Virus record (IMG/VR): IMGVR_UViG_3300045996_000494
Span: 1-63,414 of that record
Reading direction: 5' to 3' (one strand)
Length of the DNA stretch: 63,414 bases
From: a virus
Positions 1 through 63,414 of the stretch are shown in pieces; the first letter of the stretch is position 1, and every line of letters begins with the position of its first letter. The position numbers and the translations under genes are program-made. The notes under the pieces are model-generated. The model did no database searches, had not been told where the DNA came from, and worked only from the letters and a program-made list of their open reading frames with translations.

Positions 1-127
1 CTGGAGACGTTCGAGCAAGCCAACGCCCGCATCCGGCGCGTGGGCCAGAGCCACAAGCAGCAGATCATCATGTTCCAGTCGAGCGCCATTGAGCGCCGCA
101 TGTACTCCCGCCTGCGGGCGAAGAAGC
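1..127. repeat. Left copy of the 127-bp terminal direct repeat
   Basis: Bases 1-127 are identical to 63288-63414. The size is a common assembler k-mer, and the SNF2 reading frame continues exactly through the join, so this is best read as overlap from a circular or circularly permuted genome and not as a biological terminal repeat. Confidence 0.95.
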
Positions 128-180
128 AGGTGCAGGAGAACATCTTGGAGCTGTTCGCAGACGCAACGGAGGAAGGCTGA
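1..180 (+). CDS. SNF2-family helicase, C-terminal part (continues from the right end)
   Basis: The first 59 codons of the window are in frame with the gene starting at 61911 once the circle is closed. They carry helicase motif VI (QANARIRRVGQ near the start) and a helical tail ending in a TGA at 178-180. The complete protein is about 518 residues. Its stop overlaps the ATG of the next small gene (ATGA at 180), so the two are probably translationally coupled. Confidence 0.93.
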   Translation: METFEQANARIRRVGQSHKQQIIMFQSSAIERRMYSRLRAKKQVQENILELFADATEEG

Positions 181-344
181 TGACGTACGTGATCCTGATC
201 TATGTCGCCATGCTGGCTAACCAGCCAATCGCGGTGCCCGGCGGTGTGTGGAGGGGCATCGACGGAGCCGAGCAATGCCGGATCGAGGCGCGCATTCGCA
301 ACACACGAGAGCGGGGTTGGCACTGCATTGAGATAGCAGAATGA
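180..344 (+). CDS. Small hypothetical protein with hydrophobic N-terminus (54 aa)
   Basis: The ATG overlaps the helicase stop by ATGA. The N-terminal 15 or so residues are hydrophobic (MTYVILIYVAMLANQP). A polar segment with two cysteines (QCRIEAR and WHCIE) follows. This could be a short membrane-anchored or secreted peptide with one disulfide. No family recognised. The next gene is about 20 bp downstream, after a copy of the dispersed palindromic element. Confidence 0.6.
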   Translation: MTYVILIYVAMLANQPIAVPGGVWRGIDGAEQCRIEARIRNTRERGWHCIEIAE

Positions 345-345
345 C

Positions 346-363
346 CTAACCCTAGGGGGTAAC
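346..363. repeat. Dispersed palindromic element, intergenic copy
   Basis: TAACCCTAGGGGGTAA lies immediately before the ATG at 365 and supplies the purine-rich Shine-Dalgarno arm (GGGGGTAA). This is the form typical of the early arm. Confidence 0.7.
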
Positions 364-364
364 C

Positions 365-706
365 ATGCTGAAAGTGATTAACGGCGTCGCTCGCAAGAGT
401 GCCGAGTTCGAGAAGCGCCGTGTGTCGTTCGTGTGCATCGCGCCGCAAAGCGTGCAGATCATAAGCGGACAGATGATGGTGAAGCGCCGGGAAACGCCCG
501 GCGCAATGCCGCCCGAGTTCTACGGGCCGATCATGGCTGCGTGGGAGAACGTCCGCACCGCGTACCCGGAGGCAACCGCCGATCTCAAGGTGATAGGTGC
601 CTTGATCGCTGTGCCCGAAGGTTCGTTCCGTGGTCACATCGACTGGGTGAGAGACAGCGCCCCGAAGGTGATCGAGCATCAACCCAGTAACGAAGATGGA
701 GCCTAA
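365..706 (+). CDS. Hypothetical early protein (113 aa)
   Basis: The start is chosen from the GGGGGTAA ribosome-binding sequence. The protein is soluble and mixed-charge (LKVINGVARKSAEFEKR at the N-terminus), with no membrane segment or known motif. It sits between the helicase end and the 138-aa gene in the replication operon, and its TAA is followed by another palindromic element that primes the next gene. Function unknown. Confidence 0.75.
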   Translation: MLKVINGVARKSAEFEKRRVSFVCIAPQSVQIISGQMMVKRRETPGAMPPEFYGPIMAAWENVRTAYPEATADLKVIGALIAVPEGSFRGHIDWVRDSAPKVIEHQPSNEDGA

Positions 707-721
707 CCCCAGGAGGTAAAC

Positions 722-1138
722 GTGACGCAAAACACCTCACCCCAGGTGAACTTCGAGAAGATGATCGGTGCTTATATCACGCTGCGGGACTGGCTCGACG
801 CCAAGAAGAAAGCGTACGAGGAAGAGATCGAGCCACGCAAGCAGCAGCTCGAAGCGCTGAACGAGTTGTTGTTGAAGAAGCTCAACGTCACTGGTCAAAA
901 CACTGCGCGTACCGAAGCCGGCACTGCCTATAAGAAGGTCTGGCACTCGGCTACCGTCGCCGACAAGGATGCCTTCATGCGTCACGTGATCGGCACGCAG
1001 GACTGGGACTTGATCGACTGGCGGGCGAACAAGACCGCCGTCGTGGACTGCGTGAAGGAAAACCAAGAACCCCCGCCGGGCATCAACTACTCGTCGGGCT
1101 ATGATGTGGGCGTGCGTCGCCCCGGAAAGGACGACTGA
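722..1138 (+). CDS. Hypothetical replication-region protein (138 aa), GTG start
   Basis: A GTG start follows AGGAGGTAAAC. The N-terminal half is a charged amphipathic helix, probably coiled coil (residues about 20-60, rich in K, E and L). The C-terminal part contains WDLIDWRANKTAVVD and ends in a basic/acidic tail. Proteins of this layout are common next to phage ssDNA-binding and primase genes, but I cannot assign a function. The stop overlaps the next ATG by TGATG at 1138. Confidence 0.8.
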   Translation: MTQNTSPQVNFEKMIGAYITLRDWLDAKKKAYEEEIEPRKQQLEALNELLLKKLNVTGQNTARTEAGTAYKKVWHSATVADKDAFMRHVIGTQDWDLIDWRANKTAVVDCVKENQEPPPGINYSSGYDVGVRRPGKDD

Positions 1139-2421
1139 TGACACCGACTACCTCTCAACAGGCACTCGCAGTGCTGGCTCAGCAGCGGCTGGGTCAGCTC
1201 CCCGCCGTGTTCCGAGATCGTCTCGGGCAGGGCAAGCTCAACGAGGACATGGCGTCTGGCATCACTGCCGGCTTCGCCATCCTGTCGTTCCGCGGCAAGG
1301 CGTGGCGCGTCAAGCACCGCGGCGAAGAGCGCGTCATGCTCAAGCCCGACAACTCGCCAGTCTACAAAATCGAGGTGGTGATCGTTCGCACCTCCCCGAA
1401 CCTCTCGAAGGTGTGGTACGAGCACGGTTACGTGGAGGGCTCGACAGCGCCGCCGGATTGCTGGTCGGTCGACGGCAAGAAGCCGGACCCTGCCTCGCCC
1501 AAGCTGCAGAACCCCACCTGCGCCGGCTGCAAGTGGAACGCTTGGGGCTCCTCGCGCTCGCAAGCGGGAAGCGGCAAGGGTAAGGACTGTGCCGACAGCA
1601 AGCGCCTCGCCATTGTGCCGCTGCAGGACATCGACAACGAAATCCACGGCGGGCCAATGATGCTGCGCGTGCCGCCGGCCTCGCTTGCGGACTTGCTCGG
1701 CTATGCCAACTCGCTGGAGCAGATCGGCTACCCCTACTACGCGGTTGGGACGGCAATCAGCTTCGACGTGAACGCGGAGTACCCGAAGCTCATCTTCGAG
1801 CCGCTCCGTGCGCTCACCGAGGAGGAAGCGGAGAAGGTCGCTAAGCTGCAGGGAAGCGACATCGTGGATCGCATCATCTCGGCGGCGGTCGAGGCGGTGA
1901 CGACTGACGGCACGGACACCACCCACATTCAGCCCGTGCCGGCTGGGGCCACAGTTCCGCTAGTGTTGCCCCCAGATAAGCCGAAACCAGAACCGGCAGC
2001 GGCGCAGCCTACCCCGCAGGGTAACGATATGCGGGCGCAGATGCGGGCCATGGGGCTCAGCGAGCAGCAGATCATCGCGGCGCTCGGACCGGAGCCCAAG
2101 CCTGAACCACCGGCCGATCCGCGGATTGCACAGCTCAAGGCAATGGGGTTCGACGATGCGAAGATCGCGCAAATCCTTGGCGCACCGGCCGAGCCAGTTC
2201 CTGCGCCCGCTCCCGCGCCGGCCCCGGCCCCAACTCCGCAGCCCCGAACCAGACAAGGACGCAAGCCCAAAGAGGCCGCTAACGGGGCTCAGGAGCCTCC
2301 TGCAGCGCCTCCGGCGCCGGCTACCCCTGTGACGCCCGCCCCTGCGCCGCAGGCCGCTGGCGAGCTTCCGGCTGGCTTTGACGACCTACTTGACGGTATC
2401 ATGGCTGAGACGAAGCAATAA
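1138..2421 (+). CDS. Putative ssDNA-binding or replication accessory protein with zinc element and SSB-like acidic tail (427 aa)
   Basis: Residues about 30-215 look globular. They contain the cysteine cluster NPTCAGCKWNAWGS...GKDCADSKR (about 122-148), reminiscent of a zinc-binding insert in phage ssDNA-binding proteins. Residues about 265-410 are an Ala/Pro-rich linker carrying two related helical repeats (MRAMGLSEQQIIAALG and LKAMGFDDAKIAQILG) that resemble UBA/CUE-type motifs. The final residues (GFDDLLDGIMAETKQ) are acidic and hydrophobic, like the partner-recruiting tail of SSB proteins. It lies directly upstream of the primase-helicase. The ssDNA role is inference; the linker and repeats are directly visible. 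Confidence 0.7.
   Translation: MTPTTSQQALAVLAQQRLGQLPAVFRDRLGQGKLNEDMASGITAGFAILSFRGKAWRVKHRGEERVMLKPDNSPVYKIEVVIVRTSPNLSKVWYEHGYVEGSTAPPDCWSVDGKKPDPASPKLQNPTCAGCKWNAWGSSRSQAGSGKGKDCADSKRLAIVPLQDIDNEIHGGPMMLRVPPASLADLLGYANSLEQIGYPYYAVGTAISFDVNAEYPKLIFEPLRALTEEEAEKVAKLQGSDIVDRIISAAVEAVTTDGTDTTHIQPVPAGATVPLVLPPDKPKPEPAAAQPTPQGNDMRAQMRAMGLSEQQIIAALGPEPKPEPPADPRIAQLKAMGFDDAKIAQILGAPAEPVPAPAPAPAPAPTPQPRTRQGRKPKEAANGAQEPPAAPPAPATPVTPAPAPQAAGELPAGFDDLLDGIMAETKQ
2009..2024. repeat. Dispersed palindromic element inside a gene
   Basis: CTACCCCGCAGGGTAA lies within the linker of the 427-aa protein and encodes the PTPQGN stretch. It shows that the palindrome also occurs in coding sequence far from any start codon. 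Confidence 0.7.
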
Positions 2422-2471
2422 CAACGAGAGGGCGGGGGTCTCCCCGCCCTTCCTCACCCCGAGGAAACGAC

Positions 2472-5396
2472 ATGGACAACCTGCGGCTCTTCTTGTCCCG
2501 CATCCTGCCGTGGCCGCTCGACGGTAGCTACGTGAACATTCACTGGACCTTCCAAGGCGCTGGCTTCGACAGGCCGGCGTGGTCCGGCCGCGCGTGCACC
2601 ACCGTGGACGAGTGCGTCCGCACCGTAGAGTGGGTGCAGCGCATGCCCGACACTAGGGACTTCTACGTCTGTGTCTCGACGCAGAGCGCGTGCATTGAGG
2701 AGGTGGCGAAGAAGAGCGGCCGCACCGTGCGCAAGGCGGTGCGCAGCCAGCAGAACGCGACCGGCGTGCGCTCCCTGTTCATCGACGTGGACGTGAAGGG
2801 CGGCAAGCACAAGACCGGCTATGAGGACGGTGCCGAGGCTGGCCGTGCCGTCGTCAAGTTCTGCGTCGACGCCGGCATCCCGCGGCCGACGTTGTTCGTC
2901 TCGACTGGCTCCGGCGGCTTGCACCTCTACTGGACCCTGGAGCGCGCTCTGCCGGTGCCCGAGTGGCAACCCCTTGCGAACGCCCTGGCTGAGGCTACGC
3001 GGCGTTTCGGGCTCCAGGCCGACACGGGAGTGACCGTGGACGCGGCGCGCGTCATGCGCCTCCCTGAGACCAAACACAGCCACACCGGCAAGCTGGCGAC
3101 CATGTCCGTGCCGCACATGCTGCAGCACGACTACACCGTCGACCAGATGCGCAGCGCGCTCGCTCCGTACATGGGCGCGCAAGTCATCCCTCTCACCCCC
3201 CGAGGTAACAACGCGCCAACCGGAGCTAACGCTGATCTCGCCGGAGGCATCGAAACGCCAAAGGCCCCACCTGTAGCTGCACGCTCGATGGCTGACGCAG
3301 GATGCGGCTTCGTACGACGTGCGCTTGATACCGGCGGCGCCGACTATGCCAACCCCCTTTGGAACCTTACGACACTCGTTGCCACCTTTACCGAAGGTGG
3401 ACGGGCTGACGCTCACGCGATGGCTAAGGGGCACCCCACCTATGTCCCGCAAGAAACGGACGACCTCTACGACCGCAAGCTCAGGGAGCGGGACGAGAAA
3501 AACCTCGGCTGGCCCTCCTGTCAGTCGGTGGAGAATGCGGGCTGCGTTGAATGCCGGACTTGCCCTCTCAAAGGCCCAGGTACACGACCCCTACAGTTCG
3601 GACGACCTACCCCGGCCGTTCCCCTGGCACCCATGGCCGGTGCCGGAGCAGGAGGATCAGGACAGGGACTAGAGCTGCCGCCGCGTTACGTCCGCAGCCC
3701 GAGCGGCTTGGTCCAGCACATTGTCATCAACCCTAAGACGGGAGCGAGCAGCCTAGTCGATGTCGTCGGGTGTCCGATTGAGAACGGGTGGATGCAGGAC
3801 AACCCGTGGACGATCCACTTCACCGCTACGGTCGGGCACCGCAAGACGCAAGTTAGCGTCACCACGGCGCAGGCCAATTCGAGCGAGGGCTTCGCGAAAG
3901 AGATGGGCCACTACGGCATCCCGCTCAACGGCGACACCTCGAAGCTATTCAGGGAGTTCATCGTGGCTTGGCAGACCAAACTCCAACAGATCAAGGATGC
4001 GGTTGTGTCATCGGCACCGTTCGGTTGGTCAGAACCGGCGGGTGAAATCAACGGCTTCGCCTACGGTGGACGCGTGTGGCAGAAGAACGGAGACAAGCCA
4101 GCGTCCAACCCCGACCCCGAGGTGATCAAGCAGTTTACCCCCCAGGGTGACCTAGAGGTTTGGCGCGAGGCGGCGAGGATGATCACCGACTTACGGACGC
4201 CAGAGCGTGATGCGTTCCTAGCCGCGTCGTTCGGCGCCCCGCTGGTCCGGCTGATCGGACTGCGCGGCCTCCTGATCGCAGCTTTCTCCACAGACAGCGG
4301 CGCGTTCAAGTCCACGTCAATGGCAGTGGCGCAGGCGATATGGGGCAACCCGCAGACCGCGATGCAGCAGCTCGACGACACGCAGAATGGCGTGTTCAAG
4401 AAGCTCGGACAGCTGCAGGCGCTACCTATGCTGTGGGACGAGCTGCAGTCCAACGAGGACACACAGAAGTTCGTCAATCTGACCTTCCGCATGAGCGGCG
4501 GCAAAGAGAAAACGCGCATGTCGTCGGACACATCGTTGAGACAGTCCGGCCTGTGGCAGACCCTCTTGATGTCAGCGTCGAACGTGTCAGTGCTCGACTA
4601 CATCGCCCGCGCCAACAAGACTACGACCGCCGGCATCTACCGTGTGTTCGAGTACGAGATGCAGCCGATCCCCTCTACGAAGAGCATGGTCGCTGCCCAG
4701 CAGCAGGTAGCCAAACTCAATAGTCACTTCGGTCAAGCTGGACTGGTCTACGCAAAGTTCTTAGGCTCGAACTACGACACCATCGAGAAGGATGTCACCG
4801 CCCTCTTCGACAAGCTGGAGAACAAGCTCAACATCCGCAAGGAAGAACGGTTCTGGGTGGGCAGCATCGTGGCTCTCTATTGGGGTGCGGTCTATGCCAA
4901 CCGGTTGGAGCTAACCGATATAGACTTGCCGGCCCTGCTTAAGTTCTTGATCGCTACACTACAACGCATGCGCGGCGAAGTATCGCAGAAGCCTGTCAAC
5001 ATGACCGGTACCTCCGCTATCGGCAGCGTGGTGATGCAGTTTCTACGTGAGCGGCAGACCAAACACATGCTCCGCACCAACAAGATGCACACCCAGCGGG
5101 GTAAGCCGCCAGCCAACTCGATCAAGGTGACAGGCGACACGTCGAAGCTCGACGGCATCCAGATACACTTCGCCGACGAGAGCAAGCTCATGCGGGTAGC
5201 GTCGTCGCCGTTCCGCGACTGGGCGCACGAGAACAGCTACAGCCCGCACACGTTGATTGGCGCGCTGAAGCGCGAGTTCGGCGTGAAGGAAATCCAGGGG
5301 CGGCTAGGCGGCGGGACGCCTTACGTCAGCATGGTGGAGTACGTGTTGGAGTTCGACCTGAACAACCCAGCGCTGGCTGCCATACTGGAGTACTGA
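2472..5396 (+). CDS. Primase-helicase fusion (AEP-type primase plus DUF927-like ATPase, 974 aa)
   Basis: The N-terminal domain resembles archaeo-eukaryotic or RepB-type primases, with LFIDVDV (about residue 102) and STGSGGLHLYW (about 146) fitting the catalytic acid and histidine/serine motifs. A cysteine-rich stretch (CQSVENAGCVECRTCP, about 348-363) may bind zinc. The C-terminal half matches the DUF927/D5-like helicase layout. It has a P-loop-like segment TDSGAFKSTS (about 606) that departs from GxxxxGKS/T, and a Walker B candidate LPMLWDEL (about 651). The likely role is priming and unwinding at the phage replication fork, with the family A polymerase encoded at 58308. The ATG follows GAGGAAACGAC. 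Confidence 0.87.
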   Translation: MDNLRLFLSRILPWPLDGSYVNIHWTFQGAGFDRPAWSGRACTTVDECVRTVEWVQRMPDTRDFYVCVSTQSACIEEVAKKSGRTVRKAVRSQQNATGVRSLFIDVDVKGGKHKTGYEDGAEAGRAVVKFCVDAGIPRPTLFVSTGSGGLHLYWTLERALPVPEWQPLANALAEATRRFGLQADTGVTVDAARVMRLPETKHSHTGKLATMSVPHMLQHDYTVDQMRSALAPYMGAQVIPLTPRGNNAPTGANADLAGGIETPKAPPVAARSMADAGCGFVRRALDTGGADYANPLWNLTTLVATFTEGGRADAHAMAKGHPTYVPQETDDLYDRKLRERDEKNLGWPSCQSVENAGCVECRTCPLKGPGTRPLQFGRPTPAVPLAPMAGAGAGGSGQGLELPPRYVRSPSGLVQHIVINPKTGASSLVDVVGCPIENGWMQDNPWTIHFTATVGHRKTQVSVTTAQANSSEGFAKEMGHYGIPLNGDTSKLFREFIVAWQTKLQQIKDAVVSSAPFGWSEPAGEINGFAYGGRVWQKNGDKPASNPDPEVIKQFTPQGDLEVWREAARMITDLRTPERDAFLAASFGAPLVRLIGLRGLLIAAFSTDSGAFKSTSMAVAQAIWGNPQTAMQQLDDTQNGVFKKLGQLQALPMLWDELQSNEDTQKFVNLTFRMSGGKEKTRMSSDTSLRQSGLWQTLLMSASNVSVLDYIARANKTTTAGIYRVFEYEMQPIPSTKSMVAAQQQVAKLNSHFGQAGLVYAKFLGSNYDTIEKDVTALFDKLENKLNIRKEERFWVGSIVALYWGAVYANRLELTDIDLPALLKFLIATLQRMRGEVSQKPVNMTGTSAIGSVVMQFLRERQTKHMLRTNKMHTQRGKPPANSIKVTGDTSKLDGIQIHFADESKLMRVASSPFRDWAHENSYSPHTLIGALKREFGVKEIQGRLGGGTPYVSMVEYVLEFDLNNPALAAILEY

Positions 5397-5397
5397 G

Positions 5398-5517
5398 ATG
5401 AAGGTCCAGCCGATCTTTGCGTGGTACGACCTGTGGGTGGGGGCGTTCTGGGATCGCTAGAAGCGCAAGCTCTACATCCTACCCCTGCCATGCATAGGCG
5501 TTGTGATCTCGTTCTGA
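5398..5517 (+). pseudogene. Short WYDLWVGAFWDR-type protein split by an in-frame TAG (20 + 18 aa)
   Basis: The ATG is two bases after the primase stop. The frame reads MKVQPIFAWYDLWVGAFWDR, then TAG (5458-5460), then KRKLYILPLPCIGVVISF and TGA. Across the TAG it matches a short phage protein type I know from memory (WYDLWVGxYWDRxKRxLYxxPLPxxG), so the amber codon probably replaced a sense codon. Other genes here end in TAG (48462, 52567), so TAG is not generally reassigned. It is either a recent nonsense mutation, a sequencing error, or a site of readthrough. Confidence 0.65.
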
Positions 5518-5570
5518 TAAGCTGGCTTCGTAGAGTTGCGTATGCGTACCCTCAACTGATGGAGTGTGAA

Positions 5571-5807
5571 ATGAGACTGCTCTTAGTGTGCATGTTTGTG
5601 ATGGCCTCGTCTGCGGTCTATGCGCAGGGCCATCTTCCCGAGGACTGCGACAAGGTTCGCGGCGAGATCATTTGCGTCGATCCCGTTGGGAACTCGGAGA
5701 ACTCTGACGGCCAGAGCCAGGAGGTTGACACGACCTCTCGCGGCAACTTGACCAACAAGCAGGAATGTTCCGGCCCTGGCAGCGGCAGCTCCAGCGCTGG
5801 CTGCTGA
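5571..5807 (+). CDS. Small secreted or periplasmic protein with signal peptide (78 aa)
   Basis: The start has GGAG upstream and opens with a good signal peptide: a basic N-terminus, a hydrophobic core (LLLVCMFVMASSAV) and an AQG-type cleavage site near residue 19. The mature part is acidic, Ser/Gly-rich, and has four cysteines (DC, IIC, EC, GC-terminal) that could form disulfides. It is the last gene of the plus-strand arm, directly before the terminator. Possible roles are superinfection exclusion or lysis support, but nothing in the sequence decides between them. Confidence 0.75.
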   Translation: MRLLLVCMFVMASSAVYAQGHLPEDCDKVRGEIICVDPVGNSENSDGQSQEVDTTSRGNLTNKQECSGPGSGSSSAGC

Positions 5808-5827
5808 AGCCAGCACAAAATGACTTC

Positions 5828-5855
5828 AACCCCGGCCTAACCGCCGGGGTTTTTT
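5828..5855 (+). terminator. Rho-independent terminator of the plus-strand arm
   Basis: A stem of AACCCCGGC and GCCGGGGTT with a short loop is followed directly by TTTT. It ends the long early/replication transcript in the convergent gap before the minus-strand late arm. Confidence 0.9.
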
Positions 5856-5963
5856 AATGCTAAGCTACTTACCCTGTGGGGGTAAGTCGTGTGGCCGAAG
5901 ATCAGGATGTCGCGCTCTACCTGCAGCTCGTGCGCGACATCATCGAGTCAGAGAAGCAGACCC

Positions 5964-6203
5964 TCAGCGCCATCCGCGGTTCGCAGACTTGGAGCGGATG
6001 CGTAGGTTCTTTGATCCATTGCCACCGCCATGGGCTAGGCGCTTTTTGTGGTCAACGTCTTTGCCCGCCACCGCCGACTTACCCTGTCGCTTTACAACCT
6101 CGGCCCGCGCCGCGTTGCGCTGCGCTCGCTTCTTGATCTGTTCGGGCGTGCCCTGGTAGTCGCGGTAGTGGCGAGCGTAATCTTCCTTCGTGGTGCGCCC
6201 CAT
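5964..6203 (-). CDS. Minimal HNH-like nuclease fold protein (79 aa)
   Basis: The C-terminal half has VDHKKRLAHGGGNGSKNLR followed by SKSANRGW, the spacing of phage HNH-type proteins (xDHxxPLxxGGxNxxxNLRxxxxxxNR). The N-terminus is a basic helix. The first HNH histidine pair and zinc knuckles of larger enzymes are absent, so it may be a reduced nuclease or only a DNA-binding fold. It is the last gene of the late transcript. The start is preceded by GGAGGAG. Confidence 0.75.
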   Translation of the reverse strand: MGRTTKEDYARHYRDYQGTPEQIKKRAQRNAARAEVVKRQGKSAVAGKDVDHKKRLAHGGGNGSKNLRIRSKSANRGWR

Positions 6204-6205
6204 AT

Positions 6206-6265
6206 CTACTCCTCCTCACCATTCCAAGGGTCGAGCCCAACGTCAATGAAGGTGTTCGGTCCCAT
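6206..6265 (-). CDS. Possible micro-protein (19 aa)
   Basis: ATG is three bases after the upstream TGA. The frame is MGPNTFIDVGLDPWNGEEE, and its last codons form the Shine-Dalgarno of the HNH gene. Position and tight packing favour translation, perhaps only as a coupling leader. Too short to classify. Confidence 0.35.
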   Translation of the reverse strand: MGPNTFIDVGLDPWNGEEE

Positions 6266-6268
6266 TGA

Positions 6269-6478
6269 TCAGTCCTCCGGTTTATTGCGCTCGCGGAAGC
6301 ATCCTGCGAGCCCATAGAAGAGGGCCACGGTGAGCGTGCCGAGACCTAAGCCGCTGGCGATGTCGAACCATCGATCCCGGCTGACCGGCCACACCAGCCA
6401 GACGGCAACGCCGACAAACGTGACTCCTATGGCGGTGAGGATAATGCTTAGTGAGTGATCGCGCCAGAGCCGTTTCAC
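6269..6478 (-). CDS. Two-helix membrane protein (69 aa), GTG start
   Basis: The GTG at 6478 overlaps the TGA of the upstream small gene (GTGA), which decides the start over longer alternatives. Two hydrophobic segments (SIILTAIGVTFVGVAVWLV and GLGLGTLTVALFYGLAG) are separated by a short polar loop, with a basic N-terminus (KRLWRD) and a charged C-terminus. It may be a holin-like or virion membrane protein, but it sits away from the endolysin. Function unknown. Confidence 0.65.
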   Translation of the reverse strand: MKRLWRDHSLSIILTAIGVTFVGVAVWLVWPVSRDRWFDIASGLGLGTLTVALFYGLAGCFRERNKPED

Positions 6479-6576
6479 CGGTAGATCACCCACGTCATGG
6501 CGAGCACCAACACGCAGAGCGCCAGCAGCCACGGCAACCCCCACCAGCTCTCGTTCACCAGCACCCCCCTAGTCAT
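6475..6576 (-). CDS. Single-pass membrane micro-protein (33 aa)
   Basis: MTRGVLVNESWWGLP is followed by a hydrophobic helix (WLLALCVLVLAMTWVIY). The start overlaps the preceding gene by 8 bp, and the stop shares GTGA with the next gene. A likely membrane peptide of the late operon; no family known. Confidence 0.6.
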   Translation of the reverse strand: MTRGVLVNESWWGLPWLLALCVLVLAMTWVIYR

Positions 6577-6811
6577 GCTTCCACCCTCCACAGTGAGCTA
6601 CTTCGTGGGCCACCGTATCCTCGCGCTCGTACTCCCGCGCGACGATCACTAGGCACTTTCGTCCAGTCCTATACGCGCAGCCTCGGGTCAGTACTCCGCG
6701 AATGTCGGCTTGGCAGATCACCTGCACCTGCGCGGACGGCAAGCGCTTCACGGTAGTCTGCCCGCGCCAGCGCTGAACGTACTCAGCCGGAGGCGGTCCC
6801 CAATCCATCAT
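6569..6811 (-). CDS. Small zinc metallopeptidase-like protein (80 aa)
   Basis: The C-terminus is HEVAHCGGWKHD, which fits HExxHxxGxxH with histidines at 69, 73 and 79 and the catalytic glutamate at 70. Small phage proteins ending in such a motif are widespread in alphaproteobacterial phages, but their substrate is unknown. There is no signal peptide. The ATG overlaps the end of the glycosyltransferase-like gene. Confidence 0.7.
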   Translation of the reverse strand: MMDWGPPPAEYVQRWRGQTTVKRLPSAQVQVICQADIRGVLTRGCAYRTGRKCLVIVAREYEREDTVAHEVAHCGGWKHD

Positions 6812-7272
6812 CCTTGCTCAACCCACCCGTCGTTCCTTTGGTGGCGCGTTGAAAGGTGTGTGACTGCCGGCCGGTGGGGGTGTGGCTCCAGCCCCTTCGC
6901 TCGCGCAGCGAACCATAGTCGTTGATCGAGCGTGTTCCAATGCGCTGGCTGGCTCCAGATGCAGGGCGTAGCGTCCATCAGGTCGGGCGTGATCTTAGTG
7001 CAGCCGAAGCCGTGGTAGATGCCTATCCCCCCATGGAGCTTGTAGGAGTAGGCGCCCCACGCGCAAGAGCACGCGAACAGCTCCTCGATAGCGCCCGGCC
7101 ACGGGATGATGTCGTGCTCGACGATGACGAACGGCTCGCCCTCTTGCCACAGCCGGTGCATGAGCTGGCGGTAGGCGTCGTCCCCGACGAGATGCACGTA
7201 CTCGGGGTCGTATGGCTCGGTGACCTGTAGCGTGACAGGGTGCAGCTCAACGTATGGGACGACGACCTTCAT
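6808..7272 (-). CDS. Glycosyltransferase-like protein (154 aa)
   Basis: The protein resembles a compact GT-A fold. An early nucleotide-sugar part leads to VEHDIIPWPGAIEEL (about residues 50-64), where the EHD acts like a DxD metal site. A later stretch YHGFGCTKITPDLM resembles an acceptor-site loop, and a histidine-rich tail follows. Phage enzymes of this type may modify DNA or cell-surface glycans. It lies among accessory genes at the end of the late operon, which does not distinguish the two. Confidence 0.6.
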   Translation of the reverse strand: MKVVVPYVELHPVTLQVTEPYDPEYVHLVGDDAYRQLMHRLWQEGEPFVIVEHDIIPWPGAIEELFACSCAWGAYSYKLHGGIGIYHGFGCTKITPDLMDATPCIWSQPAHWNTLDQRLWFAARAKGLEPHPHRPAVTHLSTRHQRNDGWVEQG

Positions 7273-7286
7273 GTTACCCCACGAGG

Positions 7287-7430
7287 TTACTTTTTCTTTT
7301 TGCCCTTGCGCTTGTCGGCCTCGTGGAACTCCTTCGCCACCGACCGGTCCATGCCGACCTTCTTGGCGAAGGATGGAGAGTTAGCCGCGGCGGCCATGAA
7401 CTTCTTCTGCTTCTTAGACTTGCTTGGCAT
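7287..7430 (-). CDS. Small basic phage protein (47 aa)
   Basis: MPSKSKKQKKFMAAAANSPS opens a lysine-rich protein ending KRKGKKKK. I recognise this as a conserved small phage protein type (PSKSxKQxKFMAAAANxPxFAKKxG), though its role is not established. Its basic charge suggests nucleic acid binding. Its start overlaps the upstream Acb2-like gene by 17 bp. Confidence 0.8.
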   Translation of the reverse strand: MPSKSKKQKKFMAAAANSPSFAKKVGMDRSVAKEFHEADKRKGKKKK

Positions 7431-7635
7431 TGGGGCCTCCGGTGGCGGCCTTCACCGCCCACATCGCGCCTTCCTCAAACGCCGTCTGCGCCAGGGCAGC
7501 TAGACGAGGATCGTTGCCCTTGAGCTTTTCGCACATGTCGATCAGCTCTGCAGCCTTCTGCTTCAGCTGGTCAACGTCGCTGTTGGCTGATGGATTGAAC
7601 GACACTCGCACTCTCTGTTCGCCTAAAGTTGCCAT
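7414..7635 (-). CDS. acb2: Acb2/Tad1-type hairpin protein, candidate anti-CBASS cyclic-nucleotide sponge (73 aa)
   Basis: Residues about 10-65 show the layout of the Acb2/Tad1 hairpin family: FNPSANSDVDQLKQKAAELI, then LAALAQTAFEEGAMWAVKAAT, two helices with the conserved E-x-A-x-M-W-x-V-K-A end. Known Acb2 proteins form hexamers that sequester cyclic di- and trinucleotides made by CBASS and related defences. The length fits. The residues that contact the ligand cannot be judged without an alignment. It lies in an accessory cluster after the ejection protein, so expression would be late unless there is a local promoter. Confidence 0.72.
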   Translation of the reverse strand: MATLGEQRVRVSFNPSANSDVDQLKQKAAELIDMCEKLKGNDPRLAALAQTAFEEGAMWAVKAATGGPNAKQV

Positions 7636-7636
7636 G

Positions 7637-7780
7637 TCACACTCCTCTAAGCAGCACGATGATCAGGATGATCACGAGTACTAGGCCGATGCCACCGCCC
7701 CAGCGTGCGCCGCCCCAGTGGTAGCCCCCGAAGCCGCCGACGAGAAGCAGCACGATGAGGATCACAATGATCGGGTCCAT
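7637..7780 (-). CDS. DUF3309-like small membrane protein (47 aa)
   Basis: Two hydrophobic stretches (IIVILIVLLLVGGFGGY and GGIGLVLVIILIIVLL) flank a Gly/Trp/His turn (HWGGARWGGG), the pattern of DUF3309 proteins. The start ATG lies one base after the stop of the giant gene. It may be a membrane peptide of unknown role, possibly holin-like. Confidence 0.75.
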   Translation of the reverse strand: MDPIIVILIVLLLVGGFGGYHWGGARWGGGIGLVLVIILIIVLLRGV

Positions 7781-7781
7781 G

Positions 7782-10700
7782 TCAGTCTCCCTGCAGCGCC
7801 GCGCGCCGCTTCTCTTTGTCCGCACGGATAGCGTCGAGCGCCTTGGTGCCGATCTTCTGGCGGGTGCGCTTCACCTCGTCTGCCTGCTTGTTGTGGATCA
7901 CAATGCGTGCCCTAATTTTCAACAGCTCGCTCGATGACCCAGCTTCGAGGTACTGTCGCTGCAGTCGCTTACGCTCCTCTTCGAGCTTCTTGCCGATGGC
8001 GATATTCGCGCCTGTCTTTTCGCCCTCCTCAGCCATCCGAGCCGAGCGGGCACCGGCTGCCTGAATGAACGCCTCGGACGTTGTGATGTCCCGGTTTACC
8101 CTCTGGGTAACTGCCTTCGCCGTGTCAGCCACGAACTTCGCCGGCACAGCCTTGATGAAGGCTTTGCCCAGATCGCCGTCTGCCGCGTGCTGTCCGGCGT
8201 CGGCCCAGTCCAGCATGAGCGAGGCAGGGGCGCCACCAAGAAGGCGAAACATGTACGCCTCGGCGCCCTCACGGTCCCCAGACTTGGGCTCGCCGAACAG
8301 CCACATGTCGGACATCGACACGCGCGACGACAGGTCGGGGAACGGGATGAACTGCGCGATCCCGCGGGCGAGAATGCCCTTGTTGATCAGCTCCTCCGGG
8401 GTCTTGCCGACCGTCTCCGCGAACCACTTGCGCCACTTGCGCTCTTGATCATCCCAGCCATCGCTGAGCCCGAGCATGGATGCTATCACGAAGCCGGTCT
8501 TTAGCAGCTCCAGCCCAGGCAGCCCCATGGCGCCAGCCATCGCCATCTGCACGGTCAGTAGCGCGCCGATCTGCCCCCAGGCGATGCGCTTCTCATGCGG
8601 CGTGCCAAACCCCGCCTTGCGCACCATGTCGACTAGCAGCGCCGTGACGTTCTGTGCGAACTTCTTGAACTGCAGCGCGGGCGCTGCAAGCGGATGGCTG
8701 AAGAACCGCGGCTGGTTGAACGCAGCGTAGTTGAACTGCGAGCGGTCAATAATGTCCTTGGCATGCGCGATAGCTTGCTCCTCGGTCATCCCCGAGCTTC
8801 GGCCAAGGCGGTAGGCGGCCACGGCGCTGACAGAGCGGTTGATGTCCTCGACGGCGATCATCATCTGGCGCGCGATGCGCTCGGCCTTCGCAATGGCCAT
8901 GCGCGTCTTGCCGGCGCCGGCAGAGATCGATGCCGCCAGCTCAAAGCCAGCCTCCGAGCCCAGCTGCCCCGTCGCCTGCAACTCGTTGATCAATTCGGTC
9001 AGCGCCACCCCATCCGGCTCCGCCGCTACGCGCTTGCGGATCGAGCCGATCAGGTCCGACGTGTCGAGCCCGAACTTGTTGAAGTGGCGGATCGCCTCCC
9101 CAGTGTTCGCCAGCCCACCGCCCAGCACGGTGTGCGCGCCAACAGCGCGGTAAGCCCGGTTCACCGCCGCCATGCTCCGCAGCGCCCCGTAGTGGCCTGT
9201 GAGCACCGGCACTGTGAACATGTTCGGCTGCAAGCTATTGACCGCCAAGTACATCGGCGAAAACAGCTTATCCATGAATGACAGCGTCAGCGCGAGCCTC
9301 ACCCACGGATGCTGCTCACGTGGGTTGATCACGTTCCGGTCGATGCGCGCTACCAGTTCGTTGAGCACTTGGTTGCGCGCCTGCATGAACTTGCTCTCGG
9401 GCTGGTCAGCGATCAGCCGGCGCATATCCTCAAGCGCGTCCCGCACCGTCGGCATGTAGCGCAGCTTGCCGAGATAGTTCGATGCCGCCGTGGCGTACTG
9501 CACAGTGTTGCGCGCGATGTCCTGCGAAGCCCCAGCCACGTTGCGGCGTGGTAGCGACCGCTGCTGGATGCGGTTGCCCGCCATGAGCCGCACCGACGCT
9601 TCTTTGGCGGCGTTCTTCAGCACCTGCTTGAAGCCAGCGTCGATGTCCGTCCGCTTGTCGATCACCGAGATGATCGACGCGAGCTGCGTATTGGTGAGAT
9701 CGCCGCCCTGCTCTGCTTCCTGACGGTCGAGCGCCTTACTGTCGGTCCACTCGAACTCGCCGCGGTTCTCCTCGATCCACCGCGCCGCCTCGCGCCCCGT
9801 GTCGAACATCTGCAGCCCGCGGCGCTGCACGCGAGCGCGGTAAGCCACCTCGTGCTTCTGACCCTTGGCGTCCTCGGCCGACACGATGGTGCCGTCCGGC
9901 AGATAGCGGCGCTTACCCACTGAGGTAATCTTGGCGCCGGTGCTCTCGGCAAACGCCTTGTATTGCACGCGTGCCGCCGCGTCCTTCGGCGCCCGCCACT
10001 CGATGATGACGTTGCCATGCTTGTCAGTCTCTACGATCTGGCCGCCGTGAAGATCACCGAGCCTCGCCCGCGTCCGCACCACCTTCTTGCCGTGGCGCAT
10101 GAGCGGGACGTAGATGCCCTTGACTACCCGCAGCTCGCCGGAGTCACGCAGAGCGTTGAACAGCGTCGGGTTGTCGAGGATGCCGGCGTCGTCCTCAGTC
10201 AGCGTGCCGTTCAACGTGTTGTTGAAAAGCTGTGCGTAAGCCTGTGGAGAAATGTCGCCCGGCGCGAGCGAACGCAGGATGTTGCCGACCAGCGCCTTGG
10301 TCATCTCGTTCTGCATGTCGCGGTAGTAAGTGGCGCTGTCGAGGATGTATTTCTGCACGTCGGTGGGCAGCGCCGCGAACTGCTGCTCCAGCCGTGCTAG
10401 CTGCGCCTTGTTCTGGTAGTTGCGCGCCACGTCCTTGCCGAGATGCGAGTTGTCGGCGTTCGGCCCCAGGTTGACGTTCGCCATGGTGGCGTCGATCCAC
10501 ACGCCGGCGGCGCGGCCCATCACATCGCGGCCGTGCTGCTCGATCAGCTGCAGCCAGCCCTGCGCGATGGCCTCGCCATCCTTGCGCTTGTTGTCGACGT
10601 AAACCGCCTGCTTGCTCAGCGCCTCGTAGATGCGGTCGAGCGGGTTGCCTTCGCCGCGCGCGCCCTCGAACGCCGGCCGCATGGTCCGCACGATCTGGTC

Positions 10701-13700
10701 GACTGTACCGGCCCACAGCCCGGTCCGCCTCCACCACGACTCTGCAGCAGCCCCGAGATACCGACTCTCATTCTGCAGCGTTTGTACGGTCTCGCTGACC
10801 TCCATGGGGAATGCTGTAAGCGGGTTCATCCTCCCTTGCCGCTGCGTGGTCTCGTCTAGCGCCTGGGCGACTCGAACGATCTGCTCTAGTACGGTGCGCG
10901 GTGGCCCACCCTTCCCAAACAGCGCCTTCTTGATCCCGAGTATTAGCGCATCCCAAGCTGACATGCGCTGCGAAGCACGACTAAGCCGGTTACCGACTAG
11001 TATATCGGCAATCACGTCGAACTGAGTGCGTTCAAGTATCTCTACGAAAGCACGATTTGAAAATGCCTCCGAGATGAACTCGTGGGGATTGGTTAATCCA
11101 TAAGGGACTCGATACTTGGTTTCACCAGCCGCTCGCGCCTCTTCTGCAAGCTGTGCACGTACAGCGTTCATCAAGTGCCCAATAAAAGTCCGCGCATCCT
11201 CGTTAGTATCAATAGCTCGATGGTATGCAGCGTGCAGTCCTTCGTGAATGATTATCTCAGCATTCAAATGATCAATATCAACAAAAATTTCATCAGTCTG
11301 CGAGGTATAGAACGCTCGCACTTTGCTCGTGTCCCTACCTGAAAAAAAGTGCTCTTTGGCAGCGTCCTGAAACGAAACCGGATCAAGCACGTGCACCCGC
11401 ACATCGCCGGCCAGCTTGCGGATGCGGTTCGCCGCCTCCGTCATCATCAGCTTGTGGACGCCGGTCAAGTTGGCGTCCAGCATCAAGCCACGGATAGCGT
11501 CTTTCAGCGCGCCGGTCCGGTAGACAAGCCCTTCCGTGACTGGCGCCTCAGCCTCCACCGCTTCACGGGCGAGCGGCACGTCAAGCGGCGCATCCTCTCG
11601 CGCTTGAGCAACCAACTGCTCCCGCGCCTCCGCCGGCGTTGTAGCGGTTGCTGTACCGGCAGCGGCTTGGTTACCCCGCCGGGTAATGGCAGCGCGTTCC
11701 TGGGGCGTAAGGATCGTCCGCTTCTTGCGGGTCTCCACCACCGCCACACGCTTGGCGCCGCCGATGACCGCGCCCTCCATGGCAGCGGCGGCCTTCGCCG
11801 CCACCTCAGCCTTGCGAGCCACCTCTGCAGCATCCAACTCCGCCTGCCGCGCCGCGGCGCGCTTGGCGTCGATCTCGTCGACAACCTCTTCCTCGGGGGC
11901 GTTCTCCACGGCACCGGCGGTCGTCGTGCCCCGCGGCGCGGGAGCCTCACCCTTCTCGTCCCTGAGCGCCACACCGCCCTCGGTGTGCGACTTGGTGAAC
12001 TCCTCGCCGCCACCCTGCCGCAGGCCGGTGTCTGTGACGACGAAATCCCGCACGCGGCTGACCGTGCCCTGGCCCTTCCCGATGGCGATGGCATCGCGGA
12101 TCAGCCGCAGCGCCGGGTCCGCATCGGTCTTGAGGTTGGCAAGCTTGATGTCGCCGACCTGAGCCAGCTCGACCAACTGCCTCGCGTAGGCCCTCAGCTG
12201 AGGCGTGGGAGCCTCTAGCGTAGGGGCGACAGGGAATTGAGCCTGCGCCGCACGAACGCGCTCTGCGAGCCCCGCTAGCTCTTCCTGGCGCTTCTGGCGG
12301 TCCAGGTCCTTGGCGCTGAGGATTTTCTCGGCGCCCGCCTCGATCTGTTCCTTCTTGCGCCGGCCCATGCGCGACGGCCCTTTGGCCTCGACTTTGAGAT
12401 TGCCGGCTGCGTCAATGACCAGCGCCTGCTCCTTCTTCGGAGCTTTCACATCTTCGAGCACGCGACGTGCAGGGCCGATCTCGATCCGCGACTGATCGCC
12501 GGGTGACGGCATGACCAGCTGGCCGATACCCCAGGGGTTACCGTCCTCGTCCACCAGTCCGAGCCTGCTGACGGAGCTGATAGTTCGCGGCTTCCCCTCG
12601 ACGACGTACTGAACCGGTCGACCGGCAGCGAGCGCGTCTTTCACCTCCTGTCGAACAGCATCGCCGGCGGCGGCCATGTCAAAGCCGGCGGCCGTCGAAT
12701 GAACTGCCTTGAGCATGTCGCCGGTAATGGTGCGCGTGCCTTCAGCTAGTGCAGGTGCTGCTGGCTCGACGAGCGGCGCCACTGGGGGTCCACCCACCGG
12801 AGCGGGCGGCGTGGCTTCCTCTGGTAGTGGTGGCTCGGCTGGCTGAACAGGAGGCGGTACGGCGGCAGCGGCAGGCTCTCCCGCCCCAATAGCCGCCGCC
12901 ATCTGTGGCGTAACCACAGGGACGCTAGGGACCGCAGGAACAGGAGGCGCAGGATCAAGAGGTTCAATATCGTCATCGGGGATGAACTCTTCAGTGCTTC
13001 CGCCAAGCTCGGGATCGTAAACGAGGGCTGCCGCTACATCCGGGGCCAGAACATCCGGTGCGACCGGGGCAGCCTTAGTAACCTGCTCCACCACACCCGC
13101 ATTGGCACCTCCTGCTTTCACCGTCTTGTCGAGCGCGTCCAGCTCCTGGCCGGGAGTCGTGCGCTTCTGGTCGAGCGTCACCTCCGGCCCGGCGTCCGGC
13201 GCCATGGCGCCGTTACCCGGCGGGGTAACCGGCGGCAGTGGCTCAGGACTGAGCGCCGCCGCGTTGTCCACGTCGATCTGGCGGTCCTCGACCACCGGCC
13301 GGCCGGGTGCGGCCTGCGCCGTGATAGCTCCCACGCCGCCGCCCAAGACACCGCCGACCAGCGCGCCGGACGCGGCGGCTTCCAGCGCCTTACGCCAGTC
13401 ATGGTCGCCAGCGCCGCCCTTGGCGTCGAACACCCCTTCCTGAGCCAGCAGCTCGCCAGAGGCGCCCTCGATGCCCTCCTGCGCTGCCTCACCCAGTGCG
13501 CCAAGCGCAGTGCCACGCAGCACCCCGCGGCCGGCCTGCCCCGCCGCCCGGTGCGCAACGAGACCCTCGACACCGTAGCGGGACGTGAGCGCCGTGATCG
13601 CCGCCATGATGAGCGGCTTGTAGCCGGCAGCTTCCTGAGTAAGCATGGACTTGGCGACGGCTTCGTCCATGCCCATGCCGCGAAGCCCGCGGTAGGTCTC

Positions 13701-14237
13701 GCTCTCCCGCTGCAGCTGCTCGTCCGGCGTCTTAGTCAGCTCGTCGCTGATCTGATTGAACACGTCGCCGCCGCTGAGCGCACCCGCCGCCGCGCCGCCC
13801 GCAGCCACGCCTGCTCCTGCCGACGAGGCGATGCGCGCCGCGAGCCCGCCGGGGATGATGCTGGCAAGTAGGCTCGGGACCGCCTGTGCTGCCCGCAGCC
13901 CGATGGCGTTGCTCGTTGAGACACCTGAGCCCCAGATGGTCTCCCCATCGCCGGGCAGCACAGTGGCGCGCATGGCGCGCTGCGCCGCCGGAGACATGCG
14001 CTCGGCCTGCCCTTCTGCGCCCTGCCGTGCCCACTCGCGGATGTCCGACAGCTCGTTGTCGGGTTCCGGCTTGATGGCGTACTCAGCCGCGCCAGCCAGC
14101 CCGCCAACCACACCATAGCCGCCTGCCGCGAGCGAGCGGACGTAATCGCTCAGTTCCACACCGCCGTCAGGTGACGTGCTGAACGGTGCTCCGGGTCCAG
14201 CTACAGGGGCTTCGTCAAGCCTGAGTGCGGAAGCCAT
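7782..14237 (-). CDS. Giant polyvalent (ejected internal virion type) protein with HExxH domain (2151 aa)
   Basis: The largest gene of the genome, downstream of other ejection-protein candidates. The N-terminal 400 residues are Ala/Gly-rich with helical segments. Residues about 400-850 are Pro/Ala-rich linkers. Residues about 900-1150 hold a metallopeptidase-like domain with HEGLHAAYH (about residue 990). A long helical centre follows, and the C-terminal 400 residues (around GQIGALLTVQMAMAGAMGLP) resemble LPD38-type domains of large polyvalent phage proteins. Such proteins are packaged in the head and injected with the DNA; this is family knowledge. The DNA of the HExxH domain (about 10830-11380) is more AT-rich than its surroundings. 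Five palindromic element copies fall inside the gene. Confidence 0.85.
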   Translation of the reverse strand: MASALRLDEAPVAGPGAPFSTSPDGGVELSDYVRSLAAGGYGVVGGLAGAAEYAIKPEPDNELSDIREWARQGAEGQAERMSPAAQRAMRATVLPGDGETIWGSGVSTSNAIGLRAAQAVPSLLASIIPGGLAARIASSAGAGVAAGGAAAGALSGGDVFNQISDELTKTPDEQLQRESETYRGLRGMGMDEAVAKSMLTQEAAGYKPLIMAAITALTSRYGVEGLVAHRAAGQAGRGVLRGTALGALGEAAQEGIEGASGELLAQEGVFDAKGGAGDHDWRKALEAAASGALVGGVLGGGVGAITAQAAPGRPVVEDRQIDVDNAAALSPEPLPPVTPPGNGAMAPDAGPEVTLDQKRTTPGQELDALDKTVKAGGANAGVVEQVTKAAPVAPDVLAPDVAAALVYDPELGGSTEEFIPDDDIEPLDPAPPVPAVPSVPVVTPQMAAAIGAGEPAAAAVPPPVQPAEPPLPEEATPPAPVGGPPVAPLVEPAAPALAEGTRTITGDMLKAVHSTAAGFDMAAAGDAVRQEVKDALAAGRPVQYVVEGKPRTISSVSRLGLVDEDGNPWGIGQLVMPSPGDQSRIEIGPARRVLEDVKAPKKEQALVIDAAGNLKVEAKGPSRMGRRKKEQIEAGAEKILSAKDLDRQKRQEELAGLAERVRAAQAQFPVAPTLEAPTPQLRAYARQLVELAQVGDIKLANLKTDADPALRLIRDAIAIGKGQGTVSRVRDFVVTDTGLRQGGGEEFTKSHTEGGVALRDEKGEAPAPRGTTTAGAVENAPEEEVVDEIDAKRAAARQAELDAAEVARKAEVAAKAAAAMEGAVIGGAKRVAVVETRKKRTILTPQERAAITRRGNQAAAGTATATTPAEAREQLVAQAREDAPLDVPLAREAVEAEAPVTEGLVYRTGALKDAIRGLMLDANLTGVHKLMMTEAANRIRKLAGDVRVHVLDPVSFQDAAKEHFFSGRDTSKVRAFYTSQTDEIFVDIDHLNAEIIIHEGLHAAYHRAIDTNEDARTFIGHLMNAVRAQLAEEARAAGETKYRVPYGLTNPHEFISEAFSNRAFVEILERTQFDVIADILVGNRLSRASQRMSAWDALILGIKKALFGKGGPPRTVLEQIVRVAQALDETTQRQGRMNPLTAFPMEVSETVQTLQNESRYLGAAAESWWRRTGLWAGTVDQIVRTMRPAFEGARGEGNPLDRIYEALSKQAVYVDNKRKDGEAIAQGWLQLIEQHGRDVMGRAAGVWIDATMANVNLGPNADNSHLGKDVARNYQNKAQLARLEQQFAALPTDVQKYILDSATYYRDMQNEMTKALVGNILRSLAPGDISPQAYAQLFNNTLNGTLTEDDAGILDNPTLFNALRDSGELRVVKGIYVPLMRHGKKVVRTRARLGDLHGGQIVETDKHGNVIIEWRAPKDAAARVQYKAFAESTGAKITSVGKRRYLPDGTIVSAEDAKGQKHEVAYRARVQRRGLQMFDTGREAARWIEENRGEFEWTDSKALDRQEAEQGGDLTNTQLASIISVIDKRTDIDAGFKQVLKNAAKEASVRLMAGNRIQQRSLPRRNVAGASQDIARNTVQYATAASNYLGKLRYMPTVRDALEDMRRLIADQPESKFMQARNQVLNELVARIDRNVINPREQHPWVRLALTLSFMDKLFSPMYLAVNSLQPNMFTVPVLTGHYGALRSMAAVNRAYRAVGAHTVLGGGLANTGEAIRHFNKFGLDTSDLIGSIRKRVAAEPDGVALTELINELQATGQLGSEAGFELAASISAGAGKTRMAIAKAERIARQMMIAVEDINRSVSAVAAYRLGRSSGMTEEQAIAHAKDIIDRSQFNYAAFNQPRFFSHPLAAPALQFKKFAQNVTALLVDMVRKAGFGTPHEKRIAWGQIGALLTVQMAMAGAMGLPGLELLKTGFVIASMLGLSDGWDDQERKWRKWFAETVGKTPEELINKGILARGIAQFIPFPDLSSRVSMSDMWLFGEPKSGDREGAEAYMFRLLGGAPASLMLDWADAGQHAADGDLGKAFIKAVPAKFVADTAKAVTQRVNRDITTSEAFIQAAGARSARMAEEGEKTGANIAIGKKLEEERKRLQRQYLEAGSSSELLKIRARIVIHNKQADEVKRTRQKIGTKALDAIRADKEKRRAALQGD
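8096..8110. repeat. Dispersed palindromic element inside the giant gene
   Basis: TTACCCTCTGGGTAA is a near-perfect 15-bp palindrome encoding part of VTQRVN. It is one of five copies in this gene (also near 9915, 11671, 12525 and 13213). Confidence 0.7.
11671..11686. repeat. Dispersed palindromic element inside the giant gene
   Basis: TTACCCCGCCGGGTAA has arms TTACCC and GGGTAA around CGCC. On the coding strand it gives ITRRGN. No start codon of a real gene is nearby. Confidence 0.75.
13213..13228. repeat. Dispersed palindromic element inside the giant gene
   Basis: TTACCCGGCGGGGTAA, encoding VTPPGN in a Pro-rich linker. Perfect six-base arms. Confidence 0.75.
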
Positions 14238-14240
14238 CGA

Positions 14241-16703
14241 TCACGGTGCTTCTGGTAGGAGACTGGGCGGCAGATTTAGAGCCCGGTTCCGGCGAGCGCC
14301 AGTCGGCGCGGTCGCGCCGGGAGTGGCCGGCTGCACACGATAGTTTGGACCCCAACGCTTCTGCCGCTCGCTCTCGGTGATGCGCTCCCGCATCTGCGCC
14401 AGCGCGATGAGGTTCTGGCGGCTGAGCAGCACCGGCGGCAGGTTGCCCACCTGCAGAGAGCCATCCGGTAGGACGCGCGGCTTCGAGTTACCCGACAGCG
14501 CCTCGCGCGTGATATTGATGGCGTCGTCGTTGGTAAGCCGGTTACCGGACGTAGCCCTGATCTCCGCGGCGATCTGCGAGGCCCACAGATGGTCGGTGGA
14601 CGTGCCTTCCTTCCACACCGTCGGCAGCTTGTCGCGGATTTCCTTGAAGTCTGTCTCGTCGACCTCTCGCTCTTTGGCGGGCATGCGCTGCAGAGCGGCC
14701 TGCGCCTGGACCGGTCCGACCTCGGTCTCGACGGCGCGCCGACGCACCTCCGCAGCAGTGCCCTCGCTTACCCCACGAGGTAGCGGCGTCGTGGTCTCCA
14801 CTGCCTCGATGCCTGCCTGCTCCGCAGTGTCCACCGCACCAAGGCGCCGGCTTTCGGCGGCTTCCTTCGCAGTCAGCTTGACGCCGGCACCGTCCTTCGT
14901 GGCTGTGCGCTTGTCGAGGATACGCTGGTCGATCTCCTGCTGGCGCTTACGGCGTGCGTCCTGGCTCTGGTCGAAGCGCTTGTTCCGCCCCTCTTCCTGA
15001 GCCTGCAGCTGCGCGAGCTTCTGCTCGTGCATAGTCATCACGCCCTCACGGGTCTTTTCCCACATCCCGTAGCGGGTGGCGAACTTGGCGATGTCGAGCG
15101 CTTCCTTCCGGTCGAGGTTCTCCGCGCCCTTCTTCATGCGCTCGTCGAACTTGAACTCGTCGAACGCCTGCTTGCGGTCGCGCTGCCACTCACGAACGGT
15201 GCGGTTCTGTTCCTCGGTCGGCATGTCGAGGAACTTCTTGCGGGACTCGTCGCTTGGGCGCGAAGCCATGAAGTCGCTGCGGTCGTCCTCGCTGAGCGTG
15301 GACTGGTACGCCTCCACGGACGAGCGCGCTTTCTCTGCCTTGCGCTCCGCAGCGGTCGGCTGCGAGGTGGCGAACTGCACCATGCTGCGCAGGTACTCGG
15401 TGCCGTTGACCATGCCGGTCGCCATCTGCACCATGTCGTCGATAGCCAGAGCGCCTTTCTCCGTCACGCGCCCCTGCGCGTCGTGCAGCTCGAACTTCAC
15501 GCCGTCGCCGCTCTTGCCCTTGATCTCCAACGTGTTGCCGTCAGGGACGAGCTGGTTGTAGCCCTTGGCGATAATCTCCGCGCGCTTTACGGGGTCATCG
15601 ACGGCGAGCGCCGCCGCGCCATACTGGGACGCTGCACGCTTCGCTGCACTGAGCATACTCCATGCCGCCCGGTCGGCCTTCTGCGGTTCGCCGCGGGCGG
15701 ACCAATACTGGTAGATGGCGTTGTAGCGCGCGACCTCCCGCAGTTCGGGAGGGAGCTGTCCCTTTGGGTCAATGGTCTGATCGACCATGGCGATCTCTTC
15801 GCGCCGCGGCGCGCCGGCATTGGTGGCGAGCGCCCTTACCCCGTCGGGGTTAATCCTGGCGGCTTCCGGCACGGCAGCATGGTGTGTCTCTGCGCCGAGC
15901 ATGCGCTGGCCGAACTTGAGCCCGCCGGCCACCGCGCGGCGCGCGCCCTCCACGTTCACTAGGTCGCGTGGGTCGTAACCATCATCCGGGTCCGTATTCT
16001 CGTAGGCCGCGGCCACCGCCGGGTTCGAGCCAGCGTGCTCGGTGTCGGCTAGGTCGGTCGGGATCACGCCGCCGCGCGCCGCATAGACCACCGGCACGGT
16101 CTCGTCGTCGAGACTGAGGGCGAAGCGGTCACCGGGACGGCGGAAGAAGCGCCGCGCGCCGCCGCGCGCCGTGGCGACAGGCGAGCCGTCATCCCATGCC
16201 GGGGGCTTACGTCCAAGCTTTGCCTGCGTGTCGGCGTCGTAGAAGTGCGTGGCGCCCTTGAGCGCGTTGCGCTTGGTTCGCAGCACCTCTTCCCAAGCCT
16301 GCCGCGCCGCCTCGACGCGGTCCTGCGGCTGATCTTGCCACGAGCCCCGGCTGACCGGCTCGAAAGCTCCTTCGTAGGCGACCACCTTCACCGGGTCGAC
16401 CTTGGCCGCCTCGGCGCGGTTGCGGATCACCTCAGCCACGTCATAAGGGTCGCCGCCCTCGGCCGCGATTACCTTCGGAATGTCGGCCGCAGTCAAGGAA
16501 ACGCCGCTCGTCCGACCAGTACTGGGGCGCGGTGAAGTACCCCGTGGGGTAGCTGTGGCCGCAGCCGTGTCGCCGGCGATGCGCGCGCCGCGCAGCCCCT
16601 CCGCTTCCTCGCGGTACAGCTCGTCCTTCCAGTCCGTCTTGAACGCCTTGTACGTATCGCGGAAATTGGACGCGAAGTCCTTCAGGTCTGCAGCGAAAGA
16701 CAT
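14241..16703 (-). CDS. Internal virion protein with SleB-like cell-wall hydrolase domain (820 aa)
   Basis: After an amphipathic N-terminus, residues about 48-195 resemble a cell-wall hydrolase (Hydrolase_2/SleB): AEGGDPYDVAEVIRNRAE, then GSWQDQPQ and GATHFYDAD. These enzymes cleave peptidoglycan glycan strands. The rest is helical and charged (coiled-coil segments about 430-650). Sitting between two other ejection candidates, it fits a virion-borne murein hydrolase that opens the wall during DNA entry. The catalytic Glu is probably in IAAEGGDPYD, by analogy. Confidence 0.8.
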   Translation of the reverse strand: MSFAADLKDFASNFRDTYKAFKTDWKDELYREEAEGLRGARIAGDTAAATATPRGTSPRPSTGRTSGVSLTAADIPKVIAAEGGDPYDVAEVIRNRAEAAKVDPVKVVAYEGAFEPVSRGSWQDQPQDRVEAARQAWEEVLRTKRNALKGATHFYDADTQAKLGRKPPAWDDGSPVATARGGARRFFRRPGDRFALSLDDETVPVVYAARGGVIPTDLADTEHAGSNPAVAAAYENTDPDDGYDPRDLVNVEGARRAVAGGLKFGQRMLGAETHHAAVPEAARINPDGVRALATNAGAPRREEIAMVDQTIDPKGQLPPELREVARYNAIYQYWSARGEPQKADRAAWSMLSAAKRAASQYGAAALAVDDPVKRAEIIAKGYNQLVPDGNTLEIKGKSGDGVKFELHDAQGRVTEKGALAIDDMVQMATGMVNGTEYLRSMVQFATSQPTAAERKAEKARSSVEAYQSTLSEDDRSDFMASRPSDESRKKFLDMPTEEQNRTVREWQRDRKQAFDEFKFDERMKKGAENLDRKEALDIAKFATRYGMWEKTREGVMTMHEQKLAQLQAQEEGRNKRFDQSQDARRKRQQEIDQRILDKRTATKDGAGVKLTAKEAAESRRLGAVDTAEQAGIEAVETTTPLPRGVSEGTAAEVRRRAVETEVGPVQAQAALQRMPAKEREVDETDFKEIRDKLPTVWKEGTSTDHLWASQIAAEIRATSGNRLTNDDAINITREALSGNSKPRVLPDGSLQVGNLPPVLLSRQNLIALAQMRERITESERQKRWGPNYRVQPATPGATAPTGARRNRALNLPPSLLPEAP

Positions 16704-16707
16704 GCGT

Positions 16708-18033
16708 TCACCTCAGCGGTAGAGCTTGGCGATAGCGGTACGGGTCCAGATGGTCGTTGGCGAGCGGAGTATCCGGTTGCGGCCCGCCGCCAATAGGCAT
16801 CTCATACACGCCGCGCCGCAGTCCCTTGTCGAGCATCATCTTGCGGTGTTGGTCGGCCAAAGACATGTCAGGCGGAGCGCTCACGCCCATTGCTGCTTGC
16901 ACACCGGGATCGAGCGCGATGGCCTGCGTACGCCGCACCTCGGGCTTGGCTGGAGCTTCTGCGCGCTTCTTGCGGCTGCTCTCAATGGTGCGCTGGAAAA
17001 ACTCCTCGCCCTTCCACTTGACCACGTCCTCCGGCACGACGAACTCGCCGCCGTCGAGCTGAATGGCGCCGGTTGGTCCCTGCGCCGGGATGTCGTCGGT
17101 GATGCGATCACCGGAGGGTGACAGCTCCTCGTCGATCATGCCGCCTTCTGCGTAGCTCTTGCGGAACAGAGGGTTGATCAACCCCCCGAGAGCCGAGCTA
17201 GCCGGCGCTGTCGCCATCGACAAGCCGAGGCCGCCGATCAACCCCAGCGCCGAGCCCCAGCCGCTGCCCTGGCTGCGCTCCGCCTGATTGTACTTGTACT
17301 GGTCGAGAAGCTGGTTGTAGCCGGTTTTCATGGTGTCGGCCGCGGCACCGAGCCCACTCGTACCCAGCGCGCCCCACTGCTGCGGCGTGCCCATGCTGCT
17401 GGAGCCAGACGCTACGCCTGCCGTCTGTGTGCCGCCAGCCAGCGCGCCCTGTCCGCCAGCCAGCTGGTAGCCCTGCGCCGACATCCCCGGGTAGCCGCGG
17501 CCCACAGCGAGCGCCTCAGAGCGCAACGCTCGCGCCGTCGCTTCGGTCTGCTCGCGGGACATGTTGCCAGCGCCGGCACGCGCCGCCGCCTCGGAGATGC
17601 GCGTCCCGAGATCGAGCGCACCTGCACGCGTCTGCGACGGATCGATGCCGAAGCTCTCTAGGCGGTCCTGCGCCGCAGCGCGCGCCACCTTGTACTGGTT
17701 CGACACCTCGGCCATCGCCGCGCCCGAGCGCTGCTGGATGCGGGCCGGAGTGGCGTAGTCCTGTGCTTCCGCGACTAGCTGATCTTCGAGTGGCTGGAAG
17801 GTCTCCTTGTAGCGAGCGCGATCCTCCGCCGCCTGCTCATCGAGCACGTTCTGCCGAGCCAGCGCAGACTCGATAATCTTGTCGCTAGTCTCTTCGGTCT
17901 TGGCGTACTGCTGCCGCGCCCACGCCATCTGCTCCCGCTGCAGTTCGAGCGAGGAGTTAGCAGCCTGCGTTTGCGCCGCGATGATGCCGGAGTAATCCGG
18001 CGGGGGCGGTGCGTAGGATTTCTTGCTCGACAT
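16708..18033 (-). CDS. Internal virion or tail-associated protein (441 aa)
   Basis: The N-terminal half is helical, Gln/Ala-rich with coiled-coil character (QREQMAWARQQYAKTEETSD). A Gly-rich hydrophobic stretch (GSALGLIGGLGLSMATAPAS) in the middle could insert in membranes. The C-terminal part has a conserved-looking segment VQLDGGEFVVPEDVVKWKG-like (IQLDGGEFVVPEDVVKWKG), seen in phage internal and ejection proteins. Its position directly before the hydrolase and giant genes supports a role in the ejection set. Confidence 0.7.
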   Translation of the reverse strand: MSSKKSYAPPPPDYSGIIAAQTQAANSSLELQREQMAWARQQYAKTEETSDKIIESALARQNVLDEQAAEDRARYKETFQPLEDQLVAEAQDYATPARIQQRSGAAMAEVSNQYKVARAAAQDRLESFGIDPSQTRAGALDLGTRISEAAARAGAGNMSREQTEATARALRSEALAVGRGYPGMSAQGYQLAGGQGALAGGTQTAGVASGSSSMGTPQQWGALGTSGLGAAADTMKTGYNQLLDQYKYNQAERSQGSGWGSALGLIGGLGLSMATAPASSALGGLINPLFRKSYAEGGMIDEELSPSGDRITDDIPAQGPTGAIQLDGGEFVVPEDVVKWKGEEFFQRTIESSRKKRAEAPAKPEVRRTQAIALDPGVQAAMGVSAPPDMSLADQHRKMMLDKGLRRGVYEMPIGGGPQPDTPLANDHLDPYRYRQALPLR

Positions 18034-18034
18034 G

Positions 18035-18484
18035 CTAGTGCACCTTGTGGGCGGGCGAGACCCCTAAGAACCGGCAGTCGTCACGATACAGCGAGACGAT
18101 CACCATGTCATCATCGGGGTAGACGCCCTCAATTCCAGCCTCAGCTTTGAACCCAGCTTTGACGGCAAACTGAAAAGTCTCCGCATCGGTTCGCCGAATG
18201 TCACCGAAAATCTTCTTAACCCCAAGCTGGTTGAAGGGGTAGTCGAACACGATGAACAGCAGCCCGCGGCTGATCCATCGGCGGTCCCACGACGTGATGT
18301 GTATCTTGATGCTGCCGCCCGGCCCTGTGTAGTCGCTGAATATCACTCGGCCGAGCAGCTTACCCCGCGAGGTAACTCTGGCGATGCAGTGGTCAACGAG
18401 CGGGTTGAACCGGTACACGTCGTTTGGATGCGGCTTTGTTGCGTCCTGCAGATCGTTGAGCCGGACGCCTTTTATCAGAGCCAC
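18035..18484 (-). CDS. GNAT-like acetyltransferase-fold virion protein (149 aa), GTG start
   Basis: The GTG at 18484 has AAAGGTGG a few bases upstream, which decides it over the longer open frame. The sequence follows the GNAT layout: strands around HCIARVTSRGKLLGRVIFSDY, then RRWISRGLLFIVFDYPFNQ, then VKKIFGDIRRTDAETFQFA and AGFKAEAGIEG. The usual acetyl-CoA pyrophosphate loop (Q/RxxGxG/A) is not clear, so it may be non-catalytic. GNAT-like proteins occur next to podoviral internal core genes. It overlaps the upstream gene by 92 bp in another frame. Confidence 0.72.
   Translation of the reverse strand: MALIKGVRLNDLQDATKPHPNDVYRFNPLVDHCIARVTSRGKLLGRVIFSDYTGPGGSIKIHITSWDRRWISRGLLFIVFDYPFNQLGVKKIFGDIRRTDAETFQFAVKAGFKAEAGIEGVYPDDDMVIVSLYRDDCRFLGVSPAHKVH
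18360..18378. repeat. Dispersed palindromic element inside the GNAT-like gene
   Basis: CTTACCCCGCGAGGTAACT, encoding VTSRGK on the minus strand. This copy mirrors the early-arm form (GAGGTAA) but lies mid-gene. Confidence 0.6.
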
Positions 18485-18782
18485 TGTCCGCCACCTTTTG
18501 AAGCGAGCGCCGCCGTTTCGCTGCGATGCCGTCCACCGCACTTTTGTCGCCGGCGGCGAGCTTGATAACCGCATCTGCAAGCTCTTCCACTGAAACAACG
18601 TCCAGATCAAGGACGGGTACCGGCAGCTCTACCCGTGGCGGGGGCTCGGGCGGACGATCACCGAGGACGTATTCGCCGGGGAACCCCCCGGCCTTCAGCG
18701 CAATGAAGTCCTCCGGGGATGGCACGCTGCCGCGAGCGGTCACCCTGCCGTCTTGGTCAACCCGGTTGAAGCTGATCGACAT
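18393..18782 (-). CDS. Hypothetical late protein with basic C-terminus (129 aa)
   Basis: The N-terminal 70 residues read as a real protein (SISFNRVDQDGRVTARGSVP, then a proline linker and an acidic helix). The last 30 residues are very basic (KRRPAQRSAGRNKAASKRR) and lie in the region that also encodes the GNAT-like start. Either the overlap is genuine or the natural protein ends earlier in relatives. No family recognised. Confidence 0.6.
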   Translation of the reverse strand: MSISFNRVDQDGRVTARGSVPSPEDFIALKAGGFPGEYVLGDRPPEPPPRVELPVPVLDLDVVSVEELADAVIKLAAGDKSAVDGIAAKRRRSLQKVADSGSDKRRPAQRSAGRNKAASKRRVPVQPAR

Positions 18783-18982
18783 CAGATGTCCGTTCCTGCT
18801 TTTCCAGGCTGCGCTCTAGTTCCCGCCTCTTGTTCAGGCGGCAGCGCATCGAGCATGTCGGCTATGCCGACGAGCGAATGTCGGCTTGTCCCCAATTCGC
18901 GGAGCTGCTGCGTCGTGGCATTCTGCGCCATGTGCCGGAACGCCCGCGCCACGCCCTTACGATCCGTAGTGGCCACCCTCAT
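18782..18982 (-). CDS. Small hypothetical late protein (66 aa)
   Basis: ATG with GATTAA just before it; the frame MRVATTDRKGVARAFRHMAQ continues to a Pro/Gly-rich end. Its stop overlaps the next start. Soluble, no motif. Supported mainly by tight packing in the late operon. Confidence 0.5.
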   Translation of the reverse strand: MRVATTDRKGVARAFRHMAQNATTQQLRELGTSRHSLVGIADMLDALPPEQEAGTRAQPGKAGTDI

Positions 18983-18993
18983 TTAATCGCTCC

Positions 18994-20046
18994 TCAGATG
19001 TCCGCCTGCGCCAGCTCGACCACTTGGATGCTCATGCCTAGCGTGTACCCACTAGGGTTATCCACCCCGAACGTATGAACACCCGGCGTCAACCCAGTCA
19101 CCTCGAAGGACTTAGATGTGGGGGTGACCCCTGCGTAGAACTGGTAGGATGAGCCACCCAGGTAGTTGGAAGAAACCAACGTGTCGAGCGCGTTCATAAT
19201 CCCGAAGCCGCTGAACCCATCGATAAGGAGTTGGAACGAGCGGATGGTCAGCGTGGTGGAGAAAGGAACAGTGTGAGTTGTAAATGACACATCCGAAATC
19301 GAGACAATCACGAGGAGACGAGAGTTCGCCCGCACCGTGAGGCTAGTGCTCAGCGTAGTGCCGCTGATGACATACCCCTCGGCAAATGCACCGTTGGCAG
19401 TGGCGTTAATCCCGATCTCTTGATGGCGGATCGTAACTGGCACACTGAAGTTGAACGTGACGCCGTTGTACGCGAACACCTCCTGCGGCGTGCCGCCCGC
19501 GTAGCTAGGATCGACTAGCCTGAACTGGTTGGCGGTGAACACTATCTCGCCGACGCCGCCACTCGTCCGCATTGCCTTCATGCCGATGGACGCACCGTTG
19601 ACGGTAAGCGTCCATCCGTACGAGGCGACGTACCCCGCTGGCGCAGCCTCCGCGACCAGATACACCTGCCCCGATGCTGTACCGCCGTTAGCTGTGGCTG
19701 TGACCGTGGTGATGTCGGACGCCAGCGCAGAGTCAGCGTCAGCGCGGGCGGTCTGCTCCGCAACTACCGAAGCCTCAACATCACCCATGTCCGCTTCGAG
19801 TTGCGTCGTGCGGATCACGACAGCCTGAAGGCTGTTGGCTTGTATCTGGATTTGCTCAGTGAACCGTGCCGTCGCCTCGCCAGAGCGACGCTCAATGATC
19901 CGTAGCTGGTTGGGGAATGAGAAGGCTTGGTTCGGTCGCTGACCGGTGACCAACTCCACACTTTCCTTGAGCCGGCCCACCGTGTTGTGCAGCGACTCCA
20001 GGCTCATAGCCGGGTCAGGAATGGCAGGGTAGCTCACGTCAGGCAC
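18994..20046 (-). CDS. Tail fibre or tail-tip protein (350 aa)
   Basis: An N-terminal helical region (QIQIQANSLQAVVIRTTQLE) resembles the coiled-coil end of host-specificity/J-type tail proteins. Then comes a short hinge and a beta-rich domain with many Thr, Ser, Gly and aromatic residues. It overlaps the nozzle gene by 8 bp and precedes the ejection genes. Probably a distal tail component; receptor unknown. Confidence 0.65.
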   Translation of the reverse strand: MPDVSYPAIPDPAMSLESLHNTVGRLKESVELVTGQRPNQAFSFPNQLRIIERRSGEATARFTEQIQIQANSLQAVVIRTTQLEADMGDVEASVVAEQTARADADSALASDITTVTATANGGTASGQVYLVAEAAPAGYVASYGWTLTVNGASIGMKAMRTSGGVGEIVFTANQFRLVDPSYAGGTPQEVFAYNGVTFNFSVPVTIRHQEIGINATANGAFAEGYVISGTTLSTSLTVRANSRLLVIVSISDVSFTTHTVPFSTTLTIRSFQLLIDGFSGFGIMNALDTLVSSNYLGGSSYQFYAGVTPTSKSFEVTGLTPGVHTFGVDNPSGYTLGMSIQVVELAQADI

Positions 20047-21754
20047 TACGCAGCTCCCGCACGTTCGACGCGATCATAAACGACTGCAGCTCGGTGTTCC
20101 CAGTGAAGGTGAACCGCCACACGTCGGACTTGAAGCCAGACGGCAACTTGATCTCTTTACCGCTGGAGTACACCGGACGGCTATAGACCGTGATCCACTC
20201 CGTCGTGCCGTCGTTACCCCGCAGGGTAACGTCGATTGTAAGGCTCAAGCTCTTATCCAGAGTGTCATCGAAGTATGCCTGGAACACACTGAAGTTGGCA
20301 GGGTAGGGATAGACGAACTCCTTGGATGTCCACGTGTAGGACACACGCGCCGCGCCGGGCTGCTCCCACTCGTAAAGCTTATAGGTGCCGCTCTCGTTGG
20401 TGATCATCCACGGCTTGCCGGACCAGTACTCGATGCCGATGTTGACCGGTGTGTCAGTCGTGTCGAAGTAGCTGACCCCACGCGTCTCCGGCTTCTGCGG
20501 CCAGAACCGCAGGCCGTCGTAGCCAGGGCCGGTCCTGAGCGTGATGTACTCACCGCCCTGCGCCATCGCACGGAAGTTCCGCGCGTCGATCACGCGCCAC
20601 TGCTCGCGCGAGATCAACTCTTTCGTGACCGTGTTGATGACACCGGGCGACACCAGAACGAGCCCTTCCTCGCTGGCGTAGTAGACGCCCTCCGGCGCTG
20701 CAGCGATGGAGCCGCGACCGATGCACGGCAGCGGGGCGTCGGTTTTCTGCAGGGCCATGGCACCGGCCTTGGTGCCGGTGACAATAGACGGACGCCCAAT
20801 CGTGCAAACGACGCAGCTGTTGCCGTACACAGCGAGCCCGACGATGGGCGCGTCCACCGTCATGGTGTACTCAGCGGGCCACGCATGCGGCCGGAAATTC
20901 TCCGAGAAGTATAGGGTGTTGTCCTTCCACGTCACAAAGATGCCATTCGGCATGAGCACCAACCCCTGCGTTCCCTCGGGCGGCAGAGCGTAGCTGGTGC
21001 TCTCCAGCATGACGGATAGGTTAGTGTCGGGCGTGGTGTCGGAGTACGCCGTAGTGCCCACTAGCAGCTCGGCCACGAGGAAGAAGTCGGTCAGGCCCGA
21101 GGTAGCTGTGACGGTGCGATAAAGCCGGATCGTGCTGAAGGCGACGTAGCTCCCAGCGGCCGGCGGCTGTGGGATGTTGGTGATGTCCCAGCTGCCATTG
21201 GCGAAGCCATCGATCTCGACCGGCAGGCTCGGGGCGCTCTCCTCCCCAAAGGCGTTTGCGAACGTGACGAGATACTGGCGCGTGACGATGGGCTCACTGC
21301 CGCCTGACACGCTGCCTGTGGGAGCGCCGCTAGGCGCCGGCACGCCGAGCGTAAAGCCACCTGTATCGAGGTGGCCGGTAACCCCGTCGAGGTAATCGCG
21401 GGAGGCGTGCCGCAACCCGGCAGTCGGCGAGCCCCAGTAGTACCGCTCATAGAGATCGTTGACGAGCGGCCCGCGGTAGACCTCGGTGTTGATGTCTTGA
21501 AACTCCAGCCAGTTGGCACTGGTCAGCGGCTCGCCCGCGGGGGTGGGCATAGAGACGCCCCCTTCCGGGAGACGAAAGACCAAGTTCGTGCCAGACAGCA
21601 ACGTCTTAATCACGACATGCGAGCGGTTGCCCTGGAGATAGGCGCCGCCGTCGCAGTCGATGTTGTTGGCTAGTACGGCGGCATTATCAGGGAGCGCTCG
21701 CGAGTCCCTGATAGGCCACATCCCCGAGAAGCCGGCAAGCCGGAGGAGCCCCAT
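20039..21754 (-). CDS. Tail nozzle/stabilisation protein, beta-propeller type (571 aa)
   Basis: The size, beta-rich sequence and repeated strand motifs (GLVLMPNGIFVTWKDNTLYF, APEGVYYASEEGLVLVSPG) match the propeller-like tail hub/nozzle proteins of podoviruses such as P22 gp10. The N-terminus LRLAGFSGMWPIRDSRALP is typical. The start has GGGAGAGTATCA upstream. It should sit below the adaptor ring and guide DNA. Confidence 0.72.
   Translation of the reverse strand: MGLLRLAGFSGMWPIRDSRALPDNAAVLANNIDCDGGAYLQGNRSHVVIKTLLSGTNLVFRLPEGGVSMPTPAGEPLTSANWLEFQDINTEVYRGPLVNDLYERYYWGSPTAGLRHASRDYLDGVTGHLDTGGFTLGVPAPSGAPTGSVSGGSEPIVTRQYLVTFANAFGEESAPSLPVEIDGFANGSWDITNIPQPPAAGSYVAFSTIRLYRTVTATSGLTDFFLVAELLVGTTAYSDTTPDTNLSVMLESTSYALPPEGTQGLVLMPNGIFVTWKDNTLYFSENFRPHAWPAEYTMTVDAPIVGLAVYGNSCVVCTIGRPSIVTGTKAGAMALQKTDAPLPCIGRGSIAAAPEGVYYASEEGLVLVSPGVINTVTKELISREQWRVIDARNFRAMAQGGEYITLRTGPGYDGLRFWPQKPETRGVSYFDTTDTPVNIGIEYWSGKPWMITNESGTYKLYEWEQPGAARVSYTWTSKEFVYPYPANFSVFQAYFDDTLDKSLSLTIDVTLRGNDGTTEWITVYSRPVYSSGKEIKLPSGFKSDVWRFTFTGNTELQSFMIASNVRELRSA
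20214..20229. repeat. Dispersed palindromic element inside the nozzle gene
   Basis: TTACCCCGCAGGGTAA, identical to the copies at 31666 (intergenic) and 2010 (coding, first base differs). Encodes VTLRGN. Confidence 0.75.
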
Positions 21755-21776
21755 TGATACTCTCCCGGCTCACAGG

Positions 21777-22472
21777 TCAGCCAAGAGCTTCGGGATCGTT
21801 AATCCGCACAACTTCCTTGACGGCGGCGTCGGGGTTCGGCCCCTTGCCGTCGTGCCAGCCATCCACCACGACTTCCTTAGCGCGGGGGATTTTGTGGCGT
21901 GACACCTTCTCAGCCTTCGCTCGCGTGCGCGGCACGTGCTTCTCGTCCGGCATGCTGACGAGGCGGGTGTTGATCTTGTCCTCCGGCCAGTCACCGGCGT
22001 TGATCGGCTTCGCCTCGGTGTCGACGCCACGCTCGTTGGCGAGGACCACCGGTTGGTTGACCGCCTGAGCAGTCACCATGTCGGTCGTCAAGTCCTCAGC
22101 GCGCTTGGTGTCCACGTCGGGATGATCGAGTTCCTCGACGGCGATCTGGTGCGCCGCGGTCAAGATCGGCTCGGCGCGGTCGGCCAGATGGATGATGGCC
22201 TCCAGCTCGGTCTGAGCCTGATCGGCGACCTCGGCGCCGGCGCGGTCACGATCTACTGTGTCGATGGGCCGGAGCTGCAGCAACTCGTCGCGCCGCTTCT
22301 CGTCCTCTTTGATGACCTTGTCGGCTTCCTTGAGGCGCCGGTTGAGATCGCTCTCGTCGTGGCCGGCGGCCTTGGCCACTTCACGGAGACGGGCGCGACC
22401 GGCCTCCAGCTCTTCGCGGCGGCGCTGCTCGAAGTTTGGGGCTTCGTTGCCAGTCGGGAGGGTTGAGGACAT
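21777..22472 (-). CDS. Charged hypothetical late protein (231 aa)
   Basis: Extremely rich in Glu, Asp, Arg and Lys, with a long coiled-coil-like N-terminus (FEQRRREELEAGRARLREVA) and a region of alternating acids and alanines. No membrane segments or catalytic motifs. Position between tail nozzle and lysis genes suggests a structural or assembly role, but the sequence does not show which. Confidence 0.7.
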   Translation of the reverse strand: MSSTLPTGNEAPNFEQRRREELEAGRARLREVAKAAGHDESDLNRRLKEADKVIKEDEKRRDELLQLRPIDTVDRDRAGAEVADQAQTELEAIIHLADRAEPILTAAHQIAVEELDHPDVDTKRAEDLTTDMVTAQAVNQPVVLANERGVDTEAKPINAGDWPEDKINTRLVSMPDEKHVPRTRAKAEKVSRHKIPRAKEVVVDGWHDGKGPNPDAAVKEVVRINDPEALG

Positions 22473-22553
22473 ATCGTAGACCCTTTCTGATGCGGTTACC
22501 CCGTGAGGTAATGCAGTTGTAGCACTTCAGGTCGGGCGCCGCAAACCTGCTGG

Positions 22554-23006
22554 CTAATCAACCAACATGAACACCAAAGCCGGAACGCCCAAGGCTGTCA
22601 CCACGGCGAGAACGGTAAAGGCAGTGCGGTAGCTGTAGTGCGACAAGAACCAGATGGCAGCCGCTGCCCCAAGAATGTTCAGAACGACTGACATGCCAAA
22701 CCAAGGCCATGTCCGCAGCCAGAACGTATAATCCCAGTCGTTTCGGATGTAGAGAAACTGCATCCACTGCAAAAACGCCCTGAGAGCGCTACCAGCAGTG
22801 AAGATGGATAGAAAAACAACGGCATAGGTGACTGGGGTGAACTCAATCTGCCCTCTAGCTGACTTTCGTAGAAGGTAGCCGACGAAGGTGATTGTTAGAA
22901 ACAAGCTAGCCCAAAACCAGACTCCTGCGCCGAGTTCACGAACCCAGACATCCCAGTTCGTGTAGATTAACTGCCCTCCTTCGAGGGCCGACTTCCCTCC
23001 TTCCAT
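22554..23006 (-). CDS. Four-helix membrane protein near the lysis genes (150 aa)
   Basis: At least four hydrophobic segments are visible (AGVWFWASLFLTITFVGYL, AVVFLSIFTAGSALRAF, WFGMSVVLNILGAAAAIWFL, AFTVLAVVTALGVPALVFML), with short charged loops. It overlaps the upstream gene by 40 bp. It could be a holin or an accessory membrane protein of the lysis cassette. Its length is on the large side for a holin. Confidence 0.65.
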   Translation of the reverse strand: MEGGKSALEGGQLIYTNWDVWVRELGAGVWFWASLFLTITFVGYLLRKSARGQIEFTPVTYAVVFLSIFTAGSALRAFLQWMQFLYIRNDWDYTFWLRTWPWFGMSVVLNILGAAAAIWFLSHYSYRTAFTVLAVVTALGVPALVFMLVD

Positions 23007-23191
23007 GTTTGGTCCTCTCTCATTTGCTCAACGAGCATCCTGACATAATCAGCACGACTTTGGATATTTTTCAAGTCGTGTCGGACTTCACGGTTGCGCT
23101 GGTCGATCTGCTCGATGCGATGCTCAACCGTTTTATCGGGCGAACTGAACATCCCGCAAAACAGCTGGGCGAAGAAAGATTTCCCGCCCAC
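22967..23191 (-). CDS. Small coiled-coil lysis-region protein (74 aa), GTG start
   Basis: The N-terminal GKSFFAQLFCGMFSSP is hydrophobic with a cysteine. A charged helix with heptad spacing follows (HRIEQIDQRNREVRHDLKN). A hydrophobic Cys-containing start followed by a coiled coil could mean a spanin-like lipoprotein, although a clear lipobox is missing. It overlaps the next gene. Confidence 0.5.
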   Translation of the reverse strand: MGGKSFFAQLFCGMFSSPDKTVEHRIEQIDQRNREVRHDLKNIQSRADYVRMLVEQMREDQTWKEGSRPSKEGS

Positions 23192-23195
23192 GAGT

Positions 23196-23438
23196 TCACC
23201 TCACGAATTTGAACGCTAGAGCCACTACGGAGCTGAACAAAAGCCCCGCTGCCCCTCCCCACATCGCCGCTTGGAATTTCAGCAGGGCGATGTCCGTCCT
23301 GATTTGAGCTATGTCGTCCTGCCGGAATTGCTCGATCTTCTTGTTGATCGCTTCCACGGCTGAATTGATCCTTTCCAGCTCGGTCAGGATTAACCGTCGG
23401 TAGCCCTCCCAGGAACGGTCGCCAGCATCGTCGGGCAT
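23196..23438 (-). CDS. Candidate holin or XhlA-like protein (80 aa)
   Basis: A charged helical N-terminus (LTELERINSAVEAINKKIEQ) is followed by one C-terminal membrane segment (MWGGAAGLLFSSVVALAFKF). This layout matches XhlA/hemolysin-type phage proteins that work with holins. It is adjacent to the endolysin cluster. Confidence 0.65.
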   Translation of the reverse strand: MPDDAGDRSWEGYRRLILTELERINSAVEAINKKIEQFRQDDIAQIRTDIALLKFQAAMWGGAAGLLFSSVVALAFKFVR

Positions 23439-23441
23439 GGG

Positions 23442-23579
23442 CTACTCCACGGCGTCGCTCACGTAGCTGATAGTCCCGTAGATTACGGCAAAAGCGATGA
23501 GGCTGAATGCTATAGCACCCACGACGTAAGGCCAAGCCCAAACATGGCTCCACTCGCGCAGCGGGTCGTTGTCCTTCAT
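23442..23579 (-). CDS. Single-pass membrane protein (45 aa), possible holin or antiholin
   Basis: Starts at the ATG overlapping the upstream peptidase stop (ATGA at 23576-23579). The frame KDNDPLREWSHVWAWPYVVG runs into one hydrophobic helix (AIAFSLIAFAVIYGTISYV). Its position in the lysis cassette suggests a small holin or regulator. Confidence 0.6.
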   Translation of the reverse strand: MKDNDPLREWSHVWAWPYVVGAIAFSLIAFAVIYGTISYVSDAVE

Positions 23580-24289
23580 CGCCGTTTTACCTCGATGGGT
23601 AACGCCACCTCGCCGTAGTCCTCGATCAGGTTCTGCACATCGGCAGCGGTGAGCCACGCCTCTCCGCCCTCACCATAGTCCAAACCCCAGCTGTTGCGAA
23701 GCTTGTATTTTCCTGGCTTGCGGGTGACGGGGTCCAGGGCGAGGCGGTTACCCCCACGTAAGATGTAAGCGTGGCCACCATAGTTCGTTCCGGTGAAGCG
23801 CGCGAAGCCAAACTCATCGATGTACGACATGTCGCGGGTCCACGTCGTACCCATAACGACTACACCCACGGTGGCGAGGTGAGCGTGCACCTCGGCAACT
23901 GTCCTCGCCCAGCGATAGCTCGTGACGTAGCCGTTGGCGACCAGCCACTTCATAGCGGCGTGGACAGACGTGCCCTCGTAGTCATTACCGACCCACTCGT
24001 CGTGGTCTTGGCACCAGTGGTAGATCGAGCCGCGCGGGATACCCTCGACTTGGTTGCGATGCGGCGAGGCTTCAAGCATCCCGCGCGTGCTGTACTCGAC
24101 GCAATGCGGGGTATTGCCCTGATCCTGCAGATCGCCGGCCGCCCAGTAGCGATAGTCGACGTTCCGCGCCGCGGTGAGAAGCTTCTTCTCGACCCGCCAG
24201 TCCTGATCCTGCCAGACTTCAGACGCGCCCTTCCGCAGCCCGTGACCGGGCATGCGGATCGCTTTGTCCTTGGGGGAGAGGTACATCAT
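23576..24289 (-). CDS. Papain-like (C1-type) cysteine peptidase (237 aa)
   Basis: The complete papain signature is visible: Gln57 (QDQGN), Cys63 (six residues later, as in papain), His173 (NYGGHAYILRG) and Asn199 (RNSWG). There is no signal peptide or propeptide, so it would be active in the cytoplasm or carried in the virion. It is translationally coupled to the endolysin (ATGA at 24286-24289) and to the small membrane protein below. Possible roles are cleavage of peptide crosslinks, host surface proteins, or structural proteins; none is proved by the sequence. Confidence 0.82.
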   Translation of the reverse strand: MMYLSPKDKAIRMPGHGLRKGASEVWQDQDWRVEKKLLTAARNVDYRYWAAGDLQDQGNTPHCVEYSTRGMLEASPHRNQVEGIPRGSIYHWCQDHDEWVGNDYEGTSVHAAMKWLVANGYVTSYRWARTVAEVHAHLATVGVVVMGTTWTRDMSYIDEFGFARFTGTNYGGHAYILRGGNRLALDPVTRKPGKYKLRNSWGLDYGEGGEAWLTAADVQNLIEDYGEVALPIEVKRR

Positions 24290-25473
24290 GGCCGGCTCTC
24301 CTCCTTGGCGGCTTCGCGAGCAACCTCGACAACCTTGCCAACGGTGCCAAGTACTCCCAGGAGCGGCGACAACCTCGCCAGTCCCTGCATGATGTCGAGC
24401 ACGCTATCTGCCACGTCGTTGATCTCGTGGCGGACCTTGTTCAGTGGCAGATGATCCATCGGGACATCTTCCGGCTTCACGGTCGTCCAGCCCTGCGCGC
24501 GCTCCTCAGCGCTAAGAGGTGGCGGCCCATTAGTAGCTACGTTGGCAGCTCTATCAGCAGCCACACCAGCAGCCACATTCGAGACCGTGATGGCTGCGCG
24601 CTCCTCAGCAATCTCCTGAGACCGCTTCTCAGCTCCTCGTGTCCCAAAGGTGATGATCTGTGTTTCAGACGCCCAGCGCTTGAACCACGCCCATCCAGCT
24701 GAGGCCGCCGCGAAAGCCGCGCCTCCGAACGGCCCCATGAGTTGGTCCTTCAGCGGCAGGGCAGGATTGTAGAGCACATACGCCACCCAAGCGGCGGCCA
24801 GCGCCCCACCCATAGCTCCGGTAAACACCGGGCTCTGGAACCATGGGATAGCCGGCTTCTCGTCCGTGCCAGGAATTTTCGCCGGGACAGTGGCAGGGAC
24901 GGTACCGGGAACGGCGCCGGGGACAGACGGAGGAACGACAACGGGTGCCATGGGTTGATCCTTGTCGGTTGCCCACACAGTCGAAGGCGGAGGGTTGGCC
25001 TTGTAAAGGGCCAGAGCCTCACGCGCAGCCTTGATGCGGGGGTTGAGGTTGATCTTGGCGGGCTTCTCGAAGTAAGCCGCTACGCGCCACGTGGCGTTCT
25101 CCAGCGACTTGGATGTCTTAATCACGTCGATCAAATCGGGGCGCAGACCGGTGACGCGGCGATCCTCGATGCCGGCAAGCTCGCGATAGAGGTAGCTGTA
25201 GTTGCCCTCGTAGCTGTCCGCTGCCCAGCCCTTGCGCCTGATCCACGCCTCGAACGTCTTGCGCCGCGCCGCGGTCCACTGCGCGAAGCCGGTGCCGCCA
25301 GCCCAGCCTTTGGCCAGCGCACCATCTTCTACAATGTCATTGAAGTACGCCGACTCGGCAGCGAAGTTGCCGACGAACGCTGCAGCCTGCTCGGCTGTCA
25401 GTCCGAAGTCGTGCATAAGGTCCGCGATGAACTGTGGCGCCCACTTATTCCAGCGAGCGTATTTGTCTGCCAT
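24286..25473 (-). CDS. Endolysin with phage tail-lysozyme domain and membrane segment (395 aa)
   Basis: Residues about 8-140 match the phage tail lysozyme domain: FVGNFAAESAYFN with probable catalytic Glu40, then GTGFAQWTAARRKTFEAW and NYSYLYRELAG. A Pro/Val/Gly repeat linker (PGAVPGTVPATVPAKIPG) follows, then a hydrophobic segment (TGAMGGALAAAWVAYVLY) and a charged helical tail. The domain cleaves peptidoglycan glycan strands. Membrane linkage C-terminal to the enzyme domain is unusual for an endolysin and might tether it. Confidence 0.85.
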   Translation of the reverse strand: MADKYARWNKWAPQFIADLMHDFGLTAEQAAAFVGNFAAESAYFNDIVEDGALAKGWAGGTGFAQWTAARRKTFEAWIRRKGWAADSYEGNYSYLYRELAGIEDRRVTGLRPDLIDVIKTSKSLENATWRVAAYFEKPAKINLNPRIKAAREALALYKANPPPSTVWATDKDQPMAPVVVPPSVPGAVPGTVPATVPAKIPGTDEKPAIPWFQSPVFTGAMGGALAAAWVAYVLYNPALPLKDQLMGPFGGAAFAAASAGWAWFKRWASETQIITFGTRGAEKRSQEIAEERAAITVSNVAAGVAADRAANVATNGPPPLSAEERAQGWTTVKPEDVPMDHLPLNKVRHEINDVADSVLDIMQGLARLSPLLGVLGTVGKVVEVAREAAKEESRP

Positions 25474-25494
25474 GGTTACCCTCCGAGGTTACTC

Positions 25495-27885
25495 TTACGT
25501 CAGAACGCCAGCCAGCTTCAAATCCGCAATGAGGGTTCCTAACACATCTGCCAGCTCGTCGGTAGTGGTGGCGTTGGCATCAAACGAACGGTCGGTAACC
25601 ACGTTCGCCACGCTGTAGGCGCTCGTCTGCTTCACCACAAGCGCGTCGAGCACGAAGGCCGGTGCGGAGTTGCCGAGGTAAATCCACGTCACCCCATCGG
25701 CGAGCGTCTGCGTGCCACTCATGTGAGAGGGCTCGATCGACGACGCCCCGAAGGCGACCGCGCGGTAGAAGCGCCCCGACGTGGTGCTGACAACCGTGCC
25801 CCCGCCGACCGCGCCCGCCGACCAGGGACCATCGGCGATCACGCCTGTCGTGATGCAGACCCACTCATTGACGCTCCCGGCCGCCGTCGGCGACGAGTTG
25901 AGGTAGCGCTCGCCCCGAATGTACTGGCCGACCGTCGACGGCTGCGCGTCGCGAAGGCCAAAAACCCGGATCGACGGGCTGCTGAAGGCGGTCGCATCGG
26001 CAAGCCCAAAGTCGCGGAAGATCACCCGAGCCGTGTTGTCGACCCCGGCGCCGCCGCCATAGTCGATGTCGGTCGACGGCGTGGTAAACCGCATCACATA
26101 GCGGTTCGGGTTCCCAGCGTGCCCCACCGGCTGCCAATAGATGTCCTTCCCGAGGTAGCCGAGTGATCCCCAGACACCATCACCCTCAGCACCCTTGTTC
26201 CAAGTCAGGAATGCCGGCCCGCCGGAAGCCCCGTAACCGTTGACCGGGTTCGGCCCCCCGACGCGGAGAGTGACGCTCAAGCCGTGCGTCAGATACTCGC
26301 CGCTAGTGCCCATATTGGCAAAGCTGGCGCCGTAAAGTTGGCCAGTCCCGTAGGTAGGCGTGTAGCGCGTCCACCCACCGACCCCGCCAAGCGGCGCGGC
26401 AGCGCCATGGGCCAGCACGTTGGCTCCCTCGATGTAGGAGCCAATCACCTGTGAGTAAATGCTGAAGATGAAGATCGGGATGGTCAACAGGTCATAGTTG
26501 TTTGCCGCACTCCACTCAGGAAACGAAGCATTCACACCACTGTCGCGCAAATAATACCAGATTTGATCGTTGGTCCCTGGCGTAGTCGCTGCACCAATAC
26601 CTGATGCTGAGCTAATGAGTTGGTAGTGTTTACCAAGATAGTGGACACCAAGGTTCCCATAGCCGGTGATCTGCGGCTGAATGTGCGTGTTGCCGAGCGA
26701 GGAGCCGTCGAAAATCCCGCACCCGCCAATCCCACCGACGCCATGCGTCGTGAACTTGATCGAACAACCGCCGTTGGCGTCGATGCCGGCAATAGCGAGA
26801 GAGTGGCCTCGAACCTCGTGCGCGTAACAGTTATCGAGGAACCAACCGTTTGCGTTGCCATTGTGCTCGCCGGCATGCCCCGTGACGGCGTGAATGTAGA
26901 AGCCGTAGCCGGCCGCCGCGTAGACCCCAACCCGCACGCACGTCATCGAGCAGCGGATGTTGAAGCCGTGCCGGGTGGGGTCGTAGGTCAAGACACCGGA
27001 GGCGTTGTGGCAGGTAAAGCCTTCGCAGCGCGAACCCTGCGCAGTGCCGGGGTTTTGCCCGAACGGCCAGGGGCCGCCGGTCTCGGACCCACCGTTGCCG
27101 GCGTTGTTGCTGAAGAATACGAACCAAGAGCCCGACGTGTTAGTGAAGTGAAACTGCGAGGCGGCCCCGCCGCCGAACGCATCCGGCAGATGCCCCGCCG
27201 CCCCCCTGATATAGACAATGTCCCAGACCTTGATCGTCTGGGAGATCATGTACTTGCCAAAGCCGAGCTGAATAATAGGCGAAGTATTCGCCGCCGTGTT
27301 GCCGCTTGGATCGAATTGGGTGTAGCCAATAAGGTCCATCAAAGGCTGATAGTTGTCAGTCCCAGTGGAACCGTTCCAGTCAGCCTTGCCGCCGGTCTGC
27401 TCGATACGGACGGTGCCATCAATAGGCTCGATCTCCCACCACGCCCCGTCGAGGGACTGCGCATAGACTTTGCTGGTCGGAACCGTAGGAGCGCCTGAAC
27501 GTCGCCGCAGATGGCCCCAGCCACCATCCCCCTCATTCAGGTAGCCACCGACCAAGAGGCGATCAATCGAGGCATCGATAGTCGCTCCAAGGACCGCGGC
27601 GCGCGACTCGAAATATCGTGCCTCAACAGTGCTGGCGCCGGTGAACCCGCGAGGTATCCCGAGCGCTAGCGTCTGCGCAGGCGACGTGCCGCCAATGACC
27701 GCAGTAGCTGGCTCGCCGGGATCGAGCGTGGTGACACCGGCAATGCTGAGGACATTCGGCGGGCCGGGAACTGTGCTGGTCGGCCCCACCTTACCCTGCC
27801 GGGTAACTGTCACTGGGCTGCTCGTGACCGATGCCTCGTTGCGGGTTGCGTCGAGAGTGCCAGGGAGGCGGGTACGTGGAGCCAT
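25495..27885 (-). CDS. Tailspike or tail fibre protein (796 aa)
   Basis: The start is the ATG with AAGAGGACCG upstream, not the longer open frame. N-terminal residues about 30-110 contain a short conserved phage fibre stretch (PAQTLALGIPRGFTGAST). The large central part (about 180-560) has Gly/Asn/Ser-rich strands typical of right-handed beta-helix tailspikes. The C-terminal region ends in helical residues (TTDELADVLGTLIADLKLAG) that may trimerise. It may bind or degrade surface polysaccharide, but I see no definite catalytic motif. Confidence 0.75.
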   Translation of the reverse strand: MAPRTRLPGTLDATRNEASVTSSPVTVTRQGKVGPTSTVPGPPNVLSIAGVTTLDPGEPATAVIGGTSPAQTLALGIPRGFTGASTVEARYFESRAAVLGATIDASIDRLLVGGYLNEGDGGWGHLRRRSGAPTVPTSKVYAQSLDGAWWEIEPIDGTVRIEQTGGKADWNGSTGTDNYQPLMDLIGYTQFDPSGNTAANTSPIIQLGFGKYMISQTIKVWDIVYIRGAAGHLPDAFGGGAASQFHFTNTSGSWFVFFSNNAGNGGSETGGPWPFGQNPGTAQGSRCEGFTCHNASGVLTYDPTRHGFNIRCSMTCVRVGVYAAAGYGFYIHAVTGHAGEHNGNANGWFLDNCYAHEVRGHSLAIAGIDANGGCSIKFTTHGVGGIGGCGIFDGSSLGNTHIQPQITGYGNLGVHYLGKHYQLISSASGIGAATTPGTNDQIWYYLRDSGVNASFPEWSAANNYDLLTIPIFIFSIYSQVIGSYIEGANVLAHGAAAPLGGVGGWTRYTPTYGTGQLYGASFANMGTSGEYLTHGLSVTLRVGGPNPVNGYGASGGPAFLTWNKGAEGDGVWGSLGYLGKDIYWQPVGHAGNPNRYVMRFTTPSTDIDYGGGAGVDNTARVIFRDFGLADATAFSSPSIRVFGLRDAQPSTVGQYIRGERYLNSSPTAAGSVNEWVCITTGVIADGPWSAGAVGGGTVVSTTSGRFYRAVAFGASSIEPSHMSGTQTLADGVTWIYLGNSAPAFVLDALVVKQTSAYSVANVVTDRSFDANATTTDELADVLGTLIADLKLAGVLT
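27791..27806. repeat. Dispersed palindromic element inside the tailspike gene
   Basis: TTACCCTGCCGGGTAA near the 5' end of the gene, encoding VTRQGK. Six-base arms are perfect. Confidence 0.75.
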
Positions 27886-27895
27886 GTCGGTCCTC

Positions 27896-28480
27896 TTAGC
27901 GGCCGAAGCCGGGGAAGCGCCACAGCTGAGCGTTACGAACATCACCTGTCTCGGCAGCGCGCCGCGCGACCGCACACTCGGCCTTGTAGACCCGTTGGTG
28001 ATACGCAGCGAGCTGCGGATTGGAATACGGCTTGGCGGGCTGAACCATCATCATCGCCAGCACACCGTTGACAAACGCCTTGTGGTGTTTCGACCACATG
28101 TCGGCGGGGATCAAGTTCTCAATGTCGGAGCCGGTGTTGATGGCCGGCGCGAGCGCTACGACGGTGTTCAAGTCTCCAGCTGCCACGTCGGCCGCGGAGG
28201 GCGCCGTGTAGAGCGTGATCGTGCCGAACTCGTACGCCACACCTGTCAGGTCGAGCGTGTCATGGTCAACGCTCAACGCCGCAACGATCTCGGTGCCAAC
28301 CGGCGTGATAGCGTAAGTGTCCTCGCCTGCAGTCAGCGTCGTCTGAATAGTCTCGCGCCACGCCCACGACTCCCGGCAGAAGTCGTTCAGCATGTTCCAG
28401 ATTTCGAGCCGAAGAAGGTTGATCGTTGAGCCGACCAGCTTGACCTGTAGCTCATTCACGAGGCGGTCTGAGAGGGCCAT
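27896..28480 (-). CDS. Tail tubular protein A-like adaptor (194 aa)
   Basis: MALSDRLVNELQVKLVGS leads to a helical N-terminus and a beta segment. LAAYHQRVYKAECAVARRAA near the end matches the long helices of T7 gp11-like head-to-tail adaptors. The stop is followed closely by the tailspike gene. It should form the ring between portal and nozzle. Confidence 0.78.
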   Translation of the reverse strand: MALSDRLVNELQVKLVGSTINLLRLEIWNMLNDFCRESWAWRETIQTTLTAGEDTYAITPVGTEIVAALSVDHDTLDLTGVAYEFGTITLYTAPSAADVAAGDLNTVVALAPAINTGSDIENLIPADMWSKHHKAFVNGVLAMMMVQPAKPYSNPQLAAYHQRVYKAECAVARRAAETGDVRNAQLWRFPGFGR

Positions 28481-28839
28481 TATGCTGCTGCCGCCATCAT
28501 CTTGCCGATGAACCGAAGCTTGTACTGCTCAGCCCGTCGGTCGCTGCCGTCCTCGTCGTCACGCTCCAGAGCATGGCCGACGACGTAGTAGAGGAGCGGC
28601 ACCCGATACTGTTCGTCGATGGCGCTCATAGGGTCAGCGTTCGTACCGCCGATGGAGGTGACGCTGATGGTGCCCGGCGATGTCCCCAGAAACAAGTCCG
28701 CGCGCAGCTTGCGAGCTTCAAGGAGGCCGAGGTTGAGCGCGTCGATCAAGTCACTGTCCGAGTACCGGACGGGGTGCGTCTGGTCCTGCAGAAGCGACCG
28801 AGCCTGCGCGAGGTAGTCGGTGACGGTGTCGAGCGCCAT
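28480..28839 (-). CDS. Head-tail adaptor or phage neck protein (119 aa)
   Basis: The start is the internal ATG at 28839 with CAGGATCAG upstream. The helical pattern (DYLAQARSLLQDQTHPVRYSD, then DLIDALNLGLLEARKLRADL, then YVVGHALERDDEDG) matches a small adaptor found directly downstream of podoviral coat genes. It overlaps the tail tubular gene start by one base. Confidence 0.75.
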   Translation of the reverse strand: MALDTVTDYLAQARSLLQDQTHPVRYSDSDLIDALNLGLLEARKLRADLFLGTSPGTISVTSIGGTNADPMSAIDEQYRVPLLYYVVGHALERDDEDGSDRRAEQYKLRFIGKMMAAAA

Positions 28840-28866
28840 CTGCTGATCCTGAAAAGGCTGGGCCGA

Positions 28867-28884
28867 GGTTACCCCGAAAGGTAA
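28867..28884. repeat. Dispersed palindromic element, intergenic in the late arm
   Basis: GGTTACCCCGAAAGGTAACC lies in the gap between coat and adaptor genes. It is one of the few late-arm copies outside a reading frame and is 28 bp from the nearest start. Confidence 0.65.
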
Positions 28885-28924
28885 CCCCGGTCCAGCAAGG
28901 CAGTTCGGAGCAGCGTCAACCCGG

Positions 28925-29896
28925 TTACGGGATGACGATGGCCTGAGCGATGGCAGTGCTGTCGATGGTGCCGTAGCCGTAAATCTGCAGGCCACGGATC
29001 AGCGTACCGAAGGTGCTCTCCGACCGCAGGGTCTCCATCTTCGTCATCTGGGTGGCGAAGGTGAGGCCGTGCGCGTGGCCGGCGTAGATGGCCCATTCGC
29101 CCGCCGCCAGACCAGCCGCCACGCCCGAAGGCAGGAGGTTGGAGCTGTAGATGGTGAAGCGGTCCACCATGCCGAGGCGGCCGTTGCGGAGGATCGACTG
29201 CGAGTCGCCAGTGAGCGAGGCGTCGCGCAGCTCGGACATCTTGATGCGCGAAGCGAACCAAGCCGGCACGACGATCCAACGTCCCGTCTCGGGGATGTTC
29301 TGCTCGTCGAGCACCTGACCAAGGCGCACGATCATGTCGACCACTTCCACCTGACCGGCGGTCGGGTTGCGGGCGACGACGGTGACCGGCGTACCGGTGA
29401 CACCGAGGTTGATCGACGCCGACTTGGCGCCGGCGGTCGTGCCGCGGTTGGACGCATGCGCGTCGCCGAGAAGCGAGGTGAGGACCGCCGTGTCGATGGT
29501 GATCTTCATCTGCTCGGCGGCATCGTCCGACCACATCGACAGCAGGTTCACGTCGGCCTGCACGTCCATCACGTCATCTAGGATGGCGTTGAAGTACTTG
29601 CCCTGGTCGATGCTGAGATCGACCATGTTGGACGACGGACGCTCAACCAGAAGCGTCTGGCCGGAGGTGTAGTCGCGGATGGTCAGGGTCGGTCGGGTGC
29701 GGATGTGCACCGTGTCGCCCTGGTTCTTGATCTCGCCCTCGTAGTCGGTGTTCGCGATGGCCGCGAGGACGGTCGTCGCGTAGAACTTCTCGATGATCTT
29801 TCCCGACCAAATCTCGGGAATAAAGACCCCAGCGTAAGCCGGCGACGGCTGCGCTGAACCGGACGGATACGGAGTACCTGCAAGAGGATAAGCCAC
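28925..29896 (-). CDS. Major capsid (coat) protein, P22/HK97-fold type (323 aa)
   Basis: The gene directly follows the scaffold. Motifs fit podoviral coat proteins: YAGVFIPEIWSGKIIEKFY at the N-terminus, a strand region (GDTVHIRTRPTLTIRDYTSG) and FNAILDDVMDVQADVNLLS. No protease gene is visible nearby, so maturation likely uses scaffold exit without cleavage. The length is normal for the family. Confidence 0.87.
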   Translation of the reverse strand: MAYPLAGTPYPSGSAQPSPAYAGVFIPEIWSGKIIEKFYATTVLAAIANTDYEGEIKNQGDTVHIRTRPTLTIRDYTSGQTLLVERPSSNMVDLSIDQGKYFNAILDDVMDVQADVNLLSMWSDDAAEQMKITIDTAVLTSLLGDAHASNRGTTAGAKSASINLGVTGTPVTVVARNPTAGQVEVVDMIVRLGQVLDEQNIPETGRWIVVPAWFASRIKMSELRDASLTGDSQSILRNGRLGMVDRFTIYSSNLLPSGVAAGLAAGEWAIYAGHAHGLTFATQMTKMETLRSESTFGTLIRGLQIYGYGTIDSTAIAQAIVIP

Positions 29897-29939
29897 GGCG
29901 GCACCTCAGTCGAGCGCGCCGCCGTCTGGCTGGTCGCGC

Positions 29940-31061
29940 TTAGGGTTGCGGAGGTCCGGCTCGGACGCGGCCTGCGTTACCAGCGGCGATGATCGCACGC
30001 TCATACGCTTCTGCTTCCTTCTCCCGCCCCTTCCACTTCCCTGTTCTCAGGTCCGTGTAGAAGCGCGAGATGTCGCCGGATGTGAAATACTGGGGCTCTG
30101 CGGTCGCACTTGCAGCGGCGGGCGCAGAACGGGCGGGACCGGGAGCCGCAAAACGCTCCAGACCATTCTGGGGAGGCGGCGAACCGGCTCCGTTGGCCTG
30201 AGCTGCTGGCTTGGTAAGTCCAGCGTCCCGTGCGTAGCTCTCGAAAATGGCGGCAACTCGGCCGGCATCGTTTGAGCTGAAGGCTTCTTTTAGCAGCTGA
30301 TGGCGCTGCCGTCCAGAGAGCTTTTCAGGATACTGCAGCCACTCAACGAAGCTGTCGTCCTCGTTGAGCGCTCGCCACGAATGGTCGCTCTGCACCCCCA
30401 GGGTCGGGTGGTTGTCGAGCGTGTTCATCATGGCCGCGCGTGAAGTGGCCACGGTGGACTGCTGCTGCACCTCCATCCGCTTTTTCAGCTGATCGATCTC
30501 CGCCCGCAGCTGGTGCTCTACAGGCGCCGTCAGCTCCTTGAAGCGCTTCTCCATGACCGGCAGAACGTCCTTCCACTCCTCCTGCTCTTCCGGCGTGAGA
30601 AGTTGCTGCACCGTCATCGGCGCCGCGGGCTCGGGAGGAGGCGCTGACTGCACCGCGGACAGAAGGCGCTGCATCTCGTCGAGTCGCGTGGACATGCCCT
30701 GCAGGTCCTGCTGCAGGCGGCGCGTCCGGCCGACTTGGCTCTCATAGCGCTGCTTCCACGTCTGATCGTCCGGCGAGGGTTCCCCGGTTTGGGGCTCTGG
30801 GGCCTGCTGGGGAGCCGCCTGACGCTCTTGCTGCTGCGGAGGTGGCTCGGGAGGGGGCGCCGGCGGAGGCTGCTCCTGGGCCTGCTGTGGCTCCTGGGGA
30901 GGCTGTTCCTGCGGGGGCGGCATGGGCGGCAGCGGTGTCTCTACCGCTCGGGCTCGCTCCATGGCTTCGCGCTGGAGCTTCTCAGCGCGCTCCGCGGCGC
31001 GTTTGGCAGCCGGCGGAATGGTGTTTTGGTCGATCTGCTTAGGGTTTGGTGCGAGAGCCAT
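29940..31061 (-). CDS. Scaffolding protein (373 aa)
   Basis: Immediately before the coat gene. The N-terminal third is Pro/Gln-rich. A long charged coiled coil follows (ELTAPVEHQLRAEIDQLKKR), then a helical C-terminus with basic residues (GKWKGREKEAEAYERAII) that would bind coat subunits. This is the classic scaffold layout and position. Confidence 0.8.
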   Translation of the reverse strand: MALAPNPKQIDQNTIPPAAKRAAERAEKLQREAMERARAVETPLPPMPPPQEQPPQEPQQAQEQPPPAPPPEPPPQQQERQAAPQQAPEPQTGEPSPDDQTWKQRYESQVGRTRRLQQDLQGMSTRLDEMQRLLSAVQSAPPPEPAAPMTVQQLLTPEEQEEWKDVLPVMEKRFKELTAPVEHQLRAEIDQLKKRMEVQQQSTVATSRAAMMNTLDNHPTLGVQSDHSWRALNEDDSFVEWLQYPEKLSGRQRHQLLKEAFSSNDAGRVAAIFESYARDAGLTKPAAQANGAGSPPPQNGLERFAAPGPARSAPAAASATAEPQYFTSGDISRFYTDLRTGKWKGREKEAEAYERAIIAAGNAGRVRAGPPQP

Positions 31062-31311
31062 CTTTACGTTCCTTCTCTGCTATCTGCGCGGCAAGCTCCC
31101 GGCCTGAAGCGAGAGCCTTGAACACGTCGCGAATTTCGCGTGCGCGTCCTTGGCGCTCGGGCAAGTCGGCAGGTGGGGCGGAGATGCAAGCTTCAGTCAC
31201 GTCATCGAGATATTGTGCCAGTGCTGCCATGAAAGCATTCCAGGCAGGAGGCGAGGCGGCCGACAGTTCGAGGACCGCCTTGGCGAGCCGAACCTGTGTC
31301 TCGTTCTTCAT
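31039..31311 (-). CDS. Small helical protein of the head region (90 aa)
   Basis: MKNETQVRLAKAVLELSAAS leads to a helical, mixed-charge protein with no membrane segment. It overlaps the scaffold start by 23 bp. Proteins of this size often precede scaffold genes in related phages, but the role is unknown. Confidence 0.7.
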   Translation of the reverse strand: MKNETQVRLAKAVLELSAASPPAWNAFMAALAQYLDDVTEACISAPPADLPERQGRAREIRDVFKALASGRELAAQIAEKERKDGSRTKP

Positions 31312-31499
31312 TTCCTCTTCATCGGTTTGGGGGGTTGGAAGCCGCCGATCTTGTACGGCGTGGCAGCGGCGTAGGTAGGTATCTTAACATCAGGCGGCTT
31401 GTAGCCATCGGGGGCGAGCGTCGGCTGGCGTCGCCGACGCTTCACCATGTCAGCCTGCGCCTCGCGCGGCGTACGCGCTTTCTTGAACTCGAACGGCAT
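31308..31499 (-). CDS. Small basic head-region protein (63 aa)
   Basis: The start is fixed by a TAATG overlap with the upstream 50-aa gene. The protein is rich in Lys, Arg and Pro (MPFEFKKARTPREAQ and QPPKPMKRK). No motif. May bind DNA or the capsid interior. Confidence 0.65.
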   Translation of the reverse strand: MPFEFKKARTPREAQADMVKRRRRQPTLAPDGYKPPDVKIPTYAAATPYKIGGFQPPKPMKRK

Positions 31500-31651
31500 T
31501 AGCGGGGCTTGGCGGCCTTCACGCTCTGCTTGCCAAACATGTGGGTGCTGCCCCCACGATGCGCTGGCAGCTTGCCGGTCGAGATGACCTTGGACTTGCC
31601 GGTGAACGAAGATGAGCGCTTGTTCGTCGGCCGGATTGCACCACGAGCCAT
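31499..31651 (-). CDS. Small basic protein (50 aa)
   Basis: MARGAIRPTNKRSSSFTGKS continues to a Lys-rich end (SVKAAKPR). The stop and next start share TAATG. Preceded by GGAGAGACTC and a palindromic element. Very basic, Ser/Thr-rich; a small virion or nucleic acid-binding protein is plausible. Confidence 0.65.
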   Translation of the reverse strand: MARGAIRPTNKRSSSFTGKSKVISTGKLPAHRGGSTHMFGKQSVKAAKPR

Positions 31652-31665
31652 GAGTCTCTCCTGTG

Positions 31666-31681
31666 TTACCCCGCAGGGTAA
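31666..31681. repeat. Dispersed palindromic element, intergenic in the late arm
   Basis: TTACCCCGCAGGGTAA lies between the 121-aa and 50-aa genes, 14 bp from the latter's start. It is identical to the coding copy at 20214. Confidence 0.8.
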
Positions 31682-31684
31682 GAG

Positions 31685-32050
31685 CTACGCTACCAGACGC
31701 TTGATAACTGACATAGTGCCTGAGAACAACGGCACAATCACCCCCGAGGAGACGATGGTCATCCGGGTTTGGTGAAAAAGCTTCTTCTGCCCGCGACCCA
31801 CAGTGTCCGAGCCCTGAAGGTAAATGACCACGGTGGACTGACCGCCATTCGTCACAAACGTGACATCCCCGAGCGCAGTACTTTTCTTGATGGGCACGGA
31901 AGCCGCGGCGTCGAACTGCGAGGGTGACGCCCACCACTCGATCAGCGATGGGACTGGAATTTCATAGGGCATGCCGTTCCACGTGATGGGAACAGACAGG
32001 GTGTGAGGGGCACCCTCGATCACCTCAAAGTCTTGGTTGGGCACGCTCAT
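31685..32050 (-). CDS. Hypothetical structural protein (121 aa)
   Basis: Beta-rich sequence (FEVIEGAPHTLSVPITWNGM, DVTFVTNGGQSTVVIYLQG) resembling immunoglobulin-like or fibre-base domains. The start overlaps the repeat protein's stop by 4 bp. Likely a virion accessory or tail component; function not visible. Confidence 0.65.
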   Translation of the reverse strand: MSVPNQDFEVIEGAPHTLSVPITWNGMPYEIPVPSLIEWWASPSQFDAAASVPIKKSTALGDVTFVTNGGQSTVVIYLQGSDTVGRGQKKLFHQTRMTIVSSGVIVPLFSGTMSVIKRLVA

Positions 32051-33984
32051 TGGAATGAACCTTCTAGCTCGTCTGCGTTCTGGACGCTACCACGAAGCTC
32101 GCCGCCCACCTCCGCCGAGCCCTCCAGGCTGCGGCCAAAGACCGTGCTACCCCGTAGGGTAATCTCGCGGCCACCGAAGATCGCCAGCGCCGGGGTGTGG
32201 AACGGAGACACATCGCTGCCGAAGATCGGCACGGCGTCTGCAACGGTCGTGAGCGTGTAGTGGATCGGCGACCGGGTAAAGACCGGCGTGACGGTCGCGC
32301 CAGTGATCGGGACCGTACCGGCGGTGATCGTGACGGTGCCACTCTGCGACCAAACCGGCGTGACGGTCGCGCCAGTGATCGGGACCACACCGGCAGTGAT
32401 GGGCGGCTCGTACCGCCCGTAGACCATCGTGACAGGCTGGCCGACAATCTCGACCCACCCGGCGATCCACGCTGCAGTGACACCCACTGAGCCTGTGACA
32501 GTCTGCCCAGCAATGGCGACCGTGCCAGCCGTGACGCTGATCGTGTAATTGACGCCACCTCCCGACCACACCGGCATGATGCTGGCGCCGGTGATCGGGA
32601 AAATGTCGGCGTCGACGACAATGCCATAGCCGAAAACCGGGCTGACTGTCTGGCCAACGATGTCGACCGTCCCGGCGGTGATCGTGACCACTCGACCAAA
32701 GACCGGAGTGACTGTCTGCCCGACAATGGCCACGGTCCCGGCAGTGATCGTAACCGTATAGCCGGTGCCCTCGATGGGCGTGACGGTCTGACCGGTGATC
32801 GCGACCGCACCCGCAGTGACGCTAATCGAGCGCCCGTAAGCGGGAGTGACGGTCTGGCCAACGATGGCAACTGTGCCCGCCGTGATCGAGACCGCTCGGG
32901 CGAACACCGGCGTGACCGTCTGCCCGACGATGGCGACCGTGCCAGCGGTGATCGCAACAGCACGTCCGTAGGCGACCGCGACCGTCTGCCCGGCGATGGC
33001 GACCGTGCCAGCCGTGATGCTGGCAGTCCAGCCGCGCGCAGGCGTAACTGTCTGCCCGATGATGTCCACGGTCCCAGCGGTGACCGTGATGCTGTAACCG
33101 CCGCTCTTAACCGGGTTGACCGTCTGCCCGACGATGTCGACCGTGCCAGCGGTGATGCTGATCGTGCGGCCAAAGACGGAGGTGATGGTCTGCCCAGTGA
33201 TCGCGACGGTGCCAGCAGTGATCGCCACCGCGCGCCCGTAAGCTGGCGTGACGGTCTGACCGGTGATCGCGACCGCACCCGCAGTGACGCTAATCGAGCG
33301 CCCGTAGGCAGGCGTCACCGTCTGCCCGGTAATCGCAACCGTGCCAGCTGTGATCGCGACAGCCCGCCCGAACACCGGCGTGACGGTCTGGCCGACGATG
33401 TCGACCGTCCCAGCGGTGATCGAGATCGTATAGGAACTGCCCGAGCCATAGACCGGCGTGACGGTCTGCCCGACGATGTCAACGGTCCCGGCAGTGATGC
33501 TGATCGAGCGCCCGTAAGCGGGCGTGACCGTCTGCCCGACGATGTCAACGGTGCCTGCGGTGATCGCGACCGCACGGCCGTAGGCGGGTGTAACAGTAGC
33601 GCCGGTGATCGCGACCGTACCGGCAGTGATTGTCGGCTCGATGCGCCCGTAGCTCGGAGTGACGGTCTGACCAACAATCCCAACGGTGCCGGCAGTGATC
33701 GCGACGGCGCGCCCGTACGCTGGCGTGACCGTCTGCCCGGTGATCGCAACCGTAGCAGGAGTGATAGCCGGCTCGACGCGCCCGTAGTTCGGAGTGACCG
33801 TCTGCCCGGTGATCGCAACGGTGCCGGCAGTGATCGTAATGTCGTAGCCGACTACCGTGTCCTCTTGGACGAGATAGCCAGAGCCGTCCTCAAGGAGGAT
33901 GCCGAAGCCGTCCTCCTGCAGGATTTTCCCGCCTGCAACCGTTCCTACGAGCGAGATGATCGGGACGCGGACGCGCAAAGCCAT
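32047..33984 (-). CDS. Repeat-rich tail or surface protein (645 aa)
   Basis: After a 48-residue N-terminus (ILQEDGFGILLEDGSGYLVQ), the protein is about 23 tandem copies of a 22-residue unit, typically ITAGTVAIVGQTVTPAYGR plus two or three residues. Each unit predicts two short strands and a Tyr-Gly-Arg turn, which would stack as a rod. The C-terminal 50 residues differ (FGGREITLRGSTVFGRSLEG). It lies among fibre-like genes, so a long fibre or capsid decoration rod is likely. Confidence 0.75.
   Translation of the reverse strand: MALRVRVPIISLVGTVAGGKILQEDGFGILLEDGSGYLVQEDTVVGYDITITAGTVAITGQTVTPNYGRVEPAITPATVAITGQTVTPAYGRAVAITAGTVGIVGQTVTPSYGRIEPTITAGTVAITGATVTPAYGRAVAITAGTVDIVGQTVTPAYGRSISITAGTVDIVGQTVTPVYGSGSSYTISITAGTVDIVGQTVTPVFGRAVAITAGTVAITGQTVTPAYGRSISVTAGAVAITGQTVTPAYGRAVAITAGTVAITGQTITSVFGRTISITAGTVDIVGQTVNPVKSGGYSITVTAGTVDIIGQTVTPARGWTASITAGTVAIAGQTVAVAYGRAVAITAGTVAIVGQTVTPVFARAVSITAGTVAIVGQTVTPAYGRSISVTAGAVAITGQTVTPIEGTGYTVTITAGTVAIVGQTVTPVFGRVVTITAGTVDIVGQTVSPVFGYGIVVDADIFPITGASIMPVWSGGGVNYTISVTAGTVAIAGQTVTGSVGVTAAWIAGWVEIVGQPVTMVYGRYEPPITAGVVPITGATVTPVWSQSGTVTITAGTVPITGATVTPVFTRSPIHYTLTTVADAVPIFGSDVSPFHTPALAIFGGREITLRGSTVFGRSLEGSAEVGGELRGSVQNADELEGSFQ
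32230..33840. repeat. 66-bp tandem repeats within the fibre gene
   Basis: About 23 imperfect direct copies, period usually 66 bp (22 codons). Neighbouring copies share blocks such as CGTGACGGTCTG and CGCCCGTA. Length variants of 69-81 bp occur where extra residues are inserted. Such arrays expand and contract by recombination or slippage. Confidence 0.85.
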
Positions 33985-33988
33985 GGCG

Positions 33989-34765
33989 TCAAGCCCCGAT
34001 TAGAGGTGGACCGTCGGGATACAGAAGTCCTGCGTTCACACCCCCCATAGCACCGCCGAGCCAAGCCTCCAAGGCGGCGTGTTTTTCTATGAGGGGGGCT
34101 GGCGCAGTACCAGTATGAAAAGAGTTTGTGACCGCCTTGTAGGGCTCAGGCGCGCGACCGGGATGCTGTTGAGCGCCCCACATATAAATGCTCTCTCCGC
34201 CGCTTACAGACGGACTTCCAGCAGCCGTAGAAAGCCCAATGTCCACAAGATAACCGCTATTGGTTGGAAGCACTGCGGTCCAGCATCGCCACCAGCCATT
34301 CCCGAGAAATCGCATGCCGGCGTTAATAGCCGCCGAACCTCGCTCAGCAACTACACCAGTTCCCAAGTTAAAATATGTGCGAACATCGGGGCCAGAAATT
34401 TGACGAATAGTGCAGATATTTGTATCTTTAGCCTTAGCAAACACTGACACTACATTCCAAACACCAGATGTTTGCCCACCATTTAGGTAACGGCAAATTG
34501 CTTCTCCAGCAGCACCCGTAGTTGCGACAGTGTTTGCTACTGTAGTACCATCTGGGCCGACTGCGGTTGCAGTTGTAACTGTAAGACTATTTTGAGACCA
34601 AAAGTTAAAATCAGCACTACCGACAATTATATTTGAACTATCGATGTCGGTTGTCCACTGCTCGCGATTTGGGCCAAACCAAATGCCGCCGGATGTCCCA
34701 CGCTCCGGCCGCCAGACGCGGCGCTGGTACTGTGCTTCGTCTAGGCGATTGACTCCCCGCGGCAC
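33989..34765 (-). CDS. Tail receptor-binding type protein, AT-rich segment (258 aa)
   Basis: Beta-rich with a jelly-roll flavour: DFNFWSQNSLTVTTATAVGP, then CRYLNGGQTSGVWNVVSVFA, RFLGNGWWRCWTAVLP and YMWGAQQHPG, as in carbohydrate-binding fibre domains. Residues about 40-150 are encoded by DNA clearly more AT-rich than the surroundings, suggesting a recently acquired domain. It follows small tail genes. Confidence 0.6.
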   Translation of the reverse strand: MPRGVNRLDEAQYQRRVWRPERGTSGGIWFGPNREQWTTDIDSSNIIVGSADFNFWSQNSLTVTTATAVGPDGTTVANTVATTGAAGEAICRYLNGGQTSGVWNVVSVFAKAKDTNICTIRQISGPDVRTYFNLGTGVVAERGSAAINAGMRFLGNGWWRCWTAVLPTNSGYLVDIGLSTAAGSPSVSGGESIYMWGAQQHPGRAPEPYKAVTNSFHTGTAPAPLIEKHAALEAWLGGAMGGVNAGLLYPDGPPLIGA

Positions 34766-34766
34766 G

Positions 34767-35192
34767 TCACGTCACGCTCTCGTTGTAGGGCCGAACCTTA
34801 ATCGAGTTGCCCGACGCAGCAAACGCAGCGCCGGAATTGTTGGTGATGCAGAGCTGGCAGGGACTCGGGTAGAGCCGAACCATCGGGAAGATCACCTTCT
34901 TCGCGCTGGCTCCTACGGTGAGCACTTGCGTGTAAGGCTCGCCACCCCGCACAGAGCCGGTGTTGTCGGGGTCACTGGTGCCGTGCGAAACGAACACCCG
35001 CAGCGTGATCGAAGCATCCGCAGTCGAAGTGAACGACCCCAGGTCAACCTCGATGGAGGCGTAGAGATCGAGCAGGGACGAGTTGTCGTGCTCGACGAAC
35101 CCCGACGTGGCGCCGTTGGCAAGCGAGTCGAGCGTCGCGCCCGCAATATTCGAGCCGACTGCGCTGGGAGTAGCCCATTTTGCTGTGGCCAT
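34767..35192 (-). CDS. Hypothetical tail protein (141 aa)
   Basis: Beta-rich; N-terminal AKWATPSAVGSNIAGATLDS and central SSLLDLYASIEVDLGSF recur in small phage tail proteins placed among fibre genes. No catalytic residues visible. Gene spacing is two to four bases on both sides. Confidence 0.65.
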   Translation of the reverse strand: MATAKWATPSAVGSNIAGATLDSLANGATSGFVEHDNSSLLDLYASIEVDLGSFTSTADASITLRVFVSHGTSDPDNTGSVRGGEPYTQVLTVGASAKKVIFPMVRLYPSPCQLCITNNSGAAFAASGNSIKVRPYNESVT

Positions 35193-35195
35193 GGT

Positions 35196-35501
35196 TTACG
35201 GCTCCGCTGCCCACGCAGTGACGAACGAGTTGACGGCGGTCTGGATCGCTGCGTCGGTAATGTTACCCTGCAGGGTACCGGGCGTGCCTTGTATGGTCGT
35301 ATGGCTCAGGAACCAGCGAAACTCCTTCAGTCCGTCGTCGCGGTAATTCGCGAACACCTTCTTGGCCCAGGCGATGCGTGGCGCGGTCTCGCCGCCGGTG
35401 TTCATCACCGTCATCGCAGCCTGCAGACGTGCACCCAGGAAACGCTCGTAGAGCTGCGAATTGCCATCGGCAAACTCGTTGAGCTGAGTGATCGTGGCCA
35501 T
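35196..35501 (-). CDS. Hypothetical tail-region protein (101 aa)
   Basis: Helical protein (ATITQLNEFADGNSQLYERF, RFLGARLQAAMTVMN, RIAWAKKVFANYRDDG). The pattern of amphipathic helices and its place between fibre genes suggest a small structural protein or assembly helper. Confidence 0.6.
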   Translation of the reverse strand: MATITQLNEFADGNSQLYERFLGARLQAAMTVMNTGGETAPRIAWAKKVFANYRDDGLKEFRWFLSHTTIQGTPGTLQGNITDAAIQTAVNSFVTAWAAEP

Positions 35502-35510
35502 TGTATCCCC

Positions 35511-36434
35511 TCAAAAAACCGCGAACATTCTATGTTGCCCAGCAGAAGCGGCAGGTGTGTATGTTATGACAATAATACCCTGACCGCCAGCACTTGTACC
35601 ACCCGTACCCTGACCACGGCCAGAGCCTGCGCCGCCGTAGTTGGCACCATCGGCGGCTGTTCCAGTAGCGGACCCGCCTCCAGCCGCACCGCCACCCGTA
35701 GCTGCGCCAACTACGCTGGTAGTCGTGGCATCTGGAAGGTGTGTGGATGTCCACAACCCGGTGCCGGGAGTTGCAGCGACGCCCGCACCTGATCCGTTAG
35801 CACCGGTGGCTCCTGCACCACCACCGTCAGCGTTTGTCCCCCCAGTGCCGCCTGACGTACCTCCAGGGCCGCCAGCCCCGCCAGCTGTCGTAAGGCCGGC
35901 GCCGGCGCCGCCACCGCCACCACAATCCTGGCCAGCCGCACTCGTATCACCGGCGCCGCCACCGCCACCGTTCCCTCCAGGCCCACCTGCGCCGCCACCG
36001 CCGCCGCCAGTGAGAACACCCGAACTGCCCGCCCCACCTGTACCACCAGAGTTGCGGACGCCGCCACTTGTAGGAAAGCCGTTTGCCGCTACGCCGCCAG
36101 CAGCGCCAGTCGAAGAGGTTGCGCCTGAGCCTCCCTTAGCACCGACAAGCGAGGAGGCGAGAGAAGTCGCACCGAACCAAGTGTCACCGCCTGCACCGCC
36201 CGCGGAGCCGGCCACGCCCACGGCGAAGTCCACAACCGTAGTACCGGGCGTAAAGGTGTTGACGTTCGTACGCGCGCTATAGGCGCCACCGCCACCGCCA
36301 CCACCGCCAGCACCAGCCACGCGACCACCGCCGCCGCCCCCGACAACTTCGACCTTATTGACGTTGGTCCAGTCAGCCGGGACATTCCACTGCCCAGCCC
36401 CGGTCGCGGTCAGGAAAATGACCTTGTCCGGCAT
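35511..36434 (-). CDS. Glycine-rich fibre/adhesin protein (307 aa)
   Basis: The N-terminal domain (VIFLTATGAGQWNVPADW) resembles glycine-rich tail adhesin starts. The rest is a strongly Gly/Ala/Thr-rich region with polyglycine loops (GGGGGGAY, GGGGGAGDTSAAG), as in phage adhesins with polyglycine-II sandwiches. It would bind the cell surface. The C-terminus ends GQGIIVITYTPAASAG. Confidence 0.7.
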   Translation of the reverse strand: MPDKVIFLTATGAGQWNVPADWTNVNKVEVVGGGGGGRVAGAGGGGGGGGAYSARTNVNTFTPGTTVVDFAVGVAGSAGGAGGDTWFGATSLASSLVGAKGGSGATSSTGAAGGVAANGFPTSGGVRNSGGTGGAGSSGVLTGGGGGGAGGPGGNGGGGGAGDTSAAGQDCGGGGGAGAGLTTAGGAGGPGGTSGGTGGTNADGGGAGATGANGSGAGVAATPGTGLWTSTHLPDATTTSVVGAATGGGAAGGGSATGTAADGANYGGAGSGRGQGTGGTSAGGQGIIVITYTPAASAGQHRMFAVF

Positions 36435-36437
36435 GGA

Positions 36438-36917
36438 TCAGAAGCCCTTGGCGTAGGCTACCACGTCCCAGAAGCCGGCGTCGGCGTTGTAAATGCAACC
36501 GATGTAGTCGGTCTTACCCGATGTAGTGGCAGTCAGCGCCGTGATGTCGGTGCCAAACCGGAAGCCGCCGGCGCCTGTGTTGAGCGCCAGCGTGCGATCT
36601 GCGCCGGACGCAGTGTGGCGGATAACGATCTTCTGGCCAGCGCTGGGGTTGGACGGCACGGCGATGGTGCGATTGCCCGCCGCCGTGAGCTTAAACATGT
36701 TCCCAAGGGCAGCGTCGAGCGCAGGTGTCGCACCATCAGTAAGTGTAACTACCGCGTCAATACCTGCAAGGGTCTGCAGGTAGGCGCGGATCATCGCAAT
36801 AGTGGCGCGCTTGCTTGAACCACTGGAGCCCGGCGTAGCCGTGTCGTTGATAGGGAACTCGTCAGTCCCCTCGACAGTAGTGGCCGCCGTCAGGCCGCTG
36901 ATCTTCGCGTCGGCCAC
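36438..36917 (-). CDS. Tail fibre-associated protein (159 aa)
   Basis: ISGLTAATTVEGTDEFPIND is a common N-terminal stretch of phage fibre and collar proteins. The remaining sequence is strand-rich. It is four bases upstream of the glycine-rich adhesin, with which it probably assembles. Confidence 0.65.
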   Translation of the reverse strand: MADAKISGLTAATTVEGTDEFPINDTATPGSSGSSKRATIAMIRAYLQTLAGIDAVVTLTDGATPALDAALGNMFKLTAAGNRTIAVPSNPSAGQKIVIRHTASGADRTLALNTGAGGFRFGTDITALTATTSGKTDYIGCIYNADAGFWDVVAYAKGF

Positions 36918-36926
36918 TAGTCATCC

Positions 36927-37187
36927 TTACTGCGGGGGCTGGAAGTTCTGCCCGCCCTTCATGACGGAGACCATGCGCGCCAGCTCGACGTGCTCCTGCG
37001 AAATGGCGCCGATCTTCGCCTTGGCCTCGTTCACGGGGCCGAGGGCATCGGCATACTTCTGCGGCTCAGCCTGACGGTCGATCTTGCGCAGCTTCTCCTG
37101 CTCCTTCATCAGCGAGCCCTCAAGACGCTGGCGCTCCTTCACCACGTCGGCGAGCTTCTTCTCGAAATCTGTCGTTCCCTTGGCCAT
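36927..37187 (-). CDS. Small coiled-coil protein (86 aa)
   Basis: Almost entirely charged helix (KLADVVKERQRLEGSLMKEQ). No hydrophobic segments. It may be a chaperone for the neighbouring fibres or a structural peptide. Confidence 0.6.
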   Translation of the reverse strand: MAKGTTDFEKKLADVVKERQRLEGSLMKEQEKLRKIDRQAEPQKYADALGPVNEAKAKIGAISQEHVELARMVSVMKGGQNFQPPQ

Positions 37188-37199
37188 GCGGCCCTCCTG

Positions 37200-37640
37200 T
37201 TAGCCCACAACGAGCAGGTTGCCCGCGGGGATGGTGTACGTGTCGGTGTTGGCCATGGTCACGTCGGAGCCGTGATCAAGCCAACCGACGACCGGGTTAA
37301 GCGGCGACGTGGGAGTGTCGTCGACGAGGATCAACCAGCGGAAGGTGGCAACGGCACCGGTGGCTGTCAGCACCACGGCCGAGGACATGCCGACGTTGGT
37401 GGACGCGGTGGACTGCGTCATCGCCGCCATGGTGGCCAAAAGGCCGCCGGCGCCGTCGGTCATCTGGGTGTAGCCGCCACCCGTGGCGATCTGCGTGATG
37501 TTCGAGAGAAGGTTTGTCGTGGCGGCAACCGGCGCGTTGGCGTTAGCCACCAGAACCCAGCGGAACGTGTCGGTGTCGAGATCGTACACCTTGTTGCAGA
37601 GGTTCAGCGAGAAGATGTTCGGCCTCGTGAAGGTCGCCAT
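37200..37640 (-). CDS. Hypothetical structural protein (146 aa)
   Basis: Begins MATFTRPNIFSLNLCNKVYD, then strands with VATFRWLILVDDTPTSPLN. This is a recognisable type among phage minor head/tail proteins, with a beta-barrel flavour. Upstream of it lies a perfect palindromic element at 37659. Confidence 0.65.
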   Translation of the reverse strand: MATFTRPNIFSLNLCNKVYDLDTDTFRWVLVANANAPVAATTNLLSNITQIATGGGYTQMTDGAGGLLATMAAMTQSTASTNVGMSSAVVLTATGAVATFRWLILVDDTPTSPLNPVVGWLDHGSDVTMANTDTYTIPAGNLLVVG

Positions 37641-37658
37641 TGGTCAGTCCCTTTGCAG

Positions 37659-37674
37659 TTACCCCGCGGGGTAA
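37659..37674. repeat. Dispersed palindromic element, intergenic in the late arm
   Basis: TTACCCCGCGGGGTAA is fully symmetric (8 + 8). It lies between the 110-aa gene (stop at 37678) and the 146-aa gene start at 37640. Confidence 0.8.
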
Positions 37675-37677
37675 AGG

Positions 37678-38010
37678 TTACGGCACCACGCCGGTGGGGA
37701 GACTGTCCAGAATGGTAGTCCCCATGAGGTTGGTTGCTTTGTTGCGGAAGCGGACCCGCTTGCCCTGGTCCGCGGCGGCGAGCGCGTAGGTCGCGCCAGT
37801 CTGACCACTGATCTCGTCGTTGTTGCGCACCCACGCGCGTGTAGTGGTCACGGTGCCCGAGCCGGTGAAGGTGGCGTTGGTGCCGGTCTGCGTCTGGCCC
37901 ACAGTCACGGTGCCGGTGCGCGTCGGCAGCGCGGAGGCGCGCGGCTTGAAGCGCCCATCGGCCATCAGCCCCTGGTACTCCAGCATGTGGCGCTGCGAAC
38001 GACCCATCAC
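37678..38010 (-). CDS. Small Ig-like head or tail protein (110 aa)
   Basis: After a short basic start (GRSQRHMLEYQGLMADGRFK), the sequence TVTVGQTQTGTNATFTGSG and QTGATYALAAADQGKRVRFR forms an Ig-like beta domain as found in phage surface proteins. Start overlaps the portal stop (ATGA at 38007). Confidence 0.65.
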   Translation of the reverse strand: MMGRSQRHMLEYQGLMADGRFKPRASALPTRTGTVTVGQTQTGTNATFTGSGTVTTTRAWVRNNDEISGQTGATYALAAADQGKRVRFRNKATNLMGTTILDSLPTGVVP

Positions 38011-40070
38011 AATCCTCCTGTCATGGCGCGAGATGCGTTACCTTCTGGAACGCCCAAGTCCATGTTTTGTGGCCCGGCCACATCTCCTGTCGGTGGCGGC
38101 AGCATACCCGGAGCCGCCACGGGTGGCAAATCTTCTTCTGGGGGCACGATGTCGTCGTCGATGCCGACCGTGCTGGAGACCGAGCGGAGCAGCTTGGCGC
38201 GACCCTGCGGCCCCATGATCTGAAGGTCGAACGGGTTGGCTGTGGCGGTCAGAAGCTCGATCTGCCGGACCCGCGCCGTCTCGCGCTGAACAGCCACCTC
38301 AACGCCACGCACGCGAATAGTCTCATCACCCCGGAACGTCCCGCTCTGATCGGTGAGCATGATCATGTCGTAAAGCCCTTCGAGCAAGGGCTTGATCACG
38401 TCGTGGTCGATGTTCTGTGCAACCATCTGTAGGATTTTGGAGGCGTTGCCCATGAGCATCGCCAGCCCCGACGCAGTGCGGCCGGCCCCGCCGCCGGGGT
38501 TCGAGCCGCTCATGTAGCGCGGGATCGCCGAGAGATCGTCGGCAAGCCCCTGGAAGAAGCTGTAGACGCCGACCAGCTCCTGCGCGTGCGAGGGCGGGCT
38601 GAAGAAGTCCACCGGCTTGATCGAGCCGGTCTGCGGCACCATCGGGTCCGACTTAGTGCGCCAGCGCTTCCACGGGTACATGTCGTCCCCGCTTTCCAGA
38701 ATAGACAGCCGCTCCTCGTCGATGACCACCTGCGGCCCCGAGGCTATCGACAGGTTGTTCACCAGCGCACGGAGCGTAGCGTTGCAGACATCCTGAATGT
38801 CGGACAAGATGTCTGGGAGTGCGTTCCCAATAGGTGTCCCTGGAACTTTCTCGAAACTAGTGATATAGTAAGGATGACGCTTGCGAGGGTTGGGGGAAAT
38901 CTGTGCCTTGATTATGTACCGGCCAACCAACCACGCCTGAACGAAGTAATCACGCAGGGGGTCTGGAATTTCCTCTGCCGAGAAGCCATAATCGAGTAGG
39001 AGGCGCCCTTGGACGTTGCCATGAAATTCGGCGCAATCGATCATCCCCGACCGATTGAAATGAGGGTTCTCCCTGGACTCACCCTCCGCCCGTTCGCTGT
39101 CAGTGGAGTCCATCCAGTCCCCAGAGAGACCCCCACGTCCATAGTCGTCGAGCACTTTCTCGATGTTTGCCTTGTTGTATCCTGGGAGGTCCATGACATC
39201 GTTGAGGTCCGCACGGGTCAACCGCTGGCGCTCAATGACCGCCGCATCCTTGATATGCGACGCGCCGGGTGACCAGTAAATGTCGAACGGGCTCTTGCGC
39301 TCCCAGAACATCTTCGGCCGCTGTTGGGTGATCGGCTTGCCTTCCTGCCACACCACGTCCGGCACGACGCGGACGACCGGCCCCTTGATGCAGGCGAAGG
39401 GGAACAGGGGGATGTCGGTGATGAACTCGGTCAACGCCGAGTAGAAGCCCCCCTCGGACAGCCTATCGTCGAGCTTAGACTCCGCGACCTTGGCTTCCTT
39501 CGCAGCCTTTTTCTTAGCCGCCTTGCGCGCCGCAGAAATCAGCGAATTTGTGCGATCTCGCAGTGCGTTGATGTCGAGCTGCTGCCCTGCAGCGATCTGC
39601 GCCTGAGCCTCCATAGCGACCAGCGCCTGCACGTCCTGCATGATGTCGTCCGGCAGCACGGGCTCGGGCGACGGCTCCAGCCCCCATGGCTTGTCGGTCG
39701 TCAGATACACCTCGCGCAGGAGCGCGCTGGCGCCGCGGCATTTGAGGGCGATCACCCGCGCGTACACCTCCGACCCGCCGAACTGCTTGATCGACATGAG
39801 CTGGTCGGGATCGTACTTGCCGTTGAATACGCGCTGTGCGTGGATGAGGCGCTCGTTCCAGCCGGATGCGCTGTTGCGATGGTTGCGCATCACCTCCCAC
39901 TCGGTGCGAATGTGGCGAGCAAGCTCGTCCATCCGCGTGTCTTGATCGTCCGGCAGCGAAGCAGCCACAGTGGCGCGCTCGTGCTCCAGTAACCCCTGCG
40001 GGGTAACTACGCGCAGCAGCGGCGGGCCGGAGGGTGCCGTGGGCGGGGAAAGTGGGAGCGCAGTCGCCAT
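38007..40070 (-). CDS. Portal protein (687 aa)
   Basis: The size and sequence fit podoviral portals: EWEVMRNHRNSASGWNERLI in the N-terminal wing, QRLTRADLNDVMDLPGYNKA mid-protein, and KRHPYYITSFEKVPGTPIGN followed by long helices (LRALVNNLSIASGPQVVIDE). It is the first gene of the leftward late arm and diverges from the terminase operon. Confidence 0.87.
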   Translation of the reverse strand: MATALPLSPPTAPSGPPLLRVVTPQGLLEHERATVAASLPDDQDTRMDELARHIRTEWEVMRNHRNSASGWNERLIHAQRVFNGKYDPDQLMSIKQFGGSEVYARVIALKCRGASALLREVYLTTDKPWGLEPSPEPVLPDDIMQDVQALVAMEAQAQIAAGQQLDINALRDRTNSLISAARKAAKKKAAKEAKVAESKLDDRLSEGGFYSALTEFITDIPLFPFACIKGPVVRVVPDVVWQEGKPITQQRPKMFWERKSPFDIYWSPGASHIKDAAVIERQRLTRADLNDVMDLPGYNKANIEKVLDDYGRGGLSGDWMDSTDSERAEGESRENPHFNRSGMIDCAEFHGNVQGRLLLDYGFSAEEIPDPLRDYFVQAWLVGRYIIKAQISPNPRKRHPYYITSFEKVPGTPIGNALPDILSDIQDVCNATLRALVNNLSIASGPQVVIDEERLSILESGDDMYPWKRWRTKSDPMVPQTGSIKPVDFFSPPSHAQELVGVYSFFQGLADDLSAIPRYMSGSNPGGGAGRTASGLAMLMGNASKILQMVAQNIDHDVIKPLLEGLYDMIMLTDQSGTFRGDETIRVRGVEVAVQRETARVRQIELLTATANPFDLQIMGPQGRAKLLRSVSSTVGIDDDIVPPEEDLPPVAAPGMLPPPTGDVAGPQNMDLGVPEGNASRAMTGGL
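39990..40006. repeat. Dispersed palindromic element near the portal 5' end
   Basis: TAACCCCTGCGGGGTAA is a 17-bp perfect palindrome with central base, encoding VTPQG. It is the closest copy to the portal/terminase divergence point. Confidence 0.75.
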
Positions 40071-40131
40071 CGGCCCTCAACTATATTATGTTACGGCGAA
40101 ATCCAACCCATTAAGCCATGGATCGACCCAA

Positions 40132-40614
40132 ATGACAAATGTCGCCATCCCGGTTTCGGACATAGACCGCAAGATGCGGCTCGTCGCCAGAGAGCTGGCG
40201 GTTGACATCATGGAGCCGCAGACAATCGTTGAAAAGTTTGATCTGAGCATCGCTGAGTGGGACACGATTATTCAGCACCCTCAGTTCAAGGAAATGCTGA
40301 TTGAGGAGAAGGAGCGCTGGAACAGCTCCCTGAACACCCGCGAGCGAGTAGAATACAAGACATGGCAAATCCTTGAGGACGCCCTGCTCAAGTTCCAAGA
40401 GTACCTGCATTCCCCAGCCTTCAGCGACACTGCCAAGGTGCAGCTGCTCCAGGCCCTGCAGAAGCAGGTGGGCATTGGCCAGCGTGATGCTAACCCCGGC
40501 GCTGCAATGGGCGAGCGCTTCCAGATCACGATCAACATGGGGGGCGAAGTCAAAGTTGAACAAGATATTACCCCGCAAGGTAAGCTGATCGAGGGAGAGG
40601 TGGTGAACCCATGA
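40132..40614 (+). CDS. terS: Terminase small subunit-like protein (160 aa)
   Basis: Directly upstream of the large subunit, with an ATGA overlap. The N-terminus has a DNA-binding helical region (MRLVARELAVDIMEPQTIVE, KFDLSIAEWDTIIQHPQFKE, like phage TerS helix-turn-helix parts) followed by oligomerisation helices. The C-terminus is acidic. It would recognise the packaging site. A motif-only call; the sequence is divergent. Confidence 0.72.
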   Translation: MTNVAIPVSDIDRKMRLVARELAVDIMEPQTIVEKFDLSIAEWDTIIQHPQFKEMLIEEKERWNSSLNTRERVEYKTWQILEDALLKFQEYLHSPAFSDTAKVQLLQALQKQVGIGQRDANPGAAMGERFQITINMGGEVKVEQDITPQGKLIEGEVVNP

Positions 40615-42098
40615 GCGTACTGTCAGGCCCACTGACCAAAATCAGGTTCGACGCTCCCCCCACCGTCGGCGCGTTCATGCGCAGCCAGTCCTTCTTCCGG
40701 CTGATCGCCGGCCCGGTGGGCTCCGGCAAGACTACGGGCTGCATCTTCGAACTGCTGCGGCGTGCCATGGAGCAGGCGCCGGCGGCGGACGGGCTGCGCT
40801 ACACCCGCTTCGCCATCGTGCGCCAGACGCTGAAGCAGCTCAAGGACACGGTGCTCAAGGACATCGAGCAGTGGCTCAAGGGGCTGGTGGCGTACAAGGT
40901 CTCCGACAACACGGTGTACGTCCACTTTGGCGACGTGCGCTCCGAGTGGCTCCTGATCCCGCTCGATGACCCCGAGGACCAGCGCCGGCTCCTCTCGATG
41001 CAGCTGACGGGCGCGTGGCTCTCCGAGGCCATCGAGATGGACACCGACATCATCCCCCCGGTGCTCGGGCGCTGCGGCCGCTACCCCGGCATGGGCATGA
41101 AGCCGGACGCGCACGAAGGTCAGTGGCCAACGTGGTACGGCGCCATCGCCGACACCAACATGCCGTCCGAAGGTTCGAGCTGGCACAACCTCATGGAGGT
41201 GGAGACCCCTCCCGACTGGCAAATTTTTGTTCAGCCGGGCGGCATGGAGCCGAACGCGGAGAACATCGCCAACCTGCCCGGCGGACGCATCTACTACGAA
41301 CGCGCGTCACGCGGCCATTCGCCGGAATGGATTACCCGGTATGTTCACGCCCAATATGGACCGGACCCATCCGGCTCGGCGGTGTTTAGGAGCACCTTCA
41401 ACAGAAAGTTTCACACCGTTGCGCTGACAGATGAGGCGCGCGGTCGAGGCGATCAGTTTGCACTCAGCCCAACTCACGGCCTTCCCCTTATCGTCCTCCA
41501 AGACTTCGGACGTAACCCCTGCTCCCTGATTTGCCAGATAGACCATAAGGGCCGTGGCTTGGTCCTTCAGGAACTCGTAGCCGAAGATGTTGGACTGCAG
41601 CTGCACGTGCAGCAAGCGCTCGTCCCCGCGTTGAAAAATGACCGCTTCATTCGCCACAGCGTATATGTAGTGGGTGACCCAAGCGGACGGCAGAAGAATA
41701 CTTCCTACGAGGAGACTTCCTTCGATGTATTGAAGAACGCCGGTCTCCAAGCATTCCCAGCCCCAACGAATGCCATTGACCGTCGGATCAAAGCCGTAGA
41801 AAACATGCTCCTCCAGCAGCGCGACGGCGGTGCAGCACTGCTTATCGATGCGGATCAATGCCAAAAACTGGTAATGGCCCTCGCCGGTAAGTACCGGTTT
41901 GCTAAGCGAAAGAACGGACAACTTGCTAGCCTCCCAGAAAAGCTACACCCATGGAGCGATCTCGCAGACGATCTGCAGTACTTCTGTCTGGTTATCCAGG
42001 GGGGACTTCAGGAGTACATTGCAAACCGGATGAGTAATCAGATACGGGTGGCGCAGCTCGGTCCGCGGCAGCGTATTTCGCCACGTGCATGGACTTGA
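40611..42098 (+). CDS. terL: Terminase large subunit (495 aa)
   Basis: N-terminal ATPase: Walker A AGPVGSGKTT (about residues 33-42), candidate Walker B region GAWLSEAIEMD (about 137). C-terminal RNase H-type nuclease: LIVLQDFGRNPCSL supplies the first Asp, YVVGDPSGRQK the second, and ALLIDADQCQK the last acidic residue. It packages DNA into the prohead through the portal. The size is normal. The last 107 bp are overlapped by a convergent small gene. Confidence 0.92.
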   Translation: MSVLSGPLTKIRFDAPPTVGAFMRSQSFFRLIAGPVGSGKTTGCIFELLRRAMEQAPAADGLRYTRFAIVRQTLKQLKDTVLKDIEQWLKGLVAYKVSDNTVYVHFGDVRSEWLLIPLDDPEDQRRLLSMQLTGAWLSEAIEMDTDIIPPVLGRCGRYPGMGMKPDAHEGQWPTWYGAIADTNMPSEGSSWHNLMEVETPPDWQIFVQPGGMEPNAENIANLPGGRIYYERASRGHSPEWITRYVHAQYGPDPSGSAVFRSTFNRKFHTVALTDEARGRGDQFALSPTHGLPLIVLQDFGRNPCSLICQIDHKGRGLVLQELVAEDVGLQLHVQQALVPALKNDRFIRHSVYVVGDPSGRQKNTSYEETSFDVLKNAGLQAFPAPTNAIDRRIKAVENMLLQQRDGGAALLIDADQCQKLVMALAGKYRFAKRKNGQLASLPEKLHPWSDLADDLQYFCLVIQGGLQEYIANRMSNQIRVAQLGPRQRISPRAWT

Positions 42099-42189
42099 CC
42101 CCATCCAGCACGTACTGCTCGCAGGACATGGCTATGTAGGCTATGTATGCCTGCAGCATACGCATGCCGGCTTCGTCCCACTGGGTCAC
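41992..42189 (-). CDS. Small hypothetical protein, GTG start (65 aa), convergent with terL
   Basis: The GTG overlaps the upstream stop (GTGA), which fixes the start. Helical aromatic sequence TQWDEAGMRMLQAYIAYIAM with one cysteine, then a basic/Pro tail in the region overlapping terL. Last gene of the minus-strand small-gene set. Unknown function. Confidence 0.5.
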   Translation of the reverse strand: MTQWDEAGMRMLQAYIAYIAMSCEQYVLDGVKSMHVAKYAAADRAAPPVSDYSSGLQCTPEVPPG

Positions 42190-42347
42190 CGGTAGCCCCA
42201 CGTCGGCCCCCACGAGTCAGTAAGAGGACGCTTGTAGCCATTAGCCTGCATTAGCTGAAAGAGGATCGCGACCATAGCCAGCTCAGCCATCTCTGTTTCG
42301 TAACCAGCCAGCCGCCATGCGTCGGGGACGTAGCGGTTCAGGGTCAT
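42186..42347 (-). CDS. Small hypothetical protein (53 aa)
   Basis: ATGA overlap with the upstream gene and GTGA with the downstream one. TLNRYVPDAWRLAGYETEMA is followed by a helical Met/Ala-rich section (ELAMVAILFQLMQANGYK) and ends SWGPTWGYR. Tryptophan- and tyrosine-rich like its neighbours. Confidence 0.6.
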   Translation of the reverse strand: MTLNRYVPDAWRLAGYETEMAELAMVAILFQLMQANGYKRPLTDSWGPTWGYR

Positions 42348-42469
42348 CTGGAGCGTGCGTTCGTTAGGGCAGTCAACTGCCTTCTCATCGCGTACCAGGC
42401 AAAAGTGAACTGTAACCACTTAGCCCTAGCGTACAGCCTATCGTTGCGATACAGCTCGTAGTCCAGCAC
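42344..42469 (-). CDS. Small hypothetical protein, GTG start (41 aa)
   Basis: GTG preceded by a palindromic element copy giving CAAGGTTAACC as Shine-Dalgarno. The sequence LDYELYRNDRLYARAKWLQF continues to a basic end. Stop overlaps the next ATG (ATGA). Confidence 0.55.
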   Translation of the reverse strand: MLDYELYRNDRLYARAKWLQFTFAWYAMRRQLTALTNARSR

Positions 42470-42491
42470 GGTTAACCTTGCGGGGTAAGGC

Positions 42492-42530
42492 GGGGGAGAG
42501 CTACGCGGAGGGCGATCCATGCTCTCCCCC
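42492..42530. repeat. Inverted repeat with 10-bp perfect arms
   Basis: GGGGGAGAGC and GCTCTCCCCC are separated by 19 bp. There is no T-run on either side. The repeat lies in the 220-bp gap before the 41-aa gene and could be a processing or attenuation structure. Nothing else is evident in 42470-42690. Confidence 0.6.
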
Positions 42531-42690
42531 TACCCCGCGCCACCGGGGCAGTGTGGTGGCACAGGGGGTCTTGTTACAGGCGGGCCGGTCTCCATCCTTC
42601 CGGGTAGGAGTGCCCCAGGCGAGGCTCATTCCGTAGTCCGAGCCAAGCGATAGCCCCTGGGTGCCGGCAAACACAGCCCGCCTGTAGCTC

Positions 42691-43383
42691 TTACTTCTTG
42701 TAGTTCTTCGTCCGCGGGCGACCCTGCTTCTTGGCCGCTGCACGGTCGTTGCGGGCAAGGTGCTCGCCGACGGTCTCGTCTTTATGGCCCCGCGGCACGG
42801 GCTCGGCGACGCGCACCGGCTGCCCCTCGGCGTCTGCCGCGCCGCGGCGGATTTCTTGGTTGGCAGTGCCTGAGCGCTCCGCACCGCCGGAGACCTTGCG
42901 CTTGCGCGGGCTCTCCAGGGGGGCGTTCTCTGCCGCCTCGAAGTCTGCCTGACGCTCACTACCAGCAGCCATCTCCTCCTCGGTCTCGGGGGTGACGAAC
43001 CCCTCCTGGCCGACAGTGAGCTGCAGCGGGTCATCCTTGGCGAGGCGCTTTTTCTCCAGCTCCGCCCGCACCTGCTCGGTCAGCGGCAGGAAGCGGAAGG
43101 CGGCGGTGGCGCTGCGCTTCTCTTTCTTCACGGTCTCCCCACCGTCGATGGGGAACTCTTCGAGGATCACCTCCTCCTGCTCCAACGACTGGCGCGGCTC
43201 GTAAATCTGCACGAGGTACGGCCGGTTGTTGGGCGCCGTGATGATCATGCGGAAATCCGGGTCCGGCGCGGCGTTCTCGCCGGCAGGAGAGACACGAGCC
43301 GGGGCGACGCCCGCGGCGATCTTAGTCACCCGGCTTTGCGGGTTCTGTGACGAGGGCAGGGTCTGTGGTTCGATCCGCATCAT
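42691..43383 (-). CDS. Charged, probably disordered protein (230 aa)
   Basis: The N-terminal half contains a folded-looking stretch (FRMIITAPNNRPYLVQIYEP, then EEVILEEFPIDGGETVKKEK). The C-terminal half is Glu/Lys/Arg-rich with low complexity (ENAPLESPRKRKVSGGAERS). No catalytic residues. It is the largest product of the minus-strand small-gene set. Confidence 0.7.
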   Translation of the reverse strand: MMRIEPQTLPSSQNPQSRVTKIAAGVAPARVSPAGENAAPDPDFRMIITAPNNRPYLVQIYEPRQSLEQEEVILEEFPIDGGETVKKEKRSATAAFRFLPLTEQVRAELEKKRLAKDDPLQLTVGQEGFVTPETEEEMAAGSERQADFEAAENAPLESPRKRKVSGGAERSGTANQEIRRGAADAEGQPVRVAEPVPRGHKDETVGEHLARNDRAAAKKQGRPRTKNYKK

Positions 43384-43421
43384 AGTCTCCTAGGCGGCAG
43401 GGGAGCCGTTGCCGCGGCACT

Positions 43422-43598
43422 CTACGTGGTTTCACGAGCTTTGTCATCGCGCGCTTTTTTCTGCGCCTTGACAGCCTGCGCGTAGGTCGAGAACCAGCCG
43501 ATGCGCTCCCCGGTCTTGCGATCCTCCACAGAGAAGCCGTTACCGGGATCACAGATCGCAAAGCGGGCAGTGGAGGTGTTGCGGTATAAAGTGCTCAT
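43422..43598 (-). CDS. Small hypothetical protein (58 aa)
   Basis: Start overlaps the HTH gene stop (TGATG). TLYRNTSTARFAICDPGNGF, then KTGERIGWFSTYAQAVKA and a Lys/Arg tail ending DDKARETT. The last 7 codons are nearly identical in DNA to the end of the upstream HTH gene (23-bp repeat). Confidence 0.65.
   Translation of the reverse strand: MSTLYRNTSTARFAICDPGNGFSVEDRKTGERIGWFSTYAQAVKAQKKARDDKARETT
43424..43446. repeat. 23-bp direct repeat, copy 1
   Basis: ACGTGGTTTCACGAGCTTTG plus TCA matches 43600-43622 at 22 of 23 positions. Both copies encode the C-terminal DKARETT of neighbouring genes. Confidence 0.8.
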
Positions 43599-43879
43599 CA
43601 CGTGGTTTCCCGAGCTTTGTCAGCATAGTCGGCGCGGACCAGTCCGTCGTCGATCCATGACAAAACGTCGAGCTTGCGATAGTAGGTCTTTCGCCCAAGG
43701 TAGACGAACACGGGACCGGTGCCGGTCTGCCTCCACCCATTGAGGGTGTACTCGCTGATCTCCAGCATGGACGCCAACTCGCCGGGGGTCATCAGCCCCA
43801 GCTCGCGCCGGAGCTTCTCGCCCTGCGACGGGCTGCGTGATGTAGATGTTGTAGGGGTCTTTGACGGGGATCGGGACAT
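43598..43879 (-). CDS. Helix-turn-helix (MerR/excisionase-like) DNA-binding protein (93 aa)
   Basis: After a Ser/Thr-rich N-terminus, LMTPGELASMLEISEYTLNG and WRQTGTGPVFVYLGRKTYYR fit the HTH_17/AlpA type used by excisionases and small transcription regulators: recognition helix followed by a wing with the GP..YLG..VRY-like strand. It may regulate this operon or early genes. The start ATG is at 43879 in a region overlapped by the upstream frame. Confidence 0.72.
   Translation of the reverse strand: MSRSPSKTPTTSTSRSPSQGEKLRRELGLMTPGELASMLEISEYTLNGWRQTGTGPVFVYLGRKTYYRKLDVLSWIDDGLVRADYADKARETT
43600..43622. repeat. 23-bp direct repeat, copy 2
   Basis: ACGTGGTTTCCCGAGCTTTG plus TCA, at the 3' end of the HTH gene. 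The single difference from copy 1 is silent in the encoded Arg. Confidence 0.8.
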
Positions 43880-44012
43880 AGCAGGTTGTCTCCATAACGT
43901 AGGCAACAGCCAAAGCCTGGGTCAGCAGCTCCGCGGCCCAAACATCAGTTTGCAGCAGCCAGACCTGAAAGAGGTTGAACCTTATGTCGGCACGCTCGTG
44001 CTGATCGCTCAT
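43620..44012 (-). CDS. Small helical protein with long out-of-frame overlap (130 aa open frame)
   Basis: The ATG overlaps the upstream stop (AATGA). Residues 1-70 look real (ADIRFNLFQVWLLQTDVWAA, TQALAVAYVMETTCYVPI). Beyond residue about 80 the frame is out of phase with the HTH gene and very Arg-rich, as shadow frames are. Either an unusually long overlap or an indel that extended this gene; the natural product may end around residue 75. Confidence 0.5.
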   Translation of the reverse strand: MSDQHERADIRFNLFQVWLLQTDVWAAELLTQALAVAYVMETTCYVPIPVKDPYNIYITQPVAGREAPARAGADDPRRVGVHAGDQRVHPQWVEADRHRSRVRLPWAKDLLSQARRFVMDRRRTGPRRLC

Positions 44013-44173
44013 TTCCGCAGCCCTCGTGCGAACTCCCATGTTCGCTCTTTGCCGGCCAGCTCTTCCCACTGCAGACTGGCCATGTTGTTGACCCACTCTG
44101 CAACGCGGCGCTGCCAGTCGTTCCACCAATAGTCGGCACGAAGCCAGGAGTCGGGGTTGGTCTGTGTCGGCAT
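44009..44173 (-). CDS. Small tryptophan-rich protein (54 aa)
   Basis: Preceded by CTGAGGTAAAGTG. LRADYWWNDWQRRVAEWVNN and LQWEELAGKERTWEFARGLR form one or two amphipathic helices with seven Trp. ATGA overlap with the next gene. Confidence 0.6.
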   Translation of the reverse strand: MPTQTNPDSWLRADYWWNDWQRRVAEWVNNMASLQWEELAGKERTWEFARGLRK

Positions 44174-44198
44174 CACTTTACCTCAGATGGCCTGCGCT

Positions 44199-44441
44199 TC
44201 ACGCAGACCCTTGCGGATTTACCTCTCGGGGTAATTGGTACTGCTGACCGGGGGATGGCTTCAGAGATTTCCAATACATGAAGGCTATAAAAGACATATC
44301 GGTCAGCACGGCGGCATGGTTAAGTAGGTGGTACATTTCCCAGTCCATCAAATGGTCGGCAAACTCTGCTGTCTGATCCTGCCAGTGGACGGCACTGACA
44401 GCGTCGAGATCAAATGTGTACCATTCAAGCAAGTAGACCAT
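44199..44441 (-). CDS. Small helical protein (80 aa)
   Basis: TAATG overlap with the upstream gene sets the start. YLLEWYTFDLDAVSAVHWQD and LLNHAAVLTDMSFIAFMYWK are aromatic helices that share the style of neighbours (His/Trp/Tyr-rich, acidic). The C-terminus contains PREVNPQG from a palindromic element copy at about 44217. Confidence 0.65.
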   Translation of the reverse strand: MVYLLEWYTFDLDAVSAVHWQDQTAEFADHLMDWEMYHLLNHAAVLTDMSFIAFMYWKSLKPSPGQQYQLPREVNPQGSA

Positions 44442-44560
44442 TAGTCGTCCCAGAACCAACGCTCGGAGTGATCGAGCTGGATCATGCAATTGAACATAGC
44501 TATATCGGCAGCCCCCCAGTTGAAAAAGGGAAGATAATCTTCAAGAGTGAGGTGGTTCAT
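44441..44560 (-). CDS. Small acidic aromatic protein (39 aa)
   Basis: ATGA overlap upstream, TAATG downstream. NHLTLEDYLPFFNWGAADIA continues to SERWFWDD. Unknown function. Confidence 0.6.
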   Translation of the reverse strand: MNHLTLEDYLPFFNWGAADIAMFNCMIQLDHSERWFWDD

Positions 44561-44664
44561 TTCCACAATTTCTCCTGCTCTTGCCATATAGCATAATGGG
44601 CAAGCTGCCACATGCGACGCTGCAGCAAATTGTAATAGTAGCGGGAGAAGCGGGCGCGGTTCAT
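44557..44664 (-). CDS. Small basic aromatic protein (35 aa)
   Basis: ATGA overlaps on both sides. NRARFSRYYYNLLQRRMWQL then HYAIWQEQEKLWK. One amphipathic helix; opposite in charge to the acidic products next to it. Confidence 0.6.
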   Translation of the reverse strand: MNRARFSRYYYNLLQRRMWQLAHYAIWQEQEKLWK

Positions 44665-44789
44665 AGCCACCCTCGCCACACAGCGACGACATGTGCTGCG
44701 TCCATCCCAAGCCCCGCCATTGCGCTGTCGAGCGCCACCTCCGCCACGTACCAGCATATATGGTCAAGCTGCGCAGAGTGGTAGATCAT
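44661..44789 (-). CDS. Small helical protein (42 aa)
   Basis: ATGA overlaps on both sides. IYHSAQLDHICWYVAEVALD then AAHVVAVWRGWL. Unknown function. Confidence 0.6.
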   Translation of the reverse strand: MIYHSAQLDHICWYVAEVALDSAMAGLGMDAAHVVAVWRGWL

Positions 44790-44887
44790 CGGTATGACAA
44801 CACGATATTCAGCTGTTCGTAGAGGGCATAGTCGGCAGTGGAGAGCTTCATCGCCTCCAGAATGGCGAGGTTGTGGTTGAAGGTCAT
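44786..44887 (-). CDS. Small helical protein (33 aa)
   Basis: ATGA overlaps on both sides. FNHNLAILEAMKLSTADYAL then YEQLNIVLSYR. Unknown function. Confidence 0.6.
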   Translation of the reverse strand: MTFNHNLAILEAMKLSTADYALYEQLNIVLSYR

Positions 44888-44991
44888 TCGACTAACCGGT
44901 TCAGCTCGGCAAGAGTGCTACTCTGAGCAATCAGCCAGCAGATCGCCCGCAGCTCGATCAGGGTGGCAGTGGGGGGAGTGGGTACGGGCAT
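44884..44991 (-). CDS. First gene of the minus-strand small-gene set (35 aa)
   Basis: PVPTPPTATLIELRAICWLI then AQSSTLAELNRLVE, ending in ATGA overlap. Its ATG lies 7 bases past a consensus-like -10 box with no room for a Shine-Dalgarno, so the mRNA would be leaderless. Confidence 0.55.
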   Translation of the reverse strand: MPVPTPPTATLIELRAICWLIAQSSTLAELNRLVE

Positions 44992-44997
44992 GGGGGG

Positions 44998-45026
44998 TAT
45001 TTAGTGGCTCTCGATGGGGTTGTCAA
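44998..45026 (-). promoter_or_regulatory. Sigma-70-like promoter of the minus-strand small-gene set
   Basis: On the minus strand TTGACA (45021-45026) is followed by a 17-bp spacer and TAAATA (44998-45003). AT-rich tracts lie upstream. The predicted start falls on the ATG at 44991. Confidence 0.65.
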
Positions 45027-45189
45027 GTGTTGGGGGAGTTTTCAGTGGGATAGGGTGGATTTTGGGAAAATTTTACTTTTTTATTGGGTGTGGTCGGTTG
45101 ACGCAGTTGGTGCTCAAATCGTCGATTGGGTGGCCTAGTAGGAATGAGACCAGGGGGAGGGGGGACGAAAATTTTTTGTTACATTAGGG
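45004..45189. other. G-rich and AT-rich divergent intergenic segment
   Basis: No gene seen. On the plus strand it is G/T-biased with A/T tracts (AAAATTTT, TTTTTT), consistent with promoter upstream DNA for both arms. A plus-strand promoter could not be defined. Confidence 0.4.
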
Positions 45190-45955
45190 TTTGGTAGGCT
45201 GGGTATTTTCAAGACACCCTAAAAGATGCCCGGCCCCCCACCCCGGCGCCTGTCCAGATACCCCCACGGGGGTCCCGACCCTTAATTCCTGCCGCCTATG
45301 GGGAGAGACCGAACCGCAAGTGCCTAGTGCCCCGGTTCAGCCCGAGCTTACTTTACGACGCCCCTTGGCGGGGCGTGCGGCCGGGTGCTACACAGGAAGC
45401 CAAGCGTGACGCGCAACCCACAGGGGCGCGTCGCCCGCAAGGCTATGCGGTACCGAGCCCCACAAGTTGCCTGAGACATGGCGGCGGGTCTCCCCGAAAC
45501 GAAACTCACACCCGTTGATATTGGCAAGGCATCACAGCAGACTACCTAACCGACCCTCGCGTTGGTGCTCGTAACCTCAAAGGCGCATCGCCCCGTATGT
45601 TGCGGCATCTCCAAAGGCTCTCGGCAGGACGTTGAGCGACCATGTGCTCGGAAACACATGGCCCATGACAGGAGCGAGGCACTAGCAACGCCTCCCCACG
45701 CAGCCTACTCGGCGGCGAGTTTAGGACTAGGCGTGAAAATGTCTCTCTTGCCGCGCCTTGCGCTGCATGCTTGGAACGCTGCCTCGCACTGTCCAGGGCT
45801 TGATTGCTTCAGACAGTGCGATGCGTTTCGGGCGGTGCGGTGCCCGACCAAGCGCGGCCCTGTTAGTTTCCCGACCGGGACATGGCGCAAGCTGTGTCCC
45901 GGTTGCTTTGCGTTGGCGTCACGGTCCTGCGGGACTGTGACACGCAACGCAACCG
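45190..45955 (+). ncRNA. Candidate large structured non-coding RNA
   Basis: No open frame here shows coding character. The segment carries many perfect hairpins: 45260-45273 (ACCCCC/GGGGGT), 45358-45376 (ACGCCCC/GGGGCGT), 45640-45661 (CCATGTG/CACATGG), 45786-45819 (GCACTGTC/GACAGTGC), 45874-45903 (ACCGGGACA/TGTCCCGGT) and 45908-45952 (TTGCGTTG plus GTCAC pairing across two internal bulges). The last two stack just before the 169-aa gene. It may be an independent RNA or a long structured leader. Orientation is taken from the downstream gene. Confidence 0.45.
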
Positions 45956-45965
45956 GAGACTGACA

Positions 45966-46475
45966 ATGTCCAAGATGAACCTCTACACCACGGCTGCCGA
46001 GATCGCCGCCGCGACCATTAAGTTCACGAAGGCCAACGTGCGGCTCGAAACCGAGGCACACAAGTTGGCTTGCAGCGTGCTCGCTCACGTCGGCGAGTAT
46101 GGTGACATCCATGTTGTGTCGCGCTTCCTGGCCAGCTTCTCAGAGATGGCGCGTGTCAACGCTGCCCGTGCGTGGTTTGAAGAGTTCGGCCCCGTTACCT
46201 TCGAGGGTAACGAGCCCAAGTTCGTGCGAGGCAAGAAAACCCGCCTCGGCGAGGCGATGGACACGTTCTTCTGGAAGTTCGTGAAAGAAGGCGTGTACAA
46301 GCCGGTCGACCCACAGGCGGAGTTGGTCAAGCTCACCAAGCGCCTAAAGACCGACACCAAGAAAACCGGCACCGATCATTCTGCCATCATCGCCGCTCTG
46401 AGCGCGATTCGCGTCCAGATGCACACCCCTGCTCCGGCGCTGCTCATGATCGAGCACCAGCCGGCAGTTCACTGA
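45966..46475 (+). CDS. Early protein of unknown function (169 aa)
   Basis: The start has CCGGAGACTGACA upstream, 14 bp past a strong hairpin. Helical protein (MNLYTTAAEIAAATIKFTKA, then AHVGEYGDIHVVSRFLASFS, RGKKTRLGEAMDTFFWKFVK). A phage early protein type; biochemical role unknown. It has its own terminator, so it appears to be a separate transcription unit from the genes downstream. Confidence 0.75.
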   Translation: MSKMNLYTTAAEIAAATIKFTKANVRLETEAHKLACSVLAHVGEYGDIHVVSRFLASFSEMARVNAARAWFEEFGPVTFEGNEPKFVRGKKTRLGEAMDTFFWKFVKEGVYKPVDPQAELVKLTKRLKTDTKKTGTDHSAIIAALSAIRVQMHTPAPALLMIEHQPAVH

Positions 46476-46488
46476 GCGTTACTGAATT

Positions 46489-46517
46489 GCGGCGGGCCTA
46501 TTGAGCCCGCCGCGTTT
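46489..46517 (+). terminator. Terminator after the 169-aa gene
   Basis: Stem GCGGCGGGC/GCCCGCCGC with a seven-base loop, followed by GTTTGTCCCTTTG. Strong stem with a weak T tract. Confidence 0.75.
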
Positions 46518-46545
46518 GTCCCTTTGCGCAACAAAATTACACAGG

Positions 46546-46647
46546 TGATGTTTTATACATCAGTTCTGGGTGTGCAAACATCAGTCCTGGGTGTGCAAAC
46601 ATCAATCTTGATGTGCGCACCCCCCAAAGCTGATGTGCCAGACATCA
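46546..46647. repeat. Iteron-like cluster of ACATCA/TGATGT repeats
   Basis: Three direct copies with 21-bp period begin at 46557, 46578 and 46599 (ACATCAGTYCTGGGTGTGCA, the third diverged). Further inverted or direct hexamers lie at 46546, 46609, 46631 and 46642. Seven hexamers in 102 bp beside AT-rich DNA fit an initiator- or repressor-binding array. Confidence 0.75.
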
Positions 46648-46668
46648 ACGGAGCGGCCCGCAAACGGG

Positions 46669-46695
46669 CGAAATAGGCCCAAAACGCCTATTTCG
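46669..46695. repeat. Perfect 10-bp inverted repeat
   Basis: CGAAATAGGC and GCCTATTTCG with a 7-base loop. No T-run. It lies between the iterons and the AT-rich segment; an operator or origin structure is plausible. Confidence 0.75.
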
Positions 46696-46699
46696 GCAC

Positions 46700-47077
46700 G
46701 ATTTGTACTGAAAAAGGTAAGTAGGGCTGATTTTGGGAATTGATTGATGGACAAAAAACTCTAGAGATTACAGATAGATATAGATATATAATAATATAAA
46801 TAAGTAATACCTGTTTTCCTGCAACCTGATGGAACTCGCGGCGGCTTGATAGGCTCGCCCGCAATCCGTCCGCATGCCAGATATCTGCCCCTGTCTCCAT
46901 TTTTTGCAATTATATTTGTTACAATACCATAAGCCTATGAAATCATTGGGCTATTAAGATTGTACAAACGTTCGTATATTGCATTACATTCGCACAGTTA
47001 TGAAATCATTGAGCTTTTTCGTTTATATTATATATCCAAGCTCCGCCTATTCCACCCCTTCAACTCGTGGAATTATC
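46700..47077. other. AT-rich intergenic region, candidate duplex-unwinding element
   Basis: The most AT-rich stretch of the genome (46745-46810 is mostly A and T). No convincing gene. It also contains a 17-bp direct repeat TATGAAATCATTGRGCT at 46936-46952 and 46999-47015. Confidence 0.5.
47009..47036 (+). promoter_or_regulatory. Possible plus-strand early promoter
   Basis: TTGAGC, a 16-bp spacer and TATATC in AT-rich DNA, 40 bp before the ATG at 47078. The -35 lies inside the second copy of the 17-bp repeat. Weak match. Confidence 0.3.
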
Positions 47078-47191
47078 ATGCTGACACTCATCCGTCGCTT
47101 CTTCATCTACCGCGCTCGCTTGCGGTTATATAAGCACCCCGAGCTTTTGTGCGTGCAGGCTCGCCGCCAGATTTGGCTTGAGACCCTCTAA
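47078..47191 (+). CDS. Small basic early protein (37 aa)
   Basis: LTLIRRFFIYRARLRLYKHP then ELLCVQARRQIWLETL. Very basic and aromatic. First gene after the candidate origin. Upstream GTGGAAT is a weak ribosome site. Confidence 0.5.
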   Translation: MLTLIRRFFIYRARLRLYKHPELLCVQARRQIWLETL

Positions 47192-47206
47192 CCCCGCGAG
47201 GTGAAC

Positions 47207-47344
47207 GTGAAGCACCCCCACTACGAGAGTGACGCGGCTCGACAGCGCCGCGAAGCTCGTGAGCGTGCCGAGGACGAGGCGCGTGCCTATCTCGCCGCTC
47301 AACGCTCGCAACCCCAGCCGCGCCGCATCTGGCACAACGGCTGA
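47207..47344 (+). CDS. Small charged early protein, GTG start (45 aa)
   Basis: A palindromic element copy (TAACCCCGCGAGGTGAAC) provides both upstream stop and Shine-Dalgarno. KHPHYESDAARQRREARERA then AEDEARAYLAAQ; a single charged helix. Confidence 0.55.
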   Translation: MKHPHYESDAARQRREARERAEDEARAYLAAQRSQPQPRRIWHNG

Positions 47345-47870
47345 CCCCTTGGCCAGCTCGCCAGCCTATCTCGACCGCTGGTGCCTACGCCGTGGAGCTG
47401 GCCATTTTACGAGCAGGCGGCTGCGCGTGCCGCCGCATAACCCCATGAGGTGACTGCCATGTATATGTGAGGGTTGCCGTGCAGGGCTCCTGCCGCCCAG
47501 TGCCGGCGCTAACCCCCAAGCGCTTTTCCCTATAGCGGCACCATCGGCATTGTGCGGACCCGCCCAGGTAGCGGGTAGCTGCCAGCCGCACGACGTGAAG
47601 GAACCCTTATCGCCCATCAACTGCCCCTGTGTGGGGCGCGGGCTATCCTTGGCTGCCAGACGTGGCGCCGCCTGCCTTAGATGCCGTACCTTAGCTGCGG
47701 GCAGGAGCACGGCAAAGCGTCGAGCCTATGGACCACCACCTCGCTGACAGCAGCGCACCGCAAGGGGCCGGTGTAAAAGCCCAACGTCTGAGCGACGGCG
47801 TAACCATCCAGGCTGCCGGGTGCCTGCCCCAAACCCGGCGCGCCTTTTCACCCATGAGGGTAATATCACA
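47345..47870 (+). other. About 0.5 kb without a convincing gene
   Basis: Only shadow frames are present. Short stems are visible (GCAGG/CCTGC near 47478, CCCC/GGGG near 47625, several G/C-rich pairs between 47690 and 47845). It could be a second, less structured RNA or leader. It ends in a palindromic element (ACCCATGAGGGTAAT) that serves the next gene. Confidence 0.35.
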
Positions 47871-48086
47871 ATGACCCTGCAAGAGATCGAGCGCGCCCTA
47901 GCCGAGGGCCGCATCTCCGCCCGCATGAACAGCGGCCGCCAGTGGCAAGTGCGGCGCAACGGCGCCACCAAGCTGTGGAAAACCCGCCCCGGCGACTTCC
48001 GCATCCCGGTCAAGGCCGGCTTCTGCGCGTGCGGTTACATCACGCAGGAGAACTTCGACCGCTCGTTCATCGTGAAGGAGGGCTAA
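47871..48086 (+). CDS. Small hypothetical early protein (71 aa)
   Basis: The start has GAGGGTAATATCACA upstream. TLQEIERALAEGRISARMNS then GRQWQVRRNGATKLWKTRPG and a cysteine pair (FCACGY). A small basic fold with strand-like centre. TAATG overlap with the next gene. Confidence 0.65.
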   Translation: MTLQEIERALAEGRISARMNSGRQWQVRRNGATKLWKTRPGDFRIPVKAGFCACGYITQENFDRSFIVKEG

Positions 48087-48274
48087 TGTCGGGAGTGAAA
48101 GACACCGTGGTGTACGCTGGCACCGACGGCAAGGTGACGCGCCAGGAGGGGCTGGGGTTCACCCAGTTCCTCGCCGTGCGCTGGGCTCGCGGCGTGCCGA
48201 AAAGCCGCTACTTCAACAGCGAGCGTGCCGCCAAGGCGTGGCTCGCGAAGCACCTCGCCAACGGCATGAGGTGA
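48086..48274 (+). CDS. Small hypothetical early protein (62 aa)
   Basis: TAATG overlap fixes the start. SGVKDTVVYAGTDGKVTRQE then RWARGVPKSRYFNSERAAKA, a strand-helix pattern. Unknown. Confidence 0.65.
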   Translation: MSGVKDTVVYAGTDGKVTRQEGLGFTQFLAVRWARGVPKSRYFNSERAAKAWLAKHLANGMR

Positions 48275-48285
48275 GAGGAGGGCTA

Positions 48286-48462
48286 ATGTACCAAGTCATC
48301 GTCGAGTTCACCACTAGCGCGCCAGCGTGGCTCGGGCGCTACCACGATGCCGACAGGGCGCGTGACGTGTACGCTGCCCACGCCAACCGCAAGGACCGCA
48401 CCGGCTCGAAGATCAAGGCGGTGTTCCTGTGCAAGGATGGCGTCGTGGTGGCGCGAGCATAG
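48286..48462 (+). CDS. Small hypothetical early protein (58 aa)
   Basis: GAGAGGAGGGCTA precedes ATG. YQVIVEFTTSAPAWLGRYHD then RARDVYAAHANRKDRTGSKI; ends with TAG. Unknown. About 135 bp of non-coding DNA with a 12-bp palindrome (GGGACCGGTCCC, about 48542) follows. Confidence 0.65.
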   Translation: MYQVIVEFTTSAPAWLGRYHDADRARDVYAAHANRKDRTGSKIKAVFLCKDGVVVARA

Positions 48463-48597
48463 GGCAACGAGTACCCCGCGCTAACCCCGTGGGGTATCGC
48501 CGCTCTATGAGCGACGCGCCTAGCGGCGCTTCGCCTAACCGCGGGACCGGTCCCGATGCGCGCCGGCTTAAGGTGCATCACACCCCGAGGTGCCTAC

Positions 48598-49260
48598 ATG
48601 ACCCAGTCGAACTCAATGTTCACCGATCTCAACGCTCTGCTGCGTTCCGTCCGCTCGCTTGCGGACAAGTACGCTCAGGGCTCGCTCTCCCGTCCCGAGA
48701 TGCTGGTCAACACCGCCATCGCGGCTCGTGAGGGTGTCGCCTCCACCGACGATGCCGAGGCCATCTGGGACGCCTTCGCCGAGCGTACCAACAAGAAGAT
48801 CGCCGATGTGACCGTCATCGGCGGCAAGGAGGGCTTCGGCTCGGACAAGGCGCATACCGTGCGCTGCTCCGAGGTGCGCACCGTCATCGCCGCGGCGATC
48901 AAGCACAACGATCTCCCCGAGGTGCTCAACGACGCACGTGTCACCGTCACCAACCTCAAGGGTGAGGGGCGCTACAAGGGCAACATGCAGGATGCCTTCG
49001 TCGCCATCGCTCGTGCCGCCAAGAAGAGCGACACGCCTCTGACCGAGGATGAGGTCATTGACGCCGTGTGCCCGGCACGCGAGTCGCCGGAGCGCACCGA
49101 GAAGAAGGAGCTGGAGAAGCTCAAGAAGCAGATGTGCGTGCTGCGCGACGGCACCAAGGGCAAGCCGGAGGAAGGCGTGCCGCCCAAGGAGCCGTTCGTG
49201 TCGGACGAGCTGCTTGCCATGATCGACCTGTGCGAGCAGCGCCTCGCGCAGTTCGTCTAA
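48598..49260 (+). CDS. Early protein of unknown function (220 aa)
   Basis: TQSNSMFTDLNALLRSVRSL opens a mostly helical, charged protein. A region of strands (KIADVTVIGGKEGFGSDKAH) and a Lys/Glu coiled coil (EKKELEKLKKQMCVLRDG) follow. No motif is recognised. Its own upstream spacer and downstream inverted repeat suggest separate regulation. Confidence 0.75.
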   Translation: MTQSNSMFTDLNALLRSVRSLADKYAQGSLSRPEMLVNTAIAAREGVASTDDAEAIWDAFAERTNKKIADVTVIGGKEGFGSDKAHTVRCSEVRTVIAAAIKHNDLPEVLNDARVTVTNLKGEGRYKGNMQDAFVAIARAAKKSDTPLTEDEVIDAVCPARESPERTEKKELEKLKKQMCVLRDGTKGKPEEGVPPKEPFVSDELLAMIDLCEQRLAQFV

Positions 49261-49277
49261 CCCTGCGGGGTTAGGGT

Positions 49278-49325
49278 GGAGGGTGTGGCTAGAGTATGGG
49301 CATAGGCCCTGATGCCGCACCCTCC
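49278..49325. repeat. Long inverted repeat between early genes
   Basis: GGAGGGTGTGGC (49278-49289) and GCCGCACCCTCC (49314-49325) pair at 11 of 12 positions around a 24-base loop. Just upstream CTAACCC/GGGTTAG forms a second hairpin at the 220-aa gene stop. Likely an mRNA processing or attenuation element. Confidence 0.65.
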
Positions 49326-49356
49326 ATCAAGTGCTAATCACGTGTGGAGGGTAAAC

Positions 49357-49578
49357 ATGTGGACGTTCATCGCAATGGCGCCCGACGGGCGCGAGCTAGG
49401 ACGTGAGAGCGGCGGGCGTGACGCCGAGGCCCGCATGCGTGGGATCGTCGACCGGTTCAACGTCCACCTGCCCCGGCTCGTGCAGAAGGTGGCCTACGTC
49501 AAGACCGTGCCCACGGTCTTTGCCGACCGCTTCGAGGATGAGCCCGTCGTCACTGCGCCGGTTAACCCTAAGAGGTAA
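49357..49578 (+). CDS. Small hypothetical early protein (73 aa)
   Basis: GGAGGGTAAAC precedes ATG. WTFIAMAPDGRELGRESGGR, then RMRGIVDRFNVHLPRLVQKV, ends VNPKR in a palindromic element. Unknown. Confidence 0.65.
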   Translation: MWTFIAMAPDGRELGRESGGRDAEARMRGIVDRFNVHLPRLVQKVAYVKTVPTVFADRFEDEPVVTAPVNPKR

Positions 49579-49581
49579 GCC

Positions 49582-49764
49582 ATGATGGAGTACTTGCGCG
49601 CACTGGTGTTCGGTGCCAGCGCCATCATCAGCGTCACTGACGGTGCATCTCACCAACTCTGGAGGGTAACATGCTCTATACCTACGTCTACCGCACCTCA
49701 CGGTGCACCCACGGCTACTGTGCTACCGTCACCAAGTATGGCGAGCGCCCCGAGCCATTCGTAG
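49582..49764 (+). CDS. Doubtful small protein (60-aa frame)
   Basis: AGAGGTAAGCC precedes ATGATG. The first 30 residues (MEYLRALVFGASAIISVTDG) include a hydrophobic helix, but the second half is a shadow of the next gene. Real product, if any, is a short membrane peptide with overlapping tail. Confidence 0.3.
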   Translation: MMEYLRALVFGASAIISVTDGASHQLWRVTCSIPTSTAPHGAPTATVLPSPSMASAPSHS

Positions 49765-49895
49765 TGTCCCGCTCGAACTACCCCACACGCAGCCGCGCCT
49801 ACAAAGCCGCCAGGGCTATGGCGCAGGTACTCGCTAAGCGCTCGCGCGTGTGGGCTGTCGCCGTGTCCGAGCGCGGCTTTCACCCCAGAGGGTAA
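49671..49895 (+). CDS. Small basic early protein (74 aa)
   Basis: CTGGAGGGTAAC precedes ATG. LYTYVYRTSRCTHGYCATVT then RAYKAARAMAQVLAKRSRVW. The stop is the TAA of a palindromic element. Unknown. Confidence 0.65.
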   Translation: MLYTYVYRTSRCTHGYCATVTKYGERPEPFVVSRSNYPTRSRAYKAARAMAQVLAKRSRVWAVAVSERGFHPRG

Positions 49896-49896
49896 C

Positions 49897-50136
49897 GTGC
49901 CCTGTTGCATACTATGCCGGACGAACTACGGCAAGACCACAGAGGCGCACTGCACCCTTGTGTTATCCGAGGACCGCTACGCCCCCACGACCCGCGTGCC
50001 GCTGTGCGGCCGCCACGACGAGGCGTGGCGCATACCTTATGCGCACTGCGAGATGACGTTCAAGCTGCCGCTGACCCGTCGCTCCTCTCCCGCCGACTGG
50101 GAGTGGGACATGGAGGTGATCTTCCCTTTGACGTGA
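49897..50136 (+). CDS. Small putative zinc-binding protein, GTG start (79 aa)
   Basis: PCCILCRTNYGKTTEAHCTL and PLCGRHDEAWRIPY provide CxxC, HC and CxxH groups suited to a zinc knuckle. GAGGGTAAC precedes the GTG by one base, so the exact start is uncertain. Confidence 0.55.
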   Translation: MPCCILCRTNYGKTTEAHCTLVLSEDRYAPTTRVPLCGRHDEAWRIPYAHCEMTFKLPLTRRSSPADWEWDMEVIFPLT

Positions 50137-50161
50137 CCCTCGCCCTACCCAGGAGAGTATC

Positions 50162-50269
50162 GTGTGGATGATCGTGGCTGCTGCTGCTTACCAATACGAC
50201 TATGCTTGGTGGATTTGGGTTGCCATGCCCGACGGCTGGTGCGACCCCCGCGCCCTTACCCATGGATGA
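50162..50269 (+). CDS. Tryptophan-rich micro-protein, GTG start (35 aa)
   Basis: AGGAGAGTATC precedes GTG. WMIVAAAAYQYDYAWWIWVA then MPDGWCDPRALTHG. Strongly aromatic; one of several tiny Trp-rich frames in this arm. Confidence 0.5.
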   Translation: MWMIVAAAAYQYDYAWWIWVAMPDGWCDPRALTHG

Positions 50270-50282
50270 GGAGAGCTGACAC

Positions 50283-50597
50283 ATGATCCGTGCTGCTTAC
50301 CGCGCCTTCTACGTCGCCGAGCAAGGCATGCGCACTCGCTACTTCGCCACCAAGCGCGAGCTGCGGTCATTCCTCGCCGAGTGCCGGCACGCCAAGATTA
50401 AGGCGTGGGAGCCTCGTGATCAGAAGCTCGTGACCGTGGTCATGCCGACCATCGAGCGCACCGAACTGTATGGCTACCCCACCCCGCCCAAGAAGAAGGG
50501 TAAGGAAAAGAAGGTGCTATCATCGGTGGCAGAGATCAGAGCACAGCAAGCAGGGCTCCGCCGCGTGCAGGACTACAACGCTAACCTCGCAGGGTAA
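50283..50597 (+). CDS. Small basic early protein (104 aa)
   Basis: GAGGAGAGCTGACAC precedes ATG. IRAAYRAFYVAEQGMRTRYF, then LRSFLAECRHAKIKAWEPRD and a Lys-rich stretch (PPKKKGKEKKVLSSVAEI). It could bind nucleic acid. Stop lies in a palindromic element. Confidence 0.65.
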   Translation: MIRAAYRAFYVAEQGMRTRYFATKRELRSFLAECRHAKIKAWEPRDQKLVTVVMPTIERTELYGYPTPPKKKGKEKKVLSSVAEIRAQQAGLRRVQDYNANLAG

Positions 50598-50643
50598 ACA
50601 TCCCTATGGTCGTGCCGGACTGGGTGGAACCTCGGAGGGTAAC

Positions 50644-50727
50644 ATGATGTGGTTCGACTGGTGGTTCTTCGGTGGGGATTTCTACTGGTACTTTGTGATC
50701 TCTTTGGATGATCTGCGCGACCGCTAA
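50644..50727 (+). CDS. Aromatic-rich micro-protein (27 aa)
   Basis: CTCGGAGGGTAAC precedes ATG. MMWFDWWFFGGDFYWYFVIS then LDDLRDR. Eleven of the 27 residues are Trp, Phe or Tyr. Its stop is the first TAA of the next palindromic element. Confidence 0.5.
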   Translation: MMWFDWWFFGGDFYWYFVISLDDLRDR

Positions 50728-50740
50728 CCTCGGAGGGTAA
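50725..50740. repeat. Dispersed palindromic element, stop-plus-RBS form
   Basis: TAACCTCGGAGGGTAA: the first TAA ends the 27-aa frame and GGAGGG lies at Shine-Dalgarno distance from the next ATG (50742). Confidence 0.8.
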
Positions 50741-50741
50741 C

Positions 50742-51005
50742 ATGGCACGTTTCTACGGCATCGTTGATGGTCGCCGTGGTCAAGCCTCACGTGAGGGCGA
50801 CACCCGCAGTGGCGTGAGCACTGTTTGCGCAGCGTACGCCGGCGCCATTCGCTGCCAAGCCTACGCCAAGGGCGACCATGACTGGGTGCGCGTCACCCGC
50901 ATCCCGTGGCACGGCTCCGGCGGCGACACCGTGGTGCTCTACGAGGGGCCGCTGATGCTCAAGCGTGAGGACGTAGGGCCGATCCTGATTAACCTCGGAG
51001 GGTAA
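50742..51005 (+). CDS. Small hypothetical early protein (87 aa)
   Basis: ARFYGIVDGRRGQASREGDT then SGVSTVCAAYAGAIRCQAYA; a strand-rich fold seen in small phage proteins that begin M(A/T)RFYGxxxGxRG. Function unknown. Ends within a palindromic element. Confidence 0.7.
   Translation: MARFYGIVDGRRGQASREGDTRSGVSTVCAAYAGAIRCQAYAKGDHDWVRVTRIPWHGSGGDTVVLYEGPLMLKREDVGPILINLGG
50990..51005. repeat. Dispersed palindromic element, stop-plus-RBS form
   Basis: TAACCTCGGAGGGTAA; here the second TAA is the stop and the next start (GTG 51007) follows at once. Confidence 0.75.
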
Positions 51006-51006
51006 C

Positions 51007-51099
51007 GTGTGGTTCTACTGTTACGAGCTGAACAACCTGCGTGAAGCGAGCTTTCACTGGTTCTTCCCAATGCCCGACGTTCATGGAGGCGTACCGTGA
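51007..51099 (+). CDS. Aromatic-rich micro-protein, GTG start (30 aa)
   Basis: WFYCYELNNLREASFHWFFP then MPDVHGGVP. Last codons overlap the next gene start. Same style as the frames at 50162 and 60242 (aromatic core followed by PMPD or PWPD). Confidence 0.45.
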   Translation: MWFYCYELNNLREASFHWFFPMPDVHGGVP

Positions 51100-51203
51100 T
51101 GATCGAGATCGCACCAATGTGGTTCCTCGCCATCGTGCAAGGCGCCTTCGCTGCCGGCTTAGTGTTGGCGTACCTCCTGCTCAAGGGCATGAGACAGCTC
51201 TGA
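51099..51203 (+). CDS. Single-pass membrane micro-protein (34 aa)
   Basis: GGAGG precedes ATG at proper distance. IEIAPMWFLAIVQGAFAAGL then VLAYLLLKGMRQL: one membrane helix with a basic C-terminus. TGATG overlap with the HTH gene. Confidence 0.6.
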   Translation: MIEIAPMWFLAIVQGAFAAGLVLAYLLLKGMRQL

Positions 51204-51472
51204 TGTCCCTGCGGGAGAAGCTGCTCGGGATGCGCGAGCGCATCTGGATGGCTGACGGCAGGCTTAGGCGCCACGGCATCCTCGCAGAGATCGCGCGTGA
51301 GCTGGGTGTCAGCCGCCAGTGCGTCGGCACCGCCGCTCGCCGCGCCATCCACGGCCGCGAGCCCCGCAACCAGTACTATGAACGGGTGCGGCGCGTGTAT
51401 GGTCCGCAGAAAGACTGGCCGCTTGACGTGCTGGAGTACTATCGCCGGCACTACAAGAAGAGGAAGCCATGA
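51203..51472 (+). CDS. Helix-turn-helix early regulator (89 aa)
   Basis: HGILAEIARELGVSRQCVGT followed by AARRAIHGREPRN is a clear HTH with recognition helix. The rest is basic and ends KKRKP. It may regulate phage or host early promoters. ATGA overlap downstream. Confidence 0.7.
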   Translation: MSLREKLLGMRERIWMADGRLRRHGILAEIARELGVSRQCVGTAARRAIHGREPRNQYYERVRRVYGPQKDWPLDVLEYYRRHYKKRKP

Positions 51473-51552
51473 CCCTAAACCTACTCCAGTGGCACATAGC
51501 CTACCACGCCACCGATGATCAGCTCACCCGTTTAATGGTGTACTGGCCATGA
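51469..51552 (+). CDS. Micro-protein (27 aa)
   Basis: ATGA overlaps on both sides. TLNLLQWHIAYHATDDQLTR then LMVYWP. Unknown. Confidence 0.5.
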   Translation: MTLNLLQWHIAYHATDDQLTRLMVYWP

Positions 51553-51656
51553 ACTACGACCCGGTGCCCGCATGGTTCCAGTGGAAAGCAGCAGAGTATG
51601 CACTCCGAGCAGCACTGCGGAAGTTGGTGCACGCAAGACTAAAGGTTGAGCCATGA
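51549..51656 (+). CDS. Small basic protein (35 aa)
   Basis: ATGA overlaps on both sides. NYDPVPAWFQWKAAEYALRA then ALRKLVHARLKVEP. A basic amphipathic helix. Confidence 0.55.
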   Translation: MNYDPVPAWFQWKAAEYALRAALRKLVHARLKVEP

Positions 51657-51898
51657 CGACGTTCTCGTTCCGCGCCTTCAACTTCGACGCATGGCGTGAC
51701 CGGGCAAAGCTTTTCCACGATGGGTGGCGTGTAGCTAACTACGCTATGGACAGCGAGATCGCGCAACTGGAGATCGCTCACGATGCCTGCAAAAATAGGG
51801 AAGCGCTGGCGCACATGGCTCGCCAAGCGCTCGATACCGCCTGGAAAAATCGCCCGCCCCGGCATGCGCAAAGACAAGGTCGCCGTCAAGGCAGCTAA
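51653..51898 (+). CDS. Small helical protein (81 aa)
   Basis: ATGA overlap fixes the start. TTFSFRAFNFDAWRDRAKLF then SEIAQLEIAHDACKNREALA. The last 38 residues overlap the next gene in a second frame; which of the two frames is natural there is unclear. Confidence 0.5.
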   Translation: MTTFSFRAFNFDAWRDRAKLFHDGWRVANYAMDSEIAQLEIAHDACKNREALAHMARQALDTAWKNRPPRHAQRQGRRQGS

Positions 51899-52094
51899 GG
51901 TCTCCGCACAGGAGCGCGAGCAGCTCGCCATCATCAAGCGCCGGCGCGAAGAGATCGCCCGTGAGAACGCACGCCTCGCCCGCCAGGAGGCACGTCTGGC
52001 TTCCCGCCAGCGCCGTGCCGACGAGGAGGCGCAGTGGCACTACGAGCGTCAGATGGAGGACTACGTCCTCGGTCGCACTAACCCCGAGAGGTAA
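51783..52094 (+). CDS. Basic coiled-coil protein (103 aa)
   Basis: A basic N-terminus (KRWRTWLAKRSIPPGKIARP) leads to a long Arg/Glu/Ala coiled coil (EIARENARLARQEARLASRQ). It may start at 51864 instead (MRKDKV), which would shorten the overlap. Stop is inside a palindromic element. Confidence 0.6.
   Translation: MPAKIGKRWRTWLAKRSIPPGKIARPGMRKDKVAVKAAKVSAQEREQLAIIKRRREEIARENARLARQEARLASRQRRADEEAQWHYERQMEDYVLGRTNPER
52079..52094. repeat. Dispersed palindromic element, stop-plus-RBS form
   Basis: TAACCCCGAGAGGTAA, the commonest early-arm variant; identical copies at 52316, 53393 and 56988. Confidence 0.8.
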
Positions 52095-52099
52095 TGGCC

Positions 52100-52318
52100 A
52101 TGGCCTACCGCTGGCACATCTATAAGATGATCACCCGTGAGCGTGCTGAGATTGTTGCCCGCGAACTGGCGCTGGCGGTCGAGATACCGCGCGACGGCGA
52201 CTGCCTCGCTGAGGTTGGGCGGGAAGGGCTCCCCTGCCGGCTGTGTGCTCGCAACCGCATGGAATGGCGGGCGGCAGTCGGTCGTGTACGCCTCGCGCTG
52301 AAGAAGGCTTTCAGCTAA
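52100..52318 (+). CDS. Small hypothetical protein with cysteine motif (72 aa)
   Basis: AYRWHIYKMITRERAEIVAR then VGREGLPCRLCARNRMEWRA; C..C with an earlier Cys may bind metal. The second ATG (52100) has better spacing from GAGAGG than the first (52094). Confidence 0.6.
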   Translation: MAYRWHIYKMITRERAEIVARELALAVEIPRDGDCLAEVGREGLPCRLCARNRMEWRAAVGRVRLALKKAFS

Positions 52319-52331
52319 CCCCGAGAGGTAA
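52316..52331. repeat. Dispersed palindromic element, stop-plus-RBS form
   Basis: TAACCCCGAGAGGTAA; first TAA is the stop of the 72-aa gene, AGAGG is the ribosome site of the next. Confidence 0.8.
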
Positions 52332-52336
52332 ATGTC

Positions 52337-52567
52337 ATGCTCATGTTCATGGAGACAGAGGGCACCGTGCTGCTTGTGCAGAATGGTGTGTATAACGAGG
52401 TGAAGGTCTGCCGTTATCTGGATCGCCTATACGGCAAGATTGGTAAAGACCGGTATGTTGAGCTGCACCGGGACCACTATACCAGCAATCCCAAGACGAT
52501 GTGGAAACTTATTGCTGGCATCCACTATGAAGTGGACAACAAGTCAGGTGCTATCATCTTGGCGTAG
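52337..52567 (+). CDS. Small hypothetical protein (76 aa)
   Basis: LMFMETEGTVLLVQNGVYNE then LYGKIGKDRYVELHRDHYTS, strand-rich, ends in TAG. Several ATGs at the start leave the exact N-terminus open. Last gene before a new promoter. Confidence 0.65.
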   Translation: MLMFMETEGTVLLVQNGVYNEVKVCRYLDRLYGKIGKDRYVELHRDHYTSNPKTMWKLIAGIHYEVDNKSGAIILA

Positions 52568-52581
52568 GAATATATAGCCTC

Positions 52582-52610
52582 TTGACACTAGGTTAGTCTT
52601 ACATTATATT
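52582..52610 (+). promoter_or_regulatory. Strong sigma-70-like promoter for the second early block
   Basis: TTGACA, 17-bp spacer, TATATT (5 of 6). Predicted start about 52617, with GGAGGAGGG before the ATG at 52629. It would drive the MoxR/VWA and replication genes. Confidence 0.8.
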
Positions 52611-52628
52611 ATGTGGGAGGAGGGTCAC

Positions 52629-52820
52629 ATGGACTACCGTGAGCGCCTGCACGACGAACAGCTTGAGCTTCAGGCGCAGCGCATCACCCGCGATGTTCTT
52701 GCGACACTCCGCGAGAACGGTGACAACCTCGACATTCTCGCCGCCGTGCGGCGGGCCTTGCTCGACCATAACCCCGGAAAGGTAACTCATGGACACCGAG
52801 AAGATACTGATCAAGCGTGA
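52629..52820 (+). CDS. Small helical protein (63 aa)
   Basis: First gene after the promoter. DYRERLHDEQLELQAQRITR then DVLATLRENGDNLDILAAVR. Helical; function unknown. Last ten codons overlap the next gene. Confidence 0.65.
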   Translation: MDYRERLHDEQLELQAQRITRDVLATLRENGDNLDILAAVRRALLDHNPGKVTHGHREDTDQA

Positions 52821-53169
52821 GCAGACGCACGGCGGCTACACCGACACCGCCGCCTATGCGCAGTCGATCAAGAACGTGCTGCGCCTCACCGAGAAGTACC
52901 ACTCCCTCGCGCCGACGGCGAAGGAAAGCCTCGACCTGATCGCCACTAAGATCGCCCGCATCCTGTCCGGCGATGCCGAGCTTGCCGAGCACTGGGAGGA
53001 CATCGCTGGCTACGCAGGACTTGAGGCGCGGCGCCTGGGAAAGATGCGGGACAAGCTCCAGCCGAGCTTGATGGGCGGCGGCACCCTTCCATTCACCCTA
53101 CCGAAAAGCGTCCCACCACGGGAGACCCCCGATGAAATTGCCACTGAGGAGACCGCGCCGGCCCGGTAA
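52789..53169 (+). CDS. DUF6378-like protein (126 aa)
   Basis: THGGYTDTAAYAQSIKNVLR, then LIATKIARILSGDAELAEHW and EDIAGYAGLEARRLG match the DUF6378 layout (KxxRIxSG...DxWxDIAGYA). Family function unknown. The ATG has AAAGGTAACTC upstream. The C-terminal 30 residues are Pro-rich and acidic. Confidence 0.75.
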   Translation: MDTEKILIKREQTHGGYTDTAAYAQSIKNVLRLTEKYHSLAPTAKESLDLIATKIARILSGDAELAEHWEDIAGYAGLEARRLGKMRDKLQPSLMGGGTLPFTLPKSVPPRETPDEIATEETAPAR

Positions 53170-53203
53170 GAAACCCCTAACCCACCTGAAGGAGGAGCTG
53201 CCA

Positions 53204-53395
53204 ATGCTCACCGAGCACCAGTACGCACGCATCTACAGGCGCGTGCGTGCTGCGACGATGATCGATCCGCGGGCGCTCGCTGAGTACGACGGCGCGCGCA
53301 ACATCGTCTACATCAACGTGGACATCTTCGACGAGCTGCCCACACACGAACGGTCCCGCGTGTTCTACGACTCGTACTGGGACGCTGCCAGCTAA
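53204..53395 (+). CDS. Small hypothetical protein (63 aa)
   Basis: AAGGAGGAGCTGCCA precedes ATG. LTEHQYARIYRRVRAATMID then YDGARNIVYINVDIFDELPT. Unknown. Confidence 0.65.
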   Translation: MLTEHQYARIYRRVRAATMIDPRALAEYDGARNIVYINVDIFDELPTHERSRVFYDSYWDAAS

Positions 53396-53408
53396 CCCCG
53401 AGAGGTAA
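53393..53408. repeat. Dispersed palindromic element, stop-plus-RBS form
   Basis: TAACCCCGAGAGGTAA between the 63-aa and 52-aa genes. Confidence 0.8.
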
Positions 53409-53410
53409 CA

Positions 53411-53569
53411 ATGGAACTCACACTCACCCAGGCAGAGCTGGAGGTGCTTAGGAAGCTCGTGCCGCACCTTGAGCTGATCCCCGGAGGTGGGGACATCGGC
53501 GAGGACTACAACCTCACCGAGGACGACGACAACGCGCTGTGGAGCTTCATCAAGAAGCTGCAGGCGTAA
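53411..53569 (+). CDS. Small acidic protein (52 aa)
   Basis: AGAGGTAACA precedes ATG. ELTLTQAELEVLRKLVPHLE then EDYNLTEDDDNALWSFIKKL. Acidic, helical; unknown. Confidence 0.6.
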   Translation: MELTLTQAELEVLRKLVPHLELIPGGGDIGEDYNLTEDDDNALWSFIKKLQA

Positions 53570-53604
53570 CTCACCCCCACTACCCCTTACCCCGAGAGGT
53601 TACC

Positions 53605-54681
53605 ATGAAACTAAAAGATATCGAGCGCCGCCTTGTGACGTGGTTCAAGAGCGGCAAGTGCGTGTACCTGCGCGGACCCATCGGTCGTGGCAAGACCACG
53701 GTCATCCAGTCCGCTCCCGCCCGCCTCAAGGAAGCGCTTGGCGGCAGCTACGGCATCGTGATCGTCTCCGGTCCGCTGCTCAACCCGCCGGACGCTGTGG
53801 GCTACCTCATGCCGGAGAAGCGTGGTGAGTGGCTCATGTCGCTGTTTACCCAGCCCTTCTGGTTCATCACCGACGAAGGCAAGCACATCTCTGAGTACAC
53901 CGGCGGCATCATCCTTGTGGACGAGGCCGACAAGATGGACACCGACGTGAAGAAGGTGATCGGTGAGGCAGCCTTGTCCGGTCGCCTCGGCCCACACCGC
54001 CTTGCTGACCACGGTGACTGGCACGTGTGGATGGCGGGCAACCGTGCGGGTGATCGTTCGGGCGCCACCAAAGAGTTTGATCACCTGATCAACCGCCGCA
54101 TGGAGATCAACGTCGACGACGATCTTGAGTCGACGGAGGATTACTACATGAAGGCGGGTGTGCGGCCGGAGTTCATCGCCTTCGCGCACTCCAACCCGCA
54201 AATCGTGTTCATGGACCCGCCGCCGGTGCCGGGACCGTGGTGCACACCTCGCTCACTGCACTCGCTGGCTGACTACGCCATGCAGCACGTAGATGGCGAG
54301 GGCCTGCTGCCGACCGACCCACTGTTCAAAGAGGAAGCCGCCGGCTTCATCGGCGAGGGGCCGACCGCGCAGCTGTTCGCTACCCTGGAGCTGGCGCGTG
54401 AAATGCCACGCTTCGAGGAGATCGTTGCTAACCCCAGCAAGGTAAAGCTGCCGACCAAGGCGGATGCCCAGATGCTCGTGGTCTACACGCTCGCTGCGAA
54501 GGTGGACGACAAGACGTTGGGGCCGTGCATCAAGTACATCGAGCGCATGCCGGCGGAGTTCACCATCACTTTCGGCAAGAGCGTGGTGACCCGCAAGAAG
54601 GCGTTCGTGGTGCACCCCGAGTTCGCTGCATGGTGCCAGCGTAACAGCGCGCTCCTGATGGCCATCACCCAGATCGGGTGA
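53605..54681 (+). CDS. MoxR/CobS-type AAA+ ATPase (358 aa)
   Basis: Walker A RGPIGRGKTT (about residues 22-31) and Walker B GGIILVDEADK (about 99-109), with a sensor-like MAGNRAGDRSG (about 141) typical of MoxR/CobS chaperone ATPases. Such ATPases remodel partners that carry VWA domains; the partner is encoded at 55137. The start is the ATG after AGAGGTTACC. Confidence 0.85.
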   Translation: MKLKDIERRLVTWFKSGKCVYLRGPIGRGKTTVIQSAPARLKEALGGSYGIVIVSGPLLNPPDAVGYLMPEKRGEWLMSLFTQPFWFITDEGKHISEYTGGIILVDEADKMDTDVKKVIGEAALSGRLGPHRLADHGDWHVWMAGNRAGDRSGATKEFDHLINRRMEINVDDDLESTEDYYMKAGVRPEFIAFAHSNPQIVFMDPPPVPGPWCTPRSLHSLADYAMQHVDGEGLLPTDPLFKEEAAGFIGEGPTAQLFATLELAREMPRFEEIVANPSKVKLPTKADAQMLVVYTLAAKVDDKTLGPCIKYIERMPAEFTITFGKSVVTRKKAFVVHPEFAAWCQRNSALLMAITQIG

Positions 54682-54779
54682 TGTCTATCGGGTTCCACCC
54701 TGGCTGGATGGTGTCGTGTCCAGACGGTGCCGTCAGCATCTGGTTTTTTGACCACCCCTTCCCTAGGAGACAGAGAGCT

Positions 54780-55049
54780 ATGAGCGACAAGGATCAAGAG
54801 CAGCAGGATCGCGAGGCTTCGCACGTGGCCTACGCCATCTCTACGGCTATCGTGAACAGCCGCTTCACCGACGAGGAGCGGACGCTGGTCAAGCAGCTGG
54901 TGACCGAGGCGGCGCAGCAGCTCAGCATCAAGATGTCCTTGATGCTGGGAAACGGCGACGGCCGCCCGCGGTTCTCCATCGGCGGCTATATCAAGACGAG
55001 CAATTCGGGCCAACGCAAGTTGGAGCTGAACTTAGAAGAGACAGCTTAG
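54780..55049 (+). CDS. Small hypothetical protein between the ATPase and VWA genes (89 aa)
   Basis: TAGGAGACAGAGAGCT precedes ATG. SDKDQEQQDREASHVAYAIS then EERTLVKQLVTEAAQQLSIK. The frame is open upstream to 54681 (TGATG with the ATPase stop), which would add a Trp-rich leader (IGFHPGWMVSCPDGAVSIWF). Possibly a regulator of the pair. Confidence 0.6.
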   Translation: MSDKDQEQQDREASHVAYAISTAIVNSRFTDEERTLVKQLVTEAAQQLSIKMSLMLGNGDGRPRFSIGGYIKTSNSGQRKLELNLEETA

Positions 55050-55136
55050 CGTACGACGTGCTCAGGTGGCATGCTTCCCGCCCCGTGAGCACATCTGAGC
55101 CACCCGAATAGCTCCTCTCACCCCGGAGGGTAACAC

Positions 55137-56450
55137 ATGGAAATCCTGAAGAAGCCCCGTGAGATACATGCGACCGAGGTGTCGCTGACCGGCCAGCAGA
55201 CAAAGCTGTGGGATCAGTCCCGCGCCAAGTTCATGCTGTCGTGCCCGGCGTTCTGCCACATCCTCTACCAGATGATGAACCCGCGGCGGCAGGAGAAGCA
55301 TGCGGTGTTCACGCATGACGTGCCCATCGCCGGCACCGACGGGCTCTACATGTATCTGAACCCGGAGCGATGGTTCAAGTACACGCTCGGCGAGCGGTGC
55401 TTCATCATGGCTCACGAGGTGCTGCACGCCATCTTCAATCACTGCATCATCTTCCACATGTACCGCACCCGCGAACATGTGAAGTTCTCGGACGGCACGC
55501 AGCTGCCGTACGTCGAGATCGTGATGCAGCTCGCTGCCGACTGCGTGATCAACGCCATCATCCGCGACAGCGCCTTCGACGGCTTCGCCGTGCCGGCCGA
55601 CGCTCAGTTTCAGGATGACATCACGTCTGAGGACCAGCTGATCGAGGCGTACCGCAAGGTATTCAAACAGACCAAGGGCGGCAAGAAGTTACCCGGTGAT
55701 GGTAAGCCGGGCGAGGGTGGGCCGAGCAACGGCTTCGATGTGCACCTTGAGCCGGGCTCCACCGAGGGCAAGCCCGGCACGGTCGCTGCGCAGGACCGCA
55801 ACGAGCAGGAGTGGAAGATCGCGGTGTCTGCCGCCATCGCCCTGGCGAAGGCACAGGGCAACCTCCCTGGCACCCTGGCGCGCGTTCTGGAAGACGTGCT
55901 CGACCCGCAGGTGTCGTGGCAGGACTACGTCGAGGGCTGGTGCAAGCGCAAGGCGGGTGGTGGCAGCTTCAACTTCCGCCGGCCAGACCGCAGGCTGATC
56001 TCCCGAGAAGTGCCGATCTATGCCCCGGCGCGCAGCGGGTTTGGCGTGAACAACATGGTCGTGGTCGTGGACACGTCAGGCTCGATCACTGACCCGACCA
56101 TCAGCATGTTCTTCGCCGAGATGAAAGGTGTGCTGGAGGACGTGAAGCCGGAGCATATGTTCGTGATCTGGTGCGATGCGAAGGTGCACCGCATCGACTA
56201 CATCGAGGACATGAGCGACTTGCTCGCCCTGCGCAGGAAGGATGCGCCGGGCGGCGGTGGCACTAGCTTCGTCCCACCGTTCGACACGGTGCGCGACGAT
56301 CTCGGGATCACGCCCGACGCGCTGATCTACCTCACCGATGGCGACGGCACATTCCCCGCGGCGGCGCCGAGCTACCCCGTGTTGTGGGGCACGATCAAGA
56401 AGAACAATTACCCCTGGGGTGAAGTCGTCGAGATACCGCAGGTGCAGTGA
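55137..56450 (+). CDS. VWA/DUF2201-type metallopeptidase-like protein (437 aa)
   Basis: N-terminal metallopeptidase-like domain with HEVLHAIFNHC (HExxH about residue 92). Ala/Gly linker. C-terminal VWA domain with MIDAS VVVVDTSGSI (about 308-317) and a DG later (LTDGDGTF). CobT/DUF2201-like architecture that pairs with MoxR-type ATPases. Target unknown; the pair could remodel a host complex or process a phage protein. Confidence 0.82.
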   Translation: MEILKKPREIHATEVSLTGQQTKLWDQSRAKFMLSCPAFCHILYQMMNPRRQEKHAVFTHDVPIAGTDGLYMYLNPERWFKYTLGERCFIMAHEVLHAIFNHCIIFHMYRTREHVKFSDGTQLPYVEIVMQLAADCVINAIIRDSAFDGFAVPADAQFQDDITSEDQLIEAYRKVFKQTKGGKKLPGDGKPGEGGPSNGFDVHLEPGSTEGKPGTVAAQDRNEQEWKIAVSAAIALAKAQGNLPGTLARVLEDVLDPQVSWQDYVEGWCKRKAGGGSFNFRRPDRRLISREVPIYAPARSGFGVNNMVVVVDTSGSITDPTISMFFAEMKGVLEDVKPEHMFVIWCDAKVHRIDYIEDMSDLLALRRKDAPGGGGTSFVPPFDTVRDDLGITPDALIYLTDGDGTFPAAAPSYPVLWGTIKKNNYPWGEVVEIPQVQ

Positions 56451-56653
56451 TGGGACGACTGCTCTACGTCTGTGAGGGATGCGAGCCTGAAGTGTGCGGA
56501 TGGGAAAAACGGGAGAGCTTGCGTGTCACCCCCGATGGCCGGTGGCTGTGTGAAGGGTGCTTTAGTGAAGAGCCATGTGACGAGGAGGACGGACCATGGT
56601 GGAACGACTGCTTTATGCCACCTGAGTATATCCTGGTCGAGGTGCCGCGATGA
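56450..56653 (+). CDS. Small zinc-ribbon-like protein (67 aa)
   Basis: LLYVCEGCEPEVCGWEKRES and WLCEGCFSEEPCDEEDG give two CxxC pairs plus extra cysteines. Acidic. TGATG overlap with the VWA gene. Confidence 0.65.
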   Translation: MGRLLYVCEGCEPEVCGWEKRESLRVTPDGRWLCEGCFSEEPCDEEDGPWWNDCFMPPEYILVEVPR

Positions 56654-56961
56654 AGCTCGAAGGGAAGCATCTGCCAGCCATCGTCACCGCGCTGCGAGGT
56701 GCTATCATAAGTGGCGCGGTGACAATCGCGGAAGCGAGAGAGTTCTGTGACGCTACGTTCGACGTGGTGCTTGAGGAGATCGCCAATGGACGAAAAGACC
56801 CAGCCCCAGCTGTTCGAGAACCCGCCCCAGCCCGAGACCCCCGAAGCCTCGCGGCAGCAGCGAAAGAACGAGCTGCTTCTGCGCGCTCTCGTGACGAAGG
56901 ACAGGGACGAGATGCGCCGGCTGACGGCGGAGTGGACGGACCTAGTGCTGGAGCAGCTTAA
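56650..56961 (+). CDS. Small helical protein with overlapping C-terminus (103-aa frame)
   Basis: ATGA overlap fixes the start. KLEGKHLPAIVTALRGAIIS then EFCDATFDVVLEEIANGRKD. After residue about 50 the frame lies over the next gene and becomes Ala/Arg-rich. The true C-terminus is uncertain. Confidence 0.5.
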   Translation: MKLEGKHLPAIVTALRGAIISGAVTIAEAREFCDATFDVVLEEIANGRKDPAPAVREPAPARDPRSLAAAAKERAASARSRDEGQGRDAPADGGVDGPSAGAA

Positions 56962-56980
56962 CGCCACACCGAAGTGCTGA
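56786..56980 (+). CDS. Small charged protein (64 aa)
   Basis: GGAGATCGCCA precedes ATG. DEKTQPQLFENPPQPETPEA then LLLRALVTKDRDEMRRLTAE. Helical C-terminus; unknown. It overlaps the upstream frame by 176 bp. Confidence 0.6.
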   Translation: MDEKTQPQLFENPPQPETPEASRQQRKNELLLRALVTKDRDEMRRLTAEWTDLVLEQLNATPKC

Positions 56981-56987
56981 ACCACTC

Positions 56988-57003
56988 TAACCCCGAGAGG
57001 TAA
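56988..57003. repeat. Dispersed palindromic element, RBS form
   Basis: TAACCCCGAGAGGTAA, 7 bp before the ATG at 57010. Confidence 0.8.
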
Positions 57004-57009
57004 CTGATC

Positions 57010-57756
57010 ATGCCTAGACGAGGACGCGCTCTTGGCGAGCGCAAGGACGACTGGGTTGGCTGCTGCCGGCGCTTTCAGGCACAGGCAGTCAAGACCGGCA
57101 TCACGATCATGCGCAACCGAGCCATTGCGTGGCAAAACCCGGAGATCACGCACGACGAGCTGTTGCGCACCTTCGTGCCGGTCCATCTGCAGGAGATGGC
57201 AAAGCTGGTGGTCAAGCATTTTGGCACTGCCGCTATCCACTATCAGCAGTGGGAGTGCGGCAGTCCGAAGATGCAGATCGCGATCCGCTACGACGATGCT
57301 GACTGGGCTCCACCCAAGCAGAAGGTGCTGCTTCCCGGCCCTGGTCTCGACAAGCTCACGGCGTGGTGCGAGTGGCGCTATGCACGTGGCTGCGAGTGGG
57401 GACTGGTCCGTGCGGTGTGGGACCGGCTCAACGACTTATGCGAAAAGCACTGGCCGGGCTCAAACCGCCTTCACGTGGTGCGCTACTTGTGGCCGACCGT
57501 GATGACATTGCTGGAGGTGGGCGGCGAACCCGATGAAGCCACGAAGCTCCGCAGTGCCCGCCCGCCCGAAGAGCTTCCACGCATATATCCCGAGCTGCGT
57601 GAGGCGATGCGTATCACCGCTGGCACCGTCGCTGCTGCCACCCTGCTGCCAGCTAAGTTCGACAACGTTGACGACGACTGGCCGGTTACGCTGGAGACGC
57701 AGGAGTACAGAGGCCCGAAGCCGAAGCTGGACGGAACAGCCTATAGCGTAATGTAA
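57010..57756 (+). CDS. Early protein of unknown function (248 aa)
   Basis: Mixed helix/strand protein (RRFQAQAVKTGITIMRNRAI, IHYQQWECGSPKMQIAIRYD, CEWRYARGCEWGLVRAVWDR). No catalytic motif recognised. Located upstream of a helix-turn-helix candidate and the DNA polymerase, so a replication or host-takeover role is possible. Confidence 0.7.
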   Translation: MPRRGRALGERKDDWVGCCRRFQAQAVKTGITIMRNRAIAWQNPEITHDELLRTFVPVHLQEMAKLVVKHFGTAAIHYQQWECGSPKMQIAIRYDDADWAPPKQKVLLPGPGLDKLTAWCEWRYARGCEWGLVRAVWDRLNDLCEKHWPGSNRLHVVRYLWPTVMTLLEVGGEPDEATKLRSARPPEELPRIYPELREAMRITAGTVAAATLLPAKFDNVDDDWPVTLETQEYRGPKPKLDGTAYSVM

Positions 57757-57785
57757 TACCCCATCCACCCCAGGAGGTAACCGCT

Positions 57786-58202
57786 ATGCCCCGACAGATG
57801 AACACTCTCAAGTACGCAGAGCGCAAGCAGATCGAGCCCCTACTGCTGGCGCACCTCTCCAAGAGGGAGGACGGCACCTGCTATTACGCGGACGGTTGGA
57901 GCGATCACCGCATCGCAGAGCTGGCGTCTGAGACGTTGCAGCGAACCGTCACGACCCACAACATCGCCGGCCTGCGTTTAGAGACTGCGGGGCTTCTGTT
58001 CCGCAAGCGCGGGAAGAAGGTGAACGGGCACGCTGAGCCAGACCCGGTGCCGTCCGCGCAAGCAGTGATTATTGGCTCGCTGCAGGAGCACACCACTCAA
58101 CTTGACCAACGGCTAGCCAAGTTGGGTTTAGTGCTGGCGCGTTTGAACGCACGCCTATCGTGGCTGGAGAACAGCCTCGGCGGTGGCATGCCCGAGAAAT
58201 GA
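57786..58202 (+). CDS. Putative DNA-binding early protein (138 aa)
   Basis: SDHRIAELASETLQRTVTTH followed by NIAGLRLETAGLLFRKRG looks like a winged helix-turn-helix. A C-terminal coiled coil (DQRLAKLGLVLARLNARLSW) would dimerise. It precedes a strong stem at the operon break before the polymerase. Confidence 0.65.
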   Translation: MPRQMNTLKYAERKQIEPLLLAHLSKREDGTCYYADGWSDHRIAELASETLQRTVTTHNIAGLRLETAGLLFRKRGKKVNGHAEPDPVPSAQAVIIGSLQEHTTQLDQRLAKLGLVLARLNARLSWLENSLGGGMPEK

Positions 58203-58205
58203 AAA

Positions 58206-58235
58206 GGGGCGGTCCCCCGCCAGAAGGACCGCCCC
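58206..58235 (+). terminator. Strong hairpin before the polymerase gene
   Basis: GGGGCGGTCC/GGACCGCCCC with a 10-base loop, directly after the stop. No T-run, so it may act as an attenuator or 3'-end stabiliser. Confidence 0.55.
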
Positions 58236-58307
58236 CAACACTCTCACCCCGAGAGTACGCGGGAGGACGCGCACCTCCCAACGTAGTCGCCCCGAGGGTC
58301 ACAGTCA

Positions 58308-60245
58308 ATGAGCTACGTCGTTCTCGATTTTGAGACCTACTACGACAAAGAGTACTCCCTGCGAAAAATGACGCCAGTGGAGTACCTGCTTGACACGCGC
58401 TTCGAGGTGATCGGCTGCGCGGTGATCGACCGCGAGGGGCTGCAGGCTAGACTCTTGGACGGCAAGCCGGTGTTCGTCGAGCCCGAGCCGCTGCGCGATT
58501 ACCTCGCAGGGTTACGGCAGCGCCAGCTACAGGGCGAGGTGCTCACCGTAATATCACACAATGCTCTGTTCGACATGTGCATCCTCGCCTGGAAGTATGG
58601 CGTGGTGCCGGACCTGATCATCGACACGCTCTCAATGGCGCGGGCAACGGTCTATGCCTACACCGGGAGCGCGGCGCTAGATGTCGTGGCTGACTACTTC
58701 TCTCTGCCTCCCAAGGGCACGGCGATCAAACACGTCTCGGGCATGAACGCGCAAGCGATCAAGGATGCCGGGCTGTGGGACACGTACACAGCCTACGCAG
58801 AACATGACGCTTGGCTGTGCGAGCAGATTTACCAGATGCTAATGAATGATTGGGACTTCCCCGAGGAAGAGCTGGAGATTTACGATCTCGTCATCAAGTG
58901 CGCCGTGGTGCCCAAGTTCCAGCTCGACGCCGATCTCCTGGCGCAGCACGCCGCCCAGCTGGAAGCACACAAGCAGGCGCTGCTGGCGCGCTGCGGAATG
59001 ACCGACCGCCTCGCGCTGATGTCGAACGAGAAGTTCGCGGCGGCGCTCGGTGCCATTGGGCTCAACATCGAGATACCGATGAAGCTATCGCCGACGACGG
59101 GTGAGTTGACCTACGCCTTCGCCAAGTCCGACCCCGCCATGATCGAGCTGTCCGAGCACGAGGATGTGCGGGTGCAGGCGCTGGTCGCTGCACGCATCGG
59201 CCACAAGTCGACCATCGAGCAGACGCGCACCGAGAAGCTGCTGCGCATCGCCCAGCTGGAGTGGCCGAACGGTAGCCGCGGTTGGTGCCCCATCCCGCTC
59301 CGCAACGCCGGAGCCCACACGCACCGTCTATCGGGCGACTGGAAGCTCAACGCTCAGAACTGGCCGCGCTTCACCACGTATGAGGGGCAGGAGAAACAGA
59401 CCGGATTGCTGCGCCGTGCACACAAGGCGCCACCCGGCAAGAGCGTGGTGAAGCGTGACGCCAGCCAGATCGAGGCGCGCATCGTCGCGTGGTTGCCGCG
59501 CCAGTTGGACTTAGTGCAGGCATTCCGCGAGGGCCGTGACATTTACTCCGAGTTCGCGGAGCAGGCGATCTACCACTACCCTGTCAACAAGACGACGGTG
59601 GACGAGCGCTTCGTCGGCAAGACCGCGATCCTGGGGCTGGGCTTTGGTGTCGGCCCCGACAAGTTCGCCAGCGAGGTGGCGGCCAAGAGCTATGCCAACC
59701 TCGGGCACAAGATCGACATGCCGGTTACCCAGGCAGGTAACATCGTCAATGCCTACCGCACCATGTACCCGATGATCCCTTTGGCCTGGAAAACGCTGCA
59801 GAACTATATCCCAGTTATGGCACGCGATCTGAATTTTGCGATGGCCTTTGGGCCAGTAATACTGGAACACCAATCAATATTCCTGCCCAACGGTCAACGG
59901 CTCTACTACCACAATCTGGAGTATGACACGCAGAAGCAGGAGTGGATGTTCAAGTACGGCCGCATGCCGAAGAAGATTTACGGCGGCAAGATGTTCGAGA
60001 ACATAGTGCAGGCGCTGGCGCGGATCATCACCATGTCCGCCACACTCAAGATGAAGAAGCTATTTCCAAAGATCGGGCTGGCGCATCAGGTGCACGACGA
60101 CCTAGTCTACATCGTCCCGAATGACATGGTGATCGAGTTCGATCACGCGCTCGCCCAGTGCATGAACGAGCCGCCGCTGTGGGCCGCAGAGCTGCCGCTC
60201 GCCAGCGAGGGCGGCATCGGTCCGAACTACGGAGATGCGAAATGA
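58308..60245 (+). CDS. Family A DNA polymerase with 3'-5' exonuclease (645 aa)
   Basis: Exonuclease motifs: VVLDFETYYD (about residue 4-13), NALFDMCILAW (about 85) and YAEHDAWLCEQ (about 164). Polymerase motif A VKRDASQIEARIVAWL (about 380), motif B RFVGKTAILGLGFG (about 430), motif C QVHDDLVYIV (about 594). The length fits compact phage Pol I enzymes without 5' nuclease. It replicates the phage genome. ATGA overlap with the next small gene. Confidence 0.93.
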   Translation: MSYVVLDFETYYDKEYSLRKMTPVEYLLDTRFEVIGCAVIDREGLQARLLDGKPVFVEPEPLRDYLAGLRQRQLQGEVLTVISHNALFDMCILAWKYGVVPDLIIDTLSMARATVYAYTGSAALDVVADYFSLPPKGTAIKHVSGMNAQAIKDAGLWDTYTAYAEHDAWLCEQIYQMLMNDWDFPEEELEIYDLVIKCAVVPKFQLDADLLAQHAAQLEAHKQALLARCGMTDRLALMSNEKFAAALGAIGLNIEIPMKLSPTTGELTYAFAKSDPAMIELSEHEDVRVQALVAARIGHKSTIEQTRTEKLLRIAQLEWPNGSRGWCPIPLRNAGAHTHRLSGDWKLNAQNWPRFTTYEGQEKQTGLLRRAHKAPPGKSVVKRDASQIEARIVAWLPRQLDLVQAFREGRDIYSEFAEQAIYHYPVNKTTVDERFVGKTAILGLGFGVGPDKFASEVAAKSYANLGHKIDMPVTQAGNIVNAYRTMYPMIPLAWKTLQNYIPVMARDLNFAMAFGPVILEHQSIFLPNGQRLYYHNLEYDTQKQEWMFKYGRMPKKIYGGKMFENIVQALARIITMSATLKMKKLFPKIGLAHQVHDDLVYIVPNDMVIEFDHALAQCMNEPPLWAAELPLASEGGIGPNYGDAK

Positions 60246-60334
60246 TCTGGTGGCGGCTGTGTGTCCCGTGGCCAGACGAGGATGGTTGGTTCGCGTTTGG
60301 GCTTCCCCTAACCCCGGAGGGTAACGATGGCTGA
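60242..60334 (+). CDS. Tryptophan-rich micro-protein (30 aa)
   Basis: ATGA overlap with the polymerase. IWWRLCVPWPDEDGWFAFGL then PLTPEGNDG encoded by a palindromic element. It overlaps the next gene by 8 bp. Confidence 0.45.
   Translation: MIWWRLCVPWPDEDGWFAFGLPLTPEGNDG
60309..60324. repeat. Dispersed palindromic element, coding and RBS form
   Basis: TAACCCCGGAGGGTAA encodes LTPEGN of the 30-aa frame and gives the Shine-Dalgarno for ATG 60327. Confidence 0.75.
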
Positions 60335-60581
60335 CGATCCGTTGAAAGAGTGGATGGACAAGAACGTGTCGACAGGTGGCCCGGTCGAGTTGCCGCCCGC
60401 ACCTAAGTCGGTGTGCGGCAACTGCCGCTTTGGTCTGCCGACCGCGCAGCTGAACCAGCTCGGGTGTGCGCGCTTCCCGCCACAGATCGTGCTGCTGCCA
60501 CCGAACCAGCTGCTCACTCAATTCCCCATGGTGCAGCCTACGCAATACTGTGGAGAGCACCAGCCGAAGTTGAATAGCTGA
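60327..60581 (+). CDS. Small cysteine-containing protein (84 aa)
   Basis: PKSVCGNCRFGLPTAQLNQL, GCARFPPQI and YCGEHQPKL give a zinc-knuckle pattern (CxxC...C...C). Pro-rich centre. Next to another zinc-type mini-protein. Confidence 0.65.
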   Translation: MADDPLKEWMDKNVSTGGPVELPPAPKSVCGNCRFGLPTAQLNQLGCARFPPQIVLLPPNQLLTQFPMVQPTQYCGEHQPKLNS

Positions 60582-60772
60582 TGAAACATCTGTTGCAGCT
60601 AACAGCGAACTGCTGCAAGTGGGTGGAAGGCGATCCACGCTCGCTTATGTACTGCGGCGAGCCGGTGCAGCCGGGCACTAGCTGGTGCCCGAGGCATCAC
60701 AAGATCGTCTTTCCCGGCAAGCCGCCGCCAGCCCCGGCGCAGCCACCCCGCAAGCCAGGATGGTTCCGATGA
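60581..60772 (+). CDS. GcrA-like zinc module mini-protein (63 aa)
   Basis: NCCKWVEGDPRSLMYCGEPV followed by PGTSWCPRHHKIVF matches the C-terminal segment of GcrA (CKWPIGDP...FCG......YCxxH), while the N-terminal HTH of GcrA is missing. GcrA activates sigma-70 promoters at methylated GANTC sites in Alphaproteobacteria. A phage copy of only the RNA polymerase-side module could compete or redirect transcription; that is inference. Confidence 0.65.
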   Translation: MKHLLQLTANCCKWVEGDPRSLMYCGEPVQPGTSWCPRHHKIVFPGKPPPAPAQPPRKPGWFR

Positions 60773-61500
60773 ACGTGCACACTACCCGCTTCGCCCCCGC
60801 CAAGCAGAAGCCCTTCGCGTGGTCGTACACGAAGCTGAAAAACTTCGAGGCGTGTCCGAAGCGACACTACCACGTCGACGTGATCAAGGATGTGAAGGAA
60901 GAGGAAAGTGAGCAGCTCCGATACGGCAACATCATCCACACCATCCTCGACCAGTACGTCCGGCACGGCACCACTCTGCCACCCGTGCACGAGCCCCACC
61001 TCAAGCCCTGGGTCGACCGCGTCTTTACCTTCCGAGGTAAGGACGTGCGACAGCACGGCGCCATCGTCAACGCCGAGCAGCAGCTGGCGATCAACAAGGA
61101 CTTTGCCCCGACCGAGTGGTTCGGCCGTGAGGCGTGGTACCGCGCCAAGGTAGACGTGATGTGGCGCCTCGGCCCCGTCGCCGGCGTCGTTGATTGGAAA
61201 ACCGGGAAGGTGGTTGAGGACAGTGTGCAGCTCATGCTGACCGCAGCCTGCGCCTTCGCCCATTACCCCGAGGTGCAGATAATCCGCTCCACGTTCGCGT
61301 GGCTCGCGGAGGGTGCTACGACCGACTGCGACATGCGCCGCGAAGAGCTGCCGGAGATGTGGTCGAGCCTATGGGACCGCATCGAGCTACTGAGGCACGC
61401 CTATGAAACAGTCTCGTACCCGCCAACCCCGTGCCGGCTCTGCCGAGCGTGGTGCCCCGTCAAGCAATGTCCGCACCATGGAGAAGCGCACGGTGGATAA
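60769..61500 (+). CDS. PD-(D/E)XK nuclease, Cas4-like (243 aa)
   Basis: FAWSYTKLKNFEACPKRHYH is the usual opening of Cas4/RecB-type nucleases. The catalytic core is YRAKVDVMWRLGPVAGVVDW followed by KTGK (D...DxK). A C-terminal cysteine cluster (CRLCRAWCPVKQCPHHG) would hold an iron-sulfur centre. Probable role in recombination or DNA end processing. ATGA overlap upstream sets the start. Confidence 0.85.
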   Translation: MNVHTTRFAPAKQKPFAWSYTKLKNFEACPKRHYHVDVIKDVKEEESEQLRYGNIIHTILDQYVRHGTTLPPVHEPHLKPWVDRVFTFRGKDVRQHGAIVNAEQQLAINKDFAPTEWFGREAWYRAKVDVMWRLGPVAGVVDWKTGKVVEDSVQLMLTAACAFAHYPEVQIIRSTFAWLAEGATTDCDMRREELPEMWSSLWDRIELLRHAYETVSYPPTPCRLCRAWCPVKQCPHHGEAHGG

Positions 61501-61582
61501 ATGGGTGAGACATTGGGTAGAACAGATTATGGATGAACAAATATACTGGGTTTGGGATAAAGGCCGGAATAAAAGGACTTGA
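61478..61582 (+). CDS. Tryptophan-rich micro-protein (34 aa)
   Basis: EKRTVDKWVRHWVEQIMDEQ then IYWVWDKGRNKRT, starting inside the nuclease tail in a second frame and stopping two bases before the next ATG. Four Trp in 34 residues. Plausible but short. Confidence 0.4.
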   Translation: MEKRTVDKWVRHWVEQIMDEQIYWVWDKGRNKRT

Positions 61583-61584
61583 CA

Positions 61585-61914
61585 ATGGCCACCCCGGAAG
61601 GTAAAATCAAAACCAAGATCAAGAAACTACTCAAGACTTACGAGGACCAGGGTATCTACTACGAGATGCCAGTGCCCTCGGGCTATGGCAAGTCAGGTCT
61701 CGACTTCTATGGTTGCTTCCGTGGGTACTTCTTTGCCATCGAGGCGAAGGCCCTAAAAGGAATGGTAACTCCACTACAAGACTTTACCATAAATAATATA
61801 CGTGCAAGCGGAGGAGCGGTGTTTGTAATTAGGGACGATCATGGTCTGAAAGAACTAGACGTATGGTTGGTAATGGTTAGTGCAATGAACCGACAACTGG
61901 TACAAGTGCTATGA
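61585..61914 (+). CDS. VRR-NUC domain nuclease (109 aa)
   Basis: VPSGYGKSGLDFYGCFRGYF and FAIEAKALKGMVTPLQ give the D..ExK nuclease core, and QDFTINNIRASGGAVFVIRD the typical VRR-NUC end. Stand-alone VRR-NUC proteins are common beside phage SNF2 helicases and may resolve branched DNA. DNA is more AT-rich than neighbours. ATGA overlap with the helicase. Confidence 0.87.
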   Translation: MATPEGKIKTKIKKLLKTYEDQGIYYEMPVPSGYGKSGLDFYGCFRGYFFAIEAKALKGMVTPLQDFTINNIRASGGAVFVIRDDHGLKELDVWLVMVSAMNRQLVQVL

Positions 61915-63414
61915 TCCAGATCAGCGCAAAGCATAAAGTCGTCGGCGTACCGGCGCAGCCCCAGCTGCAGAACCTGTTCCCGAAGGCGCGCACCGCCGTG
62001 CTCAACGGGCAGGAGCTGGTCCTCCTGCCGCATGGGTTCCAAGAGACCGTGATGTTGCGCAACCTCGGCTACGAGGTGCCGGCACCGATCCTCACGCAGT
62101 ACGACTGGCCCGGCGACAAGCGGCCGTTCGACGTGCAGCGGTGGACCGCCGCTGCCATGACCACGAACCAACGCTTCTATTGCCTCAACGGCATGGGCAC
62201 CGGCAAGACGCGCGCTGCGCTGTGGGCCTACGATTACCTGCGGGGTAACTCGATGGCGAAGCGGGCGCTCGTGGTCGCCCCGCTCTCGACGCTCGACAAC
62301 GTGTGGCGGCGTGAAGCCTTCCGCACCTGCCCCCATCTGTCGGTCGGTGTCTTACACAACACCGACAAGAAGAAGCGCCTCGACGTGCTGGCGCAGGACC
62401 ATGACATCTACGTCACCAACACCGATGGCATCAAGGTGCTGGCGAAGCAGCTCATTGCCGACAAGCGCATCGACACACTGATCCTCGACGAGCTGGCACT
62501 GTTCCGCAACGCGGGCTCCGACCGCAACAAGGTGGCTCGGGCGCTGGCGCAGCGCATGACATGGGTGTGGGGGCTGACCGGCAGCCCGACGCCTAACGAG
62601 CCGCCGGACGCCTGGGGTCAGTGCCTGATCATCACGCCGCACACCATCCCCAAGACCATGGGGCGGTTCCGCGCCGAGACGATGCACAAGATCACGCAGT
62701 TCAAGCAGGTGCCAAAGAAGGACGCCTCGGACCGGGTGTTCCGCGCCATGCAGCCCGCAGTGCGCTTCACGCTAGATGACGTGGTCGAGCTGCCGGACGT
62801 GATCGAGCGGACCATCGACGTAAGTATGGGCTCGCGGCAGCTTCATGTCTATGAAGAGATGCGCAAGCATTCCATTGTCGCTATCCAAGAACACAAGATT
62901 ACCGCCGTGAACGCCGGTGTAGCACTCAACAAGATGCTCCAAATATCGCTGGGTTACGTCTACACACGCAATGGCGCCGTTGTACCACTCGATAACGACA
63001 AGCGGCTCGATGCTATCATTGATGCTGTCCGCAGCACGGATCGGAAGGTGCTGATCTTCGTGCCGTTCACTCATGCTTTGGAGGGTATCCACAAGAAGCT
63101 CCTAGGGGACAAGATCGACTGCGCTCTCGTGTACGGCCAGACATCGAAGAAGCAGCGCGACTACATCTTCAACTTGTTCCAGAGCACCACGAAATTCAAG
63201 GCCATTGCCGCGCACCCTGGCTGCATGAGCCACGGGCTCACACTGACCGCGGCTGACACCGTCATCTGGGCTGGGCCGACGACTTCACTGGAGACGTTCG
63301 AGCAAGCCAACGCCCGCATCCGGCGCGTGGGCCAGAGCCACAAGCAGCAGATCATCATGTTCCAGTCGAGCGCCATTGAGCGCCGCATGTACTCCCGCCT
63401 GCGGGCGAAGAAGC
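61911..63414 (+). CDS. SNF2-family helicase, N-terminal part (continues at position 1)
   Basis: Motif I NGMGTGKTRAAL (about residues 93-104), Ia VVAPLSTLDNVWRREA, II LILDELALF (about 190) and III WGLTGSPTPNEP are all present. The second RecA lobe includes KVLIFVPFTHALEG and GCMSHGLTLTAADTVIWAGP. The frame runs off the right end and is completed at 1-180. It translocates on DNA; with VRR-NUC it may process replication or recombination intermediates. Confidence 0.93.
   Translation, partial: MIQISAKHKVVGVPAQPQLQNLFPKARTAVLNGQELVLLPHGFQETVMLRNLGYEVPAPILTQYDWPGDKRPFDVQRWTAAAMTTNQRFYCLNGMGTGKTRAALWAYDYLRGNSMAKRALVVAPLSTLDNVWRREAFRTCPHLSVGVLHNTDKKKRLDVLAQDHDIYVTNTDGIKVLAKQLIADKRIDTLILDELALFRNAGSDRNKVARALAQRMTWVWGLTGSPTPNEPPDAWGQCLIITPHTIPKTMGRFRAETMHKITQFKQVPKKDASDRVFRAMQPAVRFTLDDVVELPDVIERTIDVSMGSRQLHVYEEMRKHSIVAIQEHKITAVNAGVALNKMLQISLGYVYTRNGAVVPLDNDKRLDAIIDAVRSTDRKVLIFVPFTHALEGIHKKLLGDKIDCALVYGQTSKKQRDYIFNLFQSTTKFKAIAAHPGCMSHGLTLTAADTVIWAGPTTSLETFEQANARIRRVGQSHKQQIIMFQSSAIERRMYSRLRAKK
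63288..63414. repeat. Right copy of the 127-bp terminal direct repeat
   Basis: Identical to 1-127; marks circular closure. Confidence 0.95.

Follow-up and report, generated by a model that had tools for sequence, protein, structure and literature searches.

The minus strand of the viral DNA analysed here (IMG/VR record IMGVR_UViG_3300045996_000494, 63,414 nucleotides, referred to at its full length as the window) contains a string of very small genes that are joined by their stop and start codons. The explanation we favour, which has about an even chance of being correct, is that an early accessory slot is occupied by an array of coupled microgenes which extends itself and is probably directed at the host. 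Most of the frames are under selection, their number varies between three relatives, one family occurs in tandem copies, and a promoter-like site is common to all three; early action of the products on host targets is inferred. The array would represent an accessory operon of a podovirus-like phage, located tail to tail with the terminase gene (terL).

All parts of the operon lie on the minus strand. The promoter-like site TTGACAACCCCANCGANAGCCANTANATA (44998-45026) is followed by a six-gene chain with strict stop-start overlaps (44991-44199), which consists of tiny genes 1 (35 aa, 44884-44991), 2 (33 aa, 44786-44887), 3 (42 aa, 44661-44789), 4 (35 aa, 44557-44664) and 5 (39 aa, 44441-44560) and small gene 6 (80 aa, 44199-44441); genes 2 to 5 begin at ATGA junctions and gene 6 at a TAATG junction. 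Then follow tiny gene 7 (54 aa, 44009-44173) and frame 8 (130 aa, 43620-44012), whose ATGA start lies inside the stop of the 54-aa gene and which extends into a gene for a helix-turn-helix (HTH) protein of approximately 93 aa (43598-43879). The HTH gene is joined via TGATG to a 58-aa gene (43422-43598), which is followed by a 230-aa gene without assigned function (42691-43383) and three small frames. The first of these encodes 41 aa if it starts at the GTG at 42469 (42344-42469) or 58 aa if the alternative ATG at 42520 is used; the second encodes 53 aa and begins at an ATGA junction (42186-42347); the third is a putative coding frame of 65 aa with a GTG start at 42189 (41992-42189), the final 107 bp of which are antisense to the 3' end of terL. 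Between the frames starting at 44991, 44887, 44789, 44664, 44560, 44441, 44173 and 44012, the junctions are -4, -4, -4, -4, -1, +25 and -4; the single spacer is thus 25 nt long and separates the 80-aa and 54-aa frames. The first-pass annotation had described coupled frames with one short spacer, which agrees with these junctions; all of the frames it named are present, and its gene list overlooked the 130-aa frame.

An overlap of a stop with the next start (-4 or -1) is found at six of the seven junctions in the window, at 12 of 13 in the related locus L002 and at four of five in L003. By itself, finding such a chain within 63 kb says little, because eight strict chains of at least six appeared when both strands of the complete window were dinucleotide-shuffled 40 times. 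When the 793-nt stretch itself was shuffled 3000 times, the maximum was four strict links and never more, and the L002 chain reaches a length of 13 if one +1 gap is permitted, compared to a maximum of six in 1000 shuffles. Overlaps of -4 or -1 account for 22 of the 25 junctions in the three arrays versus 28 of 101 among the upstream genes of other relatives, a comparison which is biased upward, since the array starts were chosen by hand and the others by a script.

A DNA-only alignment of six genes with L002 yielded a pooled selection z of 7.7 in the predicted frame versus 1.3 and 0.0 in the remaining two, and the protein-guided alignment contained no stops where 6.0 were expected (6 of 4000 permutations). 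The pooled dN/dS of 0.54, versus 0.16 and 0.21 in neighbours, indicates that the array diverges faster. Gene 1 has an orthologue in L002 (4608; z 2.2), gene 3 is 82% identical to L002 4834 (dN/dS 0.16; z 3.7), gene 5 corresponds to L002 5166 (dN/dS 0.35; z 2.2), and gene 6 has homologues in both relatives (L002 5285, L003 7199; z 4.5). The z of gene 7 is 4.1, and the N-terminal part of frame 8 is related to the 54-aa family (z 11.3 against L002 5697). L002 4733 is found at the same place as gene 2 and shares 33% amino acid identity with it; for gene 4, the only candidate counterpart in L002, with 26% identity, is doubtful. Further downstream, the products of the 58-aa gene (84% identical in L002, dN/dS 0.16) and the 230-aa gene (89% identical in L002 and 76% in L003, with a weak homologue of 22.3 bits in locus L016) are conserved, as is the 53-aa protein (69% identical in L002; z 3.4), and the 41- or 58-aa frame likewise has a z of 3.4. 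Most frames are under protein-level selection; frames 44887 (z 0.5) and 42189 (z -0.1) show no selection of their own against L002. These two frames and the chains in the whole-window shuffles are what would be expected if the frames were open by chance; however, the probability of this is close to negligible, and although it may hold for 44887 and 42189, it is refuted for most frames by the local shuffles, the 13-long chain of L002 and the frame-specific conservation. The junctions, local shuffles and frame-specific selection support the initial proposal of a coupled operon of genuine small genes.

Alternatively, the peptides could hardly matter, and the chain could act as a series of coupled leader frames which meters ribosomes to the HTH, 58-aa and 230-aa genes. 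Strict coupling and a chain running to the HTH gene would fit such a cascade, and varying chain length would tune its output. However, protein sequence is conserved and not just openness, as the pooled z and the values of frame 44789 reveal, and the HTH gene of L002 and the 230-aa gene each possess a separate ribosome site (GGAGGT and AGGAGA, respectively); the cascade is therefore very unlikely.

The number of frames ahead of the HTH gene is five in L003, eight in the window and 14 in L002. One family comprises L002 5536, 5697, 5855 and 5977, L003 6769 and the 54-aa gene of the window (44173), and its four L002 copies are arranged in tandem. The 3' ends of L002 5855 and 5977, with the ATGA included, agree at 81 of 84 nt, and one duplication in L002 has taken its ATGA junction along. 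The array grew partly through head-to-tail gene duplication. Additional members have been inserted or duplicated between the three relatives, and two families are found in reversed order in L003. The comparison with close relatives, in which loss of the overlaps and frames would have spoken against the original observation, did not refute it. The early suggestion of subunits made in fixed ratio, in which the small proteins form one heteromeric complex and coupling sets their ratio, fares worse. Coupled pairs reportedly often encode subunits of heteromeric complexes (Huber 2023, cited in PMC12548453), and aromatic-rich helices could pack with each other; however, such a complex is improbable, because the number, order and membership of the frames vary among the three relatives.

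The array is known from three records only, namely the window, L002 and L003. In 82 other loci of the TerL clade, no strict chain of at least six was detected, and four chains of five were not above shuffles. No further copy was found in phage records, in plasmids searched with the 230-aa protein, in genome contigs searched with the promoter-like site or in IMG/VR besides the contigs of L002 and L003. A search for the 54-aa family among 397 genomes from the order to which a Bradyrhizobium-derived handle belongs was negative, albeit without a positive control; with the 230-aa profile, a single weak match was obtained out of 397 (E 5.8e-4, locus L099, with an internal stop). The literature on coupling, on small-ORF arrays in phages and on phage microprotein operons yielded no description of such an array, and no paper naming RHph_TM3_14A was found in the literature on Rhizobium phage relatives; rhizobia are the likely host group.

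The promoter-like site, 29 bp long and common to the window, L002 and L003, is located 6-7 nt before the first ATG (6 nt in the window) and precedes first genes that are non-orthologous among the three phages. The initial 16 bases of the site are unique within the window. The start of the first gene is likely leaderless; however, the -10 element (TAAATA) matches poorly and the site was missed by a consensus scan, which argues against the favoured explanation. The HTH protein matches PF12728 with 31.7 bits (Pfam cut-off 27) and phrog_66; apart from HTH_17, only weak BldC/MAD1 matches were obtained, from libraries that possibly lack Aca models, and no operator was identified. The HTH gene is found near terL in 55 further relative loci, and its profile matches 57 of the 85 TerL-relative loci searched. 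Ten upstream proteins, chosen out of 79, were scanned: eight loci have an integrase upstream of the HTH gene, one has a DNA ligase there and one an SNase-like protein. In related phages, the slot accommodates accessory genes. No integrase was found in the window, which has no PF00589 match, or in L002 and L003, both of which are fragments, and the excisionase-like HTH protein was therefore filed as an HTH_17 regulator rather than an excisionase. The integrases of the eight relatives and their absence from the three sequences would also be in line with a decaying slot, in which the phage lost an integrase next to the HTH gene and kept frames that drift as remnants or moron debris. This is unlikely, as most frames are under frame-specific selection, the scanned frames match no integrase family above cut-off and recent duplicates retain their junctions.

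The products were initially described as rich in tryptophan and tyrosine, and indeed W and Y make up 5.7% and 6.1% of 13 small products versus 1.6% and 2.8% of 11 long window proteins. The proposed alternation of acidic and basic products is not borne out by the net charges, which are in order -1, -1, -3, +5, -6, -7, 0 and -4, the last computed over the first 48 residues of frame 44012. AlphaFold predicts a single helix (residues 8-52, pLDDT 79.5) for the 54-aa protein; the model of the 80-aa protein (pLDDT 59.7) was left out of further use. Membrane peptides or holins were rejected, as no hydrophobic segment was found in 35 proteins (top 19-residue Kyte-Doolittle mean 1.59), and amphipathic helices as a general property were not above shuffles (mean z -0.06 and -0.15). 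The small products of the window are more alike than shuffles (z 6.2) and only marginally more so than random fragments of other window proteins (z 2.0, 6 of 200); common descent of all tiny genes is unproven outside the 54-aa family. For the tiny products submitted, the subsets of which differed per library, no match above cut-off was obtained with Pfam, PHROGs, NCBIfam or PADLOC. The best hit of a PDB profile search with the 54-aa family, ribosomal eL13 (E 0.37), was taken as chance, and the 54-aa model had no match in a viral fold search. No RNA family of Rfam and no tRNA was found within the window, and no slippery heptamer that would point to programmed frameshifting into a polyprotein was seen by eye at the junction contexts inspected.

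The array resembles acr-aca operons, which have short variable genes, one promoter-like site, an HTH gene in the operon and fast turnover; judged by gene order, strand and the single promoter-like site, small genes and the subsequent HTH regulator appear to form one operon here as well. In contrast to acr-aca operons, the HTH protein of the array is of the HTH_17/excisionase-like type, no anti-CRISPR or Aca model turned up among the matches, the junctions between genes are stricter and one family is tandemly duplicated. Anti-CRISPR proteins seldom share sequence; seven small products had no anti-CRISPR match in NCBIfam, nor did those run in PADLOC. ATGA overlaps couple the translation of neighbouring genes, and in most known cases two or a few ordinary genes are linked in this way. 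The junction type of such termination-reinitiation pairs is identical to that of the array, but here five links in one run, and 12 of 13 in L002, connect frames of 26-83 aa, with the last of the 13 junctions leading into a 209-aa frame. By profile, the HTH protein belongs to the excisionase-type HTH_17 regulators (phrog_66), next to which an integrase is found in relatives; unlike in these, no integrase was found in the record and the HTH gene comes after the microgenes. As in phage moron or accessory slots, the array lies beside a conserved gene and its content varies between relatives, but its cargo is a coupled microgene array able to extend itself.

In the favoured explanation of a host-directed accessory array, a single promoter would drive the string of microprotein genes, probably on a leaderless transcript. 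At the ATGA and TAATG joints, the terminating ribosome would restart on the next frame, and the HTH regulator encoded after the string would probably repress the operon once made. Units bounded by ATGA at both ends may be duplicated or inserted as whole cassettes, which would leave coupling intact because every unit carries its own stop-start junction. The products, which are short, Trp/Tyr-rich, non-membrane and helical where predicted, would most likely bind host proteins early in infection, for takeover or anti-defence. The first-pass suggestion of a host-takeover or anti-defence cassette is in line with where the array lies, with the promoter-like site and HTH gene of the operon and with the fast divergence; however, homologues of known function were found for none of the products.

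More tentatively, the array may be self-propagating: since units run from ATGA to ATGA, tandem duplication of any unit would yield a gene already coupled to its neighbours, and the array would therefore give the phage an inexpensive means of making more, and more varied, tiny host-directed proteins from a single leaderless promoter. In relatives, the same slot holds an integrase or other cargo. If expressed, the array would be a clear case of new small genes born by duplication with the translation signal built in, and this process could be tested directly, as the three relatives contain 5, 8 and 14 frames. Gene callers that use a length floor would overlook such operons, and the array is also a source of small, uncharacterised phage proteins that could be screened against host defence.

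At 63,414 bases, the window spans an entire IMG/VR virus record; it encodes a portal/connector protein (38007-40070, minus strand), the terminase large subunit TerL (40611-42098, plus strand), an internal virion protein, a DNA polymerase and a 2151-amino-acid protein with DarB-like matches; the phage looks like a podovirus. A rhizobial host is plausible from sequence comparison, because relatives of its TerL are found on two Bradyrhizobium contigs (57%) and in Rhizobium phages (52%). A 645-amino-acid gene on the minus strand contains GTTGACATCGTCGGGCAGAC as a repeat, 66 bp apart (33460-33550). The small minus-strand frames sit between the terminase gene and a noncoding stretch starting near 45000. 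Leftward from 44991, frames of 35, 33, 42, 35, 39 and 80 amino acids are joined by junctions of -4, -4, -4, -4 (ATGA) and -1 (TAATG). A 25-nt spacer separates the 80-amino-acid frame (start 44441) from a 54-amino-acid frame (44173), and a 130-amino-acid frame (44012) starts within the stop of the latter and extends into an HTH gene (43598-43879). The frames and overlaps listed in the first-pass annotation are present; the 130-amino-acid frame had been overlooked. The HTH gene is joined to a 58-amino-acid gene by TGATG, and frames of 41 (or 58), 53 and 65 amino acids with ATGA and GTGA junctions follow 3' of a 230-amino-acid gene (42691-43383). The 3' end of the 65-amino-acid frame runs antisense to the terminase gene over the final 107 bp of the latter (41992-42098). 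Two more coupled tiny, Trp-rich frames of 27 and 35 amino acids with ATGA junctions lie within a plus-strand small-gene region (51469-51656), and a frame of similar style is found at the matching place of the related contig L003 (minus strand, about 836-1126).

When the whole window was dinucleotide-shuffled 40 times, strict-overlap chains of six or more appeared eight times across both strands, so a chain of this length somewhere in the window is not rare. For the 793-nt stretch alone, the observed chain of 6 compares with a longest chain of 4 in 3000 shuffles, and the chain of 13 in the related contig L002 (one +1 gap permitted) with a maximum of 6 in 1000 shuffles. Coding capacity was assessed by redistributing the observed substitutions on a DNA-only alignment with L002; gene 44664 was excluded owing to its doubtful counterpart. 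In six upstream genes, the predicted frame retains protein similarity far above chance (z 7.7, 0 of 2000), with values of 1.3 and 0.0 for the other two frames; the three downstream frames gave z 3.7 in the predicted frame and 0.0 and 2.0 in the others. Individually, frames 44887 (z 0.5) and 42189 (z -0.1) gained no support in this test. Inside 44441, the alignment shows a stop at one codon of L002, which we take to be the product of an out-of-frame gap, since the L002 frame itself is open. Across ten pairs, counting the doubtful one, differences at the three codon positions number 133, 125 and 159, which alone is not significant (P 0.10). Pooled dN/dS was 0.54 over seven pairs, again with the doubtful one, and 0.16 and 0.21 for the 58- and 230-amino-acid genes, respectively.

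The same region is found in two IMG/VR contigs, L002 (TerL 97% identical) and L003 (TerL 91%). L002 has 14 frames ahead of the HTH gene, with junctions of -4 (six times), +1, -1, -1 and -4 (four times), and its matching frames are collinear with those of the window; by inspection of the frame comparison, its extra frames are 4394, 4498, 4947, 5855, 5977 and 6108. L003 has five: the first junction is +38, the next three are -4, and the last frame enters the HTH frame with another -4. Its members of the 54- and 80-amino-acid families stand in the reverse order to the window. The first-pass annotation had suggested subunits made in fixed ratio; such a complex is unlikely, because the set ranges from 5 to 14 frames among close relatives. 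L002 frames 5536, 5697, 5855 and 5977, L003 frame 6769 and window frame 44173 form one family, to which the first part of 44012 also belongs (similarity to L002 5697, z 11.3). Over their last 84 nt, L002 5855 and 5977 share 81 identical positions, counted on the alignment, and this near-identical stretch includes the ATGA starting the next gene. A unit running from ATGA to ATGA is by arithmetic 3k-1 long, so a tandem copy would immediately form a further frame linked to both of its neighbours. Outside the 54-amino-acid family, the similarity comparison did not prove common descent. Between the HTH and 58-amino-acid genes, L002 carries about 840 bp with further frames (6759-7572) absent from the window, marking a second site of insertion within the operon.

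The three phages, the first genes of which are not orthologous, share a 29-bp promoter-like site, TTGACAACCCCANCGANAGCCANTANATA, placed 6 or 7 nt 5' of their first ATG; window frame 44991 matches L002 4608, which is the third frame there. Exact matches in IMG/VR were confined to the L002 and L003 contigs, and a search of genome contigs gave none. Its -10 element is poor, and a consensus promoter scan did not report the site before the array. Transcription starting 6-8 nt past the -10 element would coincide with or adjoin the ATG, which would yield a leaderless message. Upstream, a long noncoding stretch (45030-45880), possibly an operator or origin, is well conserved with L002. It has a patch rich in AT, which in L003 shows ATTCCTA-like repeats, and an inverted motif of the form GGGT...ACCC. 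A 15-pair terminator-like hairpin (45872-45905) is located near the start of a plus-strand 197-amino-acid frame. Elsewhere, a good sigma-70-like site (TTGACA, then TATATT) immediately precedes an ATG (52582-52640, plus strand), and a very similar one is present in L003 (minus strand, about 251).

The HTH-protein profile matched 57 of 85 TerL-relative loci (E up to 0.01), a count that includes fragments, near-identical pairs and both array relatives. The best 45 matches all lie on the strand opposite TerL, and the 55 besides the array relatives are all no more than 6 kb from the end of TerL. Upstream of the HTH gene, 79 proteins were called; the ten that were scanned, picked mostly for length, comprised eight tyrosine integrases, one DNA ligase and one SNase-like protein. 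No integrase match was found in the window or in L002 and L003, both of which are fragments. From this HTH/integrase context in relatives, it follows that the operon occupies an accessory slot and that its HTH protein is probably descended from an excisionase-type regulator.

The tiny products are rich in Trp and Tyr and not membrane-like, and database searches found no homologue of known function. The 54-amino-acid product is predicted to form a single helix (residues 8-52, pLDDT 79.5, with only four sequences as input). The junctions, together with reviewed knowledge of coupling (PMC12548453), suggest translation by reinitiation. The array resembles acr-aca operons and other host-directed regions (PMC9410881, PMC9765179 and PMC7648647) in several respects: it occupies an accessory slot, has a single promoter-like site, includes an HTH gene in its operon and encodes tiny, rapidly diverging proteins. 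Because of these resemblances, a host-directed role would be the most likely one, at about an even chance. Each ingredient of the array is already known; narrow word searches of the literature, covering few subscription journals, found no comparably long array of equally small genes that multiplies together with its junctions. Compared with the host-directed role, the cassette-like growth of the array is the better-evidenced part.

Follow-up and report, generated by a model that had tools for sequence, protein, structure and literature searches.

GOLLD is a phage-encoded RNA of ~800 nt with an elaborate fold, part of which is less conserved, and ROOL is an ornate RNA of ~600-700 nt from phages and prophages; neither has an assigned function (PMC12286853). 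A ~770-nt segment on the + strand of the window (the whole stretch of viral DNA analysed here, 63,414 nt, IMG/VR record IMGVR_UViG_3300045996_000494) is similar to GOLLD in size, elaborate fold, phage origin and the presence of a less conserved part, and shares size scale, ornate fold and phage context with ROOL. However, it has no covariance-model match to either. It lies in an early divergent control region, whereas GOLLD lies in a tRNA island, and its conserved part is at the 5' end, whereas that of GOLLD is the 3' region. The location also differs from that of ROOL, and no tRNA or tmRNA gene was found in the window by ARAGORN.

Searches of Rfam at gathering level gave no match in the window or in 25 relatives, other than tRNAs in one relative, and those at permissive E-values gave only chance matches to miRNA, sRNA and lncRNA families. 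GOLLD and ROOL, named as candidates when the segment was read from its sequence, matched neither at gathering level nor at E≤5 on the segment. Hence, though size and phage context are like those of GOLLD and ROOL (PMC12286853), membership in these or any other Rfam family, OLE and group I or II introns included, is highly improbable. Given the lack of a match, the absence of a tRNA neighbourhood and the conserved end opposite to that of GOLLD, the segment probably specifies a large phage RNA of a new kind, representing either a new family or convergence.

Structured early leaders of phages include the processed 5' regions of T7-type early mRNAs and antitermination RNAs of the put and nut type. 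The segment resembles these in lying at the start of an early operon, with hairpins adjoining the first gene, but it stays although the first gene changes, and put or nut sites are roughly ten times shorter.

Location and coding status of the segment

The segment sits in the divergent control region, before the first rightward gene, and its 3' limit is the ribosome-binding site of that gene, which encodes a 169-aa protein. The adjoining genes are probably those that this soil-type phage switches on first. An IMG/VR contig reached via the 169-aa neighbour, designated L001, is 80% identical over 45170-46525 and was used for comparison. The features of the region are as follows.

45177-45189, + strand: candidate extended -10 promoter-like sequence TTGTTACATT (sequence and alignment A7)
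45190-45957, + strand: large structured non-coding segment, the proposed RNA (z -5.1, compensatory pairs, frame-breaking 1-nt indels)
45966-46475, + strand: gene for the 169-aa protein, phrog_1448, function unassigned; adjacent to the RNA here but not constantly paired with it
46489-46513, + strand: perfect 9-bp hairpin GCGGCGGGC-CTATTGA-GCCCGCCGC, followed by GTTTGT (sequence; kept in L001)

The longest start-to-stop ORFs over the segment, in any frame, are of 72, 133 and 135 aa, and neither the ORF list nor the L001 alignment revealed a conserved coding frame in 45190-45955. The alignment contains seven 1-nt gaps and one of 35 nt, and as these gaps would disrupt any reading frame, the segment is not coding. 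In this respect the sequence-only reading was borne out; its boundaries, 45190-45955, were judged good, and its assignment to a divergent control region agrees with a place conserved across the phage clade.

The promoter-like sequence has counterparts in L001 (TAGTATATT) and in another relative, L039 (TGGTATATT), but a sigma-70 scan found no promoter at 45177-45189, which makes the candidate a weak one. Downstream, the 169-aa protein was modelled as helical with a beta-hairpin and had no Pfam match and no fold relative in the PDB; phrog_1448 is common in autographivirids. The 300-nt windows around the hairpin at 46489-46513 rank with the most stable ones in the genome, and from its sequence this hairpin is the probable end of a transcription unit consisting of the RNA and the 169-aa gene.

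Two repeats were also observed. Just 3' of the 169-aa gene, 2.3 copies of the 21-nt tandem repeat ACATCAGTCCTGGGTGTGCAA (46557-46604) lie in AT-rich sequence, itself unusually foldable. On the - strand, 32047-33984 is a 645-aa ORF made of a repeated ITAGTVAITGQTVTPAYGRA-like unit with 66-nt DNA repeats, probably encoding a structural or adhesin-like protein.

Folding and compensatory substitutions

The folding energy of 45190-45955 on the + strand is -350.3 kcal/mol as compared with -306.3 +/- 8.6 for dinucleotide shuffles (z -5.1), and 0 of 20 shuffles were as stable; thus, the energy excess proposed as a check was found. The reverse strand gave z -3.3. When the window was scanned throughout in 300-nt steps of sequence, the 3' third of the segment stood out, 45751-46050 being the second most stable for its G+C, whereas the middle (45301-45750) is unremarkable in local scans, and the energy excess is therefore uneven along the segment.

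A high density of long perfect stems had been claimed for the segment. This holds for stems of at least 7 bp, of which there are four as compared with a mean of 0.98 per 766-nt tile, no other of the 164 tiles reaching four, but not for 6-bp stems, as the five perfect stems of at least 6 bp are not exceptional against a tile mean of 3.1. At least six hairpins with 6-9 bp arms had likewise been reported; beside the five perfect stems, there are several more long ones that include G-U pairs or are interrupted by small loops (45750-45858, 45872-45905 and 45908-45952). The two hairpins said to be stacked directly before the 169-aa gene are real. The stems are listed below.

45358-45376, + strand: hairpin ACGCCCC-TTGGC-GGGGCGT, ATCCCGC...GCGGGAT in L001 by compensatory changes (alignment, consensus fold, stem count)
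45406-45440, + strand: 35-nt insertion with a whole hairpin of at least 7 bp, GACGCGC...GCGCGTC at 45408-45432 (alignment, consensus fold)
45640-45661, + strand: hairpin CCATGTG-ctcggaaa-CACATGG, with GACGCG/CGCGTC instead in L001 and the loop type retained (alignment, consensus fold, stem count)
45750-45858, + strand: long stem with terminal hairpin, GCACTGTC...GACAGTGC, in L001 GCACGATC...GATCGTGC (consensus columns 580-688)
45866-45960, + strand: predicted outer stem GTTTCC/GGAGAC around both 3' hairpins, its 3' strand predicted to include the Shine-Dalgarno GGAG of the 169-aa gene (consensus fold)
45872-45905, + strand: 3' hairpin 1, a 15-bp stem capped by a GCAA tetraloop, with three pairs compensated relative to L001; a terminator-like stem without a T-run (consensus fold)
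45908-45952, + strand: 3' hairpin 2, TTGCGTTG...CAACGCAA, directly before the ribosome-binding site (consensus fold)

The 35-nt insertion is cleanly missing as a unit from L001 and, as judged by the alignment, appears to be a modular gain or loss. An array of intrinsic terminators was considered and rejected, only 45872-45905 being a consensus match, without a real T-run; a terminator scan over the region found 4 as compared with 2.4 expected.

RNAalifold applied to the segment and L001 gave 240 pairs, 24 of them changed on both sides, and all broken pairs belonged to one hairpin, on the 35-nt stretch missing from L001. As RNAalifold favours doubly changed pairs, the test was repeated with single-sequence structures: the window or L001 was folded alone, the structure was projected on the other sequence, and the same substitutions were scattered at random in 500 shuffles. 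Doubly changed pairs numbered 15-19 as compared with 2.6 expected (shuffle maximum 7-9; 0 of 500 shuffles reached the observed number), and broken pairs numbered 22-29, about half the 46-48 in shuffles. Three coding control segments from the same two phages had 0-2 doubly changed pairs, with little or no excess (one of six tests gave a small one, 2 vs 0.3). Covariation in a related phage, another of the checks proposed, was thus present. Being non-coding and having a conserved secondary structure with covariation, the segment displays what generally characterises large structured ncRNAs; the initial observation was confirmed overall and its interpretation as a large structured RNA is supported.

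Conservation across the phage clade

Sequence conservation across the clade is confined to about the first 120 nt, the remainder having nearly no conserved columns.

45190-45310, + strand: clade-wide conserved 5' element (nhmmer profile, three-sequence seed), consensus TTTT..g..cTgt.TaTTT...ACC.AAaAA...C-rich...CCTGTCCA.gTACC...CTA

A profile of the first ~115 nt of the window, L001 and L039 was searched with nhmmer in 80 of 491 terminase relatives and found, at E<0.01, at least 28 loci in round 0 and at least 43 after iteration. The element occurs as one copy per record in at least 43 terminase-relative records, always on the + strand (0 on the - strand); as some of these are near-identical copies, at least about 37 are distinct. 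No consensus fold of the element was found across the clade, so part of its conservation may be that of promoter or operator DNA, and the element could be the beginning of the RNA, a promoter/operator site in the DNA, or serve as both. The idea that GGTACC in this element is a palindrome for kissing loops was discarded, as GGTACC is missing in the window itself and no consistent hairpin forms. In many relatives the element contains repeated GTTAC/GGTAAC, palindromic GGTACC and CCCCC...GGGGGTGGGGG arms, which have the appearance of operators or of an additional hairpin; the window itself lacks most of them.

Two copies of the terminase relatives are found on Bradyrhizobium genome contigs of ~61 kb, where the element is present as well, so the phage group is alphaproteobacterial at least in part. 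In Rhizobium phage RHph_TM27A, a terminase relative (52%), the profile match is weak (E 0.08), and the counterpart (record coordinates 17540-18200) was located from its position and from local similarity to L070; both phages have a foldable gap (z -5.0 in RHph_TM27A, -7.6 in L070) at this divergent junction, and the gene that follows is not the one found in the window. A blastn search against named phages gave no match for the window segment, and two exact-pattern scans of viral contigs gave known or chance matches only. Searching with a covariance model built on the 5' domain (R1) recovered neither RHph_TM27A nor any autographivirid segment; hence, no homology outside the clade is claimed. 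In one relative, three tRNA genes on the - strand (L085:10366-10857) adjoin the element (11150), reminiscent of the GOLLD/ROOL neighbourhood.

Beyond the 5' element, the body is a mosaic between clade pairs. Despite this fast divergence most bodies stay unusually foldable, with a mean z of -2.3 (33 phages) as compared with -0.5 in coding stretches of the same phages. Unusual foldability was absent in L080, L098, L106, L129, L150 and L071; L106 nonetheless covaries with L112 (68% identical), with 17 and 15 doubly changed pairs vs 6.5 and 7.0 expected, the observed counts being reached in 0 of 500 shuffles. The L110/L150 pair leans the same way, and covariation was weak or absent in L104/L108, L079/L106 and L084/L113; pairs near 50% identity are uninformative, probably owing to failure of their alignments. 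In two independent clade pairs, compensatory changes greatly exceed those of shuffles, and this, together with the clade-wide conserved place, speaks strongly against ordinary G+C-rich intergenic sequence or a decayed gene with chance hairpins, an explanation to which the unexceptional 6-bp stems would point and which we consider very unlikely.

As judged by the 44 profile-positive records (43 at E<0.01), several of which stop less than 0.7 kb from the element, too soon to reveal the gene, phrog_1448 lies within 2.5 kb of the element in three. These are the window, L001 and L039, the only ones with phrog_1448 downstream among profile-positive records from the 80 of 491 relatives. The idea that the RNA and the 169-aa protein form a fixed pair was therefore dropped, phrog_1448 being absent after most copies. 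The same variation bears on the main rival to an RNA that acts itself, namely a long 5' leader acting in cis on the early operon, which would take up its fold as the transcript is made and regulate elongation, stability or translation by antitermination, RNase protection or hiding of the Shine-Dalgarno sequence. In favour of a leader, the segment is directly 5' of the first rightward gene, the GGAG ribosome-binding site is predicted to be paired in the last stem, and the terminator-like hairpin after the 169-aa gene indicates that segment and gene are probably one transcript. However, a leader of 770 nt would be very long, the first gene varies among clade members while the element stays, and no counterpart of the Shine-Dalgarno-pairing stem was seen at the end of the L039 region, so a leader is possible but distinctly the less probable of the two.

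In three other settings the regions 5' of phrog_1448 are also long, mostly unannotated and foldable. Among large viral contigs (L002, L041 and L042), the L041/L042 pair has 30-32 doubly changed pairs vs 15.5-16 (0 of 500); the Rhizobium autographivirids Y48/Y1_20 have 21-22 vs 8.5-9.4 (0 of 500), and RHEph02/N37 have 20-23 vs 13. The region of Nostoc phage NMeng1 gave z -6.7. RNA-type tetraloops in these settings number 12 on the + strand and 1 on the - strand. A Pseudomonas putida phage region with phrog_1448 (L010) is not foldable (z +1.3). The left ends of the autographivirids RHEph02, RHph_Y48, RHph_N37 and NMeng1 are thus like the window in having a long foldable non-coding segment upstream of phrog_1448, with most tested pairs covarying, but sequence comparisons linked none of them to the window element; these segments may be analogous to it.

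Covarying hairpins were observed in unannotated left-end gaps near phrog_1448 at L007:1-667, L061:1-617, L009:1100-2043, L062:1630-2580, L063:780-1720 and L004:960-1892. Such gaps in Rhizobium phages and Nostoc phage NMeng1 are of 0.6-1.8 kb, and several loops are GCGAAT/GCTAAT. In viral contigs of 50-127 kb, the structured segments that precede phrog_1448 (type B) share the motif CCGAC..GTCGG-AAAATA-GCATCGGAGAGYCCTATTCAGTTAGGTATACCGTTGC, located as follows.

L041, 2860-3000: type-B motif
L042, 2800-2940: type-B motif
L002, 5440-5545: type-B motif

Nineteen nucleotides of this motif (CCTATTCAGTTAGGTATAC) recur in L058, in non-coding sequence that is otherwise unrelated. A scan with CCTATTCAGTTAGGTA gave chiefly chance matches in coding sequence besides the three type-B contigs.

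Strand and proposed role of the RNA

The consensus energy is -304 on the + strand vs -281 on the - strand, and GNRA/UNCG loops in the clade number 19 vs 11. The clade mean z is the same on both strands (-2.30 and -2.31), and one-sided changes via G-U are as common in the minus-strand consensus (17 vs 16). In the near-perfect stems of the window and L001, G-U pairs slightly outnumber A-C (6 vs 2). An RNA of the + strand is favoured by its co-direction with the genes, its end at the ribosome-binding site, the lower energy and the more numerous tetraloops.

The equal shuffle-corrected energies, the G-U counts and the 5' element without a common fold leave some weight, though rather little, for a DNA-level element, that is, a replication origin and/or control region containing operators, in which inverted repeats would act as cruciforms or single-strand hairpins and not as RNA. 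The equality of the foldability excess on both strands across the clade, the restriction of strong conservation to a palindrome-bearing C-rich 5' element and the location in a divergent control region would all suit such an element. Against it, a branched fold with long-range stems spans 770 nt, and the excess of G-U over A-C and the + lean of RNA-type tetraloops point to RNA, neither of the latter being decisive.

Thus, a trans-acting noncoding RNA seems the likeliest form of the large structured RNA, since the element persists in related phages whatever gene follows, which argues for an RNA acting in its own right. At about even confidence, we consider the segment to be an undescribed, fast-evolving structured RNA of ~770 nt, encoded by the + strand within a rightward early transcript and most likely acting itself. 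An early promoter just before 45190 would drive a transcript comprising the RNA, the 169-aa gene and the terminator-like hairpin at 46489-46513. The RNA would be the first part of this transcript, running from ~45190, close to the conserved 5' element, to the two strong 3' hairpins, where it would probably be cut from, or insulated from, the downstream message. By analogy with GOLLD and ROOL, the released or insulated RNA may then act in trans early in infection as a scaffold, decoy or oligomeric particle. The GTTTCC/GGAGAC pairing of the ribosome-binding site leaves room for an added cis effect in this phage.

The element is present in at least dozens of phage records, including relatives of cultured Rhizobium phages (the RHph_TM27A group), and, with GOLLD and ROOL known but lacking assigned functions, a new RNA of an early control region offers an experimentally tractable system. 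Tentatively, such RNAs could constitute an undescribed family of large, fast-evolving ncRNAs of the start of infection, in which the fold is kept and the sequence replaced, in a clade of ~60-kb phages related to phages of Rhizobium and Bradyrhizobium, with possible parallels in autographivirids and larger phages and a possible role as a defence decoy or takeover scaffold. If so, large RNAs can replace nearly all of their sequence while keeping fold and place, and would be missed by sequence and Rfam searches.
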